Positions 1-64,000 of a stretch of 64,000 nt of DNA are shown one piece after another. The notes beneath the pieces were generated by a model. It worked only from the letters and a program-made list of their open reading frames with translations, was not told the DNA's origin and made no database searches. Source of the stretch: Marinobacterium mangrovicola (GTDB lineage Bacteria; Pseudomonadota; Gammaproteobacteria; Pseudomonadales; Balneatricaceae); assembly GCF_004339595.1 (NCBI RefSeq), contig NZ_SMFU01000007.1, forward strand, positions 742,658 to 806,657. Direction: 5' to 3'. The translations under genes were made by a program, and so were the position numbers. Each line of letters opens with the position of its first letter. The stretch's first letter is position 1.

Positions 1-516
1 GAAGGAGGTGATCACCTCGCTCTCCTTTTCTTTTTTGATCAGGCGGAATTCGCGCTCGCCACGCCAGCCGCCGGGCTGCTGTTCATTAGCCTGGTAAACA
101 CTCTCTTCGGCGCCGATAAGAATGTCTGCAAGTTGCTGGTACGCTTCGCCCCAGGCGTTGAGTACCTCTTCGGTAGCAACGTCGCCAAACACTTCTTTGA
201 TGGCCGCCAGCAGGCATTCGCCGACGATGGGGTAGTGCTCCGGCAGAATGTTCAGCGAGGCGTGCTTGTGCACGATCAGTGAGACCGCGTCACCGAGCAG
301 TTCCAGCCGGTCCAGATTGCTGGCGTAGGCGACCACGGCATTGGCCAGGGCCTGGCGCTGTGTGCCCTGAGCCTGGTGAGCTTCATTGAAATAGGTTTTG
401 ACCTGAGGGTAGCGCTGGAACATCAGCGGGTAGAACACCTCGGTGATGTTGCGCGCGTTTTCTTTCACCGCCGGTAGCGTGGCGTCGATGATCGCTCTGG
501 ACTGCTCTGACAGCAT
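1..516 (-). CDS. hmp: Flavohaemoglobin Hmp, NO dioxygenase (3' part beyond window edge)
   Basis: The reverse strand encodes 172 residues of a globin domain and runs off the left edge. Hmp oxidises nitric oxide to nitrate with O2 and NAD(P)H in the cytoplasm. The haem-pocket residues fall where they do in E. coli Hmp: Tyr29, Gln53 and the proximal His85 (in VHKH). The last visible residues lead out of the globin domain into the FAD-binding part, so the reductase half lies outside. The ATG at 516 has a good ribosome site (AGGAGA) just upstream. It is divergent from norR and has a sigma-54 promoter in the shared region, so NO-induced expression by NorR is likely. A single-domain globin is less likely because the frame continues into the linker. 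Confidence 0.93.
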   Translation of the reverse strand, partial: MLSEQSRAIIDATLPAVKENARNITEVFYPLMFQRYPQVKTYFNEAHQAQGTQRQALANAVVAYASNLDRLELLGDAVSLIVHKHASLNILPEHYPIVGECLLAAIKEVFGDVATEEVLNAWGEAYQQLADILIGAEESVYQANEQQPGGWRGEREFRLIKKEKESEVITSF

Positions 517-570
517 AGATCTCTCCTGAGGGTAGTAAGGCACTGAGGCCGTTTTCGGTCAGAGGCTAGA

Positions 571-587
571 TAGCGGATATCGTGCCA
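571..587 (-). promoter_or_regulatory. Sigma-54 (-24/-12) promoter for hmp
   Basis: On the reverse strand this reads TGGCACGATATCCGCTA. It has GG at -24 and GC at -12 separated by exactly 10 bases, matching the sigma-54 consensus TGGCAC-N5-TTGC except in the bases next to the GC. It lies about 55 bases upstream of the hmp ATG and points toward it. The neighbouring gene encodes a sigma-54 activator, which supports the call. Confidence 0.8.
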
Positions 588-629
588 GCTCGTGATTCAT
601 TGATATCACGCGCATCTTATGAATATATT

Positions 630-665
630 GTTGATATGACTTGTTAAAAATATTGTTAAAAGAAC
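630..665. promoter_or_regulatory. Two putative NorR enhancer boxes
   Basis: Two copies of the GT-N7-AC core known for NorR occur here: GTTGATATGAC at 630-640 and GTTAAAAGAAC at 655-665. The second sits in an inverted repeat, TTGTT-AAAAG-AACAA at 653-667. The boxes lie some 45-95 bases upstream of the hmp sigma-54 promoter, the usual enhancer position. The second box also abuts the norR start, so NorR may repress itself. A further inverted repeat, CGTGAT/ATCACG at 591-610, could be another site or binding for a different factor. Confidence 0.55.
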
Positions 666-680
666 AATTTGGAAGTCGTA

Positions 681-2264
681 ATGACATCATTTTCTATAGC
701 CGAGTCGATGATTTCCATTGTCGCCGACCTGTCGCAACAAATGCCTGCTGAAACCCGTTTTCAGCGTTTGGTAGCGTCGATAGATCAACTCTTTCCCTGT
801 GATGCCGTAGCGCTGCTGCAACTGCGTGGCTCGGTGCTGCATCCGCTCGCTATCAGTGGTTTATCGGAAGATACGCTGGGGCGCTCGTTCATGGTGGAAG
901 AGCACCCACGTCTGGCGCGTATCCTGCTAAGCCGGGAGCTGGTTCGCTTTGAGGCGGATTCAGAGCTGCCGGATCCCTACGATGGTTTGATCGATGCGCC
1001 CAATATGACGCTGCATGTGCACGACTGTATGGGCGTGGCGCTGTATATCGACGATCAGCCCTGGGGCGTTTTGACTTTGGACTCCTTGACCCCAGGTGTC
1101 TTCGACAGGATCGATCCGCTGGAACTCAGAGCTTTTGTGCGCCTGGCAGAAGCATCGATCCGCGTAGCCGCGCTGATCCAGTCACTGGAGGTGCAGGTTC
1201 GTAAAGAGAACGAGGTGGCCCGCCTGCTGGCATCCGATATCGGACGCAGCGAAATGGTTGGTGAGAGCCCGGCGATCAAAGCGCTGCTCGACGAACTGGA
1301 CCTGGTAGCCAATTCCGATCTGGCGGTGCTGATCAGCGGTGAAACCGGGACGGGTAAAGAGCTGGTCGCCCGCCATCTGCATGCGGGCTCGGCCAGGTCA
1401 GAGGCGCCCTTGGTCTATGTGAACTGCGCTGCGCTACCGGAGAGCCTGATCGAAAGTGAACTCTTTGGTCACACCAAAGGCGCGTTTTCCGGCGCCACGG
1501 GGGCCAGAACCGGAAAGTTCGAACTGGCCGATGGCGGCACGCTGTTCCTTGATGAGGTTGGCGAACTGCCGCTGGCGATGCAGCCCAAACTGCTTCGAGC
1601 CCTGCAGGCGGGAGAGGTGCAACGTCTTGGCAGCGATAGCTATCACCAGGTCGATGTGCGGGTTGTTGCCGCGACCAACCGTGATCTCAAACAGGAGGTC
1701 GCCAACGGTCGTTTTCGTGCCGATCTCTACCATCGCCTCAGTGTGTATCCGGTGCAGGTACCGCCGCTACGCGAGCGTGGCCGGGATATTCTTCTGCTGG
1801 CGGGGCACTTTCTGGAGTTTAACCGACGCAAGCTTGGGCTTGGCTCTCTGCGTCTGGCACAAAGTGCGCGCACCGCGCTACTCGGTTACAGCTGGCCGGG
1901 AAATGTGCGCGAGCTTGAGCACCTCATAAGTCGGGCGGTGTTGCGTCTTTCCGCAACCCGTCGTCAGACCGGCGGCGTGCTATCCCTGGGAGCGGATCTA
2001 TTGGCGTTGCCGGCTGTGGATGAGTTCAGCCAAAGCGCCGGGAGCGAGGGTGTGATTCCAATGCAAACTGCTGCGTTGGGAGAACAGCAGACTCTGCGCG
2101 AGGCCACGGATCGCTTTCAGAGCGAGCTGATCACCAGGGCTCTGCGTGAAAAAGCTTACAACCGAACGGCGACAGCCAAGGTACTGGGGCTGGACCCCGG
2201 CAACTTTAACCGGCTGCTGAAACGACTGGGTATCGATGTGGAGAAGATGAAGCGTGAAGTCTGA
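681..2264 (+). CDS. norR: NorR, NO-responsive sigma-54 activator
   Basis: Cytoplasmic activator (527 residues) that senses nitric oxide through a mononuclear iron in its N-terminal GAF domain and switches on sigma-54 promoters. Domain order: GAF (about 20-170) with Cys116 in HDCMGVAL, matching the iron-region cysteine of E. coli NorR; AAA+ ATPase with Walker A GETGTGKE near 220; sigma-54 contact loop at about 267; Fis-type helix-turn-helix at the C-terminus ([24 protein letters not shown]). The contact loop is GAFSGA rather than the usual GAFTGA. I chose ATG 681, with GGAAG five bases upstream, over TTG 669, which would overlap a predicted NorR box. Its target is most likely the divergent hmp gene. 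The stop overlaps the start of the HPP gene. Confidence 0.93.
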
Positions 2265-3222
2265 GCGAAATGAAGGGAGCCTGAGAGCCCTTCTGGGTCT
2301 TGGCGACAACAACACCAGCCATACGGAGAAGTTGATCTCCGGTCTTGGCGCCATGCTCAGTATCGTGCTGGTTTATTACATCTCCCACTGGTACCTCGAA
2401 TCGCACAGCGGCGCGTTGATGGTCGCGTCCATGGGAGCTACTGCGGTACTGCTATTCGCCGTACCCCATGGTGCCTTGTCTCAACCCTGGGCGGTTTTGG
2501 TAGGTCACCTGGTTTCGGGTGCCATCGGTGTCAGCTGCCAGATTTTGTTACCGGATAATCCAATGACGCCGGCGCTGGCGGTGGGCCTGGCTGTCGCCGC
2601 GATGCACTATCTGCGCTGTATCCATCCACCGGGTGGCGCAACAGCGTTGACCGCAGTCGTAGGCGGGGAGTCGGTTCACGCGCTCGGATACGCTTACCTG
2701 TTTACGCCGGTGCTTTTGAACCTGATCTGCATGCTCAGCGTCGCGGTGCTGTTTAACGCGCTGTTCCACTGGCGCCGTTATCCGGCGGTCTTGGCGCGGC
2801 GGCCCGCGAATGCCGGTGTACCGGTGATGGATCGGCAGAGCAGCATGCTGACCCATGAAGATCTGGCCGCTGCTATGGAAAAGCTCGACTCCTATGTTGA
2901 TGTCACTTCCGAGGAGCTCGCGCAGCTGTTTGACCTGGCGGTTGAGCATGCGGCGCAGTCACGGCAGGAGTCGATCAGCCTGAAAGTGGGGCGTTATTAC
3001 AGCAATGGCTTGTACGGCGAAAAATGGGCGATCCGCCAGATCCTCGATGGGCCCGAAAATATGGCCATTGAGCGTGAGCGGCTGGTCTTCAAAACAGTGG
3101 CCGGTGACGGCAGTTATGGCACGGGCAGCTGCACGCTCAGAGAGTTCCGGGAGTGGGTCGGTTTTCCGGTGGAGTTCACTGGCGAGCGCTGGGTGCGGTT
3201 GGTTATCCAGACGCCAGACTGA
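2254..3222 (+). CDS. HPP family membrane protein
   Basis: Inner-membrane protein of 322 residues. The N-terminal half has about five hydrophobic segments (about 31-47, 53-70, 79-98, 105-120, 149-171) and the family signature HPPGGATAL from residue 124. Some plant and cyanobacterial HPP members are reported nitrite transporters, but bacterial members are mostly uncharacterised. The last 130 residues are soluble and I do not recognise them. The GTG start at 2254 lies inside the end of norR (11-base overlap), so the two genes are probably co-transcribed and translationally coupled. That ties this protein to NO or nitrite handling by inference only. Confidence 0.75.
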   Translation: MKSERNEGSLRALLGLGDNNTSHTEKLISGLGAMLSIVLVYYISHWYLESHSGALMVASMGATAVLLFAVPHGALSQPWAVLVGHLVSGAIGVSCQILLPDNPMTPALAVGLAVAAMHYLRCIHPPGGATALTAVVGGESVHALGYAYLFTPVLLNLICMLSVAVLFNALFHWRRYPAVLARRPANAGVPVMDRQSSMLTHEDLAAAMEKLDSYVDVTSEELAQLFDLAVEHAAQSRQESISLKVGRYYSNGLYGEKWAIRQILDGPENMAIERERLVFKTVAGDGSYGTGSCTLREFREWVGFPVEFTGERWVRLVIQTPD

Positions 3223-3312
3223 CGGCTAAGCGATAGCGGTCATCGTTTTGAGCGCAGTCACGAAAATGAAACGCGTAGCCAGTAAACAGCTGATAGCGCA
3301 TCTGGCATGACT

Positions 3313-3353
3313 GCATAAAAAGCAGCATAGAAAGCGCATAAAGAGCAGCATAG
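3313..3353 (+). repeat. Short imperfect direct repeat
   Basis: Two 18-base copies, GCATAAAAAGCAGCATAG (3313-3330) and GCATAAAGAGCAGCATAG (3336-3353), differ at one base and are spaced 23 bases start to start. They lie in the 200-base gap between the HPP gene and the next gene. The function is unknown; they could be an operator or slippage debris. Confidence 0.6.
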
Positions 3354-3424
3354 AGCTTCAGCCAGAGCGTGTAAGGCGGAAAACGGACTGTAGTTTTCTG
3401 AAATTCCCGATAAGAGAGCCAACC

Positions 3425-3844
3425 ATGCCCAGCGTGTTAAGAATCCTGTTTTTCTGTCGTCACAACTCTGTACGTGCACCTTTGGCCGCAGCGCTTGCTG
3501 AGCGCATTGCAGCGCCGAAGGTTGAAGCCTTCTGTGCGGGGCTGGATGCCTTGCCAATGACTCCCGAGGTTGAGAGCACGATAGTTAATCTGACAGGGGC
3601 GGCGCCAAAGGCGGTGGCGGAGCTCGCCGATTTATCGGCTGAAGGGATAGGGTTGATTGTGGTGCTGAGTGATAAAACCCATGCATCGCCCGCTATCGGC
3701 GCAAAACTGGATGAGTATTTTACGGACACTGAAGTGGTTGAATGGGATATGCCGGCACCTACCGATGATGAAGATATCAAGCATCTCGAGATCGAACTGG
3801 CGGAACGCCTGCGACTGATGTTCCTGGCGCGTCACCTGATCTAA
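3425..3844 (+). CDS. Low-molecular-weight phosphatase / arsenate reductase-like protein
   Basis: Cytoplasmic protein of 139 residues with the C-X5-R phosphate loop right after the first strand (Cys11 to Arg17, CRHNSVR). The loop resembles thioredoxin-type ArsC (C-x-HNSxR) more than the tyrosine phosphatase form (C-x-GN-x-CRS). A candidate general acid lies in EWDMPAPTD near the C-terminus. The extra redox cysteines of thioredoxin-linked arsenate reductases are missing: the only other cysteine is in AFCAGLD. The substrate is therefore open. It stands alone, with about 200 bases free on each side, and no arsenic genes are adjacent. Confidence 0.7.
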   Translation: MPSVLRILFFCRHNSVRAPLAAALAERIAAPKVEAFCAGLDALPMTPEVESTIVNLTGAAPKAVAELADLSAEGIGLIVVLSDKTHASPAIGAKLDEYFTDTEVVEWDMPAPTDDEDIKHLEIELAERLRLMFLARHLI

Positions 3845-4046
3845 GAACCAAGTTCAATAATCTCTTCCGTGGCGGGGTTGGGGTTAAATCGGTGAGATTT
3901 GTTGCCCCGTCAGGATGGCTCGCGGCGCAGCCAAGCTCTAGCTATCTCGCGCTAAACTGATGATCCCGGCGGATTTTGAATTTGTACCCGGTAAACGCTT
4001 TCGCTTACCCTGCGGCCACTTAGGGATATGAGGCGGATCAGGGTTC

Positions 4047-4715
4047 ATGCGTTTACTGGTCGTAGAAGATGACATCATTCTGGGAGAGTCGCTTACCCAG
4101 CGCCTGCGCCGCAGCGGGCAGGGCGTGGATCTGGCCAGGAGCGGTGCTGAAGCCGTTTCGCTGATCAAACTTCAGCCCTACGACCTGGTGCTGCTCGACC
4201 TTAACCTGCCGGATACCAGCGGCGAAGCGGTGCTGAACAGTCTGCGTCGGCAGAATGACACCACGCCGGTACTGGTGTTGACCGCCCGCGATCAGATCGA
4301 AGATCGCATCCAGCTGCTGGATGCCGGCGCCGATGACTACCTGACCAAACCTTTCGATTTTGGAGAGCTGGAAGCCCGCATGCGCGCCCTGTTGCGACGC
4401 AACCAGGGGCAGGCGAGAGATCAGGTCAGCTTCGGCAACGTGGTGCTGGACCGCCGTGCGTGCAGCCTCAGCGTAGCGGGTAAACCGGTAGAGTTGAAAT
4501 CACGAGAGTTTCGACTGCTGGAGATCTTTATGAACGAGCCCAAAAGGGTTTGGAGTAAAGAGGCGCTGCTGGAGCATATATACAGCTTTGATGAGCACCC
4601 TAACCCCAGCGTTATTGAGATCTATGTGACCCGTGTACGCAAGCTGCTGCAGGGGAGCGATATCCAGATCCGGACCATTCGCGGTCTGGGTTACCTGCTA
4701 GAACAATCCAAATGA
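4047..4715 (+). CDS. OmpR/PhoB-family response regulator (TctD-like)
   Basis: Two-component regulator of 222 residues. The receiver domain (1-120) has the acidic pair Asp8/Asp9, the phospho-acceptor Asp51 (LLDLNLP) and Lys in LTKPF. A winged-helix DNA-binding domain follows (about 125-220, ending RTIRGLGYLL). The next gene, a histidine kinase with a TctE-like sensor region, overlaps by four bases and is its partner. TctDE-type pairs usually control uptake of carboxylates. The tandem 11-bp repeat upstream of the TAXI-TRAP genes at 7264-7285 has the spacing this family binds, so that operon is the likely target. Confidence 0.9.
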   Translation: MRLLVVEDDIILGESLTQRLRRSGQGVDLARSGAEAVSLIKLQPYDLVLLDLNLPDTSGEAVLNSLRRQNDTTPVLVLTARDQIEDRIQLLDAGADDYLTKPFDFGELEARMRALLRRNQGQARDQVSFGNVVLDRRACSLSVAGKPVELKSREFRLLEIFMNEPKRVWSKEALLEHIYSFDEHPNPSVIEIYVTRVRKLLQGSDIQIRTIRGLGYLLEQSK

Positions 4716-6118
4716 GTGAGCGCCGCGGCTCTATCCGTCGCCAGATGTTGCTGATGACCTCCATGGTGCTGGTTGTTGTGGGTGGCGCCGCGCTCTGGTC
4801 TGCACACCTTTATGCGGATCGGGCGGCCAGGCTCTCCTACGACCGGTTGCTGCGCGGCGCCGCGCTGCAGATCTCCGAGAATATCCATATGCTCGATGGC
4901 CGTGTGGTGGCGGACCTGCCCGCGTCGGCATTCGACATGCTGGCGATGGCACCGCGGGATCGCGCTTTTTACGCCATCATCGATAGTGGTAAACGGGTAG
5001 TGACCGGCTACTCGGATCTGCCTTCCGTTCCTTTCGATACTTTGCTTGAAGCGCGCGACCGGGAAGGGCAGTTTCAACCCACGCTTTACGATGTCGATTA
5101 CCGTGGCGAAATGGTGCGTTTTCTCGGTGTCGCCAAGCGGCTGATCGAGGCGGATAACGCTGAAACCGTTTACATCGTGGTTGGCCAGACGCTGAAGGCA
5201 AGAAAGGCGCTTGCCGATGAAGTGGGCTGGTTTGTCCTTCAGTTTGTCGCACTGTTTTTTGTGCTCACGCTCGCGCTTTTGATGCTGGGAATCTGGCGCG
5301 TGTTAAGACCGCTTAATCGTCTGCAGCACGCCATCGCCGAGCGTTCGCCCACGGATCTACAGCCCCTGGGAAATGATGTGCCTCGGGAGATAGCGCCACT
5401 GCTCGACACCCTTAATTACTTCATGGCGCAGCTGCAGATCTCTCTGGATCGGCTCAAGCGATTTACCGCTGAGGCGGCGCATCAGATCCGTACGCCGCTG
5501 GCGGGGCTCCACTCCCAGGCGCAGAACGCTCTGGATGAGCCAGACCCCGAGATCCGCCAGCGGCAGTTGAGTCATGTGCTGGAGTGCAGCGAGAGCCTGA
5601 CACGAACCGTCAATCAACTGCTGCAGCACGCCAACCTAACTCACCGTTTTCAAAGCCAGCCGCGGGTGAAGGTATCCCTGCGGCAGATCGCCACCGAGGT
5701 ATGTCGTTCACTGGTGATCTGGGGGCTGGATCGTGGGGTCGAGCTGGTTTATGAGGGCGACGAGGATGTAAGCGTCACCGGAGACGCCTTTGCGCTTGAG
5801 CAGATGATTCGCAACCTGGTTGAAAACGCAGTCAAGTACAGCCCCGCCGGCAGTCTGGTGACTCTTCGCCTGACGGCGGCTGGCGCCGGTGCGGAGCTCG
5901 AGGTCAGTGACCAAGGGCCGGGTATCAGTGATGAGGAGAAACCCCGCGTCTTCGAACGCTTCTATCGCAGCCGCAACATAGATCAACCGGGCAGCGGGCT
6001 GGGCCTGAGCATCGCCCGGGAGGTGGCTCAGTACCATGGAGCCGAACTGGAGCTGTATGATAATCAACCTCAGGGTCTGGTTGTGCGGGTGCGATTCAAC
6101 GGGGAGGCCATTCATTGA
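4712..6118 (+). CDS. Sensor histidine kinase (TctE-like)
   Basis: Membrane kinase of 468 residues partnering the preceding regulator. A first membrane helix (about 12-32) and a second (about 170-195) flank a periplasmic domain that resembles the 2CSK_N sensor of TctE-type kinases. A HAMP-like linker follows. The phospho-acceptor His257 lies in AAHQIRTPLAGL, and the ATPase domain has an N box (NLVENAVKYSPAG) and G boxes (DQGPGIS, GSGLGLSIA). The ATG overlaps the regulator stop (ATGA), and the gene itself overlaps the next, so regulator, kinase and binding protein are made together. Confidence 0.9.
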   Translation: MSERRGSIRRQMLLMTSMVLVVVGGAALWSAHLYADRAARLSYDRLLRGAALQISENIHMLDGRVVADLPASAFDMLAMAPRDRAFYAIIDSGKRVVTGYSDLPSVPFDTLLEARDREGQFQPTLYDVDYRGEMVRFLGVAKRLIEADNAETVYIVVGQTLKARKALADEVGWFVLQFVALFFVLTLALLMLGIWRVLRPLNRLQHAIAERSPTDLQPLGNDVPREIAPLLDTLNYFMAQLQISLDRLKRFTAEAAHQIRTPLAGLHSQAQNALDEPDPEIRQRQLSHVLECSESLTRTVNQLLQHANLTHRFQSQPRVKVSLRQIATEVCRSLVIWGLDRGVELVYEGDEDVSVTGDAFALEQMIRNLVENAVKYSPAGSLVTLRLTAAGAGAELEVSDQGPGISDEEKPRVFERFYRSRNIDQPGSGLGLSIAREVAQYHGAELELYDNQPQGLVVRVRFNGEAIH

Positions 6119-7203
6119 AAGCGCTGACCTCATTGCTGCTCGGCTTCTGTCTGGTCGCGATTGGCGGCGCGCAGGCCGCTACCACCGAGGTATTTAAGCC
6201 GGCCAACGTTGACGCTTCTCCCGACCTGGTTATCTCCGGTGTTGCTCCCGTTGCCAGGATCGCTCCGTTTCTGCAGAGCTTTGCCGAACGTGAGGGGCTG
6301 GTAGTGCGTTATACCGAACGGATGACCAACGAGGTCTCTCGGCTGGCCACCAAAGAGCAGGGGGGCTCGCCTGATCTGATCCTGAGTTCTGCCATGGAGC
6401 AGCAGCTTAAGCTGGTGAATGACGGCTACGCCCAGCCTTATCGCTCCGACGTTATCCGTGAACTGCCGGAATGGGCCCAGTGGCGTGATGAGCTGTTTGC
6501 TTACGCTTTTGAACCCATCGTTATGGTGATCAACCGGGATCTGCTGGCGGGAGCCGAATTGCCGCAAAGCCGGGACCAGCTGCTGCAGCTGATCCGTGCC
6601 AAGGGCCCGCTGGTGGATGGGAAAATCGGCATGACCGATATCGAAACCGTGGGGCTGGGCTACCTGACCTGGGCGCATGACAGCCGGCAGTCGCGTACCT
6701 ACGGACAGCTGCTGGAAACCTTTGGTAATGCTCACCTGCGTCTTTACCCGGACAGCGAGTCTGTGCTGCAGGCGCTGCTTAAGGGGGAGATATTTATCGC
6801 CTATAACCTGGTGGGTTCCTACGCTTTCGACTTCTCAAACCGCTATCCCTGGATAACCACGGTGATGCCCGCGGACTATACCTCGGTCCTGATGCGCACT
6901 GCGTTGATTCCGAAATCGGCGCAGCATCCGGAAGCGGCCCGGCGTTTTCTCGATGACCTGCTGTCGACCTCAGGTCAGGCGAGGCTGGGTGAGCAGACCG
7001 GCTTGATCCCGGTTATCAGTGAAGCGGGCAGCAGTGATACCTTTGCGTTCCTGCGTGAGAAGAGCCACGGCATCTTCAGGCCGATCCCTCTAAGCCTGCA
7101 GTTGTTGCTGCAGACCGATGCGGAAAAGCGCCGGCTGTTACTTAATGAGTGGCGGGCTGCGGTCTACCCGCAGCAGAAACCGGCGACTGACAGCGCTCCA
7201 TAA
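6115..7203 (+). CDS. Orphan periplasmic solute-binding protein (ABC type)
   Basis: Exported binding protein of 362 residues with a clear signal peptide (KALTSLLLGFCLVAIGGAQA, cut after AQA). The fold resembles iron(III)/phosphonate-type binding proteins of family 1, with VRYTERMTNEVSRL early in the mature chain. The TTG start at 6115 overlaps the kinase stop and has GGGGAGG upstream. No ABC permease or ATPase is nearby, so it may present ligand to the kinase's periplasmic domain instead of feeding a transporter. The ligand cannot be read from the sequence. A role in the neighbouring TRAP transporter is possible but would be unusual, since that system has its own binding protein. Confidence 0.8.
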   Translation: MKALTSLLLGFCLVAIGGAQAATTEVFKPANVDASPDLVISGVAPVARIAPFLQSFAEREGLVVRYTERMTNEVSRLATKEQGGSPDLILSSAMEQQLKLVNDGYAQPYRSDVIRELPEWAQWRDELFAYAFEPIVMVINRDLLAGAELPQSRDQLLQLIRAKGPLVDGKIGMTDIETVGLGYLTWAHDSRQSRTYGQLLETFGNAHLRLYPDSESVLQALLKGEIFIAYNLVGSYAFDFSNRYPWITTVMPADYTSVLMRTALIPKSAQHPEAARRFLDDLLSTSGQARLGEQTGLIPVISEAGSSDTFAFLREKSHGIFRPIPLSLQLLLQTDAEKRRLLLNEWRAAVYPQQKPATDSAP

Positions 7204-7263
7204 GATCGATACCCAGAAGTCCCCACCGAAAAGCGCGTAGAAAAAAATCGCCGCTAAATAATC

Positions 7264-7296
7264 CGTGAAAGGTTCGTGAAAGGTTGCACCAATAAT
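7264..7296 (+). promoter_or_regulatory. Tandem 11-bp operator and -10 element of the TAXI-TRAP operon
   Basis: CGTGAAAGGTT occurs twice head to tail with no gap (7264-7274 and 7275-7285). Direct repeats of 11-base period are the typical target of OmpR/PhoB-family regulators. AATAAT at 7291-7296 is a plausible -10 box, and the repeats then cover the -35 position, as at promoters activated by this family. The regulator gene lies immediately upstream. Confidence 0.6.
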
Positions 7297-7303
7297 TTGA
7301 TGA

Positions 7304-7347
7304 TCGCGGGTCTCATACCCCCTTGTTCTCTGACCTGAGACCCGCGA
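7304..7347 (+). other. 12-bp perfect inverted repeat in the TRAP leader
   Basis: TCGCGGGTCTCA (7304-7315) and TGAGACCCGCGA (7336-7347) are perfectly complementary around a 20-base loop. No T-run follows, so it is not a simple terminator. If the -10 box at 7291-7296 is right, transcription begins at about the base where the stem starts, giving an mRNA with a structured 5' end. That could protect the message. The repeat could equally be an operator. Confidence 0.7.
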
Positions 7348-7374
7348 CAACAATAAGCAAAATTGGAGCTAACC

Positions 7375-8310
7375 ATGTTGAAACGCGTAATGACCGCGAC
7401 AGTGCTTTCCCTCAGCCTGTCAGCAGGCGCAGTCTCTGCCGATGATCGTATCTCTATCGGTACCGGCGGCACCGGCGGACTTTTCTATGTGATCGGTGCC
7501 GGTATCTCTGAAGTGATCAACAAGCATCTGGACGGTGTGACCGCCCGCGCTGAAGTGACCGGCGCGTCGGTGGAAAACAACCACCGTGTTGCCGCCGGGC
7601 AGATGCAGCTCGGTTTCTCATCCTCCTCCACACTTTATGAAGCCAAGCATGGCGAAGGCCCGTTCGAGGCGCGTGGTTCGCTGGACGTGGCCGCTATCGC
7701 TTATCTCTATCCTGCCGTGCTGCAGGTTGCTACCGTGGATGGGACAGGTGTCGAATCCTTTGACGATCTGAAGGGCAAACGCGTCAGCATCGGCCCACCG
7801 GGAAGCAACGCTGCAGTATTGGCGACCCGTTTGCTACAGGCTTATGGCGTGTTTGACGATATTACGCCGCGTTTCCTCTCCTACACCGAGGGTGTCAAAG
7901 CGCTGAACGATGGGCAGGTTGATGCCGCAGTTGTGCTGGCCGGTGCGCCGACAGCCTCTTTGATCGACCTGGATTCACAGGCCGATATGCGTCTGCTCTC
8001 TGCCGATGCGGGCGTCCTTTCTGGCCTGATCGAGAAATATCCGTTCTACCAGTCCTACACCCTGAAAGCCGGTACCTATTCCGATCAGACTGAAGAGATC
8101 AGCGTGATCAACGATCCGGCGGTCCTGTTTGCCAGCGGCAGTGCCGATCAGAGCAAAATCTACGATATCACCAACGCCATCTTCTCCAACCTGGAGGAGC
8201 TGCAGCAGGTGCATCCTCTGGCGAAAGAGATTCAGCCGGAAACCGCGACGCAGACGCCGATCCCGCTGCACCCCGGTGCACAGAAGTACTTCGATCAGTC
8301 AGCTCAATAA
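7375..8310 (+). CDS. TAXI-family TRAP transporter binding protein
   Basis: Periplasmic receptor of 311 residues with a signal peptide (cut after AVSA). The mature protein opens with ISIGTGGTGGLFYVIGAGISEVIN, the TAXI-family hallmark, and carries the usual GPPGSNAAVLATRLL segment. It captures an organic anion, often a dicarboxylate or glutamate in known members, and hands it to the fused permease encoded 12 bases downstream. The ATG at 7375 has GGAGC nicely spaced upstream; the upstream in-frame TTG at 7363 is not needed. Expression is probably set by the two-component pair upstream. Confidence 0.92.
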   Translation: MLKRVMTATVLSLSLSAGAVSADDRISIGTGGTGGLFYVIGAGISEVINKHLDGVTARAEVTGASVENNHRVAAGQMQLGFSSSSTLYEAKHGEGPFEARGSLDVAAIAYLYPAVLQVATVDGTGVESFDDLKGKRVSIGPPGSNAAVLATRLLQAYGVFDDITPRFLSYTEGVKALNDGQVDAAVVLAGAPTASLIDLDSQADMRLLSADAGVLSGLIEKYPFYQSYTLKAGTYSDQTEEISVINDPAVLFASGSADQSKIYDITNAIFSNLEELQQVHPLAKEIQPETATQTPIPLHPGAQKYFDQSAQ

Positions 8311-8322
8311 CAGGGGGCTGTG

Positions 8323-10263
8323 ATGGCGCAGTTTAATCTGTCGCGCCTGCTGCTGGAGTCCCCTCAGGGGGGCTCCATTGAGCGTGGCGTATTTTCCGGT
8401 TTGTTTTGTCTGCTCGCTACAGCCGTGGCGGCGCTGGTGCTTTATGGCGCTTACTATGGCGGTATCACCGCGCTGCTGCTGCGCTCGAGCTTTTTCTCCC
8501 TGGTGGCCTGTGCCGGTCTAATCTATTACGCCCTGCAGATGGGGCGCTGGGCACGGATTCCACTTTATATTCTGGCGTTTGTCGCGCTGATTCCGGGGCC
8601 GTACCTCTGGCACAGCTACATGGATATCATCATGCGCGGCGCCATGTCGGTCCCCGAGGATACCTGGGTGTTCCTGGCGCTGATCAGCGTGGTGTTCCTG
8701 TTCGTACGCATCGCCGTGGGCTGGGCGCTGGTGGTGCTGATGGCGCTGGCGTTTCTGTACGCCTGGTTCGGTTACCTGATCCCCGGTAAATATGGCCATG
8801 GTGGCTATGGTCTGGACCGGCTCACCTCAACGCTGATGCTGTCCACGGAAGGGGTCTATGGCGTCCCCATGGGCGTAGCCGTTGAATACATATTTCTTTT
8901 CGGTCTGTTTGGTACGCTGCTGACCAAAATCGGCACGGGTTCGGTATTTGTCGATATCGCACGCGGCCTTACCGGTCGTGTACAGGGCGGCCCCGGTTTG
9001 TCAGCCGCGCTCTCCAGTGCCTTGCTGGGTTCTCTGAACGGCAGCGCAGTGGCGAACGTGGTCACCACAGGCACCTTTACCATTCCGTTGATGAAAAAGG
9101 TGGGTTACAGCCCGAAGCTGGCTGGCGCCATTGAAGCGGCGGCATCCTCCGCGGGGCAAATTATGCCGCCGGTGATGGGCGCTGCGGCCTTCCTGATGGC
9201 AGAGATGATCGGTATTCCCTACGCCGAGGTCGCGCTGGCGGCGCTGGTGCCGGCATTGCTTTATCTCTTCGCATTGATGTTGGCGGTACGCCTGGAAGCG
9301 GGGCGCCTGGGCCTGGAACGCGATACTGCGGCTGGGTTGAAACTGCTGGGCGAGACGCTGCGCAGCCGCGGCTATCTGCTGGCGCCGTTGATTGCGCTGA
9401 TCGGCCTGATGATCGCCGGTAAGTCGCCGACCCAAGCGGCGGTGCTCGGTATCGTCGTCGGCCTGTTGATCAGCCCCTGGAGCAAGCTGACCCGTGTCGG
9501 CCCGGTGGACCTGGTGGAATGCTGTAAGGATACGCTGATTAACACGCTGCCGATCGTAGCGGCGGTAGCCTCAGCGGGCGTGATCATCGGGATCCTTAAC
9601 CTCACTGGTATGGGGCTGATGGTTTCCGGCCTGATTATCGAGATCGGTGGCGGAAACCTCTGGGCGGTGCTGCTGTTGACCGCTCTGGCATCGTTTATCC
9701 TCGGCATGGGGCTGCCCACCTCGGCGGCTTATCTGCTGCTGGCGGTGCTGGTAGCGCCGGCGATGACTCAGCTGGGCATGAACGTGTTGTCCGCCCATAT
9801 GTTCATCTTTTACTTCGGCCTGGTTTCCGCGATTACACCACCGGTGGCACTGGCGGCCTACGCGGCGGCAACCATTTCCGGCGCCAAGCCAAACGAGACT
9901 GCAGTGGAGGCGATGCGCCTTGGTTTTGTAAAACTGCTGATACCTTTCCTGTTCGTCACCATGCCGGGGATCCTGTTGATAGGCGATGGCATCAGCATTG
10001 CCGTTGCGATCGCACTGACCACCCTGGCGACCTTCTCCATGGGGGTGGGATTCTCGGGCTGGTTGGGCAGCACGCTCAGTACAGCTCAGCGCTCACTCTA
10101 TGTGGTGGCAGCGGTGCTGATCGCCTGGCCGGAACTGGCGACCAATACCGATCTGTTCGTATTGGCTGCCCGTGGGGCAGGGATGGTTATCCTGGTCGCG
10201 ATGCTGGTCCGGGGGCATCTGGAACATCGCTGTTCGCAGCGTGCCAGCCTCGCCACGGATTAA
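8323..10263 (+). CDS. TRAP transporter fused permease (4TM/12TM)
   Basis: Inner-membrane permease of 646 residues in which the small (DctQ-like) and large (DctM-like) subunits are one chain, as usual for TAXI systems. Many hydrophobic segments span the chain. The DctM core shows GSLNGSAVANVVTTGTFTIPLMKKVGY, GQIMPPVMGAAAF and GMGLPTSAAYLLLAVLVAPA. It uses an ion gradient to import the ligand delivered by the TAXI protein. GTG 8320 and ATG 8323 are both possible starts. The operon ends in a strong terminator at 10276-10312. Confidence 0.93.
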   Translation: MAQFNLSRLLLESPQGGSIERGVFSGLFCLLATAVAALVLYGAYYGGITALLLRSSFFSLVACAGLIYYALQMGRWARIPLYILAFVALIPGPYLWHSYMDIIMRGAMSVPEDTWVFLALISVVFLFVRIAVGWALVVLMALAFLYAWFGYLIPGKYGHGGYGLDRLTSTLMLSTEGVYGVPMGVAVEYIFLFGLFGTLLTKIGTGSVFVDIARGLTGRVQGGPGLSAALSSALLGSLNGSAVANVVTTGTFTIPLMKKVGYSPKLAGAIEAAASSAGQIMPPVMGAAAFLMAEMIGIPYAEVALAALVPALLYLFALMLAVRLEAGRLGLERDTAAGLKLLGETLRSRGYLLAPLIALIGLMIAGKSPTQAAVLGIVVGLLISPWSKLTRVGPVDLVECCKDTLINTLPIVAAVASAGVIIGILNLTGMGLMVSGLIIEIGGGNLWAVLLLTALASFILGMGLPTSAAYLLLAVLVAPAMTQLGMNVLSAHMFIFYFGLVSAITPPVALAAYAAATISGAKPNETAVEAMRLGFVKLLIPFLFVTMPGILLIGDGISIAVAIALTTLATFSMGVGFSGWLGSTLSTAQRSLYVVAAVLIAWPELATNTDLFVLAARGAGMVILVAMLVRGHLEHRCSQRASLATD

Positions 10264-10275
10264 GTCTGGCGATAC

Positions 10276-10312
10276 AAAAAAGGCCGATGGTGTTATGCCA
10301 TCGGCCTTTTTT
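10276..10312. terminator. Bidirectional intrinsic terminator
   Basis: A 9-bp stem GGCCGATGG/CCATCGGCC with a 7-base loop is flanked by six A on the left and six T on the right. It can stop both the TRAP operon and the convergent flavoprotein gene that ends at 10335. Confidence 0.92.
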
Positions 10313-10334
10313 ATTTCAAGCGGTAGAGCAGGGG

Positions 10335-11513
10335 TTAAACCACCTGCCCAGCCGCCACACCCGATGCCCAGGCCCACTGGAAGTTATGTCCGCCCAGGTG
10401 GCCGGTCACGTCCAGACACTCGCCGATAAAGTAAAGACCCGGCTGGGTTTTGGCTTCCATGGTTTTTGATGAGACACCATCGGTATCGATGCCGCCGAGG
10501 GTCACTTCAGCGGTGCGATAGCCCTCGGTGCCGCCGGGTTTGATGGTCCAGTGGTGCAGCTGTTGGGCTATCTCTTCCAGGCGTTTGTTGCTGAGGTCCG
10601 CCATATGGCCGCTGAACTGCCAGTGCTCGCAGAGCGCTTGGGCCATCCGCTTGCTCATCAGATGTGACATCTGTGTCAGCAACTCCGACTTGGGATGATC
10701 ATTACGTTGCTGCTTCAGCCACTCAAACAGGTCCAGGTTGGGGAATAGGTCGATCTGGATAGTATCGCCAGGATTCCAGTACGAAGAGATCTGCAGCATC
10801 GCCGGGCCGCTGAGGCCGCGGTGGGTGAATAGCATCGCTTCACGGAAAGTGGTGCCGTTGCAGCTGACGCTGACATCATGAGAGATACCGGAGAGCGGCT
10901 TCAGGTACTCAAGGTCATAGGGCTGCAGGGTGAAGGGCACCAGTGCCGCTCGAACATCACCCACGCTGAGCCCGAACTGACGCGCGATATCGTAGGCGAA
11001 ACCGGTAGCACCGCCATTGGGGATCGACAGGCCGCCGGTGGCGATCACCAGGCTTTCACACTGGAGTTCACCGCCACTGGTGCTCAGATGAAACCCTTTT
11101 TCCAGTGCTTCAACGCTTTCAACCCGGGTATCGGTGACCAGCTGCACGCCGGCCCACTCACACTCGGTGAGCAGCAGCTGCAGGATCTCCTTGCTGGATT
11201 CGTTACAGAACAGCTGGCCCAGGGTCTTCTCATGAAACTCAACGCCGTGACGCTCCACCAGTTCGATAAACTGGGCGGCCGGGTAGCGGCTCAGGGCTGA
11301 TTTGCTGAAGTGCGGGTTGCCCGAGAGAAAGTTCGCAGCGCTGTTATGGATATTGGTGAAATTACAGCGACCGCCGCCGGACATCAGGATCTTGCGCCCG
11401 AGCTTGCGGGTGTGCTCGATAACCAGCACCGAACGTCCACGGTAGCCAGCCACTGCTGCACACATTAGCCCCGAGGCGCCACCGCCGATAATAATCACGT
11501 CGAATTGCTGCAC
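10335..11513 (-). CDS. HI0933-family flavoprotein (BaiN/YhiN-like NAD(P)/FAD oxidoreductase)
   Basis: Cytoplasmic FAD protein of 392 residues. The Rossmann motif IIIGGGASGLMCA starts at about residue 8. The family block RKLGRKILMSGGGRCNFTN follows near residue 36, and the C-terminal FAD contact is GHLGGHNFQWAWASG. The family is widespread but its physiological reaction in proteobacteria is unsettled. The gene is monocistronic on this strand and divergent from the DOPA-dioxygenase-like gene. Confidence 0.88.
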   Translation of the reverse strand: MQQFDVIIIGGGASGLMCAAVAGYRGRSVLVIEHTRKLGRKILMSGGGRCNFTNIHNSAANFLSGNPHFSKSALSRYPAAQFIELVERHGVEFHEKTLGQLFCNESSKEILQLLLTECEWAGVQLVTDTRVESVEALEKGFHLSTSGGELQCESLVIATGGLSIPNGGATGFAYDIARQFGLSVGDVRAALVPFTLQPYDLEYLKPLSGISHDVSVSCNGTTFREAMLFTHRGLSGPAMLQISSYWNPGDTIQIDLFPNLDLFEWLKQQRNDHPKSELLTQMSHLMSKRMAQALCEHWQFSGHMADLSNKRLEEIAQQLHHWTIKPGGTEGYRTAEVTLGGIDTDGVSSKTMEAKTQPGLYFIGECLDVTGHLGGHNFQWAWASGVAAGQVV

Positions 11514-11604
11514 TGAATTTCCCGCATCCGGTTGAAAAGGGCGCAGTTTACCACGTTCATCGGCTGATTCAGGTAAGATCCCCGGGGTAATGCAAGGAGT
11601 TAAT

Positions 11605-11946
11605 ATGTCAGAAATGCCCGTAATCCGTTCTTACCACGCGCACGTTTACTACGACGCAGACAGCTTTGAGCAGGCCCGCGAGCTCTGCGAGGGGGCTGTA
11701 GCAAAATTTGGCATCCCCATGGGGCGTATGCACCAGAAACCGGTGGGCCCTCACCCCGACTGGAGCTGCCAGCTGACCGTCGCCACCTGCCTGATTGGAG
11801 AGGTTATTGGTTGGCTGACATTGAACCGAAAGGGGCTCAATGTGTTCGTACATCCTGATACGGGTGATGATCTGCGGGATCATCGCGACCGTGCGATCTG
11901 GCTTGGCGAAGACAGGCCGCTGAAGCTGGATCAGTTCTACCGCTAA
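11605..11946 (+). CDS. DOPA 4,5-dioxygenase family protein
   Basis: Small cytoplasmic protein of 113 residues resembling extradiol DOPA 4,5-dioxygenases. Conserved histidines are visible in YHAHVYY, GPHPDWS and FVHPDTGDDLRDH, likely metal ligands or catalytic. Fungal and plant relatives cleave DOPA, but bacterial members have no settled substrate. I chose ATG 11605, which has AAGGAG well spaced, over ATG 11590, where that same site would lie inside the gene. The next gene starts about 75 bases later on the same strand. Confidence 0.8.
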   Translation: MSEMPVIRSYHAHVYYDADSFEQARELCEGAVAKFGIPMGRMHQKPVGPHPDWSCQLTVATCLIGEVIGWLTLNRKGLNVFVHPDTGDDLRDHRDRAIWLGEDRPLKLDQFYR

Positions 11947-12020
11947 AGGAACACTGGTAAAAACAGTCAGGGGATGCCTCCCGCAGCGGCACCCAGGGAG
12001 TATCTGGATACTGAGTGCCG

Positions 12021-13943
12021 ATGAGTGATGTGAATGCTGAACTGCCGACGATTCTGGTCGGACCGATCCTGCGCCGGGTTGAAGCCAACCGGCTGGTTAT
12101 CTGGTTACTCACCACGGCGGAGGTCCCGCTGGGGCTCAAGCTTACCTGCGATGGCCAAACGCTATTGGAGCGGGAGCTCAGTGGCGAGGATGTATGGACC
12201 CTGCCTCTTGGTGAACGCTGCTGGCTGCGTCTGGTGGATATAGAACCCGACAGTGATTTTCCTCTGGATAGCTCGATTGAATATGACCTGAGCTATAAAG
12301 ACGCGGATCGATGGGTCTCGCTGGCGGAGTGGGGCAGTGAGCTGCTTTATCCCGGCGAATCTCTCCCCTCGTTTCAGGTAAAATCAAGGCTGGGCGCGAT
12401 CTTCCACGGTTCCTGCCGTAAACCTCATCATCCGGGCGCAGATGGCATGGCCCGCGCCGATACCTGGCTGGAGCAGCACCGCAACGAGCCTGATACCTGG
12501 CCGGCGGTGATGATGCTCAGCGGCGATCAGATCTATGCCGATGATGTTGCCGGTCCCATGCTCGTGGCCTGTCATGAGCTGTCCGATCGCCTGGGACTCT
12601 GGCATGAGCAGTTTGAAGACGCCTGTGTGGCGGATACCTCAGAGCTGGTCAGCAGCGAGCATTGTTACTACCAACGTGAACGCCTGTTGCCCGAAGGCAA
12701 GACAGGGGAGACCGCACGCAGGTCGTTGTTCAGCGGCGTAAAGAAACCGATCTTTACCTCCGATAACGCGCATAACCACCTGATCAGCTTTGCCGAGATG
12801 ATCGCCGCCTACTGCCTGGCCTGGTCGCCCTGTGCCTGGAGCGAACTGAAGCTGGCGCTGCCTGATGGGCTTGATGACCAGCAGACGACGCTCTATTACC
12901 AGGAGCGAGAGGTGATCGATGCCTTCCGCGAGCAGCTACCCCGGGTAAGACGGGTGATGGCCCATCTACCCACCTACATGATCTTTGACGATCATGATGT
13001 CACCGATGACTGGAACCTTTCTGCCGCCTGGGAGGTATCCGCCTATGGCCATCCGTTTTCGCGGCGGATTATCGGTAACGCCCTGATCGCCTACCTGCTC
13101 TGCCAGGGCTTGGGCAACAACCCTGGCCCGCTGAAGAAAAATCTCGGTGAGCCGGTGGAACGATGGTTAGGCGATCGAAGACCGGCTCCTCATGACGAGC
13201 TGATCGAGACATTGACCCGCTTTGAGGGCTGGGATTATCTGATTCCAATGGAGCCGGCGGTGCTGGTTCTGGATACGCGCACCCGACGCTGGCGCGCGGA
13301 GAGCAATCTGGCCAGCCCCTCGGGTCTGATGGACTGGGAGGCGCTGACCGAGCTGCAGCAGCAACTGCTGGACCGGGAGGCGGTGGTGCTGGTTTCGGCG
13401 GCGCCCGTATTCGGTGTGAAGTTGATCGAAACCGTGCAGAAGGTATTCACCTGGTTTGGTCATCCACTGATGGTGGATGCGGAAAACTGGATGGCTCATC
13501 CGGGCGCCGCCAATGTGATGCTTAATATCTTTCGCCATACCCGTACGCCCAAGCACTTCGTCATACTGTCGGGCGATGTGCACTACTCCTTTGTCTACGA
13601 TATCGAGATCCGCTTTCGCAAGGGCGGGCCAAAAATCTGGCAGATCACCAGCAGTGGTTTGAAAAACGAGTTTCCGGACCGTCTGCTGAAGGTATTTGAT
13701 CGCCTCAACCGCTGGCTTTACGCACCCTGGTCGCCGCTTAACTGGTTTACCCGCAGGCGTCGCATGAGAGTATCGCCCAGGCGGCCCGAAGGGGCTGATG
13801 AGGGATGCCGCCTGGTGAATAGTTCCGGCATGGGGCTGGTGCGTTTCGCTGCCGATGGCGAGCCGGAAGAGGTGTGGCAGCTGGGTGCCGATGGCCGCGA
13901 TACCCGCTTTTCACTCAGCGACGAGGAGGAGCACTGGGGCTGA
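12021..13943 (+). CDS. PhoD-like metallophosphatase
   Basis: Protein of 640 residues with metal-binding motifs of the PhoD/purple-phosphatase type: GSCRKPHHPG, LSGDQIYADD, FDDHDVTDDW and LSGDVHYSF, in that order. The family hydrolyses phosphomonoesters or diesters using Fe/Ca or related metals. Unlike classical exported PhoD it has no signal peptide, so a cytoplasmic role is likely. The start is uncertain: ATG 12021 (PMSDVN reading from GTG 12015) has no strong ribosome site. No phosphate-stress genes are adjacent. Confidence 0.82.
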   Translation: MSDVNAELPTILVGPILRRVEANRLVIWLLTTAEVPLGLKLTCDGQTLLERELSGEDVWTLPLGERCWLRLVDIEPDSDFPLDSSIEYDLSYKDADRWVSLAEWGSELLYPGESLPSFQVKSRLGAIFHGSCRKPHHPGADGMARADTWLEQHRNEPDTWPAVMMLSGDQIYADDVAGPMLVACHELSDRLGLWHEQFEDACVADTSELVSSEHCYYQRERLLPEGKTGETARRSLFSGVKKPIFTSDNAHNHLISFAEMIAAYCLAWSPCAWSELKLALPDGLDDQQTTLYYQEREVIDAFREQLPRVRRVMAHLPTYMIFDDHDVTDDWNLSAAWEVSAYGHPFSRRIIGNALIAYLLCQGLGNNPGPLKKNLGEPVERWLGDRRPAPHDELIETLTRFEGWDYLIPMEPAVLVLDTRTRRWRAESNLASPSGLMDWEALTELQQQLLDREAVVLVSAAPVFGVKLIETVQKVFTWFGHPLMVDAENWMAHPGAANVMLNIFRHTRTPKHFVILSGDVHYSFVYDIEIRFRKGGPKIWQITSSGLKNEFPDRLLKVFDRLNRWLYAPWSPLNWFTRRRRMRVSPRRPEGADEGCRLVNSSGMGLVRFAADGEPEEVWQLGADGRDTRFSLSDEEEHWG

Positions 13944-14058
13944 TATGAGGGCATTCGTGCAATAAGCTGATCTCGGACATTCCTATATCTTACAGGGATG
14001 TTAGTCTTAATCCCCATTATATATATTAGATAGTTCTTATTTTGGCGGATCCCCAGCT

Positions 14059-16140
14059 ATGCCCTTCCAAAGGTTGCTGCTTTGGCTGACCGGCAGTCTG
14101 ATACTGCTTGCGCTTGGCGCACTTATTCTCTGGCCCACCGACTCAGGGCAACCCCTGGCTGAGCAGAAAGAAACGGCGGTTGCGCCAGCTCAGTATCGGT
14201 TGCGCATGGGCTACAACATGCCCGAAGGCAGCGTGATGCACGCGGCAGCGGTTCGCCTTGCAGAGCAGGTGAAGCAAGACTCTGGCGGGCGGCTGCAGAT
14301 AGAGCTCTACCCCAACCAGGCGCTGGGCAATGACCACCAGATGCTGGAAATGGCTCGCGATAGCGAACTGGATATGGTGCTCACGCCCACGGCGAAGCTG
14401 AGTATCTCGCTGCCAGAGATGCAGTATGCCGACCTGCCGTTTTATTTTCCCTCTCAGGATGATGTCTACGCGCTGCTAGATGGCGAACCCGGCCAGATAC
14501 TGCTGAGCCGGATGGCGCGCATCGGTCTGGTGGGGCTCACGTTCTGGGGTAACGGCTTTAAACAGTTTACCGCCAATGAGTCCTTGCTCACGCCTAAGCA
14601 GTTTGAGGGCAAGCGGTTCCGGGTAATGAAAAGCCGGCTGCTGAAGCAACAGTTCGAGATGCTGGGAGCCGAGGCGGTGCCGATCGATTTTCATCAGGTA
14701 CGGGCAGCGCTGCGTGATGGTGTGGTCGATGGTCAGGAAAACCCTCTCGCGGCGATTTATGCCGTTGGTATTCATCAGGAACAGAGTCATCTGATTCTGT
14801 CGTCCCACGCCTATCTCGCCTACGTTCTTTCCATCAGTGAAACCAGTTTCAATCGGCTTCCCGGGCCGTTGCAGCGGCTGCTTATCGCCAGTGCTCGGGA
14901 GCAGACCGCCTGGCAGCGTGACGAGACGGAGCGGCGTGAACAGGGGCTCCTGAAAGAAATCGAAGATTCCGGCGTCACTATCGAACAGCTGAGCGAGGCG
15001 CAGCGAGCAAAGTTCAGGGAACGCCTCAGGCTGCTGGTGGAACGGTTCGAGCCGATCATCGGGGCTGATCTGATCGCCATTAGCGATGAGTACCTGATGG
15101 AGCGTTACGCGGCTAGTGAGCGCAGCTTGATCGGGATCGATATGGATTTGACGCTCGCGAATGGTGATGTCGGGGTGGATATTAAACGCGGAGCCGAGCT
15201 GGCGCTGAAAAATTTTCCCGAGCTGGGTTCCGTTGCCATGAATAACAGCGGTCAGCCGAGTCTGGCCCTGCGCAACATGGAACGGTTTGTCGGAAACCCG
15301 CGGGTGATCGCCATACTCGGTGGTACCAGCGCGGCGACGTTAAGAGAACAGCTGCCGCTGATCAACGAGGCCGGTATCCCGGTGCTGCTGCCCTGGGTGG
15401 TGGAAGCGAGCCTGTTTAAACAGGATGGCAATCGCACTCTGTTTTCCATCGGTATGTCCAGCGATCATCTGGCGGAGCGGATTCTTGCATCTGCCCAGGA
15501 AAAGTCCGTAAAGCGGATCGGCCTGGTAACCGAGAACAGCGCTACGGGCATCGAACTGGCTGGCCAGCTTGAGCGGTCACTGAGGGGGAGCGGAGTAGCG
15601 CTCGGCAATCTTGTTAAGTTGAATGTGGGCAGTTCCGAGGTGGGTGCTGAGCAGTTGCAGGCACTGATCGATAGCAGTGAATACTGGGTTGTCGCGTTAG
15701 GTCGGCCGGCTCAGTATCCGGTACTGAGGCAGCTGGCGGTAGTGGCCGGAGAGCACAGTGTGCTATCACTGTGGAACAGTGTGCCCAGTGGACAGAAGGT
15801 GATCGAATGCCTGCGCACCGACATCGATGCCCAGGCCTACAATCAGTTGGAACGGCAGTATATTGAACACTATGGCGTGACTCCGCAGGTGCCGATGGCA
15901 CTGGTAAGGGGTTACGATGCGGGGCTGTTACTGTCAGAATCGATCGAACAACTTCAACATAAGGAGCTCGCTCTGAGCCGCGAAAATCTCCTCACTCAGC
16001 TTGAGAATCTGCCGCCTGTGCAGGGGGTGATTCGCCACTATGATCCGGCTTACGCACCCGGCCAGCATCGGGCCCTGAGCTTCGATGACTATGCTGTTTC
16101 GCCTCAGGGTTGCAGGCTGGAAGGGAGTGTCGCGCAGTGA
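14059..16140 (+). CDS. Fused DctP-type and LivK-type periplasmic binding protein
   Basis: A 693-residue chain with two binding-protein domains in series. An N-terminal hydrophobic segment (about 4-26) is a signal peptide or anchor. Residues about 45-345 match TRAP DctP receptors (LRMGYNMPEGSVMHAAA; Arg188 in FRVMKS, the position that grips the carboxylate; GQENP at 225). Residues about 355-690 match the ABC LivK/Peripla_BP_6 fold (GIDMDLTLANGDVGVDIKRG; NPRVIAILGGTSAA). No TRAP or ABC permease lies beside it. The stop overlaps the GTG of a membrane GGDEF-EAL gene, so the likely job is ligand sensing for c-di-GMP control. No clear ribosome site is seen at the ATG. Confidence 0.85.
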   Translation: MPFQRLLLWLTGSLILLALGALILWPTDSGQPLAEQKETAVAPAQYRLRMGYNMPEGSVMHAAAVRLAEQVKQDSGGRLQIELYPNQALGNDHQMLEMARDSELDMVLTPTAKLSISLPEMQYADLPFYFPSQDDVYALLDGEPGQILLSRMARIGLVGLTFWGNGFKQFTANESLLTPKQFEGKRFRVMKSRLLKQQFEMLGAEAVPIDFHQVRAALRDGVVDGQENPLAAIYAVGIHQEQSHLILSSHAYLAYVLSISETSFNRLPGPLQRLLIASAREQTAWQRDETERREQGLLKEIEDSGVTIEQLSEAQRAKFRERLRLLVERFEPIIGADLIAISDEYLMERYAASERSLIGIDMDLTLANGDVGVDIKRGAELALKNFPELGSVAMNNSGQPSLALRNMERFVGNPRVIAILGGTSAATLREQLPLINEAGIPVLLPWVVEASLFKQDGNRTLFSIGMSSDHLAERILASAQEKSVKRIGLVTENSATGIELAGQLERSLRGSGVALGNLVKLNVGSSEVGAEQLQALIDSSEYWVVALGRPAQYPVLRQLAVVAGEHSVLSLWNSVPSGQKVIECLRTDIDAQAYNQLERQYIEHYGVTPQVPMALVRGYDAGLLLSESIEQLQHKELALSRENLLTQLENLPPVQGVIRHYDPAYAPGQHRALSFDDYAVSPQGCRLEGSVAQ

Positions 16141-18470
16141 GCCACAGGTTTGAAATGCTCAGTTCGCCGCAACAGACCCGCAGCCTCAAGCGACGCCTTG
16201 TATTCAAAGTGGCCGGCTTTGTGGCGCTGGCGATGGTTGTGATTACCCTGGCAGTGGTTTACATGATGAGCCAGGAGCTTGGTCGTCAGGCACAGCGTAT
16301 GCTCTGGGAATCCGCCCGTTCATCCCAGATCCAGCTGGAGAACCGGGTGGGTTACCTGGTCGAGGCCAGCCGTCGCCTGGCGGATAACCCGTTTATGGTT
16401 AATGGCCTGATCGACAGTCGCGCCCGTGAGGAAGATCTCCCCAAGCTGGTCGAGAACTTCGCCGAAGGGACTTCGCTCAGCACCCTGGCGTTGCTTGATT
16501 ACGATGGTCGCCCGGTTTACCAGGCGCAGGACTGGCGCCCGGAGTTCAACCAGTCGCCGGAACTGCGTGCTGCGCTTGCCATGGGCAATACCGCCCTCTA
16601 CATGGAACCCGGCACGGGGCAGTTATTGATCATTGCCCCGATCAGTTATTACGAAACGACTCAGGGGGCGCTGGTCGTCGGTTTTGATCTCAACCGGCTG
16701 GTGCTCAGCCATGCGGTGCGTGAAGAGAGTTCCTACCTCAAGCTGTTTAGCGGCGGGCAACAGGTTGTTGGCCTGAACTACAACGACGAGACCGAATACC
16801 TGACGACACGCTTGGCCGCCAGTGAGCAGACGCCGCTACTGGCGCGTCTCGATCTGAGCCTGGAGGCAGGTGTTCCCAAGCAGAATTTTGATTCAATCGT
16901 TAAGACGACCCTGTCCCGCTTTATCGGTATCGGTCTGCTGCTGACACTGGCGTCGGCCATGCTGGCGGCAGCCATAGGTCAGAGTATCGCCAGACCCATA
17001 CTGGAACTCTACCGTCGTGTCAGAGCGGTGCCGTACCGGGCATGCAGTCCACTGGGGACCGGTGACGAACTCGATGTATTGGCCAGCGCGTTTGACCATC
17101 GTACCCAGGCGCTTAAGTCTGCCCAGCAGGAGCTGGAGCGCCAGCGCGACCGCTTCCGCCATGAAGCCAATCACGACATGTTGACCGGGCTTCCCAACCG
17201 TTTCAACTTCGATCAGCGCCTGCTGGAGATCATCGGTCGTCACCATTCCGGCAATCGCGTGTTTGCGGTTATTTTTATCGATCTGGATCGCTTCAAACTG
17301 ATAAACGACAGTCTGGGGCATTCGGTGGGGGATGCCCTGCTGCAGACGGTGTCTCAGCGGCTGAAGCTGGAGGTGGATGGACGTGACCAGCTGTTCCGCC
17401 ACGGCGGTGACGAGTTCATTCTGATCAGTGAGGTGGATGGCGATGAATCCCGGCTGCACCAGCTGCTGGATCGACTGATCCACACGCTGAGCGCTCCGGT
17501 GCGCCATGGCGAGCGTGATCTTGATGTCAATGCCAGCATCGGTGTGACCTTCTATCCGCAGGATGGGCTGGACGCCCAGACCCTGGTTCGTAATGCTGAT
17601 ATCGCCATGTATGAGGCCAAGAGGAAGGGCGGCGCTCGCTACAAGCTGTTTGATCCGAGTATGAGTGAATACGCCTTCAACCGTATGGAGACGGAAGCGG
17701 GCCTTCGCAAGGCGATCGAGAACCGGGAACTGGAGGTTTACTACCAGCCCCAGGTGGATATGAACAGCGGCCGCCTGACCGGGACCGAGGCGCTCGTGCG
17801 CTGGCAGCATCCGGAAAAGGGGCTGGTTATGCCTGGGGCATTTATTCCGTTGATCGAAGAGTCCCGTCTGATCGTCGATATTGGCGAATACGTGTTGCGT
17901 GAAGCCTGCCGTGTGCAGGCCGCCTGGTGCCGTGCCGGCTATGAGCCGGGCAGGGTGTCGGTGAATCTGGCCGGGGCGCAGCTGCATGATTCCGGGCTGG
18001 ACCGTATTATCGCCCGGATTCTGACCGAAACTGGCTGTAAGCCCGAATGGCTTGAGCTGGAGGTGACCGAAGGTTTCATCATGGAAGACCCCGCCGCGTC
18101 GGTGCCGATGCTGAAGCGGTTGCGTGATATGGGCATTAGCCTGGCGATCGATGACTTCGGAACGGGCTACTCGTCGCTGGCCTACCTGAAGCGGTTGCCG
18201 GTAAGCCGTCTGAAGATAGATCAGTCCTTTGTCCGTAATTCGGTGATGGATCCTGATGATGCGGTGATCATCGAAGCGATCATCGCGTTGGCCGGAAAAC
18301 TGAAACTGGGGTTGATTGCAGAGGGGGTGGAGACTCACAATCAGACCGAGCTGCTTCTTGAGCTCGGCTGTGATCAGGCGCAGGGGTACCTTTACGGTCG
18401 ACCCGTGCCTCATCAAGAGCTGGAGCTGATGCTCAAGAGCGGCCGTGGCGGACACCAGATCGTTCAGTAA
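16137..18470 (+). CDS. Membrane GGDEF-EAL protein with periplasmic sensor
   Basis: A 777-residue inner-membrane enzyme of cyclic di-GMP turnover. A first helix (about 20-45) and a second near 255-280 bracket a periplasmic sensor of CACHE-like size; a short linker leads to GGDEF (motif HGGDEF at about 423) and EAL (EALVRW at about 551). The phosphodiesterase residues look intact: EAL, NLAGAQL, EVTEGF, DDFGTGYSSL, KIDQSF, EGVET. The cyclase motif is intact too, but the inhibitory RxxD site upstream of it is DGRD, so product inhibition is probably lost. The GTG start at 16137 overlaps the upstream binding-protein stop and has GGAAGGGAG in front. The net activity cannot be told from sequence. Confidence 0.92.
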   Translation: MSHRFEMLSSPQQTRSLKRRLVFKVAGFVALAMVVITLAVVYMMSQELGRQAQRMLWESARSSQIQLENRVGYLVEASRRLADNPFMVNGLIDSRAREEDLPKLVENFAEGTSLSTLALLDYDGRPVYQAQDWRPEFNQSPELRAALAMGNTALYMEPGTGQLLIIAPISYYETTQGALVVGFDLNRLVLSHAVREESSYLKLFSGGQQVVGLNYNDETEYLTTRLAASEQTPLLARLDLSLEAGVPKQNFDSIVKTTLSRFIGIGLLLTLASAMLAAAIGQSIARPILELYRRVRAVPYRACSPLGTGDELDVLASAFDHRTQALKSAQQELERQRDRFRHEANHDMLTGLPNRFNFDQRLLEIIGRHHSGNRVFAVIFIDLDRFKLINDSLGHSVGDALLQTVSQRLKLEVDGRDQLFRHGGDEFILISEVDGDESRLHQLLDRLIHTLSAPVRHGERDLDVNASIGVTFYPQDGLDAQTLVRNADIAMYEAKRKGGARYKLFDPSMSEYAFNRMETEAGLRKAIENRELEVYYQPQVDMNSGRLTGTEALVRWQHPEKGLVMPGAFIPLIEESRLIVDIGEYVLREACRVQAAWCRAGYEPGRVSVNLAGAQLHDSGLDRIIARILTETGCKPEWLELEVTEGFIMEDPAASVPMLKRLRDMGISLAIDDFGTGYSSLAYLKRLPVSRLKIDQSFVRNSVMDPDDAVIIEAIIALAGKLKLGLIAEGVETHNQTELLLELGCDQAQGYLYGRPVPHQELELMLKSGRGGHQIVQ

Positions 18471-18479
18471 TGAGACAGC

Positions 18480-19250
18480 ATGCAAGGCTTTATCAAAACC
18501 AATCCAGTGGCGGGTTCCGACAGCCTGTTGTGCGAGGCCAAGGGGCTTGAGCTGCTTGAGACTGCGCTCAATCGCGCGGGCATCGTTAAAGTGCGCGTAC
18601 CGGCACGGCTGGAGATCAGGCGCGACAGGCTCTGCCTGGAACTGATCAATTCCGTATCGGCCAGCGAACAGCAGATGAGTCTGCTCGGTGAGTCTCTGGC
18701 TCAGATCCATAAACAACGGCATAGCTATTACGGTCTCGCCAGCGGCAACTTCATCGGTTTATCCCCCCAGGCCAACATCAAGAGCGATAACTGGGGGCGG
18801 TTCTTCCTTGATTACCGTCTTGGGTTTCAGATCAGGCGTATCGCCGACAGTGCGGTTCGCGAGCGCTTTCTGGCCGAGCTGGAGCGCTGTCGAGAGGCGC
18901 TCGAGAATTTCCTCAACGCTACCAGCCGTGGACCGGCACTGGTGCATGGTGACCTCTGGTCCGGCAACGTGATGTTTGATCGAAACGGCCAGAATGTCTG
19001 GCTGATCGACCCGGCGGTCTACTATGCGGATCCGGATGTGGACCTGGCGATGACCGAGATGTTCGGTGGTTTCTCGAGCGCCTTCTACAGCGCTTATGAT
19101 GCGGTGTTCCCCAGGGCCGATGATTACCCGCTGAAGCGGCGCATCTACAACTTCTATCACTATCTGAATCACTACAACCTGTTCGGCGATGCTTATCTGT
19201 CCGGCTGTGAAGAGGGGCTGGCAGCACTCGATGAAACTCTATATCGCTGA
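18480..19250 (+). CDS. Fructosamine kinase family protein
   Basis: Cytoplasmic kinase-fold protein of 256 residues (fructosamine-3-kinase/YniA family), which phosphorylates glycated amines or ketosamines so that they fall apart, a repair of sugar damage. Seen: LLGESLAQIHKQ, then SGNFIGLSPQANI, and the catalytic block LVHGDLWSGNVMF followed by the metal-binding WLIDPAVYYADPDVDLAM. It starts 10 bases after the GGDEF-EAL stop and its end overlaps topB by 20 bases. The shared strand suggests read-through rather than a common job. Confidence 0.88.
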   Translation: MQGFIKTNPVAGSDSLLCEAKGLELLETALNRAGIVKVRVPARLEIRRDRLCLELINSVSASEQQMSLLGESLAQIHKQRHSYYGLASGNFIGLSPQANIKSDNWGRFFLDYRLGFQIRRIADSAVRERFLAELERCREALENFLNATSRGPALVHGDLWSGNVMFDRNGQNVWLIDPAVYYADPDVDLAMTEMFGGFSSAFYSAYDAVFPRADDYPLKRRIYNFYHYLNHYNLFGDAYLSGCEEGLAALDETLYR

Positions 19251-21180
19251 AAAACCAAGTCTGGCACGGGCCATTGCCGCGGTATTACCTAAGCCGCAGA
19301 GCAAGGGCGATGGCTGTATTCGCTGTGGCAATGGCGATGTGGTCAGCTGGTGTGTTGGGCATCTGCTGGAACAGGCGGAACCGGAAAGTTACGATCCGGC
19401 ATTCAAACAGTGGCGTTACGAACATCTGCCGATCGTACCGGATCAGTGGCAATTGAAACCGAGGCCCAAGGTGCGCTCTCAGCTCAGCGTGTTACGTAAG
19501 CTGGTTAAGGAAGCCGATCAGATTGTGCATGCAGGCGATCCGGACCGCGAGGGGCAGCTTCTGGTCGATGAGGTATTCGATTACCTCAAGGTCAGTGACA
19601 CCAAAAAACGTGCGATCCAGCGGTTGCTGATCTCTGACCTCAATCCTTCGGCGGTGACCAAGGCGCTGGCAAAGGTGCGCACTAACAGTGAGTTTGTGCC
19701 CTTGTCGGTGTCGGCGTTGGCACGTTCCCGCGCCGACTGGCTGTATGGAATCAACCTGACCCGTGCACTGACGCTGCAGGGGCGTAAGGCCGGTTTCGAC
19801 GGTCTGCTGTCGGTGGGGCGGGTGCAAACGCCGGTGCTGGGTCTGGTGGTGACCCGTGACAGGGAGATTGAATCCTTTGTCAGCAAACCCTTTTACGAGG
19901 TCAGGGCGCATCTGCTGACTCCGGCGGGGGAGCGTTTTACCGCGACCTGGGTACCCAGCGAGGCCTGCGCCCGCTGGCAGGATGATGAGGGGCGCATCCT
20001 CAGCCGTAAACTGGCAGAGAATGTGGCCGAGCGCATCGGCGGCAAAGAGGCGCTGGTGGAGCAGGCGAAACGCTCGCCCGGTAAGCAGCCGGCACCTCTG
20101 CCTTACAATCTTTCCGCACTGCAGATCGATGCGTCCAAGGCATTTGGACTCAGTGCCCAGGCGGTGCTCGATGCCTGTCAGTCGCTTTATGAAAAACATC
20201 GCGCCATCACCTATCCGCGTTCGGACTGCCGCTATCTGCCTCAGGAGCATCACGGTGAAGCACCCGCGGTGATGCGGGCCATCGGGCAGAGCGAGGCTAA
20301 TCTGGCCGATGCGGTAAAAAGCGCGGATACCTCCCGTCGCGGGCGCGCCTGGAATGATAAGAAGGTGGAGGCGCACCACGCGATTATTCCTACCTCCAAG
20401 GCGGTACCGGTGGAGCGCTTGTCTGCCGATGAGCGCAAGGTTTACGGTCTGGTTGCGCGCCAGTACCTGATGCAGTTCTATCCCGACTGGCGCTACGCTG
20501 ATACGGAGCTTCAGCTGCGCATCGAGAGTGGTCTGTTTATCGCCAAATCGAGGCAGACGCTGGAAGCGGGCTGGAAGGTACTGCTCGGTAAGGGGGAAAA
20601 AGAAGCGGATGAACTACCTCGGGTAGAGGTGGGCGATCAGCTGCTGTGCGAGAAGGGTGAGGTGGTCGATAAACAGACACAACCCCCAAAACCGTTTACC
20701 GATGCGACGCTGCTGGCAGCGATGACAGGGATCGCCCGCTTTGTCAGCGATAACAGTTTGCGAAAAATTCTGCGTGAAACCGATGGCCTCGGGACCGAAG
20801 CAACAAGGGCAGGGATTATCGAGCTGCTGGTCAAGCGCGGTTATCTGCAGCGCCAGGGTAAGACGCTTAAGTCGAGCCAGGCGGGACGCGGGTTGATCGA
20901 TGCGTTGCCGGAACGTGTCAGCAAGCCGGATTTGACGGCACACTGGGAATCATCGCTGGATGCGATGGCGCGGCGCGAAGGGCGCTACGACCAGTTTATG
21001 GAAGCGCTGGGCGTGTCGTTGCGCGAGTTGGTCGATGAGCTGGGCAGTCAGGTACCGGAGAGCCTCAGGGGTGTTCCGTCCAGTGCCAAGCCGAGACGTA
21101 AAGGGCAGAAGCGAAAGGGTTCAACCAGCCGCAGTGGCTCGACAAGGAGCAGGTCCCGATCGAAGGCTGCGGCGGGTTAA
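19231..21180 (+). CDS. topB: DNA topoisomerase III
   Basis: Type IA topoisomerase of 649 residues, close to the E. coli length of 653. It relaxes and decatenates DNA by passing strands through a single-strand break. The TOPRIM domain begins at once (KLYIAEKPSLARAIA) with the acidic cluster HAGDPDREGQLL. The active-site tyrosine, in ITYPRSDCRYLP, falls at residue 328, the same number as in E. coli TopB. The C-terminal 30 residues are a Lys/Arg/Ser-rich tail, suited to DNA binding. I chose ATG 19231 because the family starts at this motif. That start overlaps the fructosamine kinase gene. Confidence 0.96.
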   Translation: MKLYIAEKPSLARAIAAVLPKPQSKGDGCIRCGNGDVVSWCVGHLLEQAEPESYDPAFKQWRYEHLPIVPDQWQLKPRPKVRSQLSVLRKLVKEADQIVHAGDPDREGQLLVDEVFDYLKVSDTKKRAIQRLLISDLNPSAVTKALAKVRTNSEFVPLSVSALARSRADWLYGINLTRALTLQGRKAGFDGLLSVGRVQTPVLGLVVTRDREIESFVSKPFYEVRAHLLTPAGERFTATWVPSEACARWQDDEGRILSRKLAENVAERIGGKEALVEQAKRSPGKQPAPLPYNLSALQIDASKAFGLSAQAVLDACQSLYEKHRAITYPRSDCRYLPQEHHGEAPAVMRAIGQSEANLADAVKSADTSRRGRAWNDKKVEAHHAIIPTSKAVPVERLSADERKVYGLVARQYLMQFYPDWRYADTELQLRIESGLFIAKSRQTLEAGWKVLLGKGEKEADELPRVEVGDQLLCEKGEVVDKQTQPPKPFTDATLLAAMTGIARFVSDNSLRKILRETDGLGTEATRAGIIELLVKRGYLQRQGKTLKSSQAGRGLIDALPERVSKPDLTAHWESSLDAMARREGRYDQFMEALGVSLRELVDELGSQVPESLRGVPSSAKPRRKGQKRKGSTSRSGSTRSRSRSKAAAG

Positions 21181-21203
21181 CGCTGAGCGCCTGACTTAAA
21201 TAG

Positions 21204-22103
21204 TTAGGCGCAGTTGGAGATCCAGGGGTGGTTTTGCAGGCGTTCTGTCATGTGGTCGAGGAACGCGCGCACCCTTGGTGTCAGATTGCGACGGCTGGCG
21301 TAAACCGCGTTAATCTCGGTCGGGGTCATGGTGAAGTCGGTAAGGACCTCCACCAGCTTGCCTTCTTCCACCAGGTTGTTGAGGAATACACGGGGCATAC
21401 GGCAGATGCCGGTGCCTTCCACTGCCATTTCGCGCGCAAAACTCAGGCTGTTGGTACGCAACTGGCCGCCGTAGGTCACCGGCTCACCATCGTTCCAGTC
21501 CATGAAGCGCCAGGTGTCGAACGGCTTCACCAGGGTGATGCACTGGTGCTGCGCCAGGTCTTCCGGTGTCTTGGGAGAGCCATTCTTTTCCAGGTAACCG
21601 GGGCTGGCGTACAGACCGCGACTCAGGCTGGCGATACGGCGAGCGATCATTGATGAGTCGGGCAGTGGGCCCATGCGCAGTGCCAGGTCCATACCCTCTT
21701 CGATCAGGTCCACGGCACGGGTGCTGAGCTCAACATCCACATCCAGTGATGGATATTCGCGAATAAAGCTGGCGATCACTTCGGTCATCAGCATGGTGCC
21801 CAGTTCGCTGGGCATGGTCATGCGCAGACGTCCGCGCAGCTCATGGGAGTCGGCCGCGATTTCATCGCGTACCACTTCGAGCTGACCGATCAGCTCTCGG
21901 CTGCGATCGAACAGCTCGCGTCCTTCAAGGGTCAGTTTGATTTTGCGGGTGGTACGCTGGATCAGACGCACACCCAGGCCATCTTCCAGCTGCGCTATAC
22001 GGCGGCTGATAGTCGATTTCTGCACGTTTAGCGTCTCTGCGGCAGAAGTGAAGCTGCCGGTCTCGACGACGCGGATAAACAGGCTGAGGTCATTGAGATT
22101 CAT
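21204..22103 (-). CDS. LysR-family transcription regulator
   Basis: Regulator of 299 residues. The N-terminal winged helix is typical (LNDLSLFIRVVETGSFTSAA, then KSTISRRIAQLEDGLGVRLI). The rest is a periplasmic-binding-like effector domain (about 90-290) ending near RAFLDHMTERLQ. It belongs with single-copy LysR repressors or activators of the AaeR/DsdC-like crowd, but the effector is unknown. It lies 18 bases downstream of the SufS-SufE gene on the same strand and could be co-transcribed with it. No obvious divergent target gene sits beside it. Confidence 0.88.
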   Translation of the reverse strand: MNLNDLSLFIRVVETGSFTSAAETLNVQKSTISRRIAQLEDGLGVRLIQRTTRKIKLTLEGRELFDRSRELIGQLEVVRDEIAADSHELRGRLRMTMPSELGTMLMTEVIASFIREYPSLDVDVELSTRAVDLIEEGMDLALRMGPLPDSSMIARRIASLSRGLYASPGYLEKNGSPKTPEDLAQHQCITLVKPFDTWRFMDWNDGEPVTYGGQLRTNSLSFAREMAVEGTGICRMPRVFLNNLVEEGKLVEVLTDFTMTPTEINAVYASRRNLTPRVRAFLDHMTERLQNHPWISNCA

Positions 22104-22121
22104 GGATAATGACTTCCCGGA

Positions 22122-23822
22122 TCAAGGCTGGGGATTGGTTGGGTTAGTATGTTGCAACCGAGCAAAATTCAGGAGAGCATCGATCATGGCATTGAGGCCG
22201 TTGCCGCGGCTAGGGCTCAGATGTCGCTCCAGATCGAGTTCGCGAATCCGCTCAGGCAGATCCAGCGAAAGCACTTCCTGTGGGGTGAGGCCATTGATAT
22301 TTTGTAATAGGAGGCCAAGGAGGGCTCTTAGTATACGCGCATCCGCGTCCGCAAGACACGCCATCCGGGCCTCTTCATCGACTTTTGTTACCATCCAGAC
22401 GCGGGTTTCACAGCCGTGCAGGCGATATTCGTCCCGTTTCCAGGTATCGGGTAGCGGTGGTAGCTGGCTGCCGATCTGCATCAGAATGCTGTAACGGCTA
22501 TTCCAGTCGGGTGCCTGACGCACCTGTTCAACCAGGCTGCTTTCCAGGTTTTGCGCTATTTCACTGCCCGCTGGTGCAGAGACTTGTGTGCGTGACTGAT
22601 CGATCAGCTGCTGCAGGCCGCTGGCCAAGGCTTCCGCTTCGTCGAGGGTGTTGTAGAAAGCGAAGGATGCACGGATCGATCCGGGGATGCCCAGCGCGCT
22701 CATCAGCGGCATGGCACAGTGATGTCCGGCCCGCACCGCAATTCCCTGACGATCCAGCCAAAGTCCCACATCCTGAGGGTGTTGGCCCTCGAGCAGAAAC
22801 GAGATCAGCGCCGCCTGTTCTGGGCCGGCAGCCAGAGAGCGAAACCCTTTCACCTGGCCACAACACTCCAGCGCGTGGCTCAGCAGCTTCTGCTCGTGTT
22901 GCTCAAGCGCTTTTCGATCGCTCTCCCGCAGGTAACGGATTGCGGCGCCAAGACCGATAACGCCGGCGATATCCGGGGTGCCGGCCTCAAAGCGAAACGG
23001 CAGACCGGCGAAACGGGTCTCATCGAAACTGACCTGCTCAATCATCTCGCCGCCGCTTTGCCAGGGCGGCATCTGTTCAAGGATCGCTTCGCGTGCCCAG
23101 AGTGCACCGATGCCGCTGGGACCGAACAGCTTATGACCCGAGAAGGCGTAGAAATCGCAGCCTATATCACCCACATCGATGTCGGTGTGAGGCAGCCCCT
23201 GGGCGCCATCGACCAGCACCGGGACCTGTGCTTCCCTTGCCATGCGGCACATCGCTTTAATCGGGTAGATGCTGCCCAGCGCGTTGGAGACATGGCTGAT
23301 GGCGGCGATCGCAGGACCTCTGCCGAGCAGTTCGCCGAAGAGCTTCAGGTCGATCTCGCCCGTAGCGCAGGGCAGCACGTCGATCACGGCGCCGGCTTCC
23401 CGAGCAATCTGCTGCCAGGGCACGATATTGGCGTGATGGGCGGATTCCATCAGCAGTACGCGTGAACCCGGCTTGAGTCTCGGCTTGAGGTAGCTGTAAG
23501 CGACCAGATTGATCGCCTCGGTGGTGCCGCGTGTCCAGACGATTTCATTCTGATGGGCGGCGCCGATCCAGTCGGCGAGCTCCTGGCGCACCTGTTCAAA
23601 CGCCAGAGTTGCGTCGGCGGAAAGGGCATGGGCCGCGCGGTGGACGTTGGCGTTACTGCGTTTGTAGTAGTTGCTGATGGCGTCGATAACGCTGCGGGGT
23701 TTCTGCGTGGTCGCAGCGTTATCGAGGTAGATCAGGGGCTTGCCGTGGACGCGCGAAGAGAGAATCGGGAAGTCGCGTCTCAGGCGATTAGGATCAGCCC
23801 TGTGCTGCATGTTGCTGGGCAT
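22122..23822 (-). CDS. Fused cysteine desulfurase - SufE/CsdE sulfur acceptor
   Basis: One 566-residue chain joins a group II cysteine desulfurase (about 1-410) to a SufE/CsdE-type acceptor (about 420-560). The desulfurase shows pyridoxal-phosphate Lys231 (FSGHK) and the persulfide Cys369 in RAGHHCAMP. The acceptor shows its sulfur-carrying Cys471 in LHGCETRVWM. In most bacteria these are separate proteins (SufS-SufE, CsdA-CsdE), with sulfur moving between the two cysteines; here the partners are tethered. No suf or isc scaffold genes are nearby, which favours a CsdAE-like role. The start could be ATG 23822 or ATG 23810. The gene overlaps the DUF2069 gene upstream by about 30 bases. Confidence 0.93.
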   Translation of the reverse strand: MPSNMQHRADPNRLRRDFPILSSRVHGKPLIYLDNAATTQKPRSVIDAISNYYKRSNANVHRAAHALSADATLAFEQVRQELADWIGAAHQNEIVWTRGTTEAINLVAYSYLKPRLKPGSRVLLMESAHHANIVPWQQIAREAGAVIDVLPCATGEIDLKLFGELLGRGPAIAAISHVSNALGSIYPIKAMCRMAREAQVPVLVDGAQGLPHTDIDVGDIGCDFYAFSGHKLFGPSGIGALWAREAILEQMPPWQSGGEMIEQVSFDETRFAGLPFRFEAGTPDIAGVIGLGAAIRYLRESDRKALEQHEQKLLSHALECCGQVKGFRSLAAGPEQAALISFLLEGQHPQDVGLWLDRQGIAVRAGHHCAMPLMSALGIPGSIRASFAFYNTLDEAEALASGLQQLIDQSRTQVSAPAGSEIAQNLESSLVEQVRQAPDWNSRYSILMQIGSQLPPLPDTWKRDEYRLHGCETRVWMVTKVDEEARMACLADADARILRALLGLLLQNINGLTPQEVLSLDLPERIRELDLERHLSPSRGNGLNAMIDALLNFARLQHTNPTNPQP

Positions 23823-24189
23823 GTTGTTGGGATTTAGTCAGGCGGCTCTGCCAGCGAGCAAACATCATGGCGCTGGTGAACAGGGTGCAGGTCAGGGCCA
23901 CGTCGATCAGGCCGAGCCAGCGGGTGGCCGGCACCAGGGAGGCGAGTACCGCCTCGGTGAAATAGATCAGCAGTACGAAGCAGAGCCAGGCATGGCCGCG
24001 AGGGTAGCCCTTGATCACCACCGGCATGAAAGCGGCCAGAGGAACCACGTGTACCAGCCAGATCACCCAGGGATGTTCCGCCTGGGCCGGTAGAATCAGC
24101 ATGTACCAGAGGGTGAACAGCAGCAGCAGGCCAAAATAACTGGCCAGTGTCAGGATACGGCTGGCGCGGGTTTTACAGGCAAGGGTCAT
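23794..24189 (-). CDS. DUF2069 membrane protein
   Basis: Small inner-membrane protein of 131 residues with four predicted helices (around 12-30, 42-57, 65-85 and 93-112). It matches the DUF2069 family by size, helix pattern and position beside wrbA, an arrangement I recall from Pseudomonas. No function is known. The C-terminus is polar and Gln/His rich (SQQHAQQHAAQG). The gene lies between wrbA and the desulfurase on the same strand. Confidence 0.8.
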   Translation of the reverse strand: MTLACKTRASRILTLASYFGLLLLFTLWYMLILPAQAEHPWVIWLVHVVPLAAFMPVVIKGYPRGHAWLCFVLLIYFTEAVLASLVPATRWLGLIDVALTCTLFTSAMMFARWQSRLTKSQQHAQQHAAQG

Positions 24190-24204
24190 GGTTTCAGAGC
24201 TTCC

Positions 24205-25154
<950 letters not shown>

Positions 25155-25196
25155 GTGGGCTCCGTGGAGGTCTTTCATTGGTAGTTCTGGGAGCCT

Positions 25197-25224
25197 ATTG
25201 TATAGACTTGTCAGTAGGTTACAA
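25197..25224 (-). promoter_or_regulatory. Putative promoter of the arsC-wrbA run
   Basis: On the reverse strand, TTGTAA (-35) and TACAAT (-10) are 16 bases apart, about 45 bases before the arsC start. It is a reasonable sigma-70 match in the short divergent gap with yihY. Confidence 0.4.
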
Positions 25225-25253
25225 AGCAACCCGCCGGTTTTAAGGGATCACAG

Positions 25254-26534
25254 ATGATCAAACGCCCATGGCCCACCGCACTGATTTTTGCCCGCGACCT
25301 GGTGCGCCAGTACCAGAGCAATCAGGGCATACTCAATGCGGCGGCGCTGACCTACACCACACTGTTTGCGGTGGTGCCACTGATGACCGTGTCTTACGCC
25401 ATGTTGGCGGCGGTGCCCTCGTTTCAGGGGCTCGGTGAGCAGCTGCAGGGCTGGATATTCCAGAATTTCGTGCCAGCCACCGGTGATGTGGTACAGGAGT
25501 ACCTACAGGGGTTTACCTCACAGGCGCGCAAGCTCACCGCCATCGGTGTGGTGTTCCTGGTCATTACCTCGATCATGATGATGAAGAATATCGAGGCGGC
25601 GTTGAACCGTATCTGGCGTGTCAGCGAACCCCGCCGGGGTATGTCCAGTTTCCTGTTGTACTGGGCCGTACTCAGCCTGGGGCCGGTGTTGATCGGTCTA
25701 GGTCTGCTGCTGACCTCCTATGTGGCGTCGCTTCCTTTCTTCTACAGCGCCAGTGAAATGGTCGGTCGTGCAAGGCTGTTGTCGCTGGTGCCGCCGCTGC
25801 TGTCGATGTGTGCGTTTACGCTGCTGTATGCGGCAGTGCCGAACTGTCGGGTACCGCTGAAAAATGCTTTTTTCGGTGGGCTGGCGGCAGCGATCATGTT
25901 CGAGGTTGCCAAGCGCGGGTTCGCGCTATTCGTTACCCAGTTTCCTTCCTACGAGCTTATCTACGGTGCCTTTGCGGCGGTGCCGCTGTTCCTGGTCTGG
26001 ATCTTTATCTGCTGGACGATCATTCTGCTGGGGGCGGAGCTGTCTCGTGCGCTGACAATTTTCCATCAGGGCCGCAGGGCGAGGAGCGAGCCACATTTTT
26101 ATACGCTGCTGGAGGTGCTCGAGCGTCTGTGGCAGGCGCAGCAAAAAGGTGAACCGCTGGAAGACAGTCGCTTATTGCATGACGTAGCGGCGCTGGATCA
26201 GGGGCGTTGGGATGACTACATGCAGTTACTGATGGATGCGGAGCTCTTGCGCCGGACCGAGCAGGGACACTATCTGCTCAGCCGTGACCTCTCATCAATC
26301 ACCCTGGCACAGTTTCAGGCGCTGCTGCCCTGGCCGCTTCCGGCGGGCCTGGAACGCGAGGTCGATGGCTGGAAAGGTGTGGTCAGTGATCGCCTGAATA
26401 AACTTCAAAGTGAGCGTCAGGAGCAGTTGGATCTTACGTTGACGGCGCTGTTCTCTGGCGCAGCCTGTAGCAAACCTGAACCGGTAAAGGGGCTGTCCCT
26501 GCAGTCAGCCAATACGGAGAAAGAGAATGTCTGA
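25254..26534 (+). CDS. YihY/BrkB family membrane protein
   Basis: Inner-membrane protein of 426 residues from the family once called ribonuclease BN. About six hydrophobic segments fill the first 280 residues, with the family block LNAAALTYTTLFAVVPLMTVSYAML split by the first one, and FAAVPLFLVWIFICW later. The last 130 residues are soluble and resemble a winged-helix extension (DDYMQLLMDAELLRRTEQGHYLLSRDL). The RNase assignment for this family has been withdrawn, and the true role is unclear. The end overlaps the acylphosphatase start by eight bases. Confidence 0.88.
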   Translation: MIKRPWPTALIFARDLVRQYQSNQGILNAAALTYTTLFAVVPLMTVSYAMLAAVPSFQGLGEQLQGWIFQNFVPATGDVVQEYLQGFTSQARKLTAIGVVFLVITSIMMMKNIEAALNRIWRVSEPRRGMSSFLLYWAVLSLGPVLIGLGLLLTSYVASLPFFYSASEMVGRARLLSLVPPLLSMCAFTLLYAAVPNCRVPLKNAFFGGLAAAIMFEVAKRGFALFVTQFPSYELIYGAFAAVPLFLVWIFICWTIILLGAELSRALTIFHQGRRARSEPHFYTLLEVLERLWQAQQKGEPLEDSRLLHDVAALDQGRWDDYMQLLMDAELLRRTEQGHYLLSRDLSSITLAQFQALLPWPLPAGLEREVDGWKGVVSDRLNKLQSERQEQLDLTLTALFSGAACSKPEPVKGLSLQSANTEKENV

Positions 26535-26808
26535 AGTCTGTGCGCGCGTTAAAGTCAGTGGCCGGGTTCAGGGAGTCAGTTTCCGTCGTTTTACCCAGCA
26601 GCAGGCGCAGGCTTTAGGGGTAACCGGCTGGGTGCGCAATCTCGTGGACGGTCGGGTGGAGGCGATGATCTGCGGTGAGCAGAGTGATGTTGAGCGGATG
26701 TTGACTGCGTTGCGCACGGGTCCGGATTACGCTCAGGTCGATAAGCTGGAATCGGAAACCCTGCCGATGCAGAGTTTTCACGGTTTTATTATCCGCTACG
26801 ACCAGTAG
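26527..26808 (+). CDS. acyP: Acylphosphatase
   Basis: Small cytoplasmic enzyme of 93 residues that hydrolyses carboxyl-phosphate bonds such as acetyl phosphate. Both catalytic residues are present: Arg20 in GRVQGVSFRRF and Asn38 in GWVRNLVDGRVEA. The ATG lies inside the last codons of yihY, so it is translationally coupled. A strong terminator follows at 26906. Confidence 0.95.
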   Translation: MSEVCARVKVSGRVQGVSFRRFTQQQAQALGVTGWVRNLVDGRVEAMICGEQSDVERMLTALRTGPDYAQVDKLESETLPMQSFHGFIIRYDQ

Positions 26809-26905
26809 GGCGCGAGTCGCTATGCCGGTTGAGGTTAGCTGTGTGGCTATGAAGGCCTCGGTGGTTTATCGCGTGTGGTCTTCGTATCCTGACGATGCCC
26901 AACAA

Positions 26906-26936
26906 AAAAACGGCGCCCGATGAGGCGCCGTTTTTG
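26906..26936. terminator. Bidirectional intrinsic terminator
   Basis: The stem CGGCGCC/GGCGCCG, extended by A-T pairs, has a 6-base loop and is flanked by A and T runs. It serves the acylphosphatase gene on one strand and proS, ending at 26953, on the other. Confidence 0.92.
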
Positions 26937-26952
26937 TATTCCCATCAACAGA

Positions 26953-28665
26953 TCAAGCGAGGGCGGAGCGGATAAACTCCAGCGCTTCCTCGACCTGAAT
27001 GTCGCGGGACTCGGCGTCGGTACGCGCCTTGTATTCGAGGGTGCCGTTACCGAGGCCGCGATCGGAGATCACCAGGCGGTGCGGAATACCGATCAGCTCC
27101 ATGTCGGCGAATTTCACGCCCGGACGCTCTTTACGGTCATCCAGCAGTACATCGATACCGGCCTTGGTCAGTGCTTCGTACAGCTCGTCGGCCTTGGCCT
27201 TAACGGCGTCGGACTTATCGTAGTTCAGCGGTACCAGCGCAACAGAGAAAGGCGCCAGCGCCTGCGGCCAGACGATGCCCTTGTCGTCGTAGTTCTGCTC
27301 GATGGCGGCGGCTACCACACGGGTGATGCCGATGCCGTAGCAACCCATCTCCATCTCAATGGTTTTGCCGTTCTCGTCGAGTACGGTTGCTTCCATCGCT
27401 TTGGAGTACTTGCTGCCCAGCTGGAACACGTGACCGACTTCAATACCGCGCTTGATCGACAGCTTGCCGTTGCCGCAGGGGCTCGGGTCACCTTCGACCA
27501 CGTTGCGCAGGTCGGCGACTTCCGGAGTGGGCAGGTCACGGTCCCAGTTGATGCCGAAGTAATGCTTGTCTTCGATGTTGGCGCCGGCGCCGAAGTCGCT
27601 CATGGTGGCGACGCTGCGGTCGATGATGCAAGGAATCGGCAGGTTCAGCGGGCCGAGGGAGCCGGGGCCGGCGCCGAGCAGCGGGCGGATCTCGTCTTCG
27701 GTGGCCATGCGCAGCGGGGACTCAACCAGCGGCAGCTTTTCCGCCTTGAGTTCGTTCAGTTCGTGATCGCCACGTACCAGAAGGGCGACGAAGTCCGCTT
27801 CGCACTCTTCGCTGGCGGCGACGATCAGGGTCTTGACGGTTTTCTCGATCGGCAGGTTGAACTGCTCCACCAGCTGGGCGATGGTCTTGGCGTTCGGGGT
27901 GTCTACCAGGTGCATCTCCTGGGTTGCCTCACCGCGCTCTCCCAGAGCCAGCGCTTCGGCCAGTTCCACGTTGGCGGCGTAATCGCTGCTGTCGGAGAAG
28001 GCGATATCGTCTTCGCCGGAGGCGGCCAGAACATGGAACTCGTGGGAGGAGCTGCCGCCGATGGAGCCGGTGTCAGCCAGCACCGGGCGGAAATCCATGC
28101 CCAGGCGAGTAAAGACGCGGATGTACGCGTTGTACATCTTGTCGTAGGTTTCCTGCAGAGAGTCGCGGTCAGCGTGGAAGGAGTAAGCGTCCTTCATGAT
28201 GAACTCGCGGGAGCGCATCACGCCGAAACGGGGGCGGATCTCATCGCGGAACTTGGTCTGGATCTGGTAGAAGTTGGCCGGCAGCTGTTTGTAGCTGCGC
28301 AGCTCACGACGGATCATGTCGGTGATCACTTCTTCGTGGGTCGGGCCAACGCAGAATTCGCGGTCGTGACGGTCTTTCACACGTAGCAGTTCGGGGCCGT
28401 ACTGCTCCCAGCGGCCGGATTCCTGCCACAGTTCAGAGGGCTGGATCGCCGGCATCAGCACTTCCTGGGCGCCGGCGGCGTCCATCTCTTCACGTACCAC
28501 GCGCTCAACCTTGCGCAGGGTGCGCAGCCCCATCGGCAGCCAAGTGTACAGGCCAGCCGCCAGTTTGCGGATCATGCCCGCGCGCAGCATCAGCTGGTGG
28601 CTGATAACCTCGGCATCCGCCGGGGTCTCTTTCAGTGTGGCAATAAGATAGTTACTTGCTCGCAT
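26953..28665 (-). CDS. proS: Prolyl-tRNA synthetase, bacterial type
   Basis: Class II synthetase of 570 residues that charges tRNA-Pro, close to the E. coli length of 572. It opens [20 protein letters not shown]. Motif 1/2 regions are seen ([48 protein letters not shown]), then the editing insertion (about 225-400, with the conserved KTLIV and LVRGDHELN), and the anticodon-binding domain at the end. It forms a single-gene unit with its own terminator. Confidence 0.97.
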
Positions 28666-28717
28666 GATTCCGCTTGTTCCCGTTGAAAAATGGCCCTCAT
28701 TTTAGGGGCGAGGGGGC

Positions 28718-29233
28718 TTAGTCACAAGTCGCGTAGTCGAGGGCGCGGTGCTCGGCCTCAAGTTGACGCTCCTGAGACTCAACGAAGTTGATCAGATCGT
28801 CGATCTCTTCCTCGTTGAAAACGGGGGTTCCTTCGCGGATCAGCTCATGGGCAGTGACACCTGGAGAACTGATCAGTCGGCCGGTAAAGCTACCGTCATA
28901 ACTTGAGCGGTTGCCGCATGAGGGGCTACGTGCCTTCAACAGGGCGCAGCAGCAGCCGTGTTTGCGGGCTATATCGGAAGCCTGCTCGGCACCGGAGAGA
29001 AATTCGGGAGTGAAATCCTCGCCATCCCGGCTGGTGACCAGCAACGGAAAGCGGGATTGGACCTCAGCAGGTGGTCTCGGTGTGGGTAGTCCACCGAGGA
29101 CCTCAGGGCAGAGGGCCACCAGGCGACCCTCTTGCTTCCAGCGCGCGATAACCGGGTGATCGATAAGATTGTGGTTACCGTCGTAACGTACTTCAGCGCC
29201 GAGAAGGCAGGCGCTTACCAGAATTTTTTCCAT
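28718..29233 (-). CDS. DUF523 protein (TudS-like desulfidase family)
   Basis: Cytoplasmic protein of 171 residues. The DUF523 signature is clear: ILVSACLLG at the start, LCPEVLGGLPTPRPP in the middle and SPSCGNRSSYDG later. The three conserved cysteines (Cys9, Cys42, Cys106) are those that hold a [4Fe-4S] cluster in thiouracil desulfurases of this family. A role in removing sulfur from thiolated bases is possible, but the family is broad. It lies upstream of proS on the same strand, 52 bases away. Confidence 0.85.
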   Translation of the reverse strand: MEKILVSACLLGAEVRYDGNHNLIDHPVIARWKQEGRLVALCPEVLGGLPTPRPPAEVQSRFPLLVTSRDGEDFTPEFLSGAEQASDIARKHGCCCALLKARSPSCGNRSSYDGSFTGRLISSPGVTAHELIREGTPVFNEEEIDDLINFVESQERQLEAEHRALDYATCD

Positions 29234-29333
29234 GAAAATCCGTATCTGTTTGAGTTTTCTTATTATTTTGGCATGCGGATTTTAAAGTCCTGTTGCAGTG
29301 AAGCAAAGCAGACTTTCGTCGTTGTCGGCAGAT

Positions 29334-29774
29334 TTACTCTGCAGGTTGCGGACGGCGGTCCACCATGAAGGTTGCTTCACCGGTTGCCACCAGTTTGTCG
29401 CCAACATGGACATCGGTGCGGCAGATGATGCGTGCGCGGCGCTCGTTGATCTCCGTAACGGTGATGGACGCGCGGGCGGTGTCACCGATATGAACGGGAG
29501 CACGGAACTTGATCTGCTGATCCACGTAGATGCAGCCGGGTCCTGGCAGGCGGGTGCCGGCAACGGTGGAGATCAGGGCGGCGCTGAACATGCCGTGGAC
29601 GATGCGGCCGCCAAAGGGAGTCTGGCTGGCATATTCTTCGTTGACATGCATCGGGTTGTTGTCACCAGAGATGCCGGCAAAGAGGTAAACGTCGGATTCG
29701 GAAATGGTTTTTGCGAAGGAGGCGCTCATTCCGACTTCCAAGTCTTCAAGATAATATCCGTGCAGATCTTCCAT
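29334..29774 (-). CDS. MaoC-family (R)-specific enoyl-CoA hydratase
   Basis: Hot-dog-fold hydratase of 146 residues. The active-site pair is present as Asp38 and His43 in GISGDNNPMHVNEEYA, and GGRIVHGMFSAALIS matches the family's helix. PhaJ-type members hydrate crotonyl-CoA-like substrates and link fatty acid oxidation to polyester synthesis, but no pha genes are here. The ATG at 29774 has a strong ribosome site (GAGGAG). The longer frame to 29831 has no support. Confidence 0.9.
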   Translation of the reverse strand: MEDLHGYYLEDLEVGMSASFAKTISESDVYLFAGISGDNNPMHVNEEYASQTPFGGRIVHGMFSAALISTVAGTRLPGPGCIYVDQQIKFRAPVHIGDTARASITVTEINERRARIICRTDVHVGDKLVATGEATFMVDRRPQPAE

Positions 29775-29958
29775 TGTGTTCTCCTCGTGCAGGCAGTGTT
29801 GGGTCAACGTCTTATAACGTTTTGGTGACAATATAGTTGGCGAGTGTTTCAGCTTCTCGACGCTGGGTTAGTTTAAACGAACATTGTGCGACCGCGAAAT
29901 TGGCGTCGATATTTGGCCAAGGCGGATGGTGTAGCTGTGTAGTGAAGGAATTATGTTA

Positions 29959-30609
29959 ATGGAATTAATCAGTTGCAGGGGATTGCGCCTTGAGCGCGGC
30001 GGGGTGGTTTTGCTCGAGGATACTGATCTGGTTATCGAGGCTGGCGAGCGCATATTGATTACCGGTCCCTCAGGTTGCGGTAAATCCACATTACTGCGTC
30101 ACCTTTGTATGCTGGAGCCTGGAGCCGAACAGACAATTTTTTTACAGGGCCGAGCTCTCGCCGAATGGGTGCCTGGTGAGTTGCGACGCGCCGTCGCCTA
30201 TCTGCCGCAAACGCCGGTTGCGGTCGAGGGGAGTGTGAGAGATTACCTCTGTCTTCCTTATACACTCAAGGTCTATTCCGGCAATCGTCCCAATGATAAA
30301 GCGCTGAAAGCAGCCCTGGAAAGCCTGAATCTTGAGATCGCACTGGATGCAGGCGCCGAGCAGCTGTCGCCCGGGCAGAAGGCGCGGCTTGCTTTGGTGC
30401 AACGGCTGCTGCTAAAGCCGCAGGTATTGCTCTGCGATGAGCCGATAGCCGCGCTGGATCAAGATAGCGCGGCTCTCGTTGTACGCGCATTGGAGCAGGC
30501 AGGCCGTGACGGAATGACACAGGTGCTGGTCAGCCACCAGCCGCTGCAAGGGGCTAGCGGGCGTTGCTATCGCTTTGTTGATCGTCGGTTGGAGCTTTCA
30601 CCATCATGA
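29959..30609 (+). CDS. fetA: FetA, ABC exporter ATP-binding subunit
   Basis: Single ABC ATPase domain of about 216 residues. Walker A is GPSGCGKST, the Q-loop is AYLPQTPVAVEG, the signature is LSPGQKARLAL and Walker B is LLCDEPIAALD. It pairs with the UPF0014/FetB membrane subunit encoded next, whose ATG overlaps its stop (ATGA). In E. coli FetAB exports iron and helps under peroxide stress. ATG 29953 is also possible but sits only two bases from the AAGGAA ribosome site, while ATG 29959 has normal spacing. Confidence 0.9.
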   Translation: MELISCRGLRLERGGVVLLEDTDLVIEAGERILITGPSGCGKSTLLRHLCMLEPGAEQTIFLQGRALAEWVPGELRRAVAYLPQTPVAVEGSVRDYLCLPYTLKVYSGNRPNDKALKAALESLNLEIALDAGAEQLSPGQKARLALVQRLLLKPQVLLCDEPIAALDQDSAALVVRALEQAGRDGMTQVLVSHQPLQGASGRCYRFVDRRLELSPS

Positions 30610-31379
30610 ACGTTGTAGAAATAGGTTGGGGGCAGCTGCTGATCTCGCTGCTGTTTATCGTTCTCGCCGCGGCTGCGTCACTCTATTATCGACTCAGGAT
30701 GGAGCGCGACCTGCTCGTCGGTACGATCCGTACCTTCGCCCAGCTGGCATTGGTGGGTTATCTGCTGCAGTTCGTGTTCGATCTGCACAATCCCTGGCTG
30801 ATTCTGCTGCTCTATCTGTGGATGCTGTTTTGGGCAGCCCATGCTATTCGTGGTCGCGTAGATGAATCGAAAGTGGCGATCCTGGGGCCGACCTTTGTCT
30901 CCATGGCGATAACCTTCACGCTGATGACGGTGGTGGTAACCAGTGCAGTGGTGCAGGTTCAGCCCTGGTATACGCCGCAGTACTTTATTCCGCTGGGTGG
31001 GATGATCGCCGGCAACGCAATGAATGCGATTTCAATTGCGCTGGAGCGTCTATTCAAAAGCTTGCGTGAGCAAAGGGCGGAGGTTGAGTTGATACTCAGC
31101 CTTGGTGGAAACTGGCAGGAGTCCAGTCAGAGGTTGCGGCGGGATGCGATACGCGCCGGCATGATTCCATCGGTCAATGCAATGATGACGGTGGGGCTGG
31201 TATCCCTGCCGGGGATGATGAGCGGCCAGATTCTCGCCGGTGTGGATCCTGCCCAGGCGGTGCGCTACCAGATACTGGTGATGCTGATGATGGTCGGGGC
31301 GACTGCGGTGGGGACTTTGATTGTGGTTAACCTGGCGTTGAAACGCTGCTTTACACGGTATCAGCAGCTGCGGCTCTAG
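30606..31379 (+). CDS. fetB: FetB (UPF0014), ABC exporter membrane subunit
   Basis: Inner-membrane protein of 257 residues with about seven hydrophobic segments. Family motifs seen: RTFAQLALVGYLLQFVF, FIPLGGMIAGNAMNAISIALERL and GLVSLPGMMSGQILAGVDP. With FetA it forms a two-component exporter implicated in iron export in E. coli. Ferrochelatase lies only about 2 kb further on, though with unrelated genes in between. Confidence 0.92.
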   Translation: MNVVEIGWGQLLISLLFIVLAAAASLYYRLRMERDLLVGTIRTFAQLALVGYLLQFVFDLHNPWLILLLYLWMLFWAAHAIRGRVDESKVAILGPTFVSMAITFTLMTVVVTSAVVQVQPWYTPQYFIPLGGMIAGNAMNAISIALERLFKSLREQRAEVELILSLGGNWQESSQRLRRDAIRAGMIPSVNAMMTVGLVSLPGMMSGQILAGVDPAQAVRYQILVMLMMVGATAVGTLIVVNLALKRCFTRYQQLRL

Positions 31380-31501
31380 TCTGGTCTTTTACGGCTAAAA
31401 TGACCTGTAGGGCAGGTATCCCGGGCCTTGCTGTTGTTGCCTGCTAAAATGGGGTATCTTAGCGCCTTCGAAATTCACCTACGGACACCGATAGACAGAC
31501 G

Positions 31502-32695
31502 ATGATTATCAAGCCAAAAATCCGCGGTTTTATCTGTACAACCACTCACCCGACCGGCTGTGAAGCCAATGTGCGCGAGCAGATCGAATACACGCGTGCC
31601 CAGGGAAGTATCGAAAACGGCCCGAAAAAGGTGCTGGTGATCGGTTCCTCCAGTGGTTACGGTCTGTCGTCCCGTATTGCTGCGGCGTTTGGCAGCGGTG
31701 CTGCAACCATCGGTGTGTTCTTTGAAAAACCGGGAACCGAGAAGAAAACCGGTACAGCCGGTTGGTACAACGCCGCAGCTTTTGACCGTCTCGCCAAGGA
31801 AGAAGGTCTGTATGCCAAGAGCCTGAATGGCGATGCCTTCTCCCATGAAGCGAAACAGAAGGTTGTAGACCTGATCAAGGAAGACCTGGGTCAGGTTGAC
31901 CTGGTGGTTTATTCCCTGGCGTCACCGGTGCGCAAGATGCCGGACAGCGGCGAAGTTGTCCGTTCTGCGCTGAAGCCGATCGGTGAGCCGTACCGCTCAA
32001 CCGCGATCGATACCAACAAAGACTGCATCATCGAAGCGGAAATCGAGCCCGCCACCGAGCAGGAAGTCGAAGACACCGTGACCGTTATGGGTGGCGAAGA
32101 CTGGGAACTCTGGCTCAACGCTTTGAAAGAAGCTGACGTCCTGGCACCAGGCTGCAAGACCGTGGCCTACAGCTACATCGGCACTGATATCACCTGGCCG
32201 ATCTACTGGCATGGTGCGCTGGGTAAGGCGAAGCAGGATCTGGACCGCGCAGCGGGCGAGCTCAACACCATGCTGGGCGCCGATGGCGGTCAGGCGAATG
32301 TGGCAGTGCTCAAGTCTGTTGTGACCCAGGCGAGCTCTGCGATCCCGGTGATGCCGCTGTACCTGTCCATGGTATTCCGTGTTATGCGTGAGCAGGGTCT
32401 GCATGAGGGCTGCATGGAGCAGGTGCACCGTCTGTTCAACACCGGTCTGTATGGCGCTGATGCGCAGATGGATGAGGGCAACCGCTTCCGCATGGATGAC
32501 TGGGAGCTGCGTGAAGAGGTTCAGCAGGCATGCCGCGAACTCTGGCCGCAGGTGACCACCGAGAATCTGTTCGAGTTGACCGACTATGCGCTGTACAAGG
32601 ATGAGTTCCTGAAGCTGTTTGGCTTTGGTATCGACGGTGTTGATTACGAAGCGGACGTCAGCCCGCTGGTGGAGTTTGATGTGATCGACATCTGA
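31502..32695 (+). CDS. fabV: Trans-2-enoyl-ACP/CoA reductase
   Basis: NADH-dependent enoyl reductase of 397 residues, the last step of the fatty acid elongation cycle and a triclosan-resistant alternative to FabI. It opens [19 protein letters not shown]. The NADH site is [21 protein letters not shown]. The Y-X8-K catalytic pair typical of FabV lies in [10 protein letters not shown]. The gene is single and ends with a good terminator at 32719. The upstream gap (31380-31501) contains TATCTT at 31455 as a possible -10 but no convincing -35. Confidence 0.96.
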
Positions 32696-32718
32696 TAGTG
32701 CATTACTTTTGCGACCTG

Positions 32719-32743
32719 ACGGCCTCTTCGTGAGGCCGTTTTT
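32719..32743 (+). terminator. Intrinsic terminator of fabV
   Basis: The stem CGGCCTC/GAGGCCG with loop TTCGT is followed by five T. It lies 24 bases after the fabV stop. Confidence 0.9.
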
Positions 32744-32852
32744 CGTAAACGGATTCCAGGTTGTGACCTGTACTAAGGTTCAGGCTGGTAAAAACGTAAA
32801 TTAGATATAATATTAGATTCTACTTACGGAGTTCGGTCGCAGGGAGGTGACG

Positions 32853-33395
32853 ATGTTAATCAGGAGGATGTGTGGGTATGTCTCTGTACTCACGATGAGC
32901 GCCGTTCTTTCGGCATGTGGCAATCACCAGGCTGTCGAACAGTCGATGGTACCTGTCGCTGAAGATGCCGCCGTATCTTTCTATTCTCAGCGAGCGGACC
33001 AGTTGTCAGGCCGTTGGCTTATTCAATCCATCGGCGACCGTGCCATCGATAGCTCCAAGCCCCTGGTTATCGCGTTTGATGATCGCAGTCGCGTTGGTGG
33101 TGTGGCGGGCTGCAATCGTTTTCTCGGTGCTTACATGCTGACAGGTGATGACGAGCTCGAGCTGCAGGGGTTGAAAGTGACGCGGCGCATCTGCCCTGAC
33201 CCTGTCATGATGCAGGAGCGGCTGTTACTGAATCGCCTGGAGAATGTTCATAGCAGTCGGTTTACCGTCGAGGGCAGCTTGCTGCTGTTCTTTGAAGAAG
33301 GTGAAGAGCCGATCCGCCTGTCCAGAGATGTCGAATCAATGGTCAATCGCAGCGAAATCCGTTCCGCAATGATGGTTGCGCAGAATCAGGGGTGA
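32853..33395 (+). CDS. META-domain lipoprotein (HslJ-like)
   Basis: Predicted lipoprotein of 180 residues. The lipobox is VLSAC, with Cys near residue 22. The META domain (about 50-155) shows LSGRWLIQSIGD, GGVAGCNRFLGAY and TRRICPDPVMMQERLLLNRLE. HslJ-like proteins are heat- or stress-linked outer-membrane-region proteins of unclear action. The residues after the Cys (GN) do not include the Asp that would retain it in the inner membrane. The ATG at 32853 is preceded by a near-perfect ribosome site (GGGAGG), so I prefer it to GTG 32847. Confidence 0.88.
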   Translation: MLIRRMCGYVSVLTMSAVLSACGNHQAVEQSMVPVAEDAAVSFYSQRADQLSGRWLIQSIGDRAIDSSKPLVIAFDDRSRVGGVAGCNRFLGAYMLTGDDELELQGLKVTRRICPDPVMMQERLLLNRLENVHSSRFTVEGSLLLFFEEGEEPIRLSRDVESMVNRSEIRSAMMVAQNQG

Positions 33396-33433
33396 GCCGC
33401 TTGGTGCTGGTCCACGTATAGCCTCTTGAGTAC

Positions 33434-33452
33434 ACTGCTACTGCAGTTTTTT
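33434..33452 (+). terminator. Weak putative terminator
   Basis: A 5-bp stem ACTGC/GCAGT with loop TACT is followed by five T, between the META lipoprotein and hemH. The stem is short, so it may be only partly effective or coincidental. Confidence 0.3.
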
Positions 33453-33480
33453 CAGAGAGTTATGCGGAGATGATCAGTCA

Positions 33481-34560
33481 ATGAAATACCGGTCGGCAAC
33501 GAACTACGAACACCTGCAGAAAGATGGCATCGGCATACTGCTGACCAATCTGGGTACCCCTGATGAGCCGACAACTCCCGCCCTGCGTCGCTATCTGAAA
33601 GAGTTTCTCTGGGATCCCCGTGTCGTTGAGGTGCCGCGACCGTTGTGGTGGCTGATTCTTAACGGCGTCATTCTTAATATCCGCCCCAGGCGATCCGCTG
33701 AGGCTTACCGCCAGGTATGGACCGATGAAGGCTCGCCGCTACTGGTGCACACCCGCAATCAGGCCCAGGCGCTGTCGGAGCGCTTTTCCAGTGCTGCCGG
33801 CAAGCCGGTGATTGTCGACTTCGCCATGCGCTACGGTAATCCCTCCATCGCCAGTGTGTTGCAGTCCATGCAGGACCGGGGAGTTCGCAAGCTGCTGGTG
33901 TTGCCGCTTTATCCGCAGTACAGCGGTGCTACCTCGGGTTCAACCTTTGACGCGCTGGCGGCGGATTTTTCCTCTCGGCGCTGGCTGCCTGATCTACGCT
34001 TTGTGTCTCATTACCATGATTTTGCGCCCTATATCGAGGCGATGGCTCAGTCGATCGAAAAACACTGGGCTGAGAATGGTCGGCCTGATCGTTTGCTGCT
34101 CTCCTATCACGGTGTGCCCAAACGCTATCTCCTGTCTGGAGATCCGTACTACTGTGAATGTCGAGCTACTTCACGGCTTCTGGCGACGCGTCTTGGGGTT
34201 GATGAAGAGTTTTGCATGACTACCTTTCAGTCCCGGTTTGGGCGTGAAGAGTGGCTCAAACCCTATACCGATGAGACGCTGAAATCTCTGCCTGCAAAAG
34301 GGGTGCGTTCGGTGCAGGTGTTCTGCCCGGGATTCTCTGCCGACTGTCTTGAGACGATCGAAGAGATAGGGGTGGAAAACCGTGACTATTTTCTCGAGGC
34401 GGGCGGCACGGATTACCAGTATATTCCCGCGCTTAATGACAAAGTATCGCATATCGATGCATTGGAACAGCTGGTCAGAGGCCAGATCGGTGACTGGTTG
34501 GCAGAGGGGGCGGCGGATTACACCGAGCGTGAAAGGCTGGCCCAAAATAGTCAGATCTAA
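33481..34560 (+). CDS. hemH: Ferrochelatase
   Basis: Enzyme of 359 residues that inserts Fe2+ into protoporphyrin IX, the last step of haem synthesis, at the cytoplasmic membrane face. Seen: GILLTNLGTPDEPTTPALRRYL near the start; the catalytic His in LLSYHGVPKRY; and the acidic channel in CPGFSADCLETIEEIG. Length fits the proteobacterial form. ATG 33481 has GGAG upstream. The gene stands alone on this strand before a 327-base gap. Confidence 0.96.
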   Translation: MKYRSATNYEHLQKDGIGILLTNLGTPDEPTTPALRRYLKEFLWDPRVVEVPRPLWWLILNGVILNIRPRRSAEAYRQVWTDEGSPLLVHTRNQAQALSERFSSAAGKPVIVDFAMRYGNPSIASVLQSMQDRGVRKLLVLPLYPQYSGATSGSTFDALAADFSSRRWLPDLRFVSHYHDFAPYIEAMAQSIEKHWAENGRPDRLLLSYHGVPKRYLLSGDPYYCECRATSRLLATRLGVDEEFCMTTFQSRFGREEWLKPYTDETLKSLPAKGVRSVQVFCPGFSADCLETIEEIGVENRDYFLEAGGTDYQYIPALNDKVSHIDALEQLVRGQIGDWLAEGAADYTERERLAQNSQI

Positions 34561-34887
34561 ACCAGTCGCGCGCAAAGTCCTGTTTTGCCGGGTTTTGGTG
34601 CGCGACGATAAAACTTGATTCATATTGGTGCGGCGCATCAAAGCGTATTCTAACAGGTCTGCTTTGTGCGTCGCTTTATGGTGACAGTTAACAGATTTGG
34701 CATAAAAATCAATCGCAATACGATCTTTATCTTTTCGGTATAAACGGTTAGTTTGAAAAGGGCTGCCTGACCGGATGGTCGATTTTTAGCGACAGGAGTC
34801 GCGCCGATCACCGGAACAGGGAAAGCGTTCAGGTGTTGCCAGCGAGCAGGGCGACGAATTTTCCGTTTGAAACCTCATCGGTATTGC
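34561..34887. other. Gene-free leader before proVWX
   Basis: 327 bases without a supported gene. The stretch is A/T-richer than its flanks around 34680-34760 (for example TATAAA at 34739), which fits an osmotically controlled promoter region, but I found no paired -35/-10 I would defend. No terminator for hemH and no recognised riboswitch fold was seen. Confidence 0.5.
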
Positions 34888-36090
34888 ATGTCAGTCAAAC
34901 TGGAAGTTAAACATCTTTACAAAATTTTCGGAGACGACCCCTCCGAAGCTTTTACTCTCCTTGATCAGGGTGTCGCCAAAGACGAAATTTTCTCCCGTAC
35001 CGGTCTCACCGTCGGTGTACATGATGCCAATCTAAGCATCAATGAAGGGGAAATATTCGTTGTCATGGGGCTGTCCGGCTCCGGTAAATCGACCCTTGTC
35101 CGTCTTCTAAACCGTCTTATAGAGCCCACCCGCGGTCAGGTGTTGATTGATGGTGAGGATATCGCCGCCATTGACGAGCGCGCCCTGCAGGAGGTGCGTC
35201 GGCGCAAGATCGCCATGGTGTTTCAGTCTTTCGCGTTGATGCCGCACATGAGTGTGCTCGACAACACCGCGTTCGGTCTCGAAATCGCTGGTGAGTCGGT
35301 CAGTGTGCGTCATGAGAAAGCGCGGAATGCGCTCAAGCAGGTGGGACTCGAGGCGCATGCAAACTCCTACCCGGACGAGTTGTCTGGCGGTATGCAGCAG
35401 CGCGTAGGGCTTGCTCGGGCGTTGGCAAACGATCCGGATATTCTGCTGATGGATGAGGCGTTTTCGGCGCTTGATCCTCTGATCCGTACTGGAATGCAGG
35501 ATGAACTCGTTGCGTTGCAGCATCAGCACAAACGCACGATCGTGTTTATCTCGCATGATTTGGACGAGGCGATGCGCATCGGTGATCGCATCGCGATCAT
35601 GCAGGGCGGGGTGGTCGTTCAGGTGGGTACCCCCGACGAGATCCTCAATAACCCGGCCAACGATTATGTACGCAGCTTCTTCCGCGGCGTAGACGTGAGT
35701 AACGTGTTCAGCGCCAAGGATATAGCGAAGCGCCGTCAGGCGACGATTATCCGCAAAGAATCGGGTAATCAGCTGCGCTCGGCGTTGCAGTTGCTCAAGG
35801 ATAACGACCGTGAGTACGGCTATGTAGTCGATCGGGAAAACCGCTATATCGGTGCAGTGTCGGTAACCTCCATGACGGAGCAGCTCAAGAATGAGGGCAA
35901 TCTGGAAAGCTCGTATCTTGAAGAGGTTCCAAGCCTGGCCGCGAAGCAGCCGGTCGGCGAGCTGATCGGCACCGTGGCGCAAGCGCCGTGCAGTGTGCCG
36001 GTGGTCGATGAGGATGGGAAATACCTTGGCGTAATCAGCAAGGCGGTCCTTTTGGAAACTCTGGATCGGGAGGGTGAAGGCGATGAGTGA
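34888..36090 (+). CDS. proV: Glycine betaine/proline ABC transporter ATPase
   Basis: ATPase of 400 residues (E. coli ProV also 400). Walker A is GLSGSGKST, the signature [15 protein letters not shown], Walker [13 protein letters not shown]. Two CBS modules follow (about 280-400), which in this family sense ionic strength. With ProW and ProX it imports betaine-type osmolytes. I chose ATG 34888 ([14 protein letters not shown]) though no good ribosome site precedes it; TTG 34867 is no better. It overlaps proW by eight bases. Confidence 0.95.
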
Positions 36091-37177
36091 ACAGGAACAG
36101 ACTGCGCCGGCTCAGGATCCCTGGGGTGCGGCATCTGAACAGAGCAGTGATCCCTGGGGCTCCGCCTCGGAGCAGAGCGACCCCTGGGGTGCATCGGATC
36201 AAAGTGGTCAGGATTGGTTAAACAATACAGCGGTTCCCGAAGAGGCTGTTCCTTTCGACTGGCTGAACCCTTTTCAGGAGACCTTGATTCCACTGGATGG
36301 TTGGGTTGAGAACGGTCTTGACTGGGTGGTGACCAATTTCCGTCCTTTCTTCACCGCAATCAAACTGCCGATCGAGGCGCTGCTTAACGGCGTTGACGGC
36401 TTGCTCAATGCGGCGCCCGCACCGCTGATTATCCTGATATTTGTGCTTTTGGCCTGGCAGCTCGCCAGTGGTCGTCTGGCCATCGGTGCCTTGATCAGTC
36501 TGCCGATTATCGGTGCCATCGGTGCCTGGCAGGAGGCGATGACCACCTTATCGCTGGTGCTGACGGCGGTGTTCTTCTGTGCGCTGATCGGCATCCCAGC
36601 CGGTATCTGGATGTCTCGCAGCGAGCGAGTCAACAGTGTAGTGCGGCCTATCCTTGATGCGATGCAGACCACCCCGGCCTTTGTTTACCTGGTACCGATC
36701 GTGATGTTGTTCGGTATCGGTAACGTACCTGGTGTAGTGGTTACCATTATCTTCTCGGTGCCGCCGGTCATTCGTTTGACTAACCTGGGTATTCGTCAGG
36801 TACCGGGAGATCTTATCGAAGCGGCTCACTCCTTTGGTGTCAGCAAGCGTCAGCTGCTGACCCGGGTTCAGCTGCCGCTGGCGATGCCTACCATCATGGC
36901 GGGTGTGAACCAGACGTTGATGCTCTGTCTGTCGATGGTGGTTATCGCCTCGATGATTTCTGTTGGCGGTCTGGGGTTGATGGTGTTGCGCGGTATTGGT
37001 CGTCTCGATATCGGACTGGCCACCGTTGGCGGCGTCGGTATCGTCATTCTTGCGATTATTCTTGATCGTTTGACCCAGTCTCTCGGTAGGGACGCTCGTA
37101 GTCGTGGCACGCGCCACTGGTATGAGAGCGGTCCCGTGGGAATGGTTTACAAACGATTTGTGTCAAAATCCAATTAA
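36083..37177 (+). CDS. proW: Glycine betaine/proline ABC transporter permease
   Basis: Inner-membrane permease of 364 residues. A cytoplasmic N-terminal tail of about 65 residues comes first, then [16 protein letters not shown], then about seven membrane helices with the ATPase-contact loop [14 protein letters not shown]. The tail holds three copies of DPWG (residues 12, 23, 33) each followed by a Ser/Glu/Gln stretch, and a DWL at 44. E. coli ProW has a looser Trp-bearing tail, so this looks like an expanded form. The ATG at 36083 overlaps the proV stop and follows GAGGGTGAAGG. Confidence 0.95.
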
Positions 37178-37188
37178 GGAGCGGATTT

Positions 37189-38175
37189 ATGCGAAGTTCA
37201 AAGTTTATCACTGCGGGTCTGGCGCTGGCTGTCAGCTCGGCAGTAATGGCTGAGTCACTTCCGGGTGAAGGTGTGGAAGTGCAGGGACTGCAGAGCCCCA
37301 TCGCGGAAGAAACCTTCCAGACGGTTGTCGTTAACAAGGGTCTGGAAGCTCTCGGTTATGATGTTTCTCCGATCCGCGAGGTGGACTACAGCGCGAGTTA
37401 CACCGCAATCGCTAATGGCGATGCAACCTTTATGGCTGTTAACTGGGATCCGCTGCATAACCAGATGTATGACAATGCCGGTGGCGATGACGCTTTCTAC
37501 CGGAAAGGTTATTACATCGAAGGCGCGGCTCAGGGCTACCTGGTCGACAAGAAAACCGCTGAAGAGTACGGCATCGACAATATCGAAGACTTCAAGGATC
37601 CTGAGATCGCGAAGCTGTTCGATACCAATAACGATGGCAAAGCGGACTTGACCGGTTGTCAGGCTGGCTGGGGCTGTGAAGGTGTCATCGAGTATCAGCT
37701 CGATGAGTTCGGTCTGCGTGACAGCATCAATCATAACCAGGGCCAGTATGCGGCGATCATCTCCGATACCATCGCCCGTTACGATGCAGGTGAGCCGATC
37801 TTCTACTACACCTGGACGCCGTATTGGGTGTCTGGCCGTCTGGTGCCGGGCAAGGATGTGATCTGGCTCGAGGTACCTTACTCTGCCAACCCGAATGGCA
37901 CGGATACCGCACTGCCTAACGGTAAAAACTACGGTTTCGATATCAACTCTGAGCGTATCGTTGCCAACAAGGAGTGGGCCGAAGAGAATCCGGCTGCTGC
38001 CAAACTGTTTGAGATCATGAAGCTGCCGATCAACGCGGTCAGTGCGCAGAATATGATGATCAGCCAGGGCGAAGACTCTCCGGAAGCGATGGAGCGTCAT
38101 GCTGAAAGCTGGATCAAGGCGAATCAGGCTAAGTTCGATGCCTGGATAGAGGAAGCGAAAGCGGCTGCCAAGTAA
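37189..38175 (+). CDS. proX: Glycine betaine/proline-binding protein
   Basis: Periplasmic receptor of 328 residues with a signal peptide cut after VMA. The mature protein begins ESLPGEGVEVQGLQSPIAEE. Tryptophans in FMAVNWDPLHNQMY and YTWTPYWVSG fit the aromatic box that holds the quaternary ammonium group. Two close cysteines (GCQAGWGCEG) could form a disulfide. It is eleven bases after proW and last in the operon, with a strong terminator at 38198. Confidence 0.95.
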   Translation: MRSSKFITAGLALAVSSAVMAESLPGEGVEVQGLQSPIAEETFQTVVVNKGLEALGYDVSPIREVDYSASYTAIANGDATFMAVNWDPLHNQMYDNAGGDDAFYRKGYYIEGAAQGYLVDKKTAEEYGIDNIEDFKDPEIAKLFDTNNDGKADLTGCQAGWGCEGVIEYQLDEFGLRDSINHNQGQYAAIISDTIARYDAGEPIFYYTWTPYWVSGRLVPGKDVIWLEVPYSANPNGTDTALPNGKNYGFDINSERIVANKEWAEENPAAAKLFEIMKLPINAVSAQNMMISQGEDSPEAMERHAESWIKANQAKFDAWIEEAKAAAK

Positions 38176-38197
38176 GCGCTGCTAGGCTTGTCGTCGA

Positions 38198-38222
38198 AGC
38201 CCCGCTATCGCGGGGCTTTTTT
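38198..38222 (+). terminator. Intrinsic terminator of proVWX
   Basis: The stem AGCCCCGC/GCGGGGCT with loop TATC is followed by five T. It lies 22 bases after the proX stop. Confidence 0.95.
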
Positions 38223-38402
38223 ATGGCTGTAAACCGCGGGCGCCGGCGTGGATAGTGTGCTGTTTCGGTATAGCTGAGGCTTTGCATTACTTAAAAATGA
38301 ATAAAACCCCATTGCCGTGTCGGCGGTCATATGCAAAATAGAGGTGTGGGTATCGGTAAGTCGGTGCCGCGCAGACCTTAACTCAGCCGAGGAGGCCGCA
38401 TC

Positions 38403-38588
38403 ATGAGTGAAACCTCTCCCCATCCCAAATTTATGGAAGCCATGCGCAAACTTTCAGCTATGTCTGAAGAGGAGCGGCTGTCTGAGGAAAATAAAGAGTT
38501 GTTTGAGCAGGCGATGAAGTACGCGCCGCTGGATATTCAGCCTGCGCTGATCGCTATCCAGAAGAAGTATGAGGTCTCCGTTCACTAA
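38403..38588 (+). CDS. Small hypothetical protein
   Basis: 61 residues, acidic and mostly helical, no membrane segment, no cysteine. A strong ribosome site (GAGGAGG) precedes the ATG, which is the main reason I accept it. I do not recognise the family. Repeated short acidic-helical blocks (MSEEERLSEENKELFEQ) could support a coiled interaction. It stands alone between the proX terminator and a convergent small gene. A GC-rich hairpin follows (38611-38634). Confidence 0.6.
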   Translation: MSETSPHPKFMEAMRKLSAMSEEERLSEENKELFEQAMKYAPLDIQPALIAIQKKYEVSVH

Positions 38589-38649
38589 TTTTTAAATTGG
38601 CCAGGGTCGCGCGCCCCGCAATGGGGCGTGCGTACAGTCCGAGGCAGAA

Positions 38650-38922
38650 TCAGGCAACTCTCTGACTATGCGCCGGGTGTGTGGCAATAAAATGTTGTAG
38701 TACGCCTCGAAGCACTCTTTCTTTCGCTGAATCGCCCGCTTTCCGCGCTTCATTGATGTCATCAAGAATGATCTGACGGATCTTTTGTTCACCGTCGTGG
38801 GTGACAAGATAGTGACCCAGTGCCATCGCAATCATGGTGTCCATATGCTCATGCTCCGCGATGGCATCGATCTCTTCTTCCGTGAGATCTGACATCGCCA
38901 GGCACTCCTCATAGGTCAACAT
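38650..38922 (-). CDS. Small hypothetical protein
   Basis: 90 residues, helical and acidic at the N-terminus (YEECLAMSDLTEEEIDAIAEHEHMD) and His-rich toward the end. A strong AGGAGG ribosome site precedes the ATG at 38922. I recall similar small proteins in marine gammaproteobacteria beside unrelated genes, but no function. Several His/Glu positions could bind metal; that is a guess. Confidence 0.65.
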   Translation of the reverse strand: MLTYEECLAMSDLTEEEIDAIAEHEHMDTMIAMALGHYLVTHDGEQKIRQIILDDINEARKAGDSAKERVLRGVLQHFIATHPAHSQRVA

Positions 38923-39201
38923 CGTTAAACCTCCTGCGCGCTGAGCGCTTTTTAGGGTTATTCGTTGCTCTGCGTTAATTAGTCTAGGTCAGTGTCTACC
39001 TCATGCTAGCGCTCTGCGTAGAGGAATTTTCATTCAAATATGTCAGAGGTAAGTTTTGTCTCATGCTGCAGTTGCGGTGATACCCGGGGCGTATTTCGAA
39101 AAGACCATGAGTATCATTCGGTTGCTGGTTTCGCGGGTGCATCAGGCGTGGGCATCGGCCGTTTTTGGCTTCGGGCCGGGGTGTTGATCTGGATCAATCG
39201 C

Positions 39202-40338
39202 TCAGTTGTCGTTTTGGCGGAACGGAAGCCCCTCGGCGAGTCTGGTCATCTCCTGGCGAAGTAGCTCCTGCTCTTCATTGAGGAAGTCTCGCAGGGCAGG
39301 GTGGAAACCGGTTTCCCTGAGCCAGTGGGTAGACCAGGTTTCTACCGGCTCAAAACCACGCTGTATCTTGTGTTCTCCCTGAGCGCCTGGGTCGAACCGG
39401 TGCAGACCTTCGCGGATACAGTAGTCGATACCCTGATAGTAGCAGGCCTCGAAGTGCAGGCTGTCAAATTCATCCAGGCACCCCCAGTAGCGTCCATAGA
39501 GGCATTCGCTGCTTCTTAATGACAGCGCGCCGGCGACAAACCGTTGCTCATGTTCGGCCAGGACCAGTACCAGATGTTGTGGCATCGTTGTGCGCAGCAG
39601 GCTGAAGAAATCGCGGGTCAGGTAACCCTGCCGGCCGCGTTTGAGATAGGTCATCTGGTAAAAATTGTAAAACTGATCCAGGTGTTCTTCGGTGATCTCA
39701 AGTCCCGAGAGTGTGATCAGCGTAACGCCCTGGCGGATAACCTTTTCTCGCTCTTTGCGCAGGTTCTTACGTTTGCGCGAAGTGAAGTGCTCGAGGTAAT
39801 GGTCGAAGGAGTTGTAGCCGCGGTTAAACCAGTGGTATTGGGTACCGAGGCGGGTCATAAGATCGTTCTTCTCGAACCTCTCCCTCAGTTCGGGCTCGAT
39901 AAATAATCCGTGCCAGCCGGATGCATTAAAGCGTTCGGAAATCTGACGCAGCGCCTGGCTGAGCAGTGTGATGCTTTCCTCATCGGGGAGGTTGATCCCG
40001 TAGCGTGGACCCGTGGCCGGAGTGAAAGGGATCGCAGTCAGCAGTTTTGGATAGTAATCCAGCCCATGCCGGGACCAGGCATCCGCCCAGGACCAGTCAA
40101 AGACGTACTCGCCCCAGGAGTGGCCCTTGAGGTAGAGCGGCATGACGCCGATCAGTTGGTCTTCCTGCCATATGGATAGATGCAGAGGTTGCCAGCCAGA
40201 TTTTGCGGTGACGCTGCCGGACCGTTCGAGTGCGTCGAGAAATTCATGCCGAAGAAAGGGGTAGTCGGTCCCGCAAAGCGCGTTCCAGTCGTCTCTTGGA
40301 ATCTCTTCGATCTTGCTGTGCAGTCTGATATCCGGCAT
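39202..40338 (-). CDS. DUF482/GNAT-family acyltransferase-like protein
   Basis: Cytoplasmic protein of 378 residues with the two-domain GNAT layout of the DUF482 (FemAB-like, 'peptidogalycan') family. Seen: DYPFLRHEFLDALERSG near the start, YFDWSWADAWSRHG-type block near 90 (here VFDWSWADAWSRHG), then FTPATGPR, and late GLHRFDPGAQGEHKIQRGFEP, which is the family's most conserved stretch. Its substrate is unknown. The gene is divergent from the HIT gene. The 279 bases downstream, up to the small gene at 38922, hold nothing I can support. Confidence 0.85.
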   Translation of the reverse strand: MPDIRLHSKIEEIPRDDWNALCGTDYPFLRHEFLDALERSGSVTAKSGWQPLHLSIWQEDQLIGVMPLYLKGHSWGEYVFDWSWADAWSRHGLDYYPKLLTAIPFTPATGPRYGINLPDEESITLLSQALRQISERFNASGWHGLFIEPELRERFEKNDLMTRLGTQYHWFNRGYNSFDHYLEHFTSRKRKNLRKEREKVIRQGVTLITLSGLEITEEHLDQFYNFYQMTYLKRGRQGYLTRDFFSLLRTTMPQHLVLVLAEHEQRFVAGALSLRSSECLYGRYWGCLDEFDSLHFEACYYQGIDYCIREGLHRFDPGAQGEHKIQRGFEPVETWSTHWLRETGFHPALRDFLNEEQELLRQEMTRLAEGLPFRQNDN

Positions 40339-40447
40339 CGTGACCTATAATCCATTTGAGTAGCTGTCTGCTCACAAGTCTGGGTGCGCAGTGGGCTCAA
40401 GTAAGTAAAAAGCCTAACCATTTCTAGCAGTATCTGAAAGGAACATT

Positions 40448-40894
40448 ATGGACGAACTGGAACTTGAATTTGAGCTGGCTCCGCAGCTCAAGGCGGATAC
40501 GATCAACCTGGGCGATTTCCCGCTATGTCAGTTGCTGTTAATGAACGATGCCAATTACCCCTGGTTCATCCTGGTGCCGCGTCGTGCTGATGTGACCGAG
40601 GTATATCATCTTTCACTGGATGATCAGGCTGAACTGATGAAAGAGTCGAGTTTTCTGGCGGAGAATCTGGCAGACCTGTTTCAGGCCAAGAAAATGAATA
40701 TCGCTGCCTTGGGTAATATGGTCCCACAGCTGCATATTCACCACGTTGTGCGCCAGGAAGACGATCCGGCCTGGCCGGCTCCAGTGTGGGGTAAGGTGCC
40801 GGCGGTTCCTTACAGCGATGAGCAGCTGAATGATATTCGCGAACGCCTGTGCCGTTTGATGAGCGAAGAGCTGAGTTTCTGCCCCCATCCCTGA
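40448..40894 (+). CDS. HIT-family nucleotide hydrolase/transferase
   Basis: Protein of 148 residues carrying the histidine triad in QLHIHHVVRQ near residue 97. A hydrophobic strand block comes earlier (NYPWFILVPRRADVTEVYHL). Relatives hydrolyse dinucleoside polyphosphates or AMP-linked compounds. The ATG at 40448 has AGGAAC upstream. It precedes aspS by 250 bases but a hairpin and a separate promoter lie between. Confidence 0.88.
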   Translation: MDELELEFELAPQLKADTINLGDFPLCQLLLMNDANYPWFILVPRRADVTEVYHLSLDDQAELMKESSFLAENLADLFQAKKMNIAALGNMVPQLHIHHVVRQEDDPAWPAPVWGKVPAVPYSDEQLNDIRERLCRLMSEELSFCPHP

Positions 40895-40947
40895 TCAGCG
40901 TGGGGCCTAAGGTTGGTATCGTCTGGATAGCGCCCGCCGTTACCGCT

Positions 40948-40990
40948 AAAAAAGCCCTGCCCTGACCCTTAGGGTCCTGTCAGGGCTTGC
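40948..40990 (-). terminator. Long imperfect hairpin with a T-run on the reverse strand
   Basis: AAGCCCTG (40952-40959) pairs with CAGGGCTT (40981-40988) around an inner GACCC/GGGTC stem. The A-run at 40948-40953 gives a T-run only for reverse-strand transcription. On the forward strand there is no T-run. It could still act as a weak end for the HIT gene, or stop transcripts running back from aspS. Confidence 0.45.
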
Positions 40991-41005
40991 CAAATCGAGT
41001 ATACT
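40977..41005 (+). promoter_or_regulatory. Putative aspS promoter
   Basis: CTGTCA (-35) and TATACT (-10, 41000-41005) are 17 bases apart, about 140 bases before the aspS ATG. The -10 match is good, the -35 moderate. It overlaps the right arm of the preceding hairpin. Confidence 0.5.
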
Positions 41006-41143
41006 TCCCGCCTTTAAAATAAGAGGAGCCGCATCGGGGCCGGTGTTTTGCCGTGCTGACGATCATCTTTCAGGCTTCTCTGCAGTCTTGATCTGGCGCC
41101 CGGACAGTGGCGCGTACACGTTCAACAACAGGATAAGGTAACT

Positions 41144-42907
41144 ATGCGCAGCCATTATTGCGGCGATCTTCGTAAAGAGCATATCGGTGAAGATGTGGTC
41201 CTGATGGGGTGGGTTCACCGCCGTCGTGACCACGGTGGAGTCATATTTCTTGATGTCCGCGATCGTGAGGGTATCGCTCAGGTCGTTTTCGATCCCGATC
41301 GCGAAGAGAGTTTCAATCTGGCCGATAGCGTGCGCAACGAATTCGTTATCGAGATTCACGGCACCGTTCGCTCCCGTCCGGAAGGCACCGACAACCCGGA
41401 AATGCCTACCGGTTCCATTGAGGTGCTGGGTAAAGAGCTGAAGATCCTTAACAAGGCGGAAACGCCTCCGTTCCAGCTCGACGAGCATCAGCAGGTGGGT
41501 GAAGACGTACGTCTGCGTCACCGTTACATCGACCTGCGTCGCCCGGAAATCCAGCAGAAGCTGCGTTTCCGCTCCCAGGTGACCCATGCGGTACGTAACT
41601 TCCTGGAAGAGAACGGTTTCCTCGATATTGAAACGCCGATTCTGACCCGTGCGACTCCGGAAGGTGCCCGTGACTACCTGGTGCCGAGCCGCACCCACGA
41701 AGGTAACTTCTTCGCATTGCCGCAGTCTCCCCAGCTGTTCAAGCAGCTGCTGATGGTGTCCGGCTTTGATCGTTACTACCAGATTGCCAAGTGCTTCCGT
41801 GACGAAGACCTGCGCGCTGACCGTCAGCCGGAATTCACTCAGATCGACATCGAGACCTCTTTCCTCGGTGAGCAGGAGATCATGGGTCTGGCTGAAGGCA
41901 TGGTCCGCAAGCTGTTCAAGGAACTGCTCGATATCGAGCTGGGCGAATTCCCGACCATGCCGTACTCCGAAGCGATGCATCGCTTCGGTTCCGACAAGCC
42001 GGATCTGCGTATTCCGCTGGAGCTGGTTGACGTCAATGACCTGGTTGCCGATGTGGACTTCAAAGTGTTCGCCGGTCCCGCCAAGGATCCGAAAGGTCGT
42101 GTTGCTGCGCTGAAAGTACCGGGCGGTGCCGAACTGACCCGTAAGATCATCGATGACTACACCAAGTTCGTTGGTATTTATGGTGCCAAGGGTCTGGCCT
42201 GGATCAAGGTCAATGCCCTGGAAAACGGCGCTGAAGGTCTGCAGTCACCGATCGTCAAATTCCTCGGTGAAGAGGTTGCACTGAAGATCATGGAGCGCCT
42301 CGGTGCTCAGAACGGCGATATCGTTTTCTTCGGTGCCGACAAGGCAAACACCGTCAACGAAGCCCTGGGTGCCCTGCGTATCAAGGTCGGCGAAGACATG
42401 AATATGATCGAGAAGAACTGGGCGCCGCTGTGGGTGGTCGACTTCCCGATGTTCGAAGAGCTGGATGATGGCAGTCTGACTGCGCTGCACCACCCGTTCA
42501 CCGCGCCGAACTGCTCACCGGAGCAGCTGATTGAGCAGCCTGAAGGCAAGCTTTCCCGCGCCTACGACATGGTACTGAACGGTACCGAGCTTGGCGGTGG
42601 TTCTGTGCGTATCCATGACCAGGAGATGCAGAAGGCGGTCTTCAAGGTGCTGGGTATTTCCGATGAAGAAGCGGAAGAGAAGTTCGGCTTCCTGCTCAAC
42701 GCCCTGAAGTTCGGTGCGCCGCCTCACGGTGGCCTGGCGTTCGGTCTGGATCGTCTGATCATGTTGATGACCGGTTCCAGCTCTATTCGTGAAGTAATCG
42801 CTTTCCCGAAAACCCAGAGCGCCGCCTGTCTGCTGACAGATGCGCCGGGAGAGGTCAGCGCTGCTCAGCTGCGTGATCTCAACATCAAGCTGCGCAAGGC
42901 GCCTTGA
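41144..42907 (+). CDS. aspS: Aspartyl-tRNA synthetase, bacterial type
   Basis: Class II synthetase of 587 residues. N-terminal OB fold, catalytic core ([29 protein letters not shown] split over motif 2; GLAFGLDRL motif 3) and the inserted GAD domain (about 290-420) are in the expected order. His30 in [10 protein letters not shown] sits where strictly Asp-specific enzymes usually have Leu; the same His occurs in the Pseudomonas enzyme known to charge tRNA-Asn too. So this may be a non-discriminating enzyme, which would need GatCAB in the cell. It heads the aspS-yebC stretch. Confidence 0.97.
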
Positions 42908-42957
42908 TCGAGGCGGGTGATCCCGTTCGCTATCAGGTTAAGTAATTAGCAACACTC

Positions 42958-42981
42958 CGGGACCGCTTTCGAGCGGTCCCG
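42958..42981 (+). other. 10-bp hairpin with TTCG loop between aspS and yebC
   Basis: CGGGACCGCT/AGCGGTCCCG forms a perfect 10-bp stem with a TTCG loop. No T-run follows. It may mark an RNA processing point or tune yebC expression; the yebC ribosome site starts about ten bases later. Confidence 0.7.
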
Positions 42982-42999
42982 TCAGATTGAGGAAGTGGT

Positions 43000-43740
43000 A
43001 TGGCAGGTCATTCTAAATGGGCTAACATCAAACACCGCAAAGCGGCACAGGACGCCAAGCGCGGCAAAATCTTCACCAAACTGATTCGTGAGCTCACCGT
43101 GGCCGCGAAAGAGGGTGGCGGTAACCCTGAAGATAACCCGCGTTTGCGTGCAGCGGTCGATAAGGCGCTGGGCGCAAACATGAAGCGCGACACCATCGAC
43201 AAGGCGATCCAGCGTGGCGCCGGCGGTGGCGACGGTGATAATTACGACGAGCTGACCTACGAAGGTTACGGCAGTAACGGTGTGGCGATTCTGGTCGAGT
43301 GCATGACCGATAACGTTAACCGCACCGTTTCTCAGGTGCGTGCTGCATTCAGCAAGCATGGCGGTAATCTGGGTACCAATGGTTCAGTTTCCTACCTGTT
43401 CGATAAGCGCGGTGTGCTGAGCTTTGAGGCCGGCGTTGATGAAGACGCGATCATGGAAGCGGCACTGGAAGCGGGCGCCGACGATGTTGTCACTAATGAT
43501 GATGGCTCCATCGATGTGTACTGCGAAGCCAACGATTATATGGATGTGAAGCAGGGGCTGGTTGATGCTGGCTTTGAACCTGCGCACTCCGAAGTCGGTA
43601 TGATTCCGCAGACCAGCGTTGAACTCGATGAAGAGACCGGTCGCAAAGTGATGAAGCTGATCGACACCCTTGAAGATCTGGATGATTCTCAGAACGTCTA
43701 TCACAACGCCGATATCCCCGAAGAGGCGATGGAAGACTGA
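43000..43740 (+). CDS. yebC: YebC/PmpR family protein
   Basis: Protein of 246 residues that opens [22 protein letters not shown], the family hallmark. YebC/PmpR was described as a DNA-binding regulator; recent work on family members links them to ribosomes stalled on proline runs. The position between aspS and ruvC is the usual one. GAGGAAG precedes the ATG, and a terminator follows at 43779. Confidence 0.95.
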
Positions 43741-43778
43741 TCGCTCGAGGTCGGTGTCAGGGGCTTAGCCCCGTTGAG

Positions 43779-43807
43779 AAAGCCGGAGCCAGTGCTCCGG
43801 CTTTTTT
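43779..43807 (+). terminator. Intrinsic terminator of yebC
   Basis: The stem AAAGCCGGAGC/GCTCCGGCTTT with loop CAGT runs into six T. It separates aspS-yebC from ruvC, whose ATG follows about 36 bases later. Confidence 0.95.
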
Positions 43808-43842
43808 GTTATTATCGCTCCAATGTAAGGATTGAGCATCGC

Positions 43843-44358
43843 ATGCTGATATTGGGGATAGATCCAGGCTCTCGCATCACCGGATACGGAGTGATTAACG
43901 TCGATGGTCCGCGCTATGAATACGTAACCAGCGGCTGTATTCGCATTCAGGGCGACGTTCTGTCTGAGCGGTTACAGCAGGTTTACGCCGGTGTGACCGA
44001 GATTATCGATAAGTATGTGCCGCAGGAGATGGCGATCGAGCAGGTGTTTATGTCGCGCAACGCCGATTCGGCGCTTAAGTTGGGACAGGCCCGCGGCGTG
44101 GCGATGGTCGCCGGCGCCAACGCGGGTTTGCCGGTGGCGGAGTATGCGGCGCGCCTGGTGAAGCAGTCGGTGGTTGGCAACGGCGGTGCCGATAAGACCC
44201 AGGTGCAGACCATGGTTGCCCACCTGCTCAAGTTGCCGGGACGGCCGCAGGCGGATGCCGCCGATGCGTTGGCGATTGCGCTCTGTCATGCGCATAACCG
44301 AAACCGGCAGATCGCGACTGCCGGGGCGAGAAAAGTGGTTCGGGGGCGCTGGCAGTGA
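43843..44358 (+). CDS. ruvC: Holliday junction endonuclease RuvC
   Basis: Resolvase of 171 residues that cuts four-way junctions. The catalytic acids are in place: Asp7 ([14 protein letters not shown]), Glu in MAIEQVFM, and the pair in [16 protein letters not shown] chose ATG 43843 because the protein family begins at this point; the longer frame to 43774 reads through the yebC terminator. The stop overlaps the GTG of the TRIC gene by four bases. Confidence 0.96.
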
Positions 44359-45038
44359 GCGAATACGCCGAATTTATCTATGTTGCCGATCTTATTGGGG
44401 TTGCGATCTTTGCCATTACCGGTGCGATAGCGGCTCCCGGTAAACGCTTGGATATTCTCGGCGTGGTAGTGCTTGGATTTGTAACCGCTCTGGGTGGCGG
44501 TACCATCCGTGATATCACCCTGGACCTGTATCCCTTGGTCTGGGTCGAGGATACACTCTATCTATATGTCGCGATTGTCAGTGCCGTTGCAGCATTTATA
44601 GCCTCCCGCTATATCCCGTCACCGCGTCGGGCGCTACTTGTGCTCGATGCTATGGGTCTTTCCGTATTTGCCATTCTTGGGTTGCAGAAAGCGTTGGCCG
44701 CTGGTGCGCCGGAGGCTGTGGCAGTGATGATGGCGGTGATTACCGGCGTGGCGGGTGGCATGATCCGCGATGTGCTGACGGGGCAGATCCCGCTGGTGCT
44801 GCAGCGTGGTGGTGAGCTTTACGCCACCTCGGCGCTGCTTGGTGCGCTGGTCTACCTGGGGGCTTATCAATTGCTCGATGAGCCCAGCCCGTGGCTCGAT
44901 ATTAGCGCCATGGTCATTATCTTTATAACCCGCATGGCGGGGCTGGTAGCCGGTCTCAGACTGCCGGAATTTATTGTTCGTGGTCATCGCCTGGAGTCAC
45001 CGGGCGAGGCCAGAGAGATGGAGAATAGGGAACCGTGA
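44355..45038 (+). CDS. TRIC/UPF0126 trimeric cation channel protein
   Basis: Inner-membrane protein of 227 residues with about seven helices in two repeats. Each repeat carries the family glycine motif: LGGGTIRDI near 48 and [11 protein letters not shown] near 137. Bacterial TRIC proteins form trimeric potassium-permeable channels. It overlaps ruvC at its start (GTGA) and ruvA at its end (GTGA), so it is translated inside the ruv operon. I know of no link between the channel and junction repair. Confidence 0.92.
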
Positions 45039-45664
45039 TAGGACGTTTAACTGGCGAGCTGGCCGAGAAACAACCCCCGCAGCTGCTGCTCGACGTAAGC
45101 GGCGTTGGCTATGAGGTCGAGGCGTCGATGAACACCTTCTATAAGCTGCCGGCGCTGGGTGAGTCCGTGGTTCTTTATACCCATATGGTTGTGCGGGAAG
45201 ATGCCCAGTTGCTGTACGGTTTTGCCGACCAGCAGGAGCGGATTCTGTTCCGGGCACTGATCAAAACCAATGGTGTGGGTCCGAAGCTGGCGCTGGCGAT
45301 CCTTTCCGGTACCAGCAGCGAGGAGTTTATCCGCTGCGTGCATAACGAAGACAGTGCGACGCTGGTACGTATTCCCGGCGTGGGTAAAAAAACCGCCGAG
45401 CGCCTTATCGTTGAGATGAAGGATAAACTCGACCGGCTTGAGATCCCGACCATGACCGAATTCGCTCTGGCGGCCAGCGAGAGCGGTGTCGTCGCACCGA
45501 AACTCACGGACAACCGTCAGGAAGCCGAAAGTGCATTGATCGCGCTGGGGTATAAACCGGTTCAGGCCACCAAGGCGATCGAGAACTCCGTATCTGCGCT
45601 GGGAGAGGGTGCCAGTGTTGAGGAGTTGATCCGCACGGCTCTCAAGTCCATGGTCGGCGGGTAA
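45035..45664 (+). CDS. ruvA: Holliday junction helicase subunit RuvA
   Basis: Junction-binding protein of 209 residues that holds RuvB on four-way DNA. It opens [19 protein letters not shown], with helix-hairpin-helix motifs in KTNGVGPKLALAIL and RIPGVGKKTAERLIVEMKDK, and the flexible linker and RuvB-binding domain III at the C-terminus (AESALIALGYKPVQATKAI). The GTG start at 45035 overlaps the TRIC stop; ruvB follows ten bases after. Confidence 0.97.
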   Translation: MIGRLTGELAEKQPPQLLLDVSGVGYEVEASMNTFYKLPALGESVVLYTHMVVREDAQLLYGFADQQERILFRALIKTNGVGPKLALAILSGTSSEEFIRCVHNEDSATLVRIPGVGKKTAERLIVEMKDKLDRLEIPTMTEFALAASESGVVAPKLTDNRQEAESALIALGYKPVQATKAIENSVSALGEGASVEELIRTALKSMVGG

Positions 45665-45674
45665 GAGGTAGCGC

Positions 45675-46694
45675 ATGAAGATTGAAGAAGATCGTTTTAT
45701 CAGCCCGGTGGCTCAGCCGTCGGAAGAGGTGCAGGATCGTGCGATCCGGCCGAAGATGCTGGAGGATTATCACGGTCAGCCCCGTGTGCGTGAGCAGATG
45801 GAGATCTTCATTCACGCGGCCCGTAATCGTGGTGAGGCGCTGGATCATACGCTGATTTTTGGTCCGCCTGGGTTGGGTAAAACCACCCTGGCGAACATCG
45901 TTGCCAATGAGATGGGCTCGCAGATCAAGACTACGTCAGGTCCGGTACTGGAAAAGGCTGGAGATGTGGCGGCGCTGCTGACGAATCTGGAACCCAACGA
46001 TGTGCTGTTTATCGATGAAATCCATCGTCTCAGCGCCAATGTTGAAGAGGTTCTTTACCCGGCCATGGAGGACTATCAGCTCGATATTATGATCGGCGAA
46101 GGCCCTGCTGCGCGCTCAATCAAGATTGATCTACCGCCGTTTACGCTGGTGGGGGCGACTACGCGGGCGGGTCTGCTGACGTCGCCCCTGCGTGATCGCT
46201 TCGGTATCGTGCAGCGGCTTGAGTATTACAGTGTCGATGATCTGACCCGTATCGTGATGCGCTCCGCTGAGCTATCCGATACACCGATTGAAGAAGAGGG
46301 GGCTCGAGAGGTGGCCTGTCGCTCCAGGGGGACGCCACGAATCGCGAACCGCTTGCTGCGTCGTTCCCGTGACTACGCCGAAGTTAAAGGCGAGGGGCGT
46401 ATTACCCGGGATATCGCAGATCTTGCGTTGAATATGCTCAACGTTGATGAACGGGGCTTCGATCATATGGATCGTCGTCTGTTGCTGGCGATGATCGAGA
46501 AGTTTGGTGGTGGCCCGGTTGGTGTCGATAACCTGGCGGCGGCGATCAGTGAAGAGCGGGATACCATCGAAGATGTGCTGGAGCCGTTTTTGATTCAGCA
46601 GGGATTTATCATGCGCACCCCGCGGGGCAGGGTAGTCACCGATCATGCTTATCTCCACTTCGGGATTGATCGGCCTGACCGCGATCAACTCTGA
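45675..46694 (+). CDS. ruvB: Holliday junction helicase ATPase RuvB
   Basis: AAA+ motor of 339 residues. Walker A is [11 protein letters not shown], Walker B is LFIDEIHRL, and the sensor region [18 protein letters not shown] is typical; the C-terminal winged helix includes [10 protein letters not shown]. With RuvA it drives branch migration. Last gene of the ruv set; about 100 bases follow before the DksA-like gene. Confidence 0.98.
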
Positions 46695-46800
46695 AATAAA
46701 ACTATTTCTGTGCTCACGGGATACCTGACGCTAATCAAGGAGTGCAAAGAGATCCTTGCCTAATATCCGTTGGAACTTGAATAACAACGGGTGTCTGGCA

Positions 46801-47118
46801 GTGCCTCAATCAAACCGCGAAAATCCGCGCATTGTACTGCAACAGCTGAGAGCAGAGCTGGAGGCGGACCTGCGCGCACTCAAGCCCACACTGGTGGGTA
46901 ATGGTCATGTTGCCGATAATGCCGGAGTGCTGGCTCAACAGATCGAACATGATATTCATCGCGTCGATGCGGCGCTTGAGCGGATCCATACAGGGCTTTA
47001 CGGCTACTGCATCGGCTGTGGCGAGGAGATCGAAATGAACCATCTGCGGGCGGACCCCGCAGTGGACCTCTGCGTTTCCTGTGGCGCCAAGGTAAAACGC
47101 CTCGCCCAGGGTACCTAA
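46801..47118 (+). CDS. TraR/DksA-family zinc finger protein
   Basis: Small protein of about 105 residues. A four-cysteine zinc finger (CIGCGEE...CVSCGAK) and the preceding coiled region place it with DksA-like proteins, which bind RNA polymerase through the secondary channel. Acidic residues at the coiled-coil tip, needed by true DksA, are not obvious, so activity is uncertain. The start is doubtful: GTG 46801 gives a family-sized protein, while TTG 46756 has AAGGAG too far upstream (13 bases). Confidence 0.82.
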   Translation: MPQSNRENPRIVLQQLRAELEADLRALKPTLVGNGHVADNAGVLAQQIEHDIHRVDAALERIHTGLYGYCIGCGEEIEMNHLRADPAVDLCVSCGAKVKRLAQGT

Positions 47119-47193
47119 GTCCCTCTTTTCCCTGCTTGTATAAAATTGTCCTCCTGCTATTGTGAGCCCTTCACCAATCGGTTGGGGCTTGAA

Positions 47194-47598
47194 ATGGCGT
47201 TCGAGTGGCCCGTGCGTGTCTACATCGAAGACACGGATTTTGGCGGCATTGTCTACTATGTGAACTATCTGAAATTCATGGAGCGGGCCCGTACCGAACT
47301 CCTGCGTCAGCAGGGCTACTCCCAGCAACGGCTGGCTTCCGAACACTGTCTCTTCGTTGTCCACAGCATTGATGCGCGTTATGTAAAACCAGCACGTCTT
47401 GATGATGAACTTATTGTGCATACCGCTATCGAACAGCGGGGTGGCGCTAGTGTTCTCTTCGAACAGCGGGTTGTCGACGCTGCGTCGGGTCAGCTGTTGT
47501 GCGAGGGGAATGTGCGCGTGGCCTGCGTTAACAGTCAGGGCTTCAAGCCCCGGCGCTGGCCTGCCGATCTGGTGAAGTGTTTGATTCAACAGGTTTGA
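47194..47598 (+). CDS. ybgC: YbgC acyl-CoA thioesterase of the Tol-Pal cluster
   Basis: Hot-dog thioesterase of 134 residues. The 4-hydroxybenzoyl-CoA-type active site shows as YIEDTDFGGIVYYVNYLKFMERART. YbgC acts on acyl-CoA or acyl-ACP and is tied to phospholipid metabolism. I chose ATG 47194; the longer frame (to 47146) has no support. It opens the tol-pal operon, 24 bases before tolQ. Confidence 0.94.
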   Translation: MAFEWPVRVYIEDTDFGGIVYYVNYLKFMERARTELLRQQGYSQQRLASEHCLFVVHSIDARYVKPARLDDELIVHTAIEQRGGASVLFEQRVVDAASGQLLCEGNVRVACVNSQGFKPRRWPADLVKCLIQQV

Positions 47599-47622
47599 AT
47601 GATTCTATCTCGGGAGTTGTAA

Positions 47623-48303
47623 GTGGAAGACAAACTGTCTATTTGGGGGTTGGTGATCAACGCCAGCTTTGTTGTGCAGCTGGTAATGCTGTTGTTACTG
47701 CTGGCCTCCTTCGTGTCATGGGTGATGATCTTTCAGCGCCGTCAGGTATTGCGTCGTGCGCAGAACTCCCTGCGTGATTTTGAAGACCGCTTCTGGTCGG
47801 GTGTGGATCTGAGCCACCTGTTCCGTGAAGTAAACGCCACACCTAATCAGGCCTGTGGTGCCGAAAATATATTCCGCTCCGGCCTTAAAGAGTTTACCCG
47901 GCTGACCAAGCAGCCCGGCGTTGACCCCGAAGTAGTGATGAACGGCGTGCAGCGCAGTATGCGCGTATCGCTGGCGCGGGAAGAGGAGCGCCTGGAGCGT
48001 CATCTTCCGTTTCTTGCAACGGTGGGTTCTACCAGCCCCTATATCGGTCTGTTCGGCACTGTGTGGGGGATCATGAACGCGTTTCGTGGCCTGGCGAACG
48101 TGCATCAGGCGACTCTGGCATCCGTGGCTCCCGGTATCTCCGAGGCATTGGTGGCGACGGCGATGGGTCTGTTTGCGGCCATCCCGGCGGTTATTGCCTA
48201 TAACCGCTTCTCGGCAAAGTCCGAGTGGCTGATGAACAGCTACGAAACCTTTGCTGATGAGTTCACCAGCATTCTTTACCGACGCGTTCACGCTGCGGCC
48301 TGA
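47623..48303 (+). CDS. tolQ: TolQ, proton-driven motor subunit
   Basis: Inner-membrane protein of 226 residues with three helices: one near 10-30 and two near 130-150 and 165-185. The motif TVGSTSPYIGLFGTVWGIM and the segment AEA-like GISEALVATAMGLFAAIPAV are the MotA/TolQ/ExbB family core. It works with TolR to energise TolA during cell division. The start is GTG 47623. Confidence 0.97.
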   Translation: MEDKLSIWGLVINASFVVQLVMLLLLLASFVSWVMIFQRRQVLRRAQNSLRDFEDRFWSGVDLSHLFREVNATPNQACGAENIFRSGLKEFTRLTKQPGVDPEVVMNGVQRSMRVSLAREEERLERHLPFLATVGSTSPYIGLFGTVWGIMNAFRGLANVHQATLASVAPGISEALVATAMGLFAAIPAVIAYNRFSAKSEWLMNSYETFADEFTSILYRRVHAAA

Positions 48304-48314
48304 GGTAATTAGGC

Positions 48315-48734
48315 ATGATCAGGCGGATGCGTAAAAAGCGTAAGCTCAACGCTGAAATCAATGTGGTTCCCTACATCGACGTGACCATGGTGCTGTTGAT
48401 CATTTTCATGGTGACGGCGCCAATGCTGACCCAGGGGGTCGATGTGGATCTGCCGCAGACCAGTGCTGAGCAGGTTGATACCGAGGATAGCGATCCGTTG
48501 ATCGTCTCGGTCGATCGTGATGGCGCCTACTACATCAATGTAGGCGGTGCTGATGAAACCGAAGCGGTAACGGCGGATGAGGTGGCAGAGAGGGTCGGCA
48601 AGGTGCTAAGCCTGACTCCTGACAAGTTGCTGCTTGTGCGCGGTGATAAAAATGTCAGTTACGATGCTGTGGTTCAGTTGATGGTGCTGCTCAAGGGTGT
48701 TGGCGCCTCCAGCGTCGGGCTGGTAACGGAGTAG
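48315..48734 (+). CDS. tolR: TolR, motor partner
   Basis: Bitopic membrane protein of 139 residues. One helix near 20-40 carries the proton-path Asp in NVVPYIDVTMVLLIIFMVTA cut after that segment; the rest is the periplasmic ExbD/TolR domain (LLVRGDKNVSYDAVVQLM). It follows tolQ by 11 bases. Confidence 0.96.
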   Translation: MIRRMRKKRKLNAEINVVPYIDVTMVLLIIFMVTAPMLTQGVDVDLPQTSAEQVDTEDSDPLIVSVDRDGAYYINVGGADETEAVTADEVAERVGKVLSLTPDKLLLVRGDKNVSYDAVVQLMVLLKGVGASSVGLVTE

Positions 48735-48738
48735 CCTG

Positions 48739-49659
48739 GTGGAGTTACGCGGATATATCCTGCCAACGATCCTGGCGACCCTGTTGCATGTGGTGATTCT
48801 GGGCAGTTTGCTGGTGCATTGGGTGGGCGAAGCCGAGCCGGAGAGGCGTACGCCTCGTCACATTCAGGCCAAGATGATCGATCTTGATGCGCTCTCTCAG
48901 CAGACCGGTCAGAGCTCACCACCACCGACACAGCAACCGGATCCCAGGCAGCAGGCCGAGGCGCAGCAGCGCGAAGAGGCGCGTAAGGCTGAGCAGGCAC
49001 GTCAGCAGGCTGAGGCGGAGCGGCAGAAGCAGGCACAAGCGGAAGCCAAGGCCGAAGCCGAGGCGGCTGCTGAGCGCAAGGCGCAGGCCGCGGCGGAGCA
49101 GAAAAGAAAAGCGGAACTTGAGGCCAAGAAAAAGGCCGAAGCCCTGGCAAAAAAGAAAGCCGCTGAGGAGGCCGAGCGCAAGGCGCAGGCACAACGAGAG
49201 GCGCAAGCCAAAGCAAAAGCTGAGGCCGAGGCGAAAGCCAGAGCGGAAGCCCAGGCGAAGGCTCGGGCCGAAGCGGAGGCAAAGAAGCGTGCCGAGGAAG
49301 AAGCCGCCGCCCAGGCGCGTGCGGAGCAGGCGCGTCAGGCTGCAGCGAAACGCGCAGAGTCTGTGGTGGGAGATATCCAAAGTTATATTCATGGATTGCT
49401 GCAGCGGAACTGGCGTATTCCGGCCACCGCTCGTAACGGGATGGAGGCCGTGGTGTCGATCAGGTTGCTGGGTAACGGCGAGATCGATCAGGCGTCCATC
49501 GTAAAGAGCAGCGGTGATGCGGCTTTTGATCGCTCTGCACTGCAGGCGGTACATCGTACCGAGCGCTTTGACCGCGTGGCCGAAGTGGACCCTATACTTT
49601 TTGAACGACGACTAAGATCTATCCGTGTGGTTTTCAGACCCGAAGGATTAAGGTGGTAA
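48739..49659 (+). CDS. tolA: TolA, trans-envelope linker
   Basis: Protein of 306 residues. An N-terminal membrane helix (about 6-27) is followed by a long helix rich in Ala, Glu, Lys, Arg and Gln (about 60-210) that spans the periplasm, and then domain III (about 215-306; IHGLLQRNWRIPATARNG), which contacts TolB and Pal. Domain III is the conserved part. GTG 48739 lies four bases after the tolR stop. The low-complexity helix produces several long meaningless frames on both strands, which I ignored. Confidence 0.96.
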   Translation: MELRGYILPTILATLLHVVILGSLLVHWVGEAEPERRTPRHIQAKMIDLDALSQQTGQSSPPPTQQPDPRQQAEAQQREEARKAEQARQQAEAERQKQAQAEAKAEAEAAAERKAQAAAEQKRKAELEAKKKAEALAKKKAAEEAERKAQAQREAQAKAKAEAEAKARAEAQAKARAEAEAKKRAEEEAAAQARAEQARQAAAKRAESVVGDIQSYIHGLLQRNWRIPATARNGMEAVVSIRLLGNGEIDQASIVKSSGDAAFDRSALQAVHRTERFDRVAEVDPILFERRLRSIRVVFRPEGLRW

Positions 49660-49663
49660 ACGG

Positions 49664-50959
49664 ATGAGACAGATACTGATTTCACTCTGCCTGCTGGTGA
49701 TGGCAACAGCCACTCGCGCCGAGCTGGTGGTCGAGGTAACCCAGGGTGTGTCGGAACCCTCGCCAGTGGCCGTGGTGCCGTTCGGCTGGAATGGCAGTGC
49801 GGCGCTATCTGAGGATGTGGCAAAGGTTGTCGAACAGGATCTGGGCCGCAGCGGTTTCTTCTCGACCCTGCCGCGGGAAAGCATGCTCAGCTTCCCGACC
49901 CGGGAAGGCGACGTCTATTACCGTGACTGGCGTGTCAGTGGGGCCGATTACCTGCTGACCGGGCGTATCGAGCCGGCTGGCGCTGACCAGGTGCGGATTA
50001 CGGTTGGTCTCTACGATGTGCTTAAAGAGCAGCGCATTGAGTTGGCCAATAATGTCGTCAACAGCGGCAGCGCGCAGTTGCGTGATGCAGCCCACTATAT
50101 ATCCGATCAGGTTTTCGAGGCTCTGACCGGACTCAAGGGCGCTTTTTCGACTCGAATCGTTTATATCCAGGCGGATCATAAGGGTGGTAGCAATAGCTAT
50201 AAGCTGCAGTTGGCCGACTGGGATGGGGCTCGTCCGCGCACAGTGATGGAATCCAACGAGCCGATCATGTCGCCGAGCTGGTCTCGTGATGGTCGCAAGC
50301 TGGCGTATGTTTCCTTCGAATCTGGTCGTCCGGCGATTTACGTTCAGTATCTGGCCACCGGCAAGCGCGAGCGAATCCAGTCATTTCCGGGGCTGAACGG
50401 CGCTCCCGCCTGGTCGCCCGATGGCAATCAACTGGCCCTGGTACTGTCCAAGGACGGCAACCCCGAGATTTATGTTCTTAATCTCGCCACGCGTCAGTTG
50501 CAGCGTGTTACACGTCATTATGCGATCGATACCGAACCGACCTGGTCGCCGGATGGCAAGTCGCTATTGTTCACCTCAGATCGTGGTGGGCAGCCACAGA
50601 TTTATCGTTTGAATCTGCAAAGCAGGGATCTGGAGCGGCTGACCTGGGAAGGTAACTATAACGCCCGCGGGCGGTTAACCGATGACGGGCGTTTTCTGGC
50701 CATGGTGCATCGTCCTCAGGGTGGCGATTTCACTATCGCGGTTCAGGATCTGAAGTCCGGACGTCTGGATATCCTAACCGAAGCAGGGCTGGAAGAATCA
50801 CCGAGCATCGCGCCGAATGGCAGCATTATTATCTATGCGACCAAAGAGGGCGGTCGTGGTGTGCTGTCGGCGGTATCCCTGGATGGTCAGGTCCGCTTCC
50901 GTATGCCTAGCCGCAGTGGCGACGTGCGGGAGCCCGCCTGGAGTCCGTACTTGCATTAA
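49664..50959 (+). CDS. tolB: TolB, periplasmic beta-propeller
   Basis: Periplasmic protein of 431 residues with a signal peptide (cut near RAE). An N-terminal alpha/beta domain is followed by a six-blade propeller with the repeats PSWSRDGRKLAYVSF, PAWSPDGNQLALVLS and PTWSPDGKSLLFTS. It shuttles between TolA and Pal. The start is ATG 49664, four bases after the tolA stop. Confidence 0.97.
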   Translation: MRQILISLCLLVMATATRAELVVEVTQGVSEPSPVAVVPFGWNGSAALSEDVAKVVEQDLGRSGFFSTLPRESMLSFPTREGDVYYRDWRVSGADYLLTGRIEPAGADQVRITVGLYDVLKEQRIELANNVVNSGSAQLRDAAHYISDQVFEALTGLKGAFSTRIVYIQADHKGGSNSYKLQLADWDGARPRTVMESNEPIMSPSWSRDGRKLAYVSFESGRPAIYVQYLATGKRERIQSFPGLNGAPAWSPDGNQLALVLSKDGNPEIYVLNLATRQLQRVTRHYAIDTEPTWSPDGKSLLFTSDRGGQPQIYRLNLQSRDLERLTWEGNYNARGRLTDDGRFLAMVHRPQGGDFTIAVQDLKSGRLDILTEAGLEESPSIAPNGSIIIYATKEGGRGVLSAVSLDGQVRFRMPSRSGDVREPAWSPYLH

Positions 50960-51120
50960 CAGTGCATTGGCAATCGGGCTTTTGGGCTGAGTTGTCGTAG
51001 TAAAGAATCAGTTTTAAGAGACTTTGGAGCAGTTAGCCCCGGGTCTCTTGCAAAGCGCAATCGCTGGGATTAGCGTTACCGAAAATTCACATCGTCGAGC
51101 AAATAAAGCAGGAGATATCG

Positions 51121-51648
51121 ATGCGAGCGTTGAACGTTTTTAAGGCGGCCACTTTGGGCGCAGCTGTCATCTGGGCAGCAGGCTGTAGCACTACCAGCAC
51201 CACCACCGAAGGCGGTGAAGGTGCAATGGGTGGTCAGGACGGTTCCGGTTCTGCAAGCTCCTATGGTGTGGATGGCTCTGGCGTCAGCGGTGGCAGCGCG
51301 GGTGCAATCGATCAACTGCAGACCGTCTTCTACTTCGACTTTGACCAGTCGGTTGTGAAACAGGCCGGCTTTGCCGATCTGGAAGCGCACGCCCGCTACC
51401 TGGCCAATAACCCGTCTGCTTCTGTGCGTCTTGAAGGTCATGCGGATGAGCGTGGCACCCGTGAGTACAACATCGCACTGGGCGAGCGTCGTGCCAACGC
51501 TGTAGAGCGTCTGCTGGTGGTTAATGGTGCATCTTCCAACCAGATCGAAACCATCAGCTACGGCGAAGAAAAGCCCGCAGTGATGGGTAGCGGTGATGCC
51601 TCCTGGGCTCAGAACCGCCGTGTTGAGCTTAAGTACGTAGCTCGCTAA
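51121..51648 (+). CDS. pal: Pal, peptidoglycan-associated lipoprotein
   Basis: Outer-membrane lipoprotein of 175 residues. The lipobox is IWAAGC (Cys at about 22), then a Gly/Ser-rich linker, then the OmpA-like domain with the peptidoglycan-binding set HADERGTREYNIALGERRA. A 161-base gap after tolB includes CAGGAGA just before the ATG and may hold a separate pal promoter; the -10 is not certain. Confidence 0.96.
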   Translation: MRALNVFKAATLGAAVIWAAGCSTTSTTTEGGEGAMGGQDGSGSASSYGVDGSGVSGGSAGAIDQLQTVFYFDFDQSVVKQAGFADLEAHARYLANNPSASVRLEGHADERGTREYNIALGERRANAVERLLVVNGASSNQIETISYGEEKPAVMGSGDASWAQNRRVELKYVAR

Positions 51649-52436
51649 TGCTGGCACTGCGTAGAAAGGTTCTGCCCCTGCTGACCCTGAGCCTTGCGGC
51701 TGGGTCGGCGGCGGCAGCCGAAGTCACTCAGATTCCCGTTACTGAAGTGCGTTCCGGCGCCGGTATGCAGCAAGGTCTGCAGTCCGGTCAGAGCCAGCTG
51801 TTGATGATGGTGCAGCAGCTTCAGGAGGAGGTCCGGCAGCTGCGCGGTCAGGTTGAGACCCAGCAGTACCAGATCAACAAAATGAAGCAGGAGCAGCTCG
51901 ACCGGTACCGTGATACCGATCGCAGGCTCAGCGCGATTATCAACGCAACGGCTGCCGGCGGTGGGGCGGCATTGGCTGCTCCATCATCATCCGACTCCGC
52001 AAGCAGCGATGCCGCAGAAGCGGCGCCCGCGCCGACAACCGACAGCAGTAATCAAACCGCCGTTGCAAGCGGTGATGCGCAGTCTGCATATCAGAGTGCG
52101 TTCCAGCTGGTGCGCGAGCGTAAGTTTGATGAGGCGCAAGCGTCTTTCCAGGCGTTTATTAGCGATTATCCCGACAGTGACCATGTGGCAAACGCCTACT
52201 ACTGGATCGGAGAGATTCAGCTCGCAGAGCAGTCTCTGGAGCAGGCACAGACGTCGTTTAATAAGGTCGTCAGTGACTACCCGAGCCATGTAAAGGTGCC
52301 GGATGCCCTGTACAAGCTTGGCGTCGTTCAGGATCGTTTGGGTAAGCGTGAGGCGGCTCAGGGCTCTTTCCAGCGTTTGATTCAGGACTATCCGCAGAGC
52401 TCCGCTGCGGGACTTGCGCGTAACTATTCTCGTTAA
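51648..52436 (+). CDS. cpoB: CpoB (YbgF), Tol-Pal coordinator
   Basis: Periplasmic protein of 262 residues with a signal peptide cut after AAA. A trimerising coiled coil (about 35-85) is followed by a Ser/Ala-rich linker and TPR repeats (about 140-262; [20 protein letters not shown], then [16 protein letters not shown]). CpoB couples outer-membrane constriction to cell wall synthesis. The ATG shares one base with the pal stop (TAATG). Confidence 0.95.
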
Positions 52437-52509
52437 GGGGAGTCGCGTTAGAATAGTTGCTGGTAATAAGTCAGGTTCTACAAGTCACACGTCAAACACG
52501 GAATATTTA

Positions 52510-53199
52510 ATGACCCAAGCTCAAAAACGCGCAGTCGTGCTGCTTTCTGGCGGGCTCGACTCTGCGACCGCCCTGGCGATCGCCAAATCCAAAGGTTACA
52601 GCTGCCATGTACTTAGTTTTGATTATGGCCAGCGTTCGCTGACCGAGCTAAACGCGGCGCGTCAGATCGCTGCCTCGCTTGAGGTGGCTGAGCATCGTGT
52701 GCTGAGGCTTAACCTGGAAGACTTTGGCGGCTCGGCGCTGACCGATAAATCGATCGACGTCCCTGAGGACGCCGAGGATGACGGCATCCCGATCACCTAT
52801 GTTCCGGCGCGCAATACGGTGTTCCTGTCGCTCGCGTTGGGCTGGGCTGAGGTGCTTCACGCCGAGGCGATCTTTATCGGCGTTAACGCCGTGGACTACT
52901 CTGGTTATCCGGATTGTCGCCCTGAATTTATCGCCGCGTTTGAGAAAATGGCCAATCTGGCCACCAAAAATGGCGTCAGCGGTGAACCAATCCGTATCGA
53001 GACGCCGTTGATCGATCTGACCAAAGCAGAGATTATTCAGGCGGGAATGGCGCTCGGTGTTGACTACAGCGCGACGTTGTCATGCTACCAGGCAGACGAC
53101 GAGGGCAGGGCCTGCGGTCACTGTGACAGCTGCCGTCTACGCGCTAAAGGATTCGAGGATGCGGGCGTTGCGGATCCCACTCGCTACGTTGAAGCGTAA
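52510..53199 (+). CDS. queC: QueC, 7-cyano-7-deazaguanine synthase
   Basis: Enzyme of 229 residues that makes preQ0, a queuosine precursor, using ATP and ammonia. The PP-loop is [12 protein letters not shown], the substrate block [14 protein letters not shown], and the zinc site is formed by [18 protein letters not shown] chose ATG 52510 ([14 protein letters not shown]). In Pseudomonas queE lies between cpoB and queC, as I recall; here it is absent and the two genes are 73 bases apart. Confidence 0.96.
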
Positions 53200-53217
53200 A
53201 AAACTCGAAAAATAGGG

Positions 53218-53245
53218 TTGCCTTTCGGCGTAAGCTACGTACAAT
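53218..53245 (+). promoter_or_regulatory. Promoter of the tRNA-Lys pair
   Basis: TTGCCT (-35) and TACAAT (-10) are 16 bases apart, followed by a GC-rich discriminator (GCGCAGCCC), which is typical of growth-rate and ppGpp controlled stable RNA promoters. The tRNA begins 16 bases after the -10. Confidence 0.65.
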
Positions 53246-53260
53246 GCGCAGCCCTACGGC

Positions 53261-53336
53261 GGGTCGTTAGCTCAGTTGGTAGAGCAGTTGGCTTTTAACC
53301 AATTGGTCATAGGTTCGAATCCTATACGACCCACCA
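53261..53336 (+). tRNA. tRNA-Lys (anticodon TTT)
   Basis: A 76-base cloverleaf. The acceptor GGGTCGT pairs with ACGACCC, the anticodon loop is CTTTTAA giving TTT, the T-arm is GGTTCGAATCC, and CCA is encoded. Confidence 0.98.
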
Positions 53337-53376
53337 CCTTTCCTTTATAGCAGGCCGTTCGCCTGTTCTATACTGC

Positions 53377-53452
53377 GGGTCGTTAGCTCAGTTGGTAGAG
53401 CAGTTGGCTTTTAACCAATTGGTCATAGGTTCGAATCCTATACGACCCACCA
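53377..53452 (+). tRNA. tRNA-Lys (anticodon TTT), identical second copy
   Basis: Identical to the first copy over all 76 bases, starting 116 bases after it, with CCA encoded. It is probably co-transcribed with the first, as no separate promoter is evident in the 40-base spacer. That spacer holds a small inverted repeat, CAGGC/GCCTG. Confidence 0.98.
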
Positions 53453-53555
53453 CTATTCTCGCTCACCTTGTCACTGGTTCCAGCGCTTCGATTCGCACGG
53501 GTATTAGAGCTAAGCGGGAAATTACCGTTTCCCTGAATGTCTAATCCGCTGGCTG

Positions 53556-53564
53556 TGATATAAT
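53556..53564 (+). promoter_or_regulatory. Extended -10 promoter element of nadA
   Basis: TGATATAAT is an extended -10 with a perfect TATAAT, 57 bases before the nadA ATG. No good -35 is seen, which is usual for extended -10 promoters. Confidence 0.6.
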
Positions 53565-53620
53565 TTGCCGCCTTTCAAACAAGTCTGTCGACATTAGTCA
53601 CGAAGTTAAGAACAGAAAAG

Positions 53621-54664
53621 ATGCTGACGAAACCGGAAATAGATGATCGTATCCTGGTGCAGGAACACTTCGCCCAGGAACATTTGCCCTCTGCACTCAG
53701 TCCGGAGCAGATCGAAGACTATACCCAGCGCATTCAGGCTCTTCTGAAAGAGAAAGATGCCTGTCTGGTTGCTCATTACTACACCGATCCGCTGGTCCAG
53801 GAACTGGCAGAGAAAACCGGTGGCTTCGTAGCGGATTCGCTGGAGATGGCGCGCTTCGGTGCGCGCCATGAAGCCAAGACGCTGATCGTTGCCGGTGTTC
53901 GCTTTATGGGTGAAACGGCGAAGATTCTAAGCCCGGAAAAGCGCATTCTGATGCCAACCCTCGAAGCGACCTGCTCGCTGGATCTGGGTTGTCCGATTGA
54001 TGAATTTTCCGCTTTTTGTGATGCCCATCCGGATCATGAGGTGGTGGTATACGCCAACACTTCGGCGGCGGTTAAAGCGCGTGCAGACTGGGTGGTCACA
54101 TCGAGCATCGGTCTGCAGGTTGTTGAGCATCTGGCGGAGCAGGGCAAGAAGATTATCTGGGCGCCGGATAAGCATCTGGGTGCTTACATCCAGAAGAATA
54201 CCGATGCTGATATGTTACTGTGGGATGCTGCCTGCATTGTTCACGACGAGTTCAAGGCCAAAGGTCTGCGGGATCTGAAAGCGGTTTACCCCGAAGCTGG
54301 CATTCTTGTGCACCCGGAATCTCCCGAGTCTGTGATCGAGTTGGCGGATGCCGTGGGTTCGACCACGCAGTTGATCAAAGCTGCTCAGGAGCTGCCGCAT
54401 CCGATGTTTATCGTCGCTACCGATCGCGGCATCTTTTACAAGATGCAGCAGGCTGCGCCGGATAAGACCTTCATCGAAGCGCCTACCGGCGGTAGCGGTG
54501 CGACCTGTCGCAGCTGCGCTCACTGCCCGTGGATGGCGATGAATGGCCTGGAAAATATCCTGCAGGCGCTGCAGGAAGGTACCGATGAGGTGCACGTGGA
54601 TGAGGCGCTGATCGAGAAAGCGCGGATTCCGCTGCAGCGGATGCTCGACTTCCAGGCGAGCTAA
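53621..54664 (+). CDS. nadA: Quinolinate synthase
   Basis: Iron-sulfur enzyme of 347 residues that condenses iminoaspartate and dihydroxyacetone phosphate to quinolinate in NAD synthesis. The cluster cysteines are in [11 protein letters not shown] and [31 protein letters not shown] is the substrate region. The nadB and nadC genes are not in the window. It has its own terminator at 54690. Confidence 0.97.
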
Positions 54665-54689
54665 ATCATATTCAGCTCAGCTGATTGAT

Positions 54690-54719
54690 AAAAAGGCCGA
54701 CATCTTAGTCGGCCTTTTT
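54690..54719. terminator. Bidirectional intrinsic terminator
   Basis: The stem GGCCGAC/GTCGGCC with loop ATCTTA is flanked by five A and five T. It serves nadA and the convergent bepA, which ends at 54747. Confidence 0.95.
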
Positions 54720-54746
54720 ATGCGTTGGAGGTGGGGCGGGGCTGTA

Positions 54747-56243
54747 TCAGGACAGGGTGTCGTCCATCTCCTGGCGTACCCGTTTGATCTCCTCTTCCAT
54801 CTGGTCCAGGCGTGCCGTATCGATTGGGCTCAATCCCTTTTCACGACGCGCATAATCCAGTTGTTTCTGCGCCCGGTCGATGCGCCCGGTAAGCAGGAAA
54901 TATTCGATGCGCGAGCGATGCACGGCGGCAATATTTCCGTCCAGGCCCTGGGTTTCGGAGAGCTGAAACCAGAAAGCGGCATCGGTGGGGTAATCGGAAG
55001 TAAGCTCCTTGAATGCGTCTGCGGCCCCCTTGTAATCACGCGCCTGGCGCAGGGCAAGGCCGTAGTAGTAGGTGACCGGCATGCTGCCTGGATAGAGATC
55101 ATGCAGCTCCCTGGCCAGCTTCACGCCGGCTTCGATGTTGTCGGTGCGCAGATAGAAATCCAGTGCCGTCAGTCGCACATAGGGGTGCTGTTGCCAGGCT
55201 CTAGGCAGCATATCCAGGGCCGCCTGAGCCTGTTTGGGTTTACCCAACTCAATGGCGGTCAGTAGCAGGCCGTAGGCATCGCGGGGCGATGACTTGGCAT
55301 CGTTGCTGAACTGGTTGAAGAGCGCGTTCATATCCTTGCCGTAGTGCACCAGCAGTCGTGTGCGTACCAGGTCGTAAACCAGACTGTTGTCTTTTGCAGA
55401 GGGACGGTTCAGGTGGGCTGCGCGGTTCAGCGAGTCGGCAATACGTGATTCGGTTACCGGGTGGGTGAGCAGAAATTCCGGAGCGCGGTTGCCGGCAAAT
55501 CGATAACTCTTTTGCAGCCGTGAGAACATCTCTGGCATCGCGTAGGGATCGAATCCGCTTTTTACCAGCGTCTGCATACCGACCCGGTCCGCTTCCTGTT
55601 CATTGCGACGGCTGAACGCCAGTTGTGCTGATGCAGATCCGCCCAGGGTAGAGGCGAGGCCAGCGGTTCCCGCTTCGCCATCGGCAGAGGCCAGTAGAAT
55701 ACTCGCCAGCACGCCGGCGAGCACCAGCGGGCGGTTACGTCGGCTCTCTTCCAACTGCTGGGCGTAATGGCGTTGGCTCAGGTGAGCCAGTTCGTGAGCG
55801 AGTACCGAAGCAAGCTCCGCTTCCGATTCGGATGCGGTGATCAGGCCGCCATGGACGCCAACGATCCCGCCGGGAACGGCGAAGGCGTTGAAGGTTTCAT
55901 TATCCAGCGTGATCAACTCCAGACGCCGGTCCCTCAGTTCGCTACTGGGTACGATTCTCCAAAGCAGATCCTGCAGATACTGTTTGACCATCGGATCGTC
56001 CAGCAGCACGGCGCGGCCTCGCAGTACCCGAGCCCAGGCGCGACCGAGCTTGTGCTCATCCTGCAGGCTGATAATGCTGGAGGTGGAATCGGTCAGAATC
56101 GGCAGCGAAGGTTCAGCGGCTTGCCCGGTCAGGGGCAGGGTGGAAAACCCGATGCAGCAGCATAAAATGCCGCCACGGAGCCGTCGTCCTATCTGCGTCC
56201 ATGCATTTTTCTGTCTGAATTTCTGGTATAAAGTCCGTCGCAT
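54747..56243 (-). CDS. bepA: BepA-like M48 metalloprotease with TPR repeats
   Basis: Exported zinc protease/chaperone of 498 residues. A hydrophobic segment near 22-42 (LRGGILCCCIGFSTLPLTGQAAE) serves as signal peptide. The zinc site is HELAHLSQRH, with the third ligand region in RNEQEADRVGMQ. TPR repeats fill the last 200 residues. BepA degrades or assists misfolded LptD and BAM substrates. It is divergent from the TusA-like gene, with only 32 bases between starts. Confidence 0.92.
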   Translation of the reverse strand: MRRTLYQKFRQKNAWTQIGRRLRGGILCCCIGFSTLPLTGQAAEPSLPILTDSTSSIISLQDEHKLGRAWARVLRGRAVLLDDPMVKQYLQDLLWRIVPSSELRDRRLELITLDNETFNAFAVPGGIVGVHGGLITASESEAELASVLAHELAHLSQRHYAQQLEESRRNRPLVLAGVLASILLASADGEAGTAGLASTLGGSASAQLAFSRRNEQEADRVGMQTLVKSGFDPYAMPEMFSRLQKSYRFAGNRAPEFLLTHPVTESRIADSLNRAAHLNRPSAKDNSLVYDLVRTRLLVHYGKDMNALFNQFSNDAKSSPRDAYGLLLTAIELGKPKQAQAALDMLPRAWQQHPYVRLTALDFYLRTDNIEAGVKLARELHDLYPGSMPVTYYYGLALRQARDYKGAADAFKELTSDYPTDAAFWFQLSETQGLDGNIAAVHRSRIEYFLLTGRIDRAQKQLDYARREKGLSPIDTARLDQMEEEIKRVRQEMDDTLS

Positions 56244-56275
56244 ACAGCTCTGTAGTCGTTGGAGGTAGTGGGTTA

Positions 56276-56560
56276 ATGCAGCATACGCCGACTGAAGCGG
56301 AAATCACCGAACTGCTCGATGCGAGTGGTCTTTCCTGTCCCTTGCCTTTGCTCAAGGCCAAACAGGCTTTGAACAAGATGGCGCCGGGGGAAGTATTGAA
56401 AGTGATCGCGACCGATGCGGGGTCTGTTCGTGACTTTCGTGTCTATGTCGATAATAGCGACCATGAAATGGTGGATTCGTTCACAGAAGGCGAATGTTAT
56501 ATCCATATCATAAGGCGAGGAAAGATGATGCAGAAAGGGAGTAAGTCGCTGAATGCGTAA
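56276..56560 (+). CDS. TusA-like sulfurtransferase
   Basis: Small cytoplasmic protein of 94 residues. The sulfur-carrying Cys lies in LSCPLPLLKAKQALNKM, the CPxP motif of the TusA/SirA/YedF family. It may pass sulfur for tRNA or cofactor thiolation. The fused cysteine desulfurase at 22 kb is a possible donor, but that is inference. The end overlaps the AI-2E transporter gene by eight bases. Confidence 0.92.
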   Translation: MQHTPTEAEITELLDASGLSCPLPLLKAKQALNKMAPGEVLKVIATDAGSVRDFRVYVDNSDHEMVDSFTEGECYIHIIRRGKMMQKGSKSLNA

Positions 56561-57632
56561 AATTTTTAATAAATGGATAGATCAGTATTTTTCCGATGAA
56601 GAAGCGCTTTATCTGTTTTTGCTGCTGCTTGGCGGGCTGGCCGTTATCATTTTCCTCGGCGCGCCCCTGGCGCCCGTTTTTGCCAGTCTGATTATCGCTT
56701 TTCTGATGCAGGGCCTTGTGACCTGGTTGCAGGAGCGAGGTTTGCCACATCTGCCCTCGGTGATTCTGGTATTCGTCGTCTTTGTCGGCTTCCTGGCCGG
56801 TTTTCTGCTTGTCGTCATGCCGATCGCCTGGCGTCAGTTGGTTAATCTCTTCAATGAGCTGCCGGGGATGGTCGTGCAGGTGCAGAATCTGTTGCTGCTG
56901 TTACCGGAAAAGTATCCGAACCTGGTTTCCGAGGAGCAGATCCGGCAGATGATCGGTGTGGCTGCGACCGAGCTCAGTCAGCTGGGGCAGTGGGTCGTGA
57001 CCTTCTCGTTGAACTCCCTGACCAGCATTGCCGCGATGCTGATCTATCTGGTGCTGGTGCCGATTCTGGTGTTCTTCTTCCTGAAGGATGGTGACTCGAT
57101 GCTACAGACTTTCAGCTCGTTTATGCCCGCCAAGCGCCAGATGATGACTGGTATCTGGCATGAGATGGATGCCCAGATCGCCAACTATGTGCGCGGCAAG
57201 GCGATCGAGATTCTCATCGTTGGTGGTGTGACCTGGGTGGTTTTCGTCACCCTTGGTATCAACTACGCAGCGCTGCTCGCGCTCGGGGTGGGTCTGTCTG
57301 TGTTGATTCCCTACATCGGTGCGGCGCTGGTGACCCTGCCGATCGCGTTGATCGCCTTTTTTCAGTGGGGCTGGACCAGTGAATTTATGTGGCTGATGAT
57401 CGCCTACGGCGTGATTCAGGCGCTGGATGGAAACGTGCTTGTGCCGCTGCTGTTCTCCGAGGCGGTAAACCTTCATCCGGTTTCGATCATTGTATCGGTG
57501 CTGGTATTTGGCAGTCTCTGGGGCTTTTGGGGGCTGTTCTTTGCGATTCCCTTGGCCACCTTGGTGAAGGCGGTGATCAATGCCTGGCCTATCGCGGTTA
57601 GTCAGGCGGAAGAGGAGCACACCGACGCGTAA
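56553..57632 (+). CDS. AI-2E family transporter (PerM-like)
   Basis: Inner-membrane protein of 359 residues with about eight helices. Family motifs include PVFASLIIAFLMQG, LIYLVLVPILVFFFLKDG and the loop LIPYIGAALVTLPIALIAFFQ cut across one helix. Family members export autoinducer-2, act as sodium/proton antiporters or have unknown roles. The coupling to the sulfurtransferase gene is a conserved arrangement as I recall it from Pseudomonas. Confidence 0.9.
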   Translation: MRKIFNKWIDQYFSDEEALYLFLLLLGGLAVIIFLGAPLAPVFASLIIAFLMQGLVTWLQERGLPHLPSVILVFVVFVGFLAGFLLVVMPIAWRQLVNLFNELPGMVVQVQNLLLLLPEKYPNLVSEEQIRQMIGVAATELSQLGQWVVTFSLNSLTSIAAMLIYLVLVPILVFFFLKDGDSMLQTFSSFMPAKRQMMTGIWHEMDAQIANYVRGKAIEILIVGGVTWVVFVTLGINYAALLALGVGLSVLIPYIGAALVTLPIALIAFFQWGWTSEFMWLMIAYGVIQALDGNVLVPLLFSEAVNLHPVSIIVSVLVFGSLWGFWGLFFAIPLATLVKAVINAWPIAVSQAEEEHTDA

Positions 57633-57655
57633 GGGCGGCGTGCTTTGAGAAAGTT

Positions 57656-58105
57656 TTACTCCGCCAGAATCTGGGCGGTGTGTTCCTTGGTTTTTACCTT
57701 CTTGATCACCTCGGTGATCGTGCCCTGCTCGTCGATCAGGAAGGTGGTGCGCACCGTACCCATATATTCCTTGCCGTAGTTCTTCTTCAGCTGCCAGGTA
57801 CCGAACAGTTCGTGAACACTGTTATCCGTATCGGCGATCAACGGAAACGGCAGCTCGTATTTGGCGATAAAGTTCTGGTGCTTTTTCTCTGTGTCGGTGC
57901 TGACGCCGATCACCTGATAGCCCTCAGCCTGGAGTCGTTCGTAGTTGTCGCGCAGGTCGCAGGCCTGGGCAGTACAGCCCGGGGTGTTGTCGCGCGGATA
58001 AAAGTAGAGAACAACCTTCTGGCCACGGAACTGGCTCAGGCTGATCGGGTCTCCATTCTGGTCCACGGCGTTGAAATCCGGGGCTGGTTGTCCTGCTTCA
58101 AGCAT
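57656..58105 (-). CDS. bcp: Bcp-type thiol peroxidase
   Basis: Thioredoxin-dependent peroxiredoxin of 149 residues that reduces hydroperoxides. The peroxidatic Cys44 and resolving Cys49 are both present in NTPGCTAQACDLRD. I chose ATG 58105 with GAGGAG well spaced; the longer frame reads to 58120 without support. It is convergent with perM and divergent from dapA. Confidence 0.95.
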   Translation of the reverse strand: MLEAGQPAPDFNAVDQNGDPISLSQFRGQKVVLYFYPRDNTPGCTAQACDLRDNYERLQAEGYQVIGVSTDTEKKHQNFIAKYELPFPLIADTDNSVHELFGTWQLKKNYGKEYMGTVRTTFLIDEQGTITEVIKKVKTKEHTAQILAE

Positions 58106-58295
58106 GGATAGACTCCTCAAGTGTTGTATCTGTTGTGAAAAAAGCTGCGACCCTCTACGCTAGCGGTCGCCAAATCGTTTAAAATATTCGGCTTTTACGA
58201 TATCAGAAGCCGGTACGATCACAATCTACCGGTGGTTGTTCATCCCGGCGGCGCAAACGTACCATACCGGGGCTTTAATTCAGATGGAGAGAGAA

Positions 58296-59171
58296 ATGAT
58301 TCGCGGCAGTATTGTAGCGCTCGTGACCCCTATGCATGCTAACGGTGACGTCGATTGGGACGCACTGGATAAGGTGATCGATCTCCATCTTAAAAAGGGC
58401 ACCGCGGCCATCGGTGCTGTGGGTACCACCGGTGAGTCCGCGACACTGGATTACGACGAGCACCTCGAGGTAATCAAGCACACTATCAAGCGTGTGGGCG
58501 GTCAGATTCCGGTTGTTGCCGGTACCGGTGCCAACTCAACCCGCGAAGCGATTATGCTGACCCGCCGTGCCAAGGACGCCGGTGCCGACTACAGCCTGCT
58601 GGTAACGCCTTACTACAATAAGCCGACTCAGGAAGGGATGTATCAGCACTTTAAGGCTATTGCTGACGCGGTCGATATTCCGCAGATTCTATATAACGTA
58701 CCGGGCCGTACCGGTTGCGATATGAAGCCGGAAACCGTATTCCGCCTGATGGACCACCCCAATATTGTGGGTATCAAAGAAGCGACCGGTGACCTTGATC
58801 GCGCGAAAACACTGATCGATGGTGTCTCCGAAGACTTCGCTGTTTACTCTGGTGATGACGGTACCGCGATCGAACTGATTCTGCTCGGTGGTCAGGGCAA
58901 TATCTCCGTAACCGCCAACGTGGTTCCGGCTGAAATGGCTGAGCTTTGCCAGCTGGGTCTAGATGGAAAGGTTGAAGAAGCACGCGCACTGCAGCAGAAG
59001 CTGATGCCGCTGCATACCAAACTGTTCGTGGAAGCTAACCCGATTCCTGTGAAGTGGGCGATGCATGAAATGGGGCTGATCGAAAACGGTATTCGTCTGC
59101 CGTTGACGATTCTCGCCGAGCAGTATCACGAGGAAGTACGTAACGCGCTTCGCGAATGTGGCGTAATCTGA
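58296..59171 (+). CDS. dapA: 4-Hydroxy-tetrahydrodipicolinate synthase
   Basis: Enzyme of 292 residues that condenses pyruvate and aspartate semialdehyde, the first step of the lysine/diaminopimelate branch. The Schiff-base Lys lies in IVGIKEATGDL, the catalytic tyrosine in LVTPYYNKPTQ. ATG 58296 follows GGAGAGAGAA; the longer frame to 58236 is not needed. bamC follows 13 bases later, the usual dapA-bamC pair. Confidence 0.97.
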   Translation: MIRGSIVALVTPMHANGDVDWDALDKVIDLHLKKGTAAIGAVGTTGESATLDYDEHLEVIKHTIKRVGGQIPVVAGTGANSTREAIMLTRRAKDAGADYSLLVTPYYNKPTQEGMYQHFKAIADAVDIPQILYNVPGRTGCDMKPETVFRLMDHPNIVGIKEATGDLDRAKTLIDGVSEDFAVYSGDDGTAIELILLGGQGNISVTANVVPAEMAELCQLGLDGKVEEARALQQKLMPLHTKLFVEANPIPVKWAMHEMGLIENGIRLPLTILAEQYHEEVRNALRECGVI

Positions 59172-59184
59172 CAGGCAGAGGGAC

Positions 59185-60579
59185 ATGACCAGAAAAAACT
59201 CCCACACACTCATGGCGCTGGCCGTTGCCGCGGTGTTGAGTGGTTGCAGTAGTCTTGACGACAACCCGATCTATGGTGATAACGCGATTGTGCGTGACCG
59301 TGGCCAGGACTATGAACTGGCACGGGCCGGCAAGCGCCTGGCGCTGCCGCCGGAGATGCAAACCCGCCAGATGCAGGAGCAGCTGGTGGTACCGGAAGCC
59401 GGTGATACCGCTATCGCTCAACAGGGCGAATTTGAGGTGCCGCGCCCCGAGTTCTTCTATCTTGAATCGGGCAGCGAGAAGGTCAACATGCGGCGCGAAG
59501 ATGGCCAGCGTGTCATCGTCGTGGACGAGCCGATCTCCGATGTCTGGGTAAAAATGCAGGAGTTCTGGTCATTCAATGATATCGACCTGGCACTGTCGGA
59601 TCCGCGTCAGGGGGTTATGGAAACTGACTGGATCACTCTCGATGGCGATGACTACAGCTTCATCGATAGCTGGATTAAGCGTCTGACATTCCAGGATATG
59701 GACGGGCCGAGCCGCAACAAACTGCGTCTGTCCCTGCGTCCGGATCCGGATGATTACCAGCGCACCTCGATCCGCATGCAGCACGTCGGCTTCCCGCTTG
59801 AGCAGGAAGTCAGCGCCATCGACTGGGACACTCAGTCCCAGGACGTGGAGTATAAGGCCGATATGATGTTCGAGATGCTGCGCTACCTGAGCGAAGCATC
59901 CGAGCCCGACTCTCAGAGCCTGCTTGCGCTGCAGCAGGAGACTCGGGACGATCCTCAGCTTGGTCGCGACTCCCGCGGTAACCCTGTGCTGAAACTGGGC
60001 ACTCCGATCGATAGCGCCTGGGCGCAGCTCAACAGTGCGTTGGATGAGGCTGAGGTCGATGTGGGTACCCGCTCGCAGGAGACCGGTATGGTCTACCTGA
60101 CTTACACCACCAAGACCCGCGTGGATGAAACCGAGCGTATGGGCTTCTTCGAGTGGCTCAACTCCGATCGTGAGGATATCCAGTTCAGCACCGATCTCTT
60201 CGGTGATGCGTTGGGTCTGGCTCCGGATGAAGACGATTCGCCGGGGGCGATCCGTTACAGCTCCGGCAACACCAGCGCCTCGGGTGAAGAGCAGGCCGAT
60301 GTGGCTGCCGACATTGCAGATCCGAATAACCCGGCGAACCAGGAAGGTTATAAAATCTGGTTTGGCGGTAAGGTCATCTACGTCTTTGGCGGTGGCGATA
60401 ACGGTACTTACAATGAGGAGACCGGTAACTTCGAACATACCGGACGTTACCAGTTGAAGATGAACCGTACCCGCAACGGCGTCTTCCTGTCCGTATTGAC
60501 TGACCAGGGGTTGGCGGCACCGAACGTGGTGGCTGAAGAGATCCTCTGGGAGATTAAAGATAACCTGCCGGAAAGCTGA
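59185..60579 (+). CDS. bamC: BamC outer-membrane assembly lipoprotein
   Basis: Lipoprotein of 464 residues, longer than E. coli BamC (344). The lipobox is VLSGC (Cys at about 21), followed by a stretched N-terminal region ([25 protein letters not shown] split) that in E. coli occupies BamD. Two helix-grip domains follow. The extra length lies mainly in the linkers, including an Asp/Glu-rich stretch near 345-390. It belongs to the BAM complex that folds outer-membrane proteins. Confidence 0.9.
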
Positions 60580-60634
60580 TCAGAGGCCTTTGGGTGGAAC
60601 AAATCCCGGCAAATCGGGTGTTTTGGAGAGATTG

Positions 60635-61348
60635 ATGGAAAAGCGTGAAGAGCTTTACAGCGGTAAAGCTAAGTCGGTCTACCGTACCGACGACCCAGAG
60701 CTGATGGTGATGGAGTTTCGTAATGACACCTCAGCGTTCGACGGTAAGAAAGTCGAGCAGCTTGACCGTAAAGGTATGGTCAATAACAAGTTCAATGCAT
60801 TTATTATGCAGAAGCTTGCTGATGCGGGTATCCCGACGCACTTCGTTAAGCTGTTGTCCGATACGGATAGCCTGGTTAAGCGTCTGGAAATGATTCCGGT
60901 AGAATGCGTTGTGCGTAACGTCGCTGCGGGCTCTATCTGCCGTCGTTACGGCGTGCAGGAAGGGATGGATCTGAATCCGCCGACCTTTGAGTTCTTCCTG
61001 AAGAACGACGCGCTGGGTGATCCGATGGTTAACGATTACCACATCAAGTCTTTCGGCTGGGCTACTGAAGAGCAGGTTGCACGTGCCAAGGAACTGACCT
61101 TCGCCGTCAATGATGTGTTGAAAAAGCTGTTCTCCGACGCCGGTATGCTGCTGGTGGATTACAAGCTTGAATTCGGCATGAGTGAAGGTCAGCTGGTACT
61201 GGGTGACGAGTTCTCTCCGGACGGCTGCCGTATCTGGGACAAGGAAACCCGCAAGAAGCTGGATAAAGACCGCTTCCGTCAGGGGCTTGGCGGCGTGATC
61301 GAAGCCTACGAAGAGGTAGGTCAGCGTCTCGGTATCCAGTTCGACTGA
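60635..61348 (+). CDS. purC: SAICAR synthase
   Basis: Purine pathway enzyme of 237 residues that joins aspartate to CAIR using ATP. Seen: [20 protein letters not shown] at the start, [30 protein letters not shown] and [15 protein letters not shown] chose ATG 60635 with GGAGAG upstream; the longer frame to 60590 is not supported. A strong terminator follows at 61373. Confidence 0.97.
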
Positions 61349-61372
61349 CCCGACCGACCAGCGAGTTAAGAC

Positions 61373-61400
61373 AAAAAACCCGGCAATGCCGGGTTTTTTT
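61373..61400 (+). terminator. Intrinsic terminator of purC
   Basis: The stem CCCGGC/GCCGGG with loop AAT is flanked by six A and seven T. It lies 25 bases after the purC stop. Confidence 0.96.
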
Positions 61401-61584
61401 GTGCTTATAAGAAAGTAAGTGGGTAATCATCTGTTCGTAGGGGTTTAAATGTCATATTTAAACTGGTTAAGTTGTTAAAGGTATAAAAAACAACTGAATA
61501 AGTTCATCGACACATCGCAAATCCATCCACCCTGGTCTAGCCTTAAGGGGATTGGAGCAATGAGCCCTGATGGAGAAGAGGCAA

Positions 61585-64000
61585 ATGTCCGAACGGCGTA
61601 CTGAACAGAAGAATAAAATCCTATCGCAGCTGGGTGAGACAATCGCGGCCCGTATACCGAAACGCGATACCCAAAAAGTTCTCGATTTCGTTAACCAGTA
61701 TTATCGGGTTTCCCCGTTGGAGGAGCTGGCGGAGCGCAGCCCGCAGAACCTTTATGGTGCGACCCTGTCCTGCTGGGAACATTTGCAGGAGTGGGATGGC
61801 CAGGATCAGAAGATCCACGTCTTCAACCCCGATCTTGAGCGACATGGCTGGCACTGTGGACACACGGTGATCCAGATCAGTCATCGGGATATGCCGTTCC
61901 TGGTGGACTCGGTCCGCATGGAACTGAACCGGCGCGGTCTATCTATCCACGTCGTGCACAGTGGTGTACTGAACATTCAGCGTGATGGCCGCTCCGCGTT
62001 GGTCAAGGAGAGCGCCAAGGCCAGCAGTGAAGAGGGGATTACCCGTGAAGCGCTGATCTATATCGAGGTTGATCGCCACAGTAATCCCGATGAGTTAAAG
62101 GATATCGAACACAGCCTGGCTGAAGTGCTCACCATGGTGCGCGCAGCAGTAACGGATTTTGATGCCATGCGTGGGCGCGTCGAAGCGCTGATGGATGAAC
62201 TGGCTCAGCTCAAGCAGCCCGAGCAGGTGGACGTGGATGAAGCGCGCGCTTTTCTTGGTTGGCTGCTGGAGAATCGCTTCACTTTTCTTGGTTATGAGGC
62301 ACTCAATTTCGACGTATCCGGCAATGTGTTGACCACGGTGCCGGTAGAGAGCTCAGAACTGGGCGTGTGTCGCTTACAGCCGTCTGAGCGGGATGTTCAA
62401 GAGGTGGGTAGCTGCTCACAGCTGGTCAATAAGCCGTTGATGTTTGCCAAGGACTACCGGCGCTCCCGGGTACATCGCCCCGCGTATCGTGACCTGGTGG
62501 TGGTTAAACAGTTTAATGACCAGGGCGAGGTCACCGGCGAGCACCGCTTTTACGGTCTTTACACCTCTCCTGTTTATGCGGAGCCGCCGGTCAATGTGCC
62601 GGTCCTGCGCCGCCGTGTTGCCCAGGTGCTCGAGCGCGCCGGATTCACGCCCGGTGGTCATAGCGCCAAGTCGCTGAGCCAGATTCTTAACGATCTACCG
62701 CGGGATGAATTGCTGCTCTCCAGCGATGACGAACTGTTCAGCAACACCATGGGGGTGTTCAACCTGCAGGAGCGGCGTAAGGTTCGTCTGCTCTGTCGAC
62801 GTGATTCCTGTGGCAAATTCTTTAGCTTTCTCTATTACGTTCCGCGTGACATCTTCAATACGGCGTTGCGCACTCAGGTGCAGGACCTGCTGGTGGAGCG
62901 CCTTGGTGCGCTCGACTCTGAGTTCACCACCTATTACAGCGAGTCGGTGCTGACCCGTGTCTATTTCGTCCTGCCGGTTGATCCGGAGACGATGAACGCC
63001 TTTGATCCCCAGGAACTGGAAGCGGAAGTGGCTGAGCTGTCACGTTCCTGGTCTGATGAGCTGCATTCGGTGCTCGTTGATGCCTCCGGTGAGGAGCGTG
63101 GCAATCATCTGGCCAACGCCTACCGTAACGCTTTCCCATCGGCTTACCGTGAACACTTCTCACCGGCCAGCGCGGTATTCGATATCGACCACATTGAGGA
63201 GCTCGATACCGGTAAAAGCATCGCTTTGAGCTTCTATCGGCAGATAGAACAGTCTCGCGATCTGCTCAAGTTCAAGCTGTTCAACCGCAATGAACCGCTG
63301 GTGTTGTCAGATATCATCCCGGTGCTGGAAAACCTCGGTATGCGTGTCGTCGGCGAGCACCCCTATATGGTGCGCCGGCGTGATGGCGAGCATTTCTGGA
63401 TTCACGATTTCACGCTGCTCTACAACAGCGAGGACACCGTTGATCTGGAAGAGGTTAAGCAGGTTTTCCAGGACGCCTTCTTTAATATCTGGAGTGGCCG
63501 TGCGGAAAACGACGAGTTTAACCGCCTGGTCATCGGTGCGCGGCTGAACTGGCGGGAAGTGGCGATGTTGCGTGCCTACGCTCGCTACAATCAGCAGATC
63601 CGCTTTGGCTTCAGTCAGCCCTACATCGCTGATACCCTGTCGCGTCATCTCTATATCACACGCCTGTTGGTTGCACTGTTCCGTGCCCGTTTCGAGCCTG
63701 GCAGGCAGAACAGTTCCAAGGTACAGGCGCTGGCCGATCGTATCGGCAGCAGCGTAATCGATGCGTTGGACAAGGTTGATCATCTTAACGATGACAAGAT
63801 CCTGCGCCGCTACCTGGAGCTGATCCGCGCGACCCTGCGAACCAACTATTTCCAGAACGACAGTGCGGGTGAGCCCAAGGATTATCTGGTCTTCAAGCTC
63901 AATCCCCACGAGATCGCCAATATCCCGCTACCGCGGCCGATGTTCGAGATCTTTGTTTATTCTGCGAAGGTCGAGGGTGTGCATCTGCGCGGTGGCAAGG
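61585..64000 (+). CDS. gdhB: NAD-specific glutamate dehydrogenase, large type (3' part beyond window edge)
   Basis: The frame from ATG 61585 stays open to the right edge, giving 805 residues of a protein of about 1600. It matches the 180-kDa NAD-glutamate dehydrogenases: N-terminal ACT-like regions (HGWHCGHTVIQISHRDMPFLV split), EARAFLGWLLENRFTFLGYE, and near the edge PRPMFEIFVYSAKVEGVHLRGGK, which leads into the catalytic core. These enzymes oxidise glutamate to 2-oxoglutarate and are usually catabolic. GGAGAAGAGG precedes the ATG. The 184 bases upstream hold nothing I can support beyond the purC terminator. Confidence 0.94.
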   Translation, partial: MSERRTEQKNKILSQLGETIAARIPKRDTQKVLDFVNQYYRVSPLEELAERSPQNLYGATLSCWEHLQEWDGQDQKIHVFNPDLERHGWHCGHTVIQISHRDMPFLVDSVRMELNRRGLSIHVVHSGVLNIQRDGRSALVKESAKASSEEGITREALIYIEVDRHSNPDELKDIEHSLAEVLTMVRAAVTDFDAMRGRVEALMDELAQLKQPEQVDVDEARAFLGWLLENRFTFLGYEALNFDVSGNVLTTVPVESSELGVCRLQPSERDVQEVGSCSQLVNKPLMFAKDYRRSRVHRPAYRDLVVVKQFNDQGEVTGEHRFYGLYTSPVYAEPPVNVPVLRRRVAQVLERAGFTPGGHSAKSLSQILNDLPRDELLLSSDDELFSNTMGVFNLQERRKVRLLCRRDSCGKFFSFLYYVPRDIFNTALRTQVQDLLVERLGALDSEFTTYYSESVLTRVYFVLPVDPETMNAFDPQELEAEVAELSRSWSDELHSVLVDASGEERGNHLANAYRNAFPSAYREHFSPASAVFDIDHIEELDTGKSIALSFYRQIEQSRDLLKFKLFNRNEPLVLSDIIPVLENLGMRVVGEHPYMVRRRDGEHFWIHDFTLLYNSEDTVDLEEVKQVFQDAFFNIWSGRAENDEFNRLVIGARLNWREVAMLRAYARYNQQIRFGFSQPYIADTLSRHLYITRLLVALFRARFEPGRQNSSKVQALADRIGSSVIDALDKVDHLNDDKILRRYLELIRATLRTNYFQNDSAGEPKDYLVFKLNPHEIANIPLPRPMFEIFVYSAKVEGVHLRGGK

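Follow-up and report, generated by a model that had tools for sequence, protein, structure and literature searches.

A DctP-LivK fusion protein as the likely binding subunit of a membrane GGDEF-EAL receptor in Marinobacterium mangrovicola

Introduction

Does a protein assembled from two transport-type receptors serve a transporter, or does it inform the signaling enzyme encoded beside it? The question arises in a 64,000-nucleotide stretch of Marinobacterium mangrovicola DNA (the window), in which a TRAP DctP-type and an ABC LivK-type binding protein are joined in one chain directly ahead of a gene for a membrane GGDEF-EAL protein. Binding proteins that drive membrane receptors are common, at least 13 families being on record (PMC9602780), and according to a review SBP_bac_3 was the only part of the PBP clan that had been studied in c-di-GMP networks (PMC8846402). 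An earlier note on this DNA had proposed that the pair acts as a two-ligand sensor setting c-di-GMP.

Results

The fusion receptor is encoded at 14059..16140 (+ strand) and has 693 residues. A domain search, which the earlier note had called for, finds two real binding domains and not one, both over their Pfam cut-offs. The DctP half (residues 50 to 330; 14206..15048) scores 252 bits with PF03480 against a cut-off of 23.4, spanning profile positions 1 to 283 of 286 (E 9.7e-75), and also passes TIGR00787 of the NCBI model set (210; cut-off, 175.05). The LivK half (residues 369 to 658; 15163..16032) scores 59.4 bits with Peripla_BP_6 (cut-off, 31.7; profile positions 15 to 317 of 343; E 6.5e-16); seven fusions from other lineages reach 85 to 129 bits. 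At E 0.001, DctP, Peripla_BP_6, and ANF_receptor are the only Pfam families found in the protein. Both receptors had been called complete by their motifs, which holds for DctP, where Arg188 and GQENP are present, but not for the LivK half, which is eroded in the window's lineage (see below). Among 72 aligned fusions, window included, R188 and E227 occur in all 72 and N228 in 70. An arginine has been assigned a role in carboxylate binding by DctP-type proteins (PMC4646407). R188 aligns with the arginine of solved DctP proteins and, on our reading of that alignment, would be their conserved carboxylate-binding residue.

An AlphaFold model built from the 72 aligned rows is confident (pLDDT, 91.3; pTM, 0.87). 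With phmmer, the whole chain matches solved DctP proteins (best, 4ovs; E 2e-48), as does its first half alone (5e-49); the second half alone gives weak matches (best E, 0.002), and the second half of a homologue, L070, matches a Liv-type protein at 1.5e-19. All 50 solved structures that Foldseek lists for the model are DctP type, so the evidence for a Liv fold in the second half comes from its sequence and from model confidence. The model also has a hydrophobic N-terminal helix (residues 3 to 24; 14065..14130), a putative membrane anchor or signal peptide. None of the 72 fusions has a lipobox at its N terminus, and many of the N termini look by eye like an uncleaved anchor; an A-x-A motif precedes the DctP domain in 34 of the 72, so cleavage may still occur. 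No sigma-70-like site was found within 13850-18600, compared to 1.8 expected by shuffling.

The partner gene (16137..18470, + strand) likely starts at GTG 16137, with ATG 16155 as the alternative. This GTG overlaps the fusion's TGA stop (16138-16140) as GTGA, as the earlier note had seen, and is preceded by a probable ribosome-binding site, GGAAGGGAG (16119..16127). The longest open reading frame (ORF) of the Marinobacterium lutimaris partner starts with the identical 4-base overlap. The predicted protein consists of a Cache-like sensor module comprising TM1, a periplasmic domain, TM2, and a connector (16185..17126); a GGDEF domain (17166..17633; Pfam E 6.5e-45), whose motif is present and whose G423-F427 are invariant in 10 of 10 aligned partners; and an EAL domain (17703..18404; Pfam E 3.9e-71), both enzymatic domains lying well over cut-off. 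The EAL residues E551-A-L-x-R, N610, DD672-673, and E729, which we take to be catalytic, are all present. On the opposite strand, a 609-residue open frame (16893-18722, −) runs antisense to this gene and is partly open in relatives; it is most likely a high-GC shadow.

Among named organisms, M. lutimaris has the fusion's nearest relative. When 144 related genomes were searched at E 1e-40, 23 had a match, 10 of them (the window's own included) with a full fusion and 13 with single DctP frames. An order-wide search at E 1e-90 matched 2 of 390 genomes, again counting the window's own, so the system is patchy in its order, and no relative was found among plasmid records at E 1e-60. The tandem form extends further than the earlier note had known, to at least four phyla. 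When two short peptide patterns were run against GTDB species genomes, at least 127 relatives emerged, a lower bound because of the pattern step, and the best 80 of the 127 were kept. By record title these comprise 55 Pseudomonadota, 13 Campylobacterota, 7 Nitrospirota, 1 Thermodesulfobacteriota, 3 without a phylum, and 1 labeled Myxococcota. The last (L100) is titled only Deltaproteobacteria bacterium and its fusion groups with one from Desulfobulbaceae, for which reason we put the phylum count at four or more. The architecture is found in 72 full-length proteins down to 30% identity, that is, 71 loci plus the window, with nine loci omitted from the alignment as cut, short, or broken (L079, L099, L102, L119, L126, L134, L136, L138, and L140). 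All 10 of the fusions given to Pfam have both receptor domains over cut-off. In one further fusion (L172, 1-1482), part of the LivK domain goes unrecognized by the family HMM, possibly an independent loss.

What surrounds these fusions is strikingly constant on one side. In all 9 other fusion-bearing genomes of the 144, a homologous GGDEF-EAL gene follows the fusion directly, and genes beyond the pair vary between genera. In one of the relatives, M. ramblicola (G006; L056 5453-7777, sharing its genome with L066), the GGDEF-EAL partner lies in two frames, either a pseudogene or a sequencing error. Across the 80 loci, coupling was scored as a protein with the sensor module, recognized by an HMM built from 10 GGDEF-EAL partners, starting on the same strand no more than 600 bases after the fusion. 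The homologous Cache-like sensor is next downstream in 75 of 75 testable loci (E 2e-53 to 1e-164), which answers the earlier note's proposal to list the neighbors of proteins with the same architecture. The five other loci (L099, L102, L136, L138, and L140) end their contigs inside the fusion match, and in L138 the fusion frame is broken besides. In L134 the frame of the fusion itself is broken, leaving a tail before the sensor. Measured to the longest ORF start, the gap is at most 50 bases in 70 of the 75 loci and an exact 4-base overlap in 32. Receptor and sensor are separate chains in the window and in all 75.

Because the pair is kept in 9 of 9 relatives and the homologous sensor in 75 of 75 loci, a signaling role with the GGDEF-EAL protein is well supported by context. 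We consider it likely that the fusion is the ligand-binding subunit, and the GGDEF-EAL protein the transmembrane signaling subunit, of a binding protein-dependent receptor, and that this explains the locus as a whole.

The sensor module is common to partners of all output types. By HMM, 49 of the 75 partners are histidine kinases (one of them cut by a contig end), 22 are GGDEF-EAL proteins (the EAL part being split in one, L066), and 1 has GGDEF alone; 2 are cut by contig ends (L092 and L133), and in L072 a sensor-only frame is followed by an ORF with the GGDEF-EAL part. Pfam agrees with the HMM class in 10 of 10 partners given. With 49 of 75 partners being kinases, a general c-di-GMP role for the family is ruled out; we take it to be a binding protein-dependent receptor module with exchangeable outputs. 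Phylogenetic trees were generated by quick searches, with SH-aLRT support only. On the tree of 72 fusions, output changed between kinase and c-di-GMP types at least twice, once within Campylobacterota, in a GGDEF-EAL group that includes the sister pair L142 (kinase) and L130 (GGDEF). The sensor alignment has 67 rows, 66 of the 75 partners plus the window (omitted, L072, L108, L117, L120, L121, L129, L133, L134, and L143). Over 64 rows, receptor and sensor distances correlate at 0.83 for DctP and 0.63 for LivK, or 0.86 and 0.85 without Marinobacterium, a correlation that may reflect shared ancestry only.

Of the earlier proposal, then, the signaling receptor paired with a GGDEF-EAL enzyme stands, c-di-GMP does not hold as the general output, and integration of two ligands is doubtful in the window's lineage because the LivK half has lost family-conserved residues. 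For a two-ligand integrator, both domains would bind, one a carboxylate and the other an amino acid or amide, and the enzyme would read both. Both domains do exceed their cut-offs, the model is confident across both, and the tested clades outside the Marinobacterium lineage keep most conserved columns in each. Conservation was scored at columns conserved in at least 85% of rows, with Marinobacterium, genus g6, and the tested clade left out of the column choice. Nine other clades and three single rows, serving as controls, keep 0.82 to 0.97 of the LivK columns and 0.80 to 1.00 of the DctP columns. In contrast, the six Marinobacterium rows keep 0.63 of the LivK columns and 0.93 of the DctP columns, and the two g6 rows keep 0.48 and 0.91. 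The window protein itself retains 0.60 of the 52 LivK columns, and the family residues R463, W496, E551, H571, and Q586 are S, T, A, L, and R in it. The branch leading to this lineage's LivK group carries 1.36 changes per column. We therefore regard two-ligand integration in this lineage as unlikely, though it is the alternative that fares best.

Rates of change give a similar picture. For pairs with DctP identity of 0.5 to 0.8, the ratio of LivK to DctP differences averages 2.00 in this lineage (26 nonindependent pairs; range, 1.77 to 2.26) and 1.47 elsewhere (1,656 nonindependent pairs; 5 to 95%, 1.24 to 1.75; maximum, 2.43). Compared with M. lutimaris, the window has dN values of 0.097 for DctP, 0.288 for LivK, and 0.063 for the periplasmic part of the sensor, and dN/dS is 0.083, 0.129, and 0.052, respectively, with dS near saturation. 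As dN/dS is below 1, the LivK change points to relaxed or altered constraint and carries no sign of positive selection. With the LivK half eroded, DctP is probably the live receptor in the window's lineage.

Could the sensor do the sensing itself? Its N-terminal 330 residues are modeled (pLDDT, 90.3) as a domain of two parts flanked by a long helix on either side, and the predicted fold resembles dCache sensors: its solved neighbors include DctB, sporulation kinase D, PctA, and CqsR, all of them dCache sensors, as well as integrative chemoreceptor models. Such a fold could itself bind ligand, which counts against our main explanation, and the Cache-like domain would then be the real sensor, the fusion merely buffering or delivering its ligand. 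The presence among the neighbors of direct ligand binders, such as DctB and PctA, favors this, though not strongly. Against it, and likewise not strongly, dCache_1 (PF02743) scores 24.9 bits in the partner, under its cut-off of 45, and falls under the cut-off wherever it appears among 10 partners. We hold this reading to be improbable.

A third possibility is that the fusion serves a TRAP or ABC permease whose genes lie elsewhere, its place by the enzyme being incidental or regulatory. The NCBI model set does name the fusion a TRAP subunit, and the 4.98-Mb genome contains 33 DctP matches. A TAXI-type TRAP system also lies upstream, with genes for an NMT1_3-type receptor (7363-8310) and then a DctM-type permease (8320-10263), both by Pfam. 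The earlier claim that no TRAP or ABC transport gene lies beside the fusion thus holds for the immediate neighbors but overlooks this permease, 3.8 kb upstream with three other genes between. Permeases were sought by BLAST among all ORFs of the 80 loci, with three sets of queries: hydrophobic ORF pieces beside seven DctP loci of the window's genome, the TAXI permease itself, and Liv genes from L186; by Pfam, nine own-genome query pieces are six DctM, two DctQ, and one unrecognized. Apart from the TAXI permease of M. lutimaris (L064), no DctQ- or DctM-like match is present in the ORFs of the 80 loci, in a search whose loci differ in length and whose queries are fragments, so that a distant permease could be missed.

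In raw form, 40 of the 80 loci gave some match. We discarded the matches of query L002+0_371, which run antisense within fusion genes and so shadow DctP; L064, L085, L090, L098, and L125 then remained. In L125 a pair of Liv-type ATPases precedes the fusion by about 6 kb, and ABC-type ORFs were matched in L085, L090, and L098, the L090 match being an exporter-type ABC protein and the two checked in L098 being ABC ATPases. No TRAP permease belongs to the fusion-sensor unit. The prediction that orthologues might sit with full transporters, given in the earlier note as the contrary case, is thus not borne out, and with the neighbor a sensor in 75 of 75 testable loci and no DctQ- or DctM-like match in the ORFs of the 80 loci besides the TAXI permease of M. 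lutimaris, we reject the transporter-subunit reading as very improbable.

The same upstream region holds a possible second binding protein-sensor pair, a few kilobases before the fusion: at 4712-7203, a histidine kinase gene with a 2CSK_N sensor part overlaps a gene for an SBP_bac_11-like extracellular solute-binding protein. Elsewhere in the window (22122-23822, −), cysteine desulfurase and SufE form one chain (Aminotran_5 plus SufE).

Comparison with M. lutimaris (L064) in 250-base steps gives DNA identities of 0.89 to 1.0 from about 8.25 to 14.0 kb, a sharp drop at the fusion start to 0.56 to 0.84 over the fusion and most of the enzyme, and from there 0.84 to 0.90 up to about 19.25 kb, beyond which M. 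lutimaris differs. Correspondingly, dS is 0.01 to 0.28 for the three upstream genes, 1.1 to 1.5 for the fusion-enzyme pair, and 0.6 for the gene after it. In this one species pair, fusion and enzyme seem to have been replaced together, as a block, in one lineage or the other. Of the topoisomerase gene that comes next in the window, M. lutimaris has just a 121-residue piece (L064 13149-13511).

To approach the origin of the fusion, we turned the search around and started from the sensor. With the sensor alone as query, matches came from 10 of 369 genomes in the class (E 1e-20) and from 33 of 398 in the phylum (E 1e-12); both figures count the window's own genome. We inspected 41 of the distinct places listed, including the window's and leaving aside 10 listed without a locus. 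In 33 of the 41 the fusion lies directly upstream, recognized in short stretches as a frame with DctP and LivK parts. Five have a stand-alone LivK-type protein there (L153, L155, L184, L185, and L194), 2 have neither, and in 1 the contig start cuts the sensor (L182); DctP alone lies upstream in none of the 41. The two with neither are sensor-kinases of the family (L191 5623-8985 and L192 1387-5331) lacking a detected fusion or LivK gene directly upstream, and because of them we conclude that the sensor can occur without a receptor gene, a point against our main explanation. Pfam confirms the LivK-type identity of all five stand-alone proteins, whose sensors carry GGDEF-EAL (one), GGDEF (one), or kinase (three) outputs. 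Their sensor matches are weak (E about 1e-15 to 1e-32), so the five pairs are distant kin. Since in the places examined the sensor is found with LivK but without DctP and not the reverse, a later addition of DctP is suggested: a LivK-sensor pair probably came first and then gained DctP.

In the DctP tree, the fused domains (34 of the 72 sampled) form one side of a branch with support of 100, which separates them from 26 single-DctP rows; the latter contain copies of one gene, 58 of the 60 rows in the tree being distinct. With one DctP clade among sampled rows and the same architecture in 72 full-length proteins, an assembly error or chance joining of two genes is refuted as the source of the fusion, its probability being negligible.

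The LivK tree, which used 7 of the 10 best Peripla_BP_6 loci of the window's genome, places fused and stand-alone sensory domains together, apart from six own-genome Liv-type proteins chosen as the outgroup. Fused rows do not form a single clean clade, L092 falling outside the rest without a resolved position, and long branches make the deep order unsure. The nearest transport relative in the genome is L044, the receptor of a Liv-type ABC system (L186 3313-7963); it adjoins branched-chain-type permease and ATPase genes, for which reason the sensory LivK may derive from a transport receptor. Around L063, which holds the best single-DctP match outside the genus, no sensor, DctP, or LivK HMM match was found among the chosen ORFs, a weak negative because the ORF choice dropped its DctP gene.

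Discussion

The fusion is probably a detector of outside chemicals and no part of a transporter. As the ligand-binding subunit of a receptor, it would sit in the periplasm, perhaps anchored to the membrane, where its DctP domain would close on a carboxylate; the nearest solved relatives of this domain are C4-dicarboxylate and sugar-acid receptors. Closure would alter how the fusion is seated on the Cache-like periplasmic domain, and the altered seating could tip the enzyme toward c-di-GMP synthesis or breakdown, much as in NspS-MbaA. As for the LivK-type domain, it is probably the sensor's older partner and may be the part that docks to it; in other lineages a second ligand might be bound there. 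The two domains, the gene coupling, the exchange of outputs, the single DctP clade among sampled rows, and the LivK erosion are observed, and from them we infer the physical contact, the ligands, the direction of the response, the anchoring, and the late addition of DctP.

On which domain touches the sensor, the evidence is divided. The stand-alone LivK-sensor pairs would point to LivK, but its fast change in the genus would point otherwise: LivK as the main docking surface fits poorly because it changes fastest in Marinobacterium while the sensor is conserved. A wider reading, which we offer tentatively and think less likely than not, is that of a receptor class in at least four phyla in which a once-lone LivK sensor became the carrier of a DctP domain placed in front, with a common Cache-like subunit and phosphorelay-kinase, cyclase, or cyclase-phosphodiesterase output, LivK being a ligand-free coupler in Marinobacterium and a second genus. 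If LivK did turn into such a coupler, one family would show a passage from one-ligand to two-ligand and back to one-ligand sensing.

The principle has precedents. In NspS-MbaA of Vibrio cholerae, as in the window, a periplasmic solute-binding protein is paired with a membrane GGDEF-EAL enzyme, and NspS occupancy sets c-di-GMP synthesis or breakdown: norspermidine-bound NspS favors cyclase activity, and the free enzyme degrades c-di-GMP (PMC8967002). The window pair has the same gene layout of a binding protein gene coupled to a membrane GGDEF-EAL gene with a periplasmic domain. However, NspS is one polyamine-binding protein, whereas the window receptor combines DctP with a LivK-type domain and has sister systems with kinase outputs; the fusion is not of the NspS family, lacking any polyamine-binding family match at E 0.001 (Pfam). 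ScrB-ScrC of Vibrio parahaemolyticus likewise pairs, in one operon, a periplasmic binding protein with a c-di-GMP enzyme of dual function (PMC10269520), although ScrB binds an autoinducer made by ScrA. Two tandem periplasmic binding-protein domains feed one output in the diguanylate cyclase CdgH and the kinase BvgS (PMC5431781, PMC4352136). Those domains share the chain of the enzyme, whereas the window receptor is a separate chain. They are also of one family, and the window fusion joins two. TorT-TorS and XylFII-LytS are cases in which a separate binding protein drives a histidine kinase, the binding proteins being single and of families other than those in the fusion. To TRAP DctP and Liv-type ABC receptors the fusion domains belong by sequence, and DctP also by fold; unlike these, the fusion has no detected permease partner, is one chain, and is coupled to a sensor. 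Among open-licence PubMed Central papers we recognized no description of a DctP-LivK receptor architecture. The principle is thus known from NspS-MbaA and ScrB-ScrC, and the hetero-tandem receptor with exchangeable outputs is a new form of it.

The fusion matches NCBI models that name TRAP transporter subunits, while genome context indicates a receptor subunit. If this is true, some of the TRAP receptors counted in genomes would be signaling proteins. The series of LivK alone, LivK with DctP, and DctP with an eroded LivK would make the sharing of one output by two binding proteins testable. Judging from their names, groups with the fusion presumably include sulfur oxidizers, denitrifiers, and magnetotactic bacteria, in which c-di-GMP and phosphorelay signaling would gain a defined class of nutrient input.
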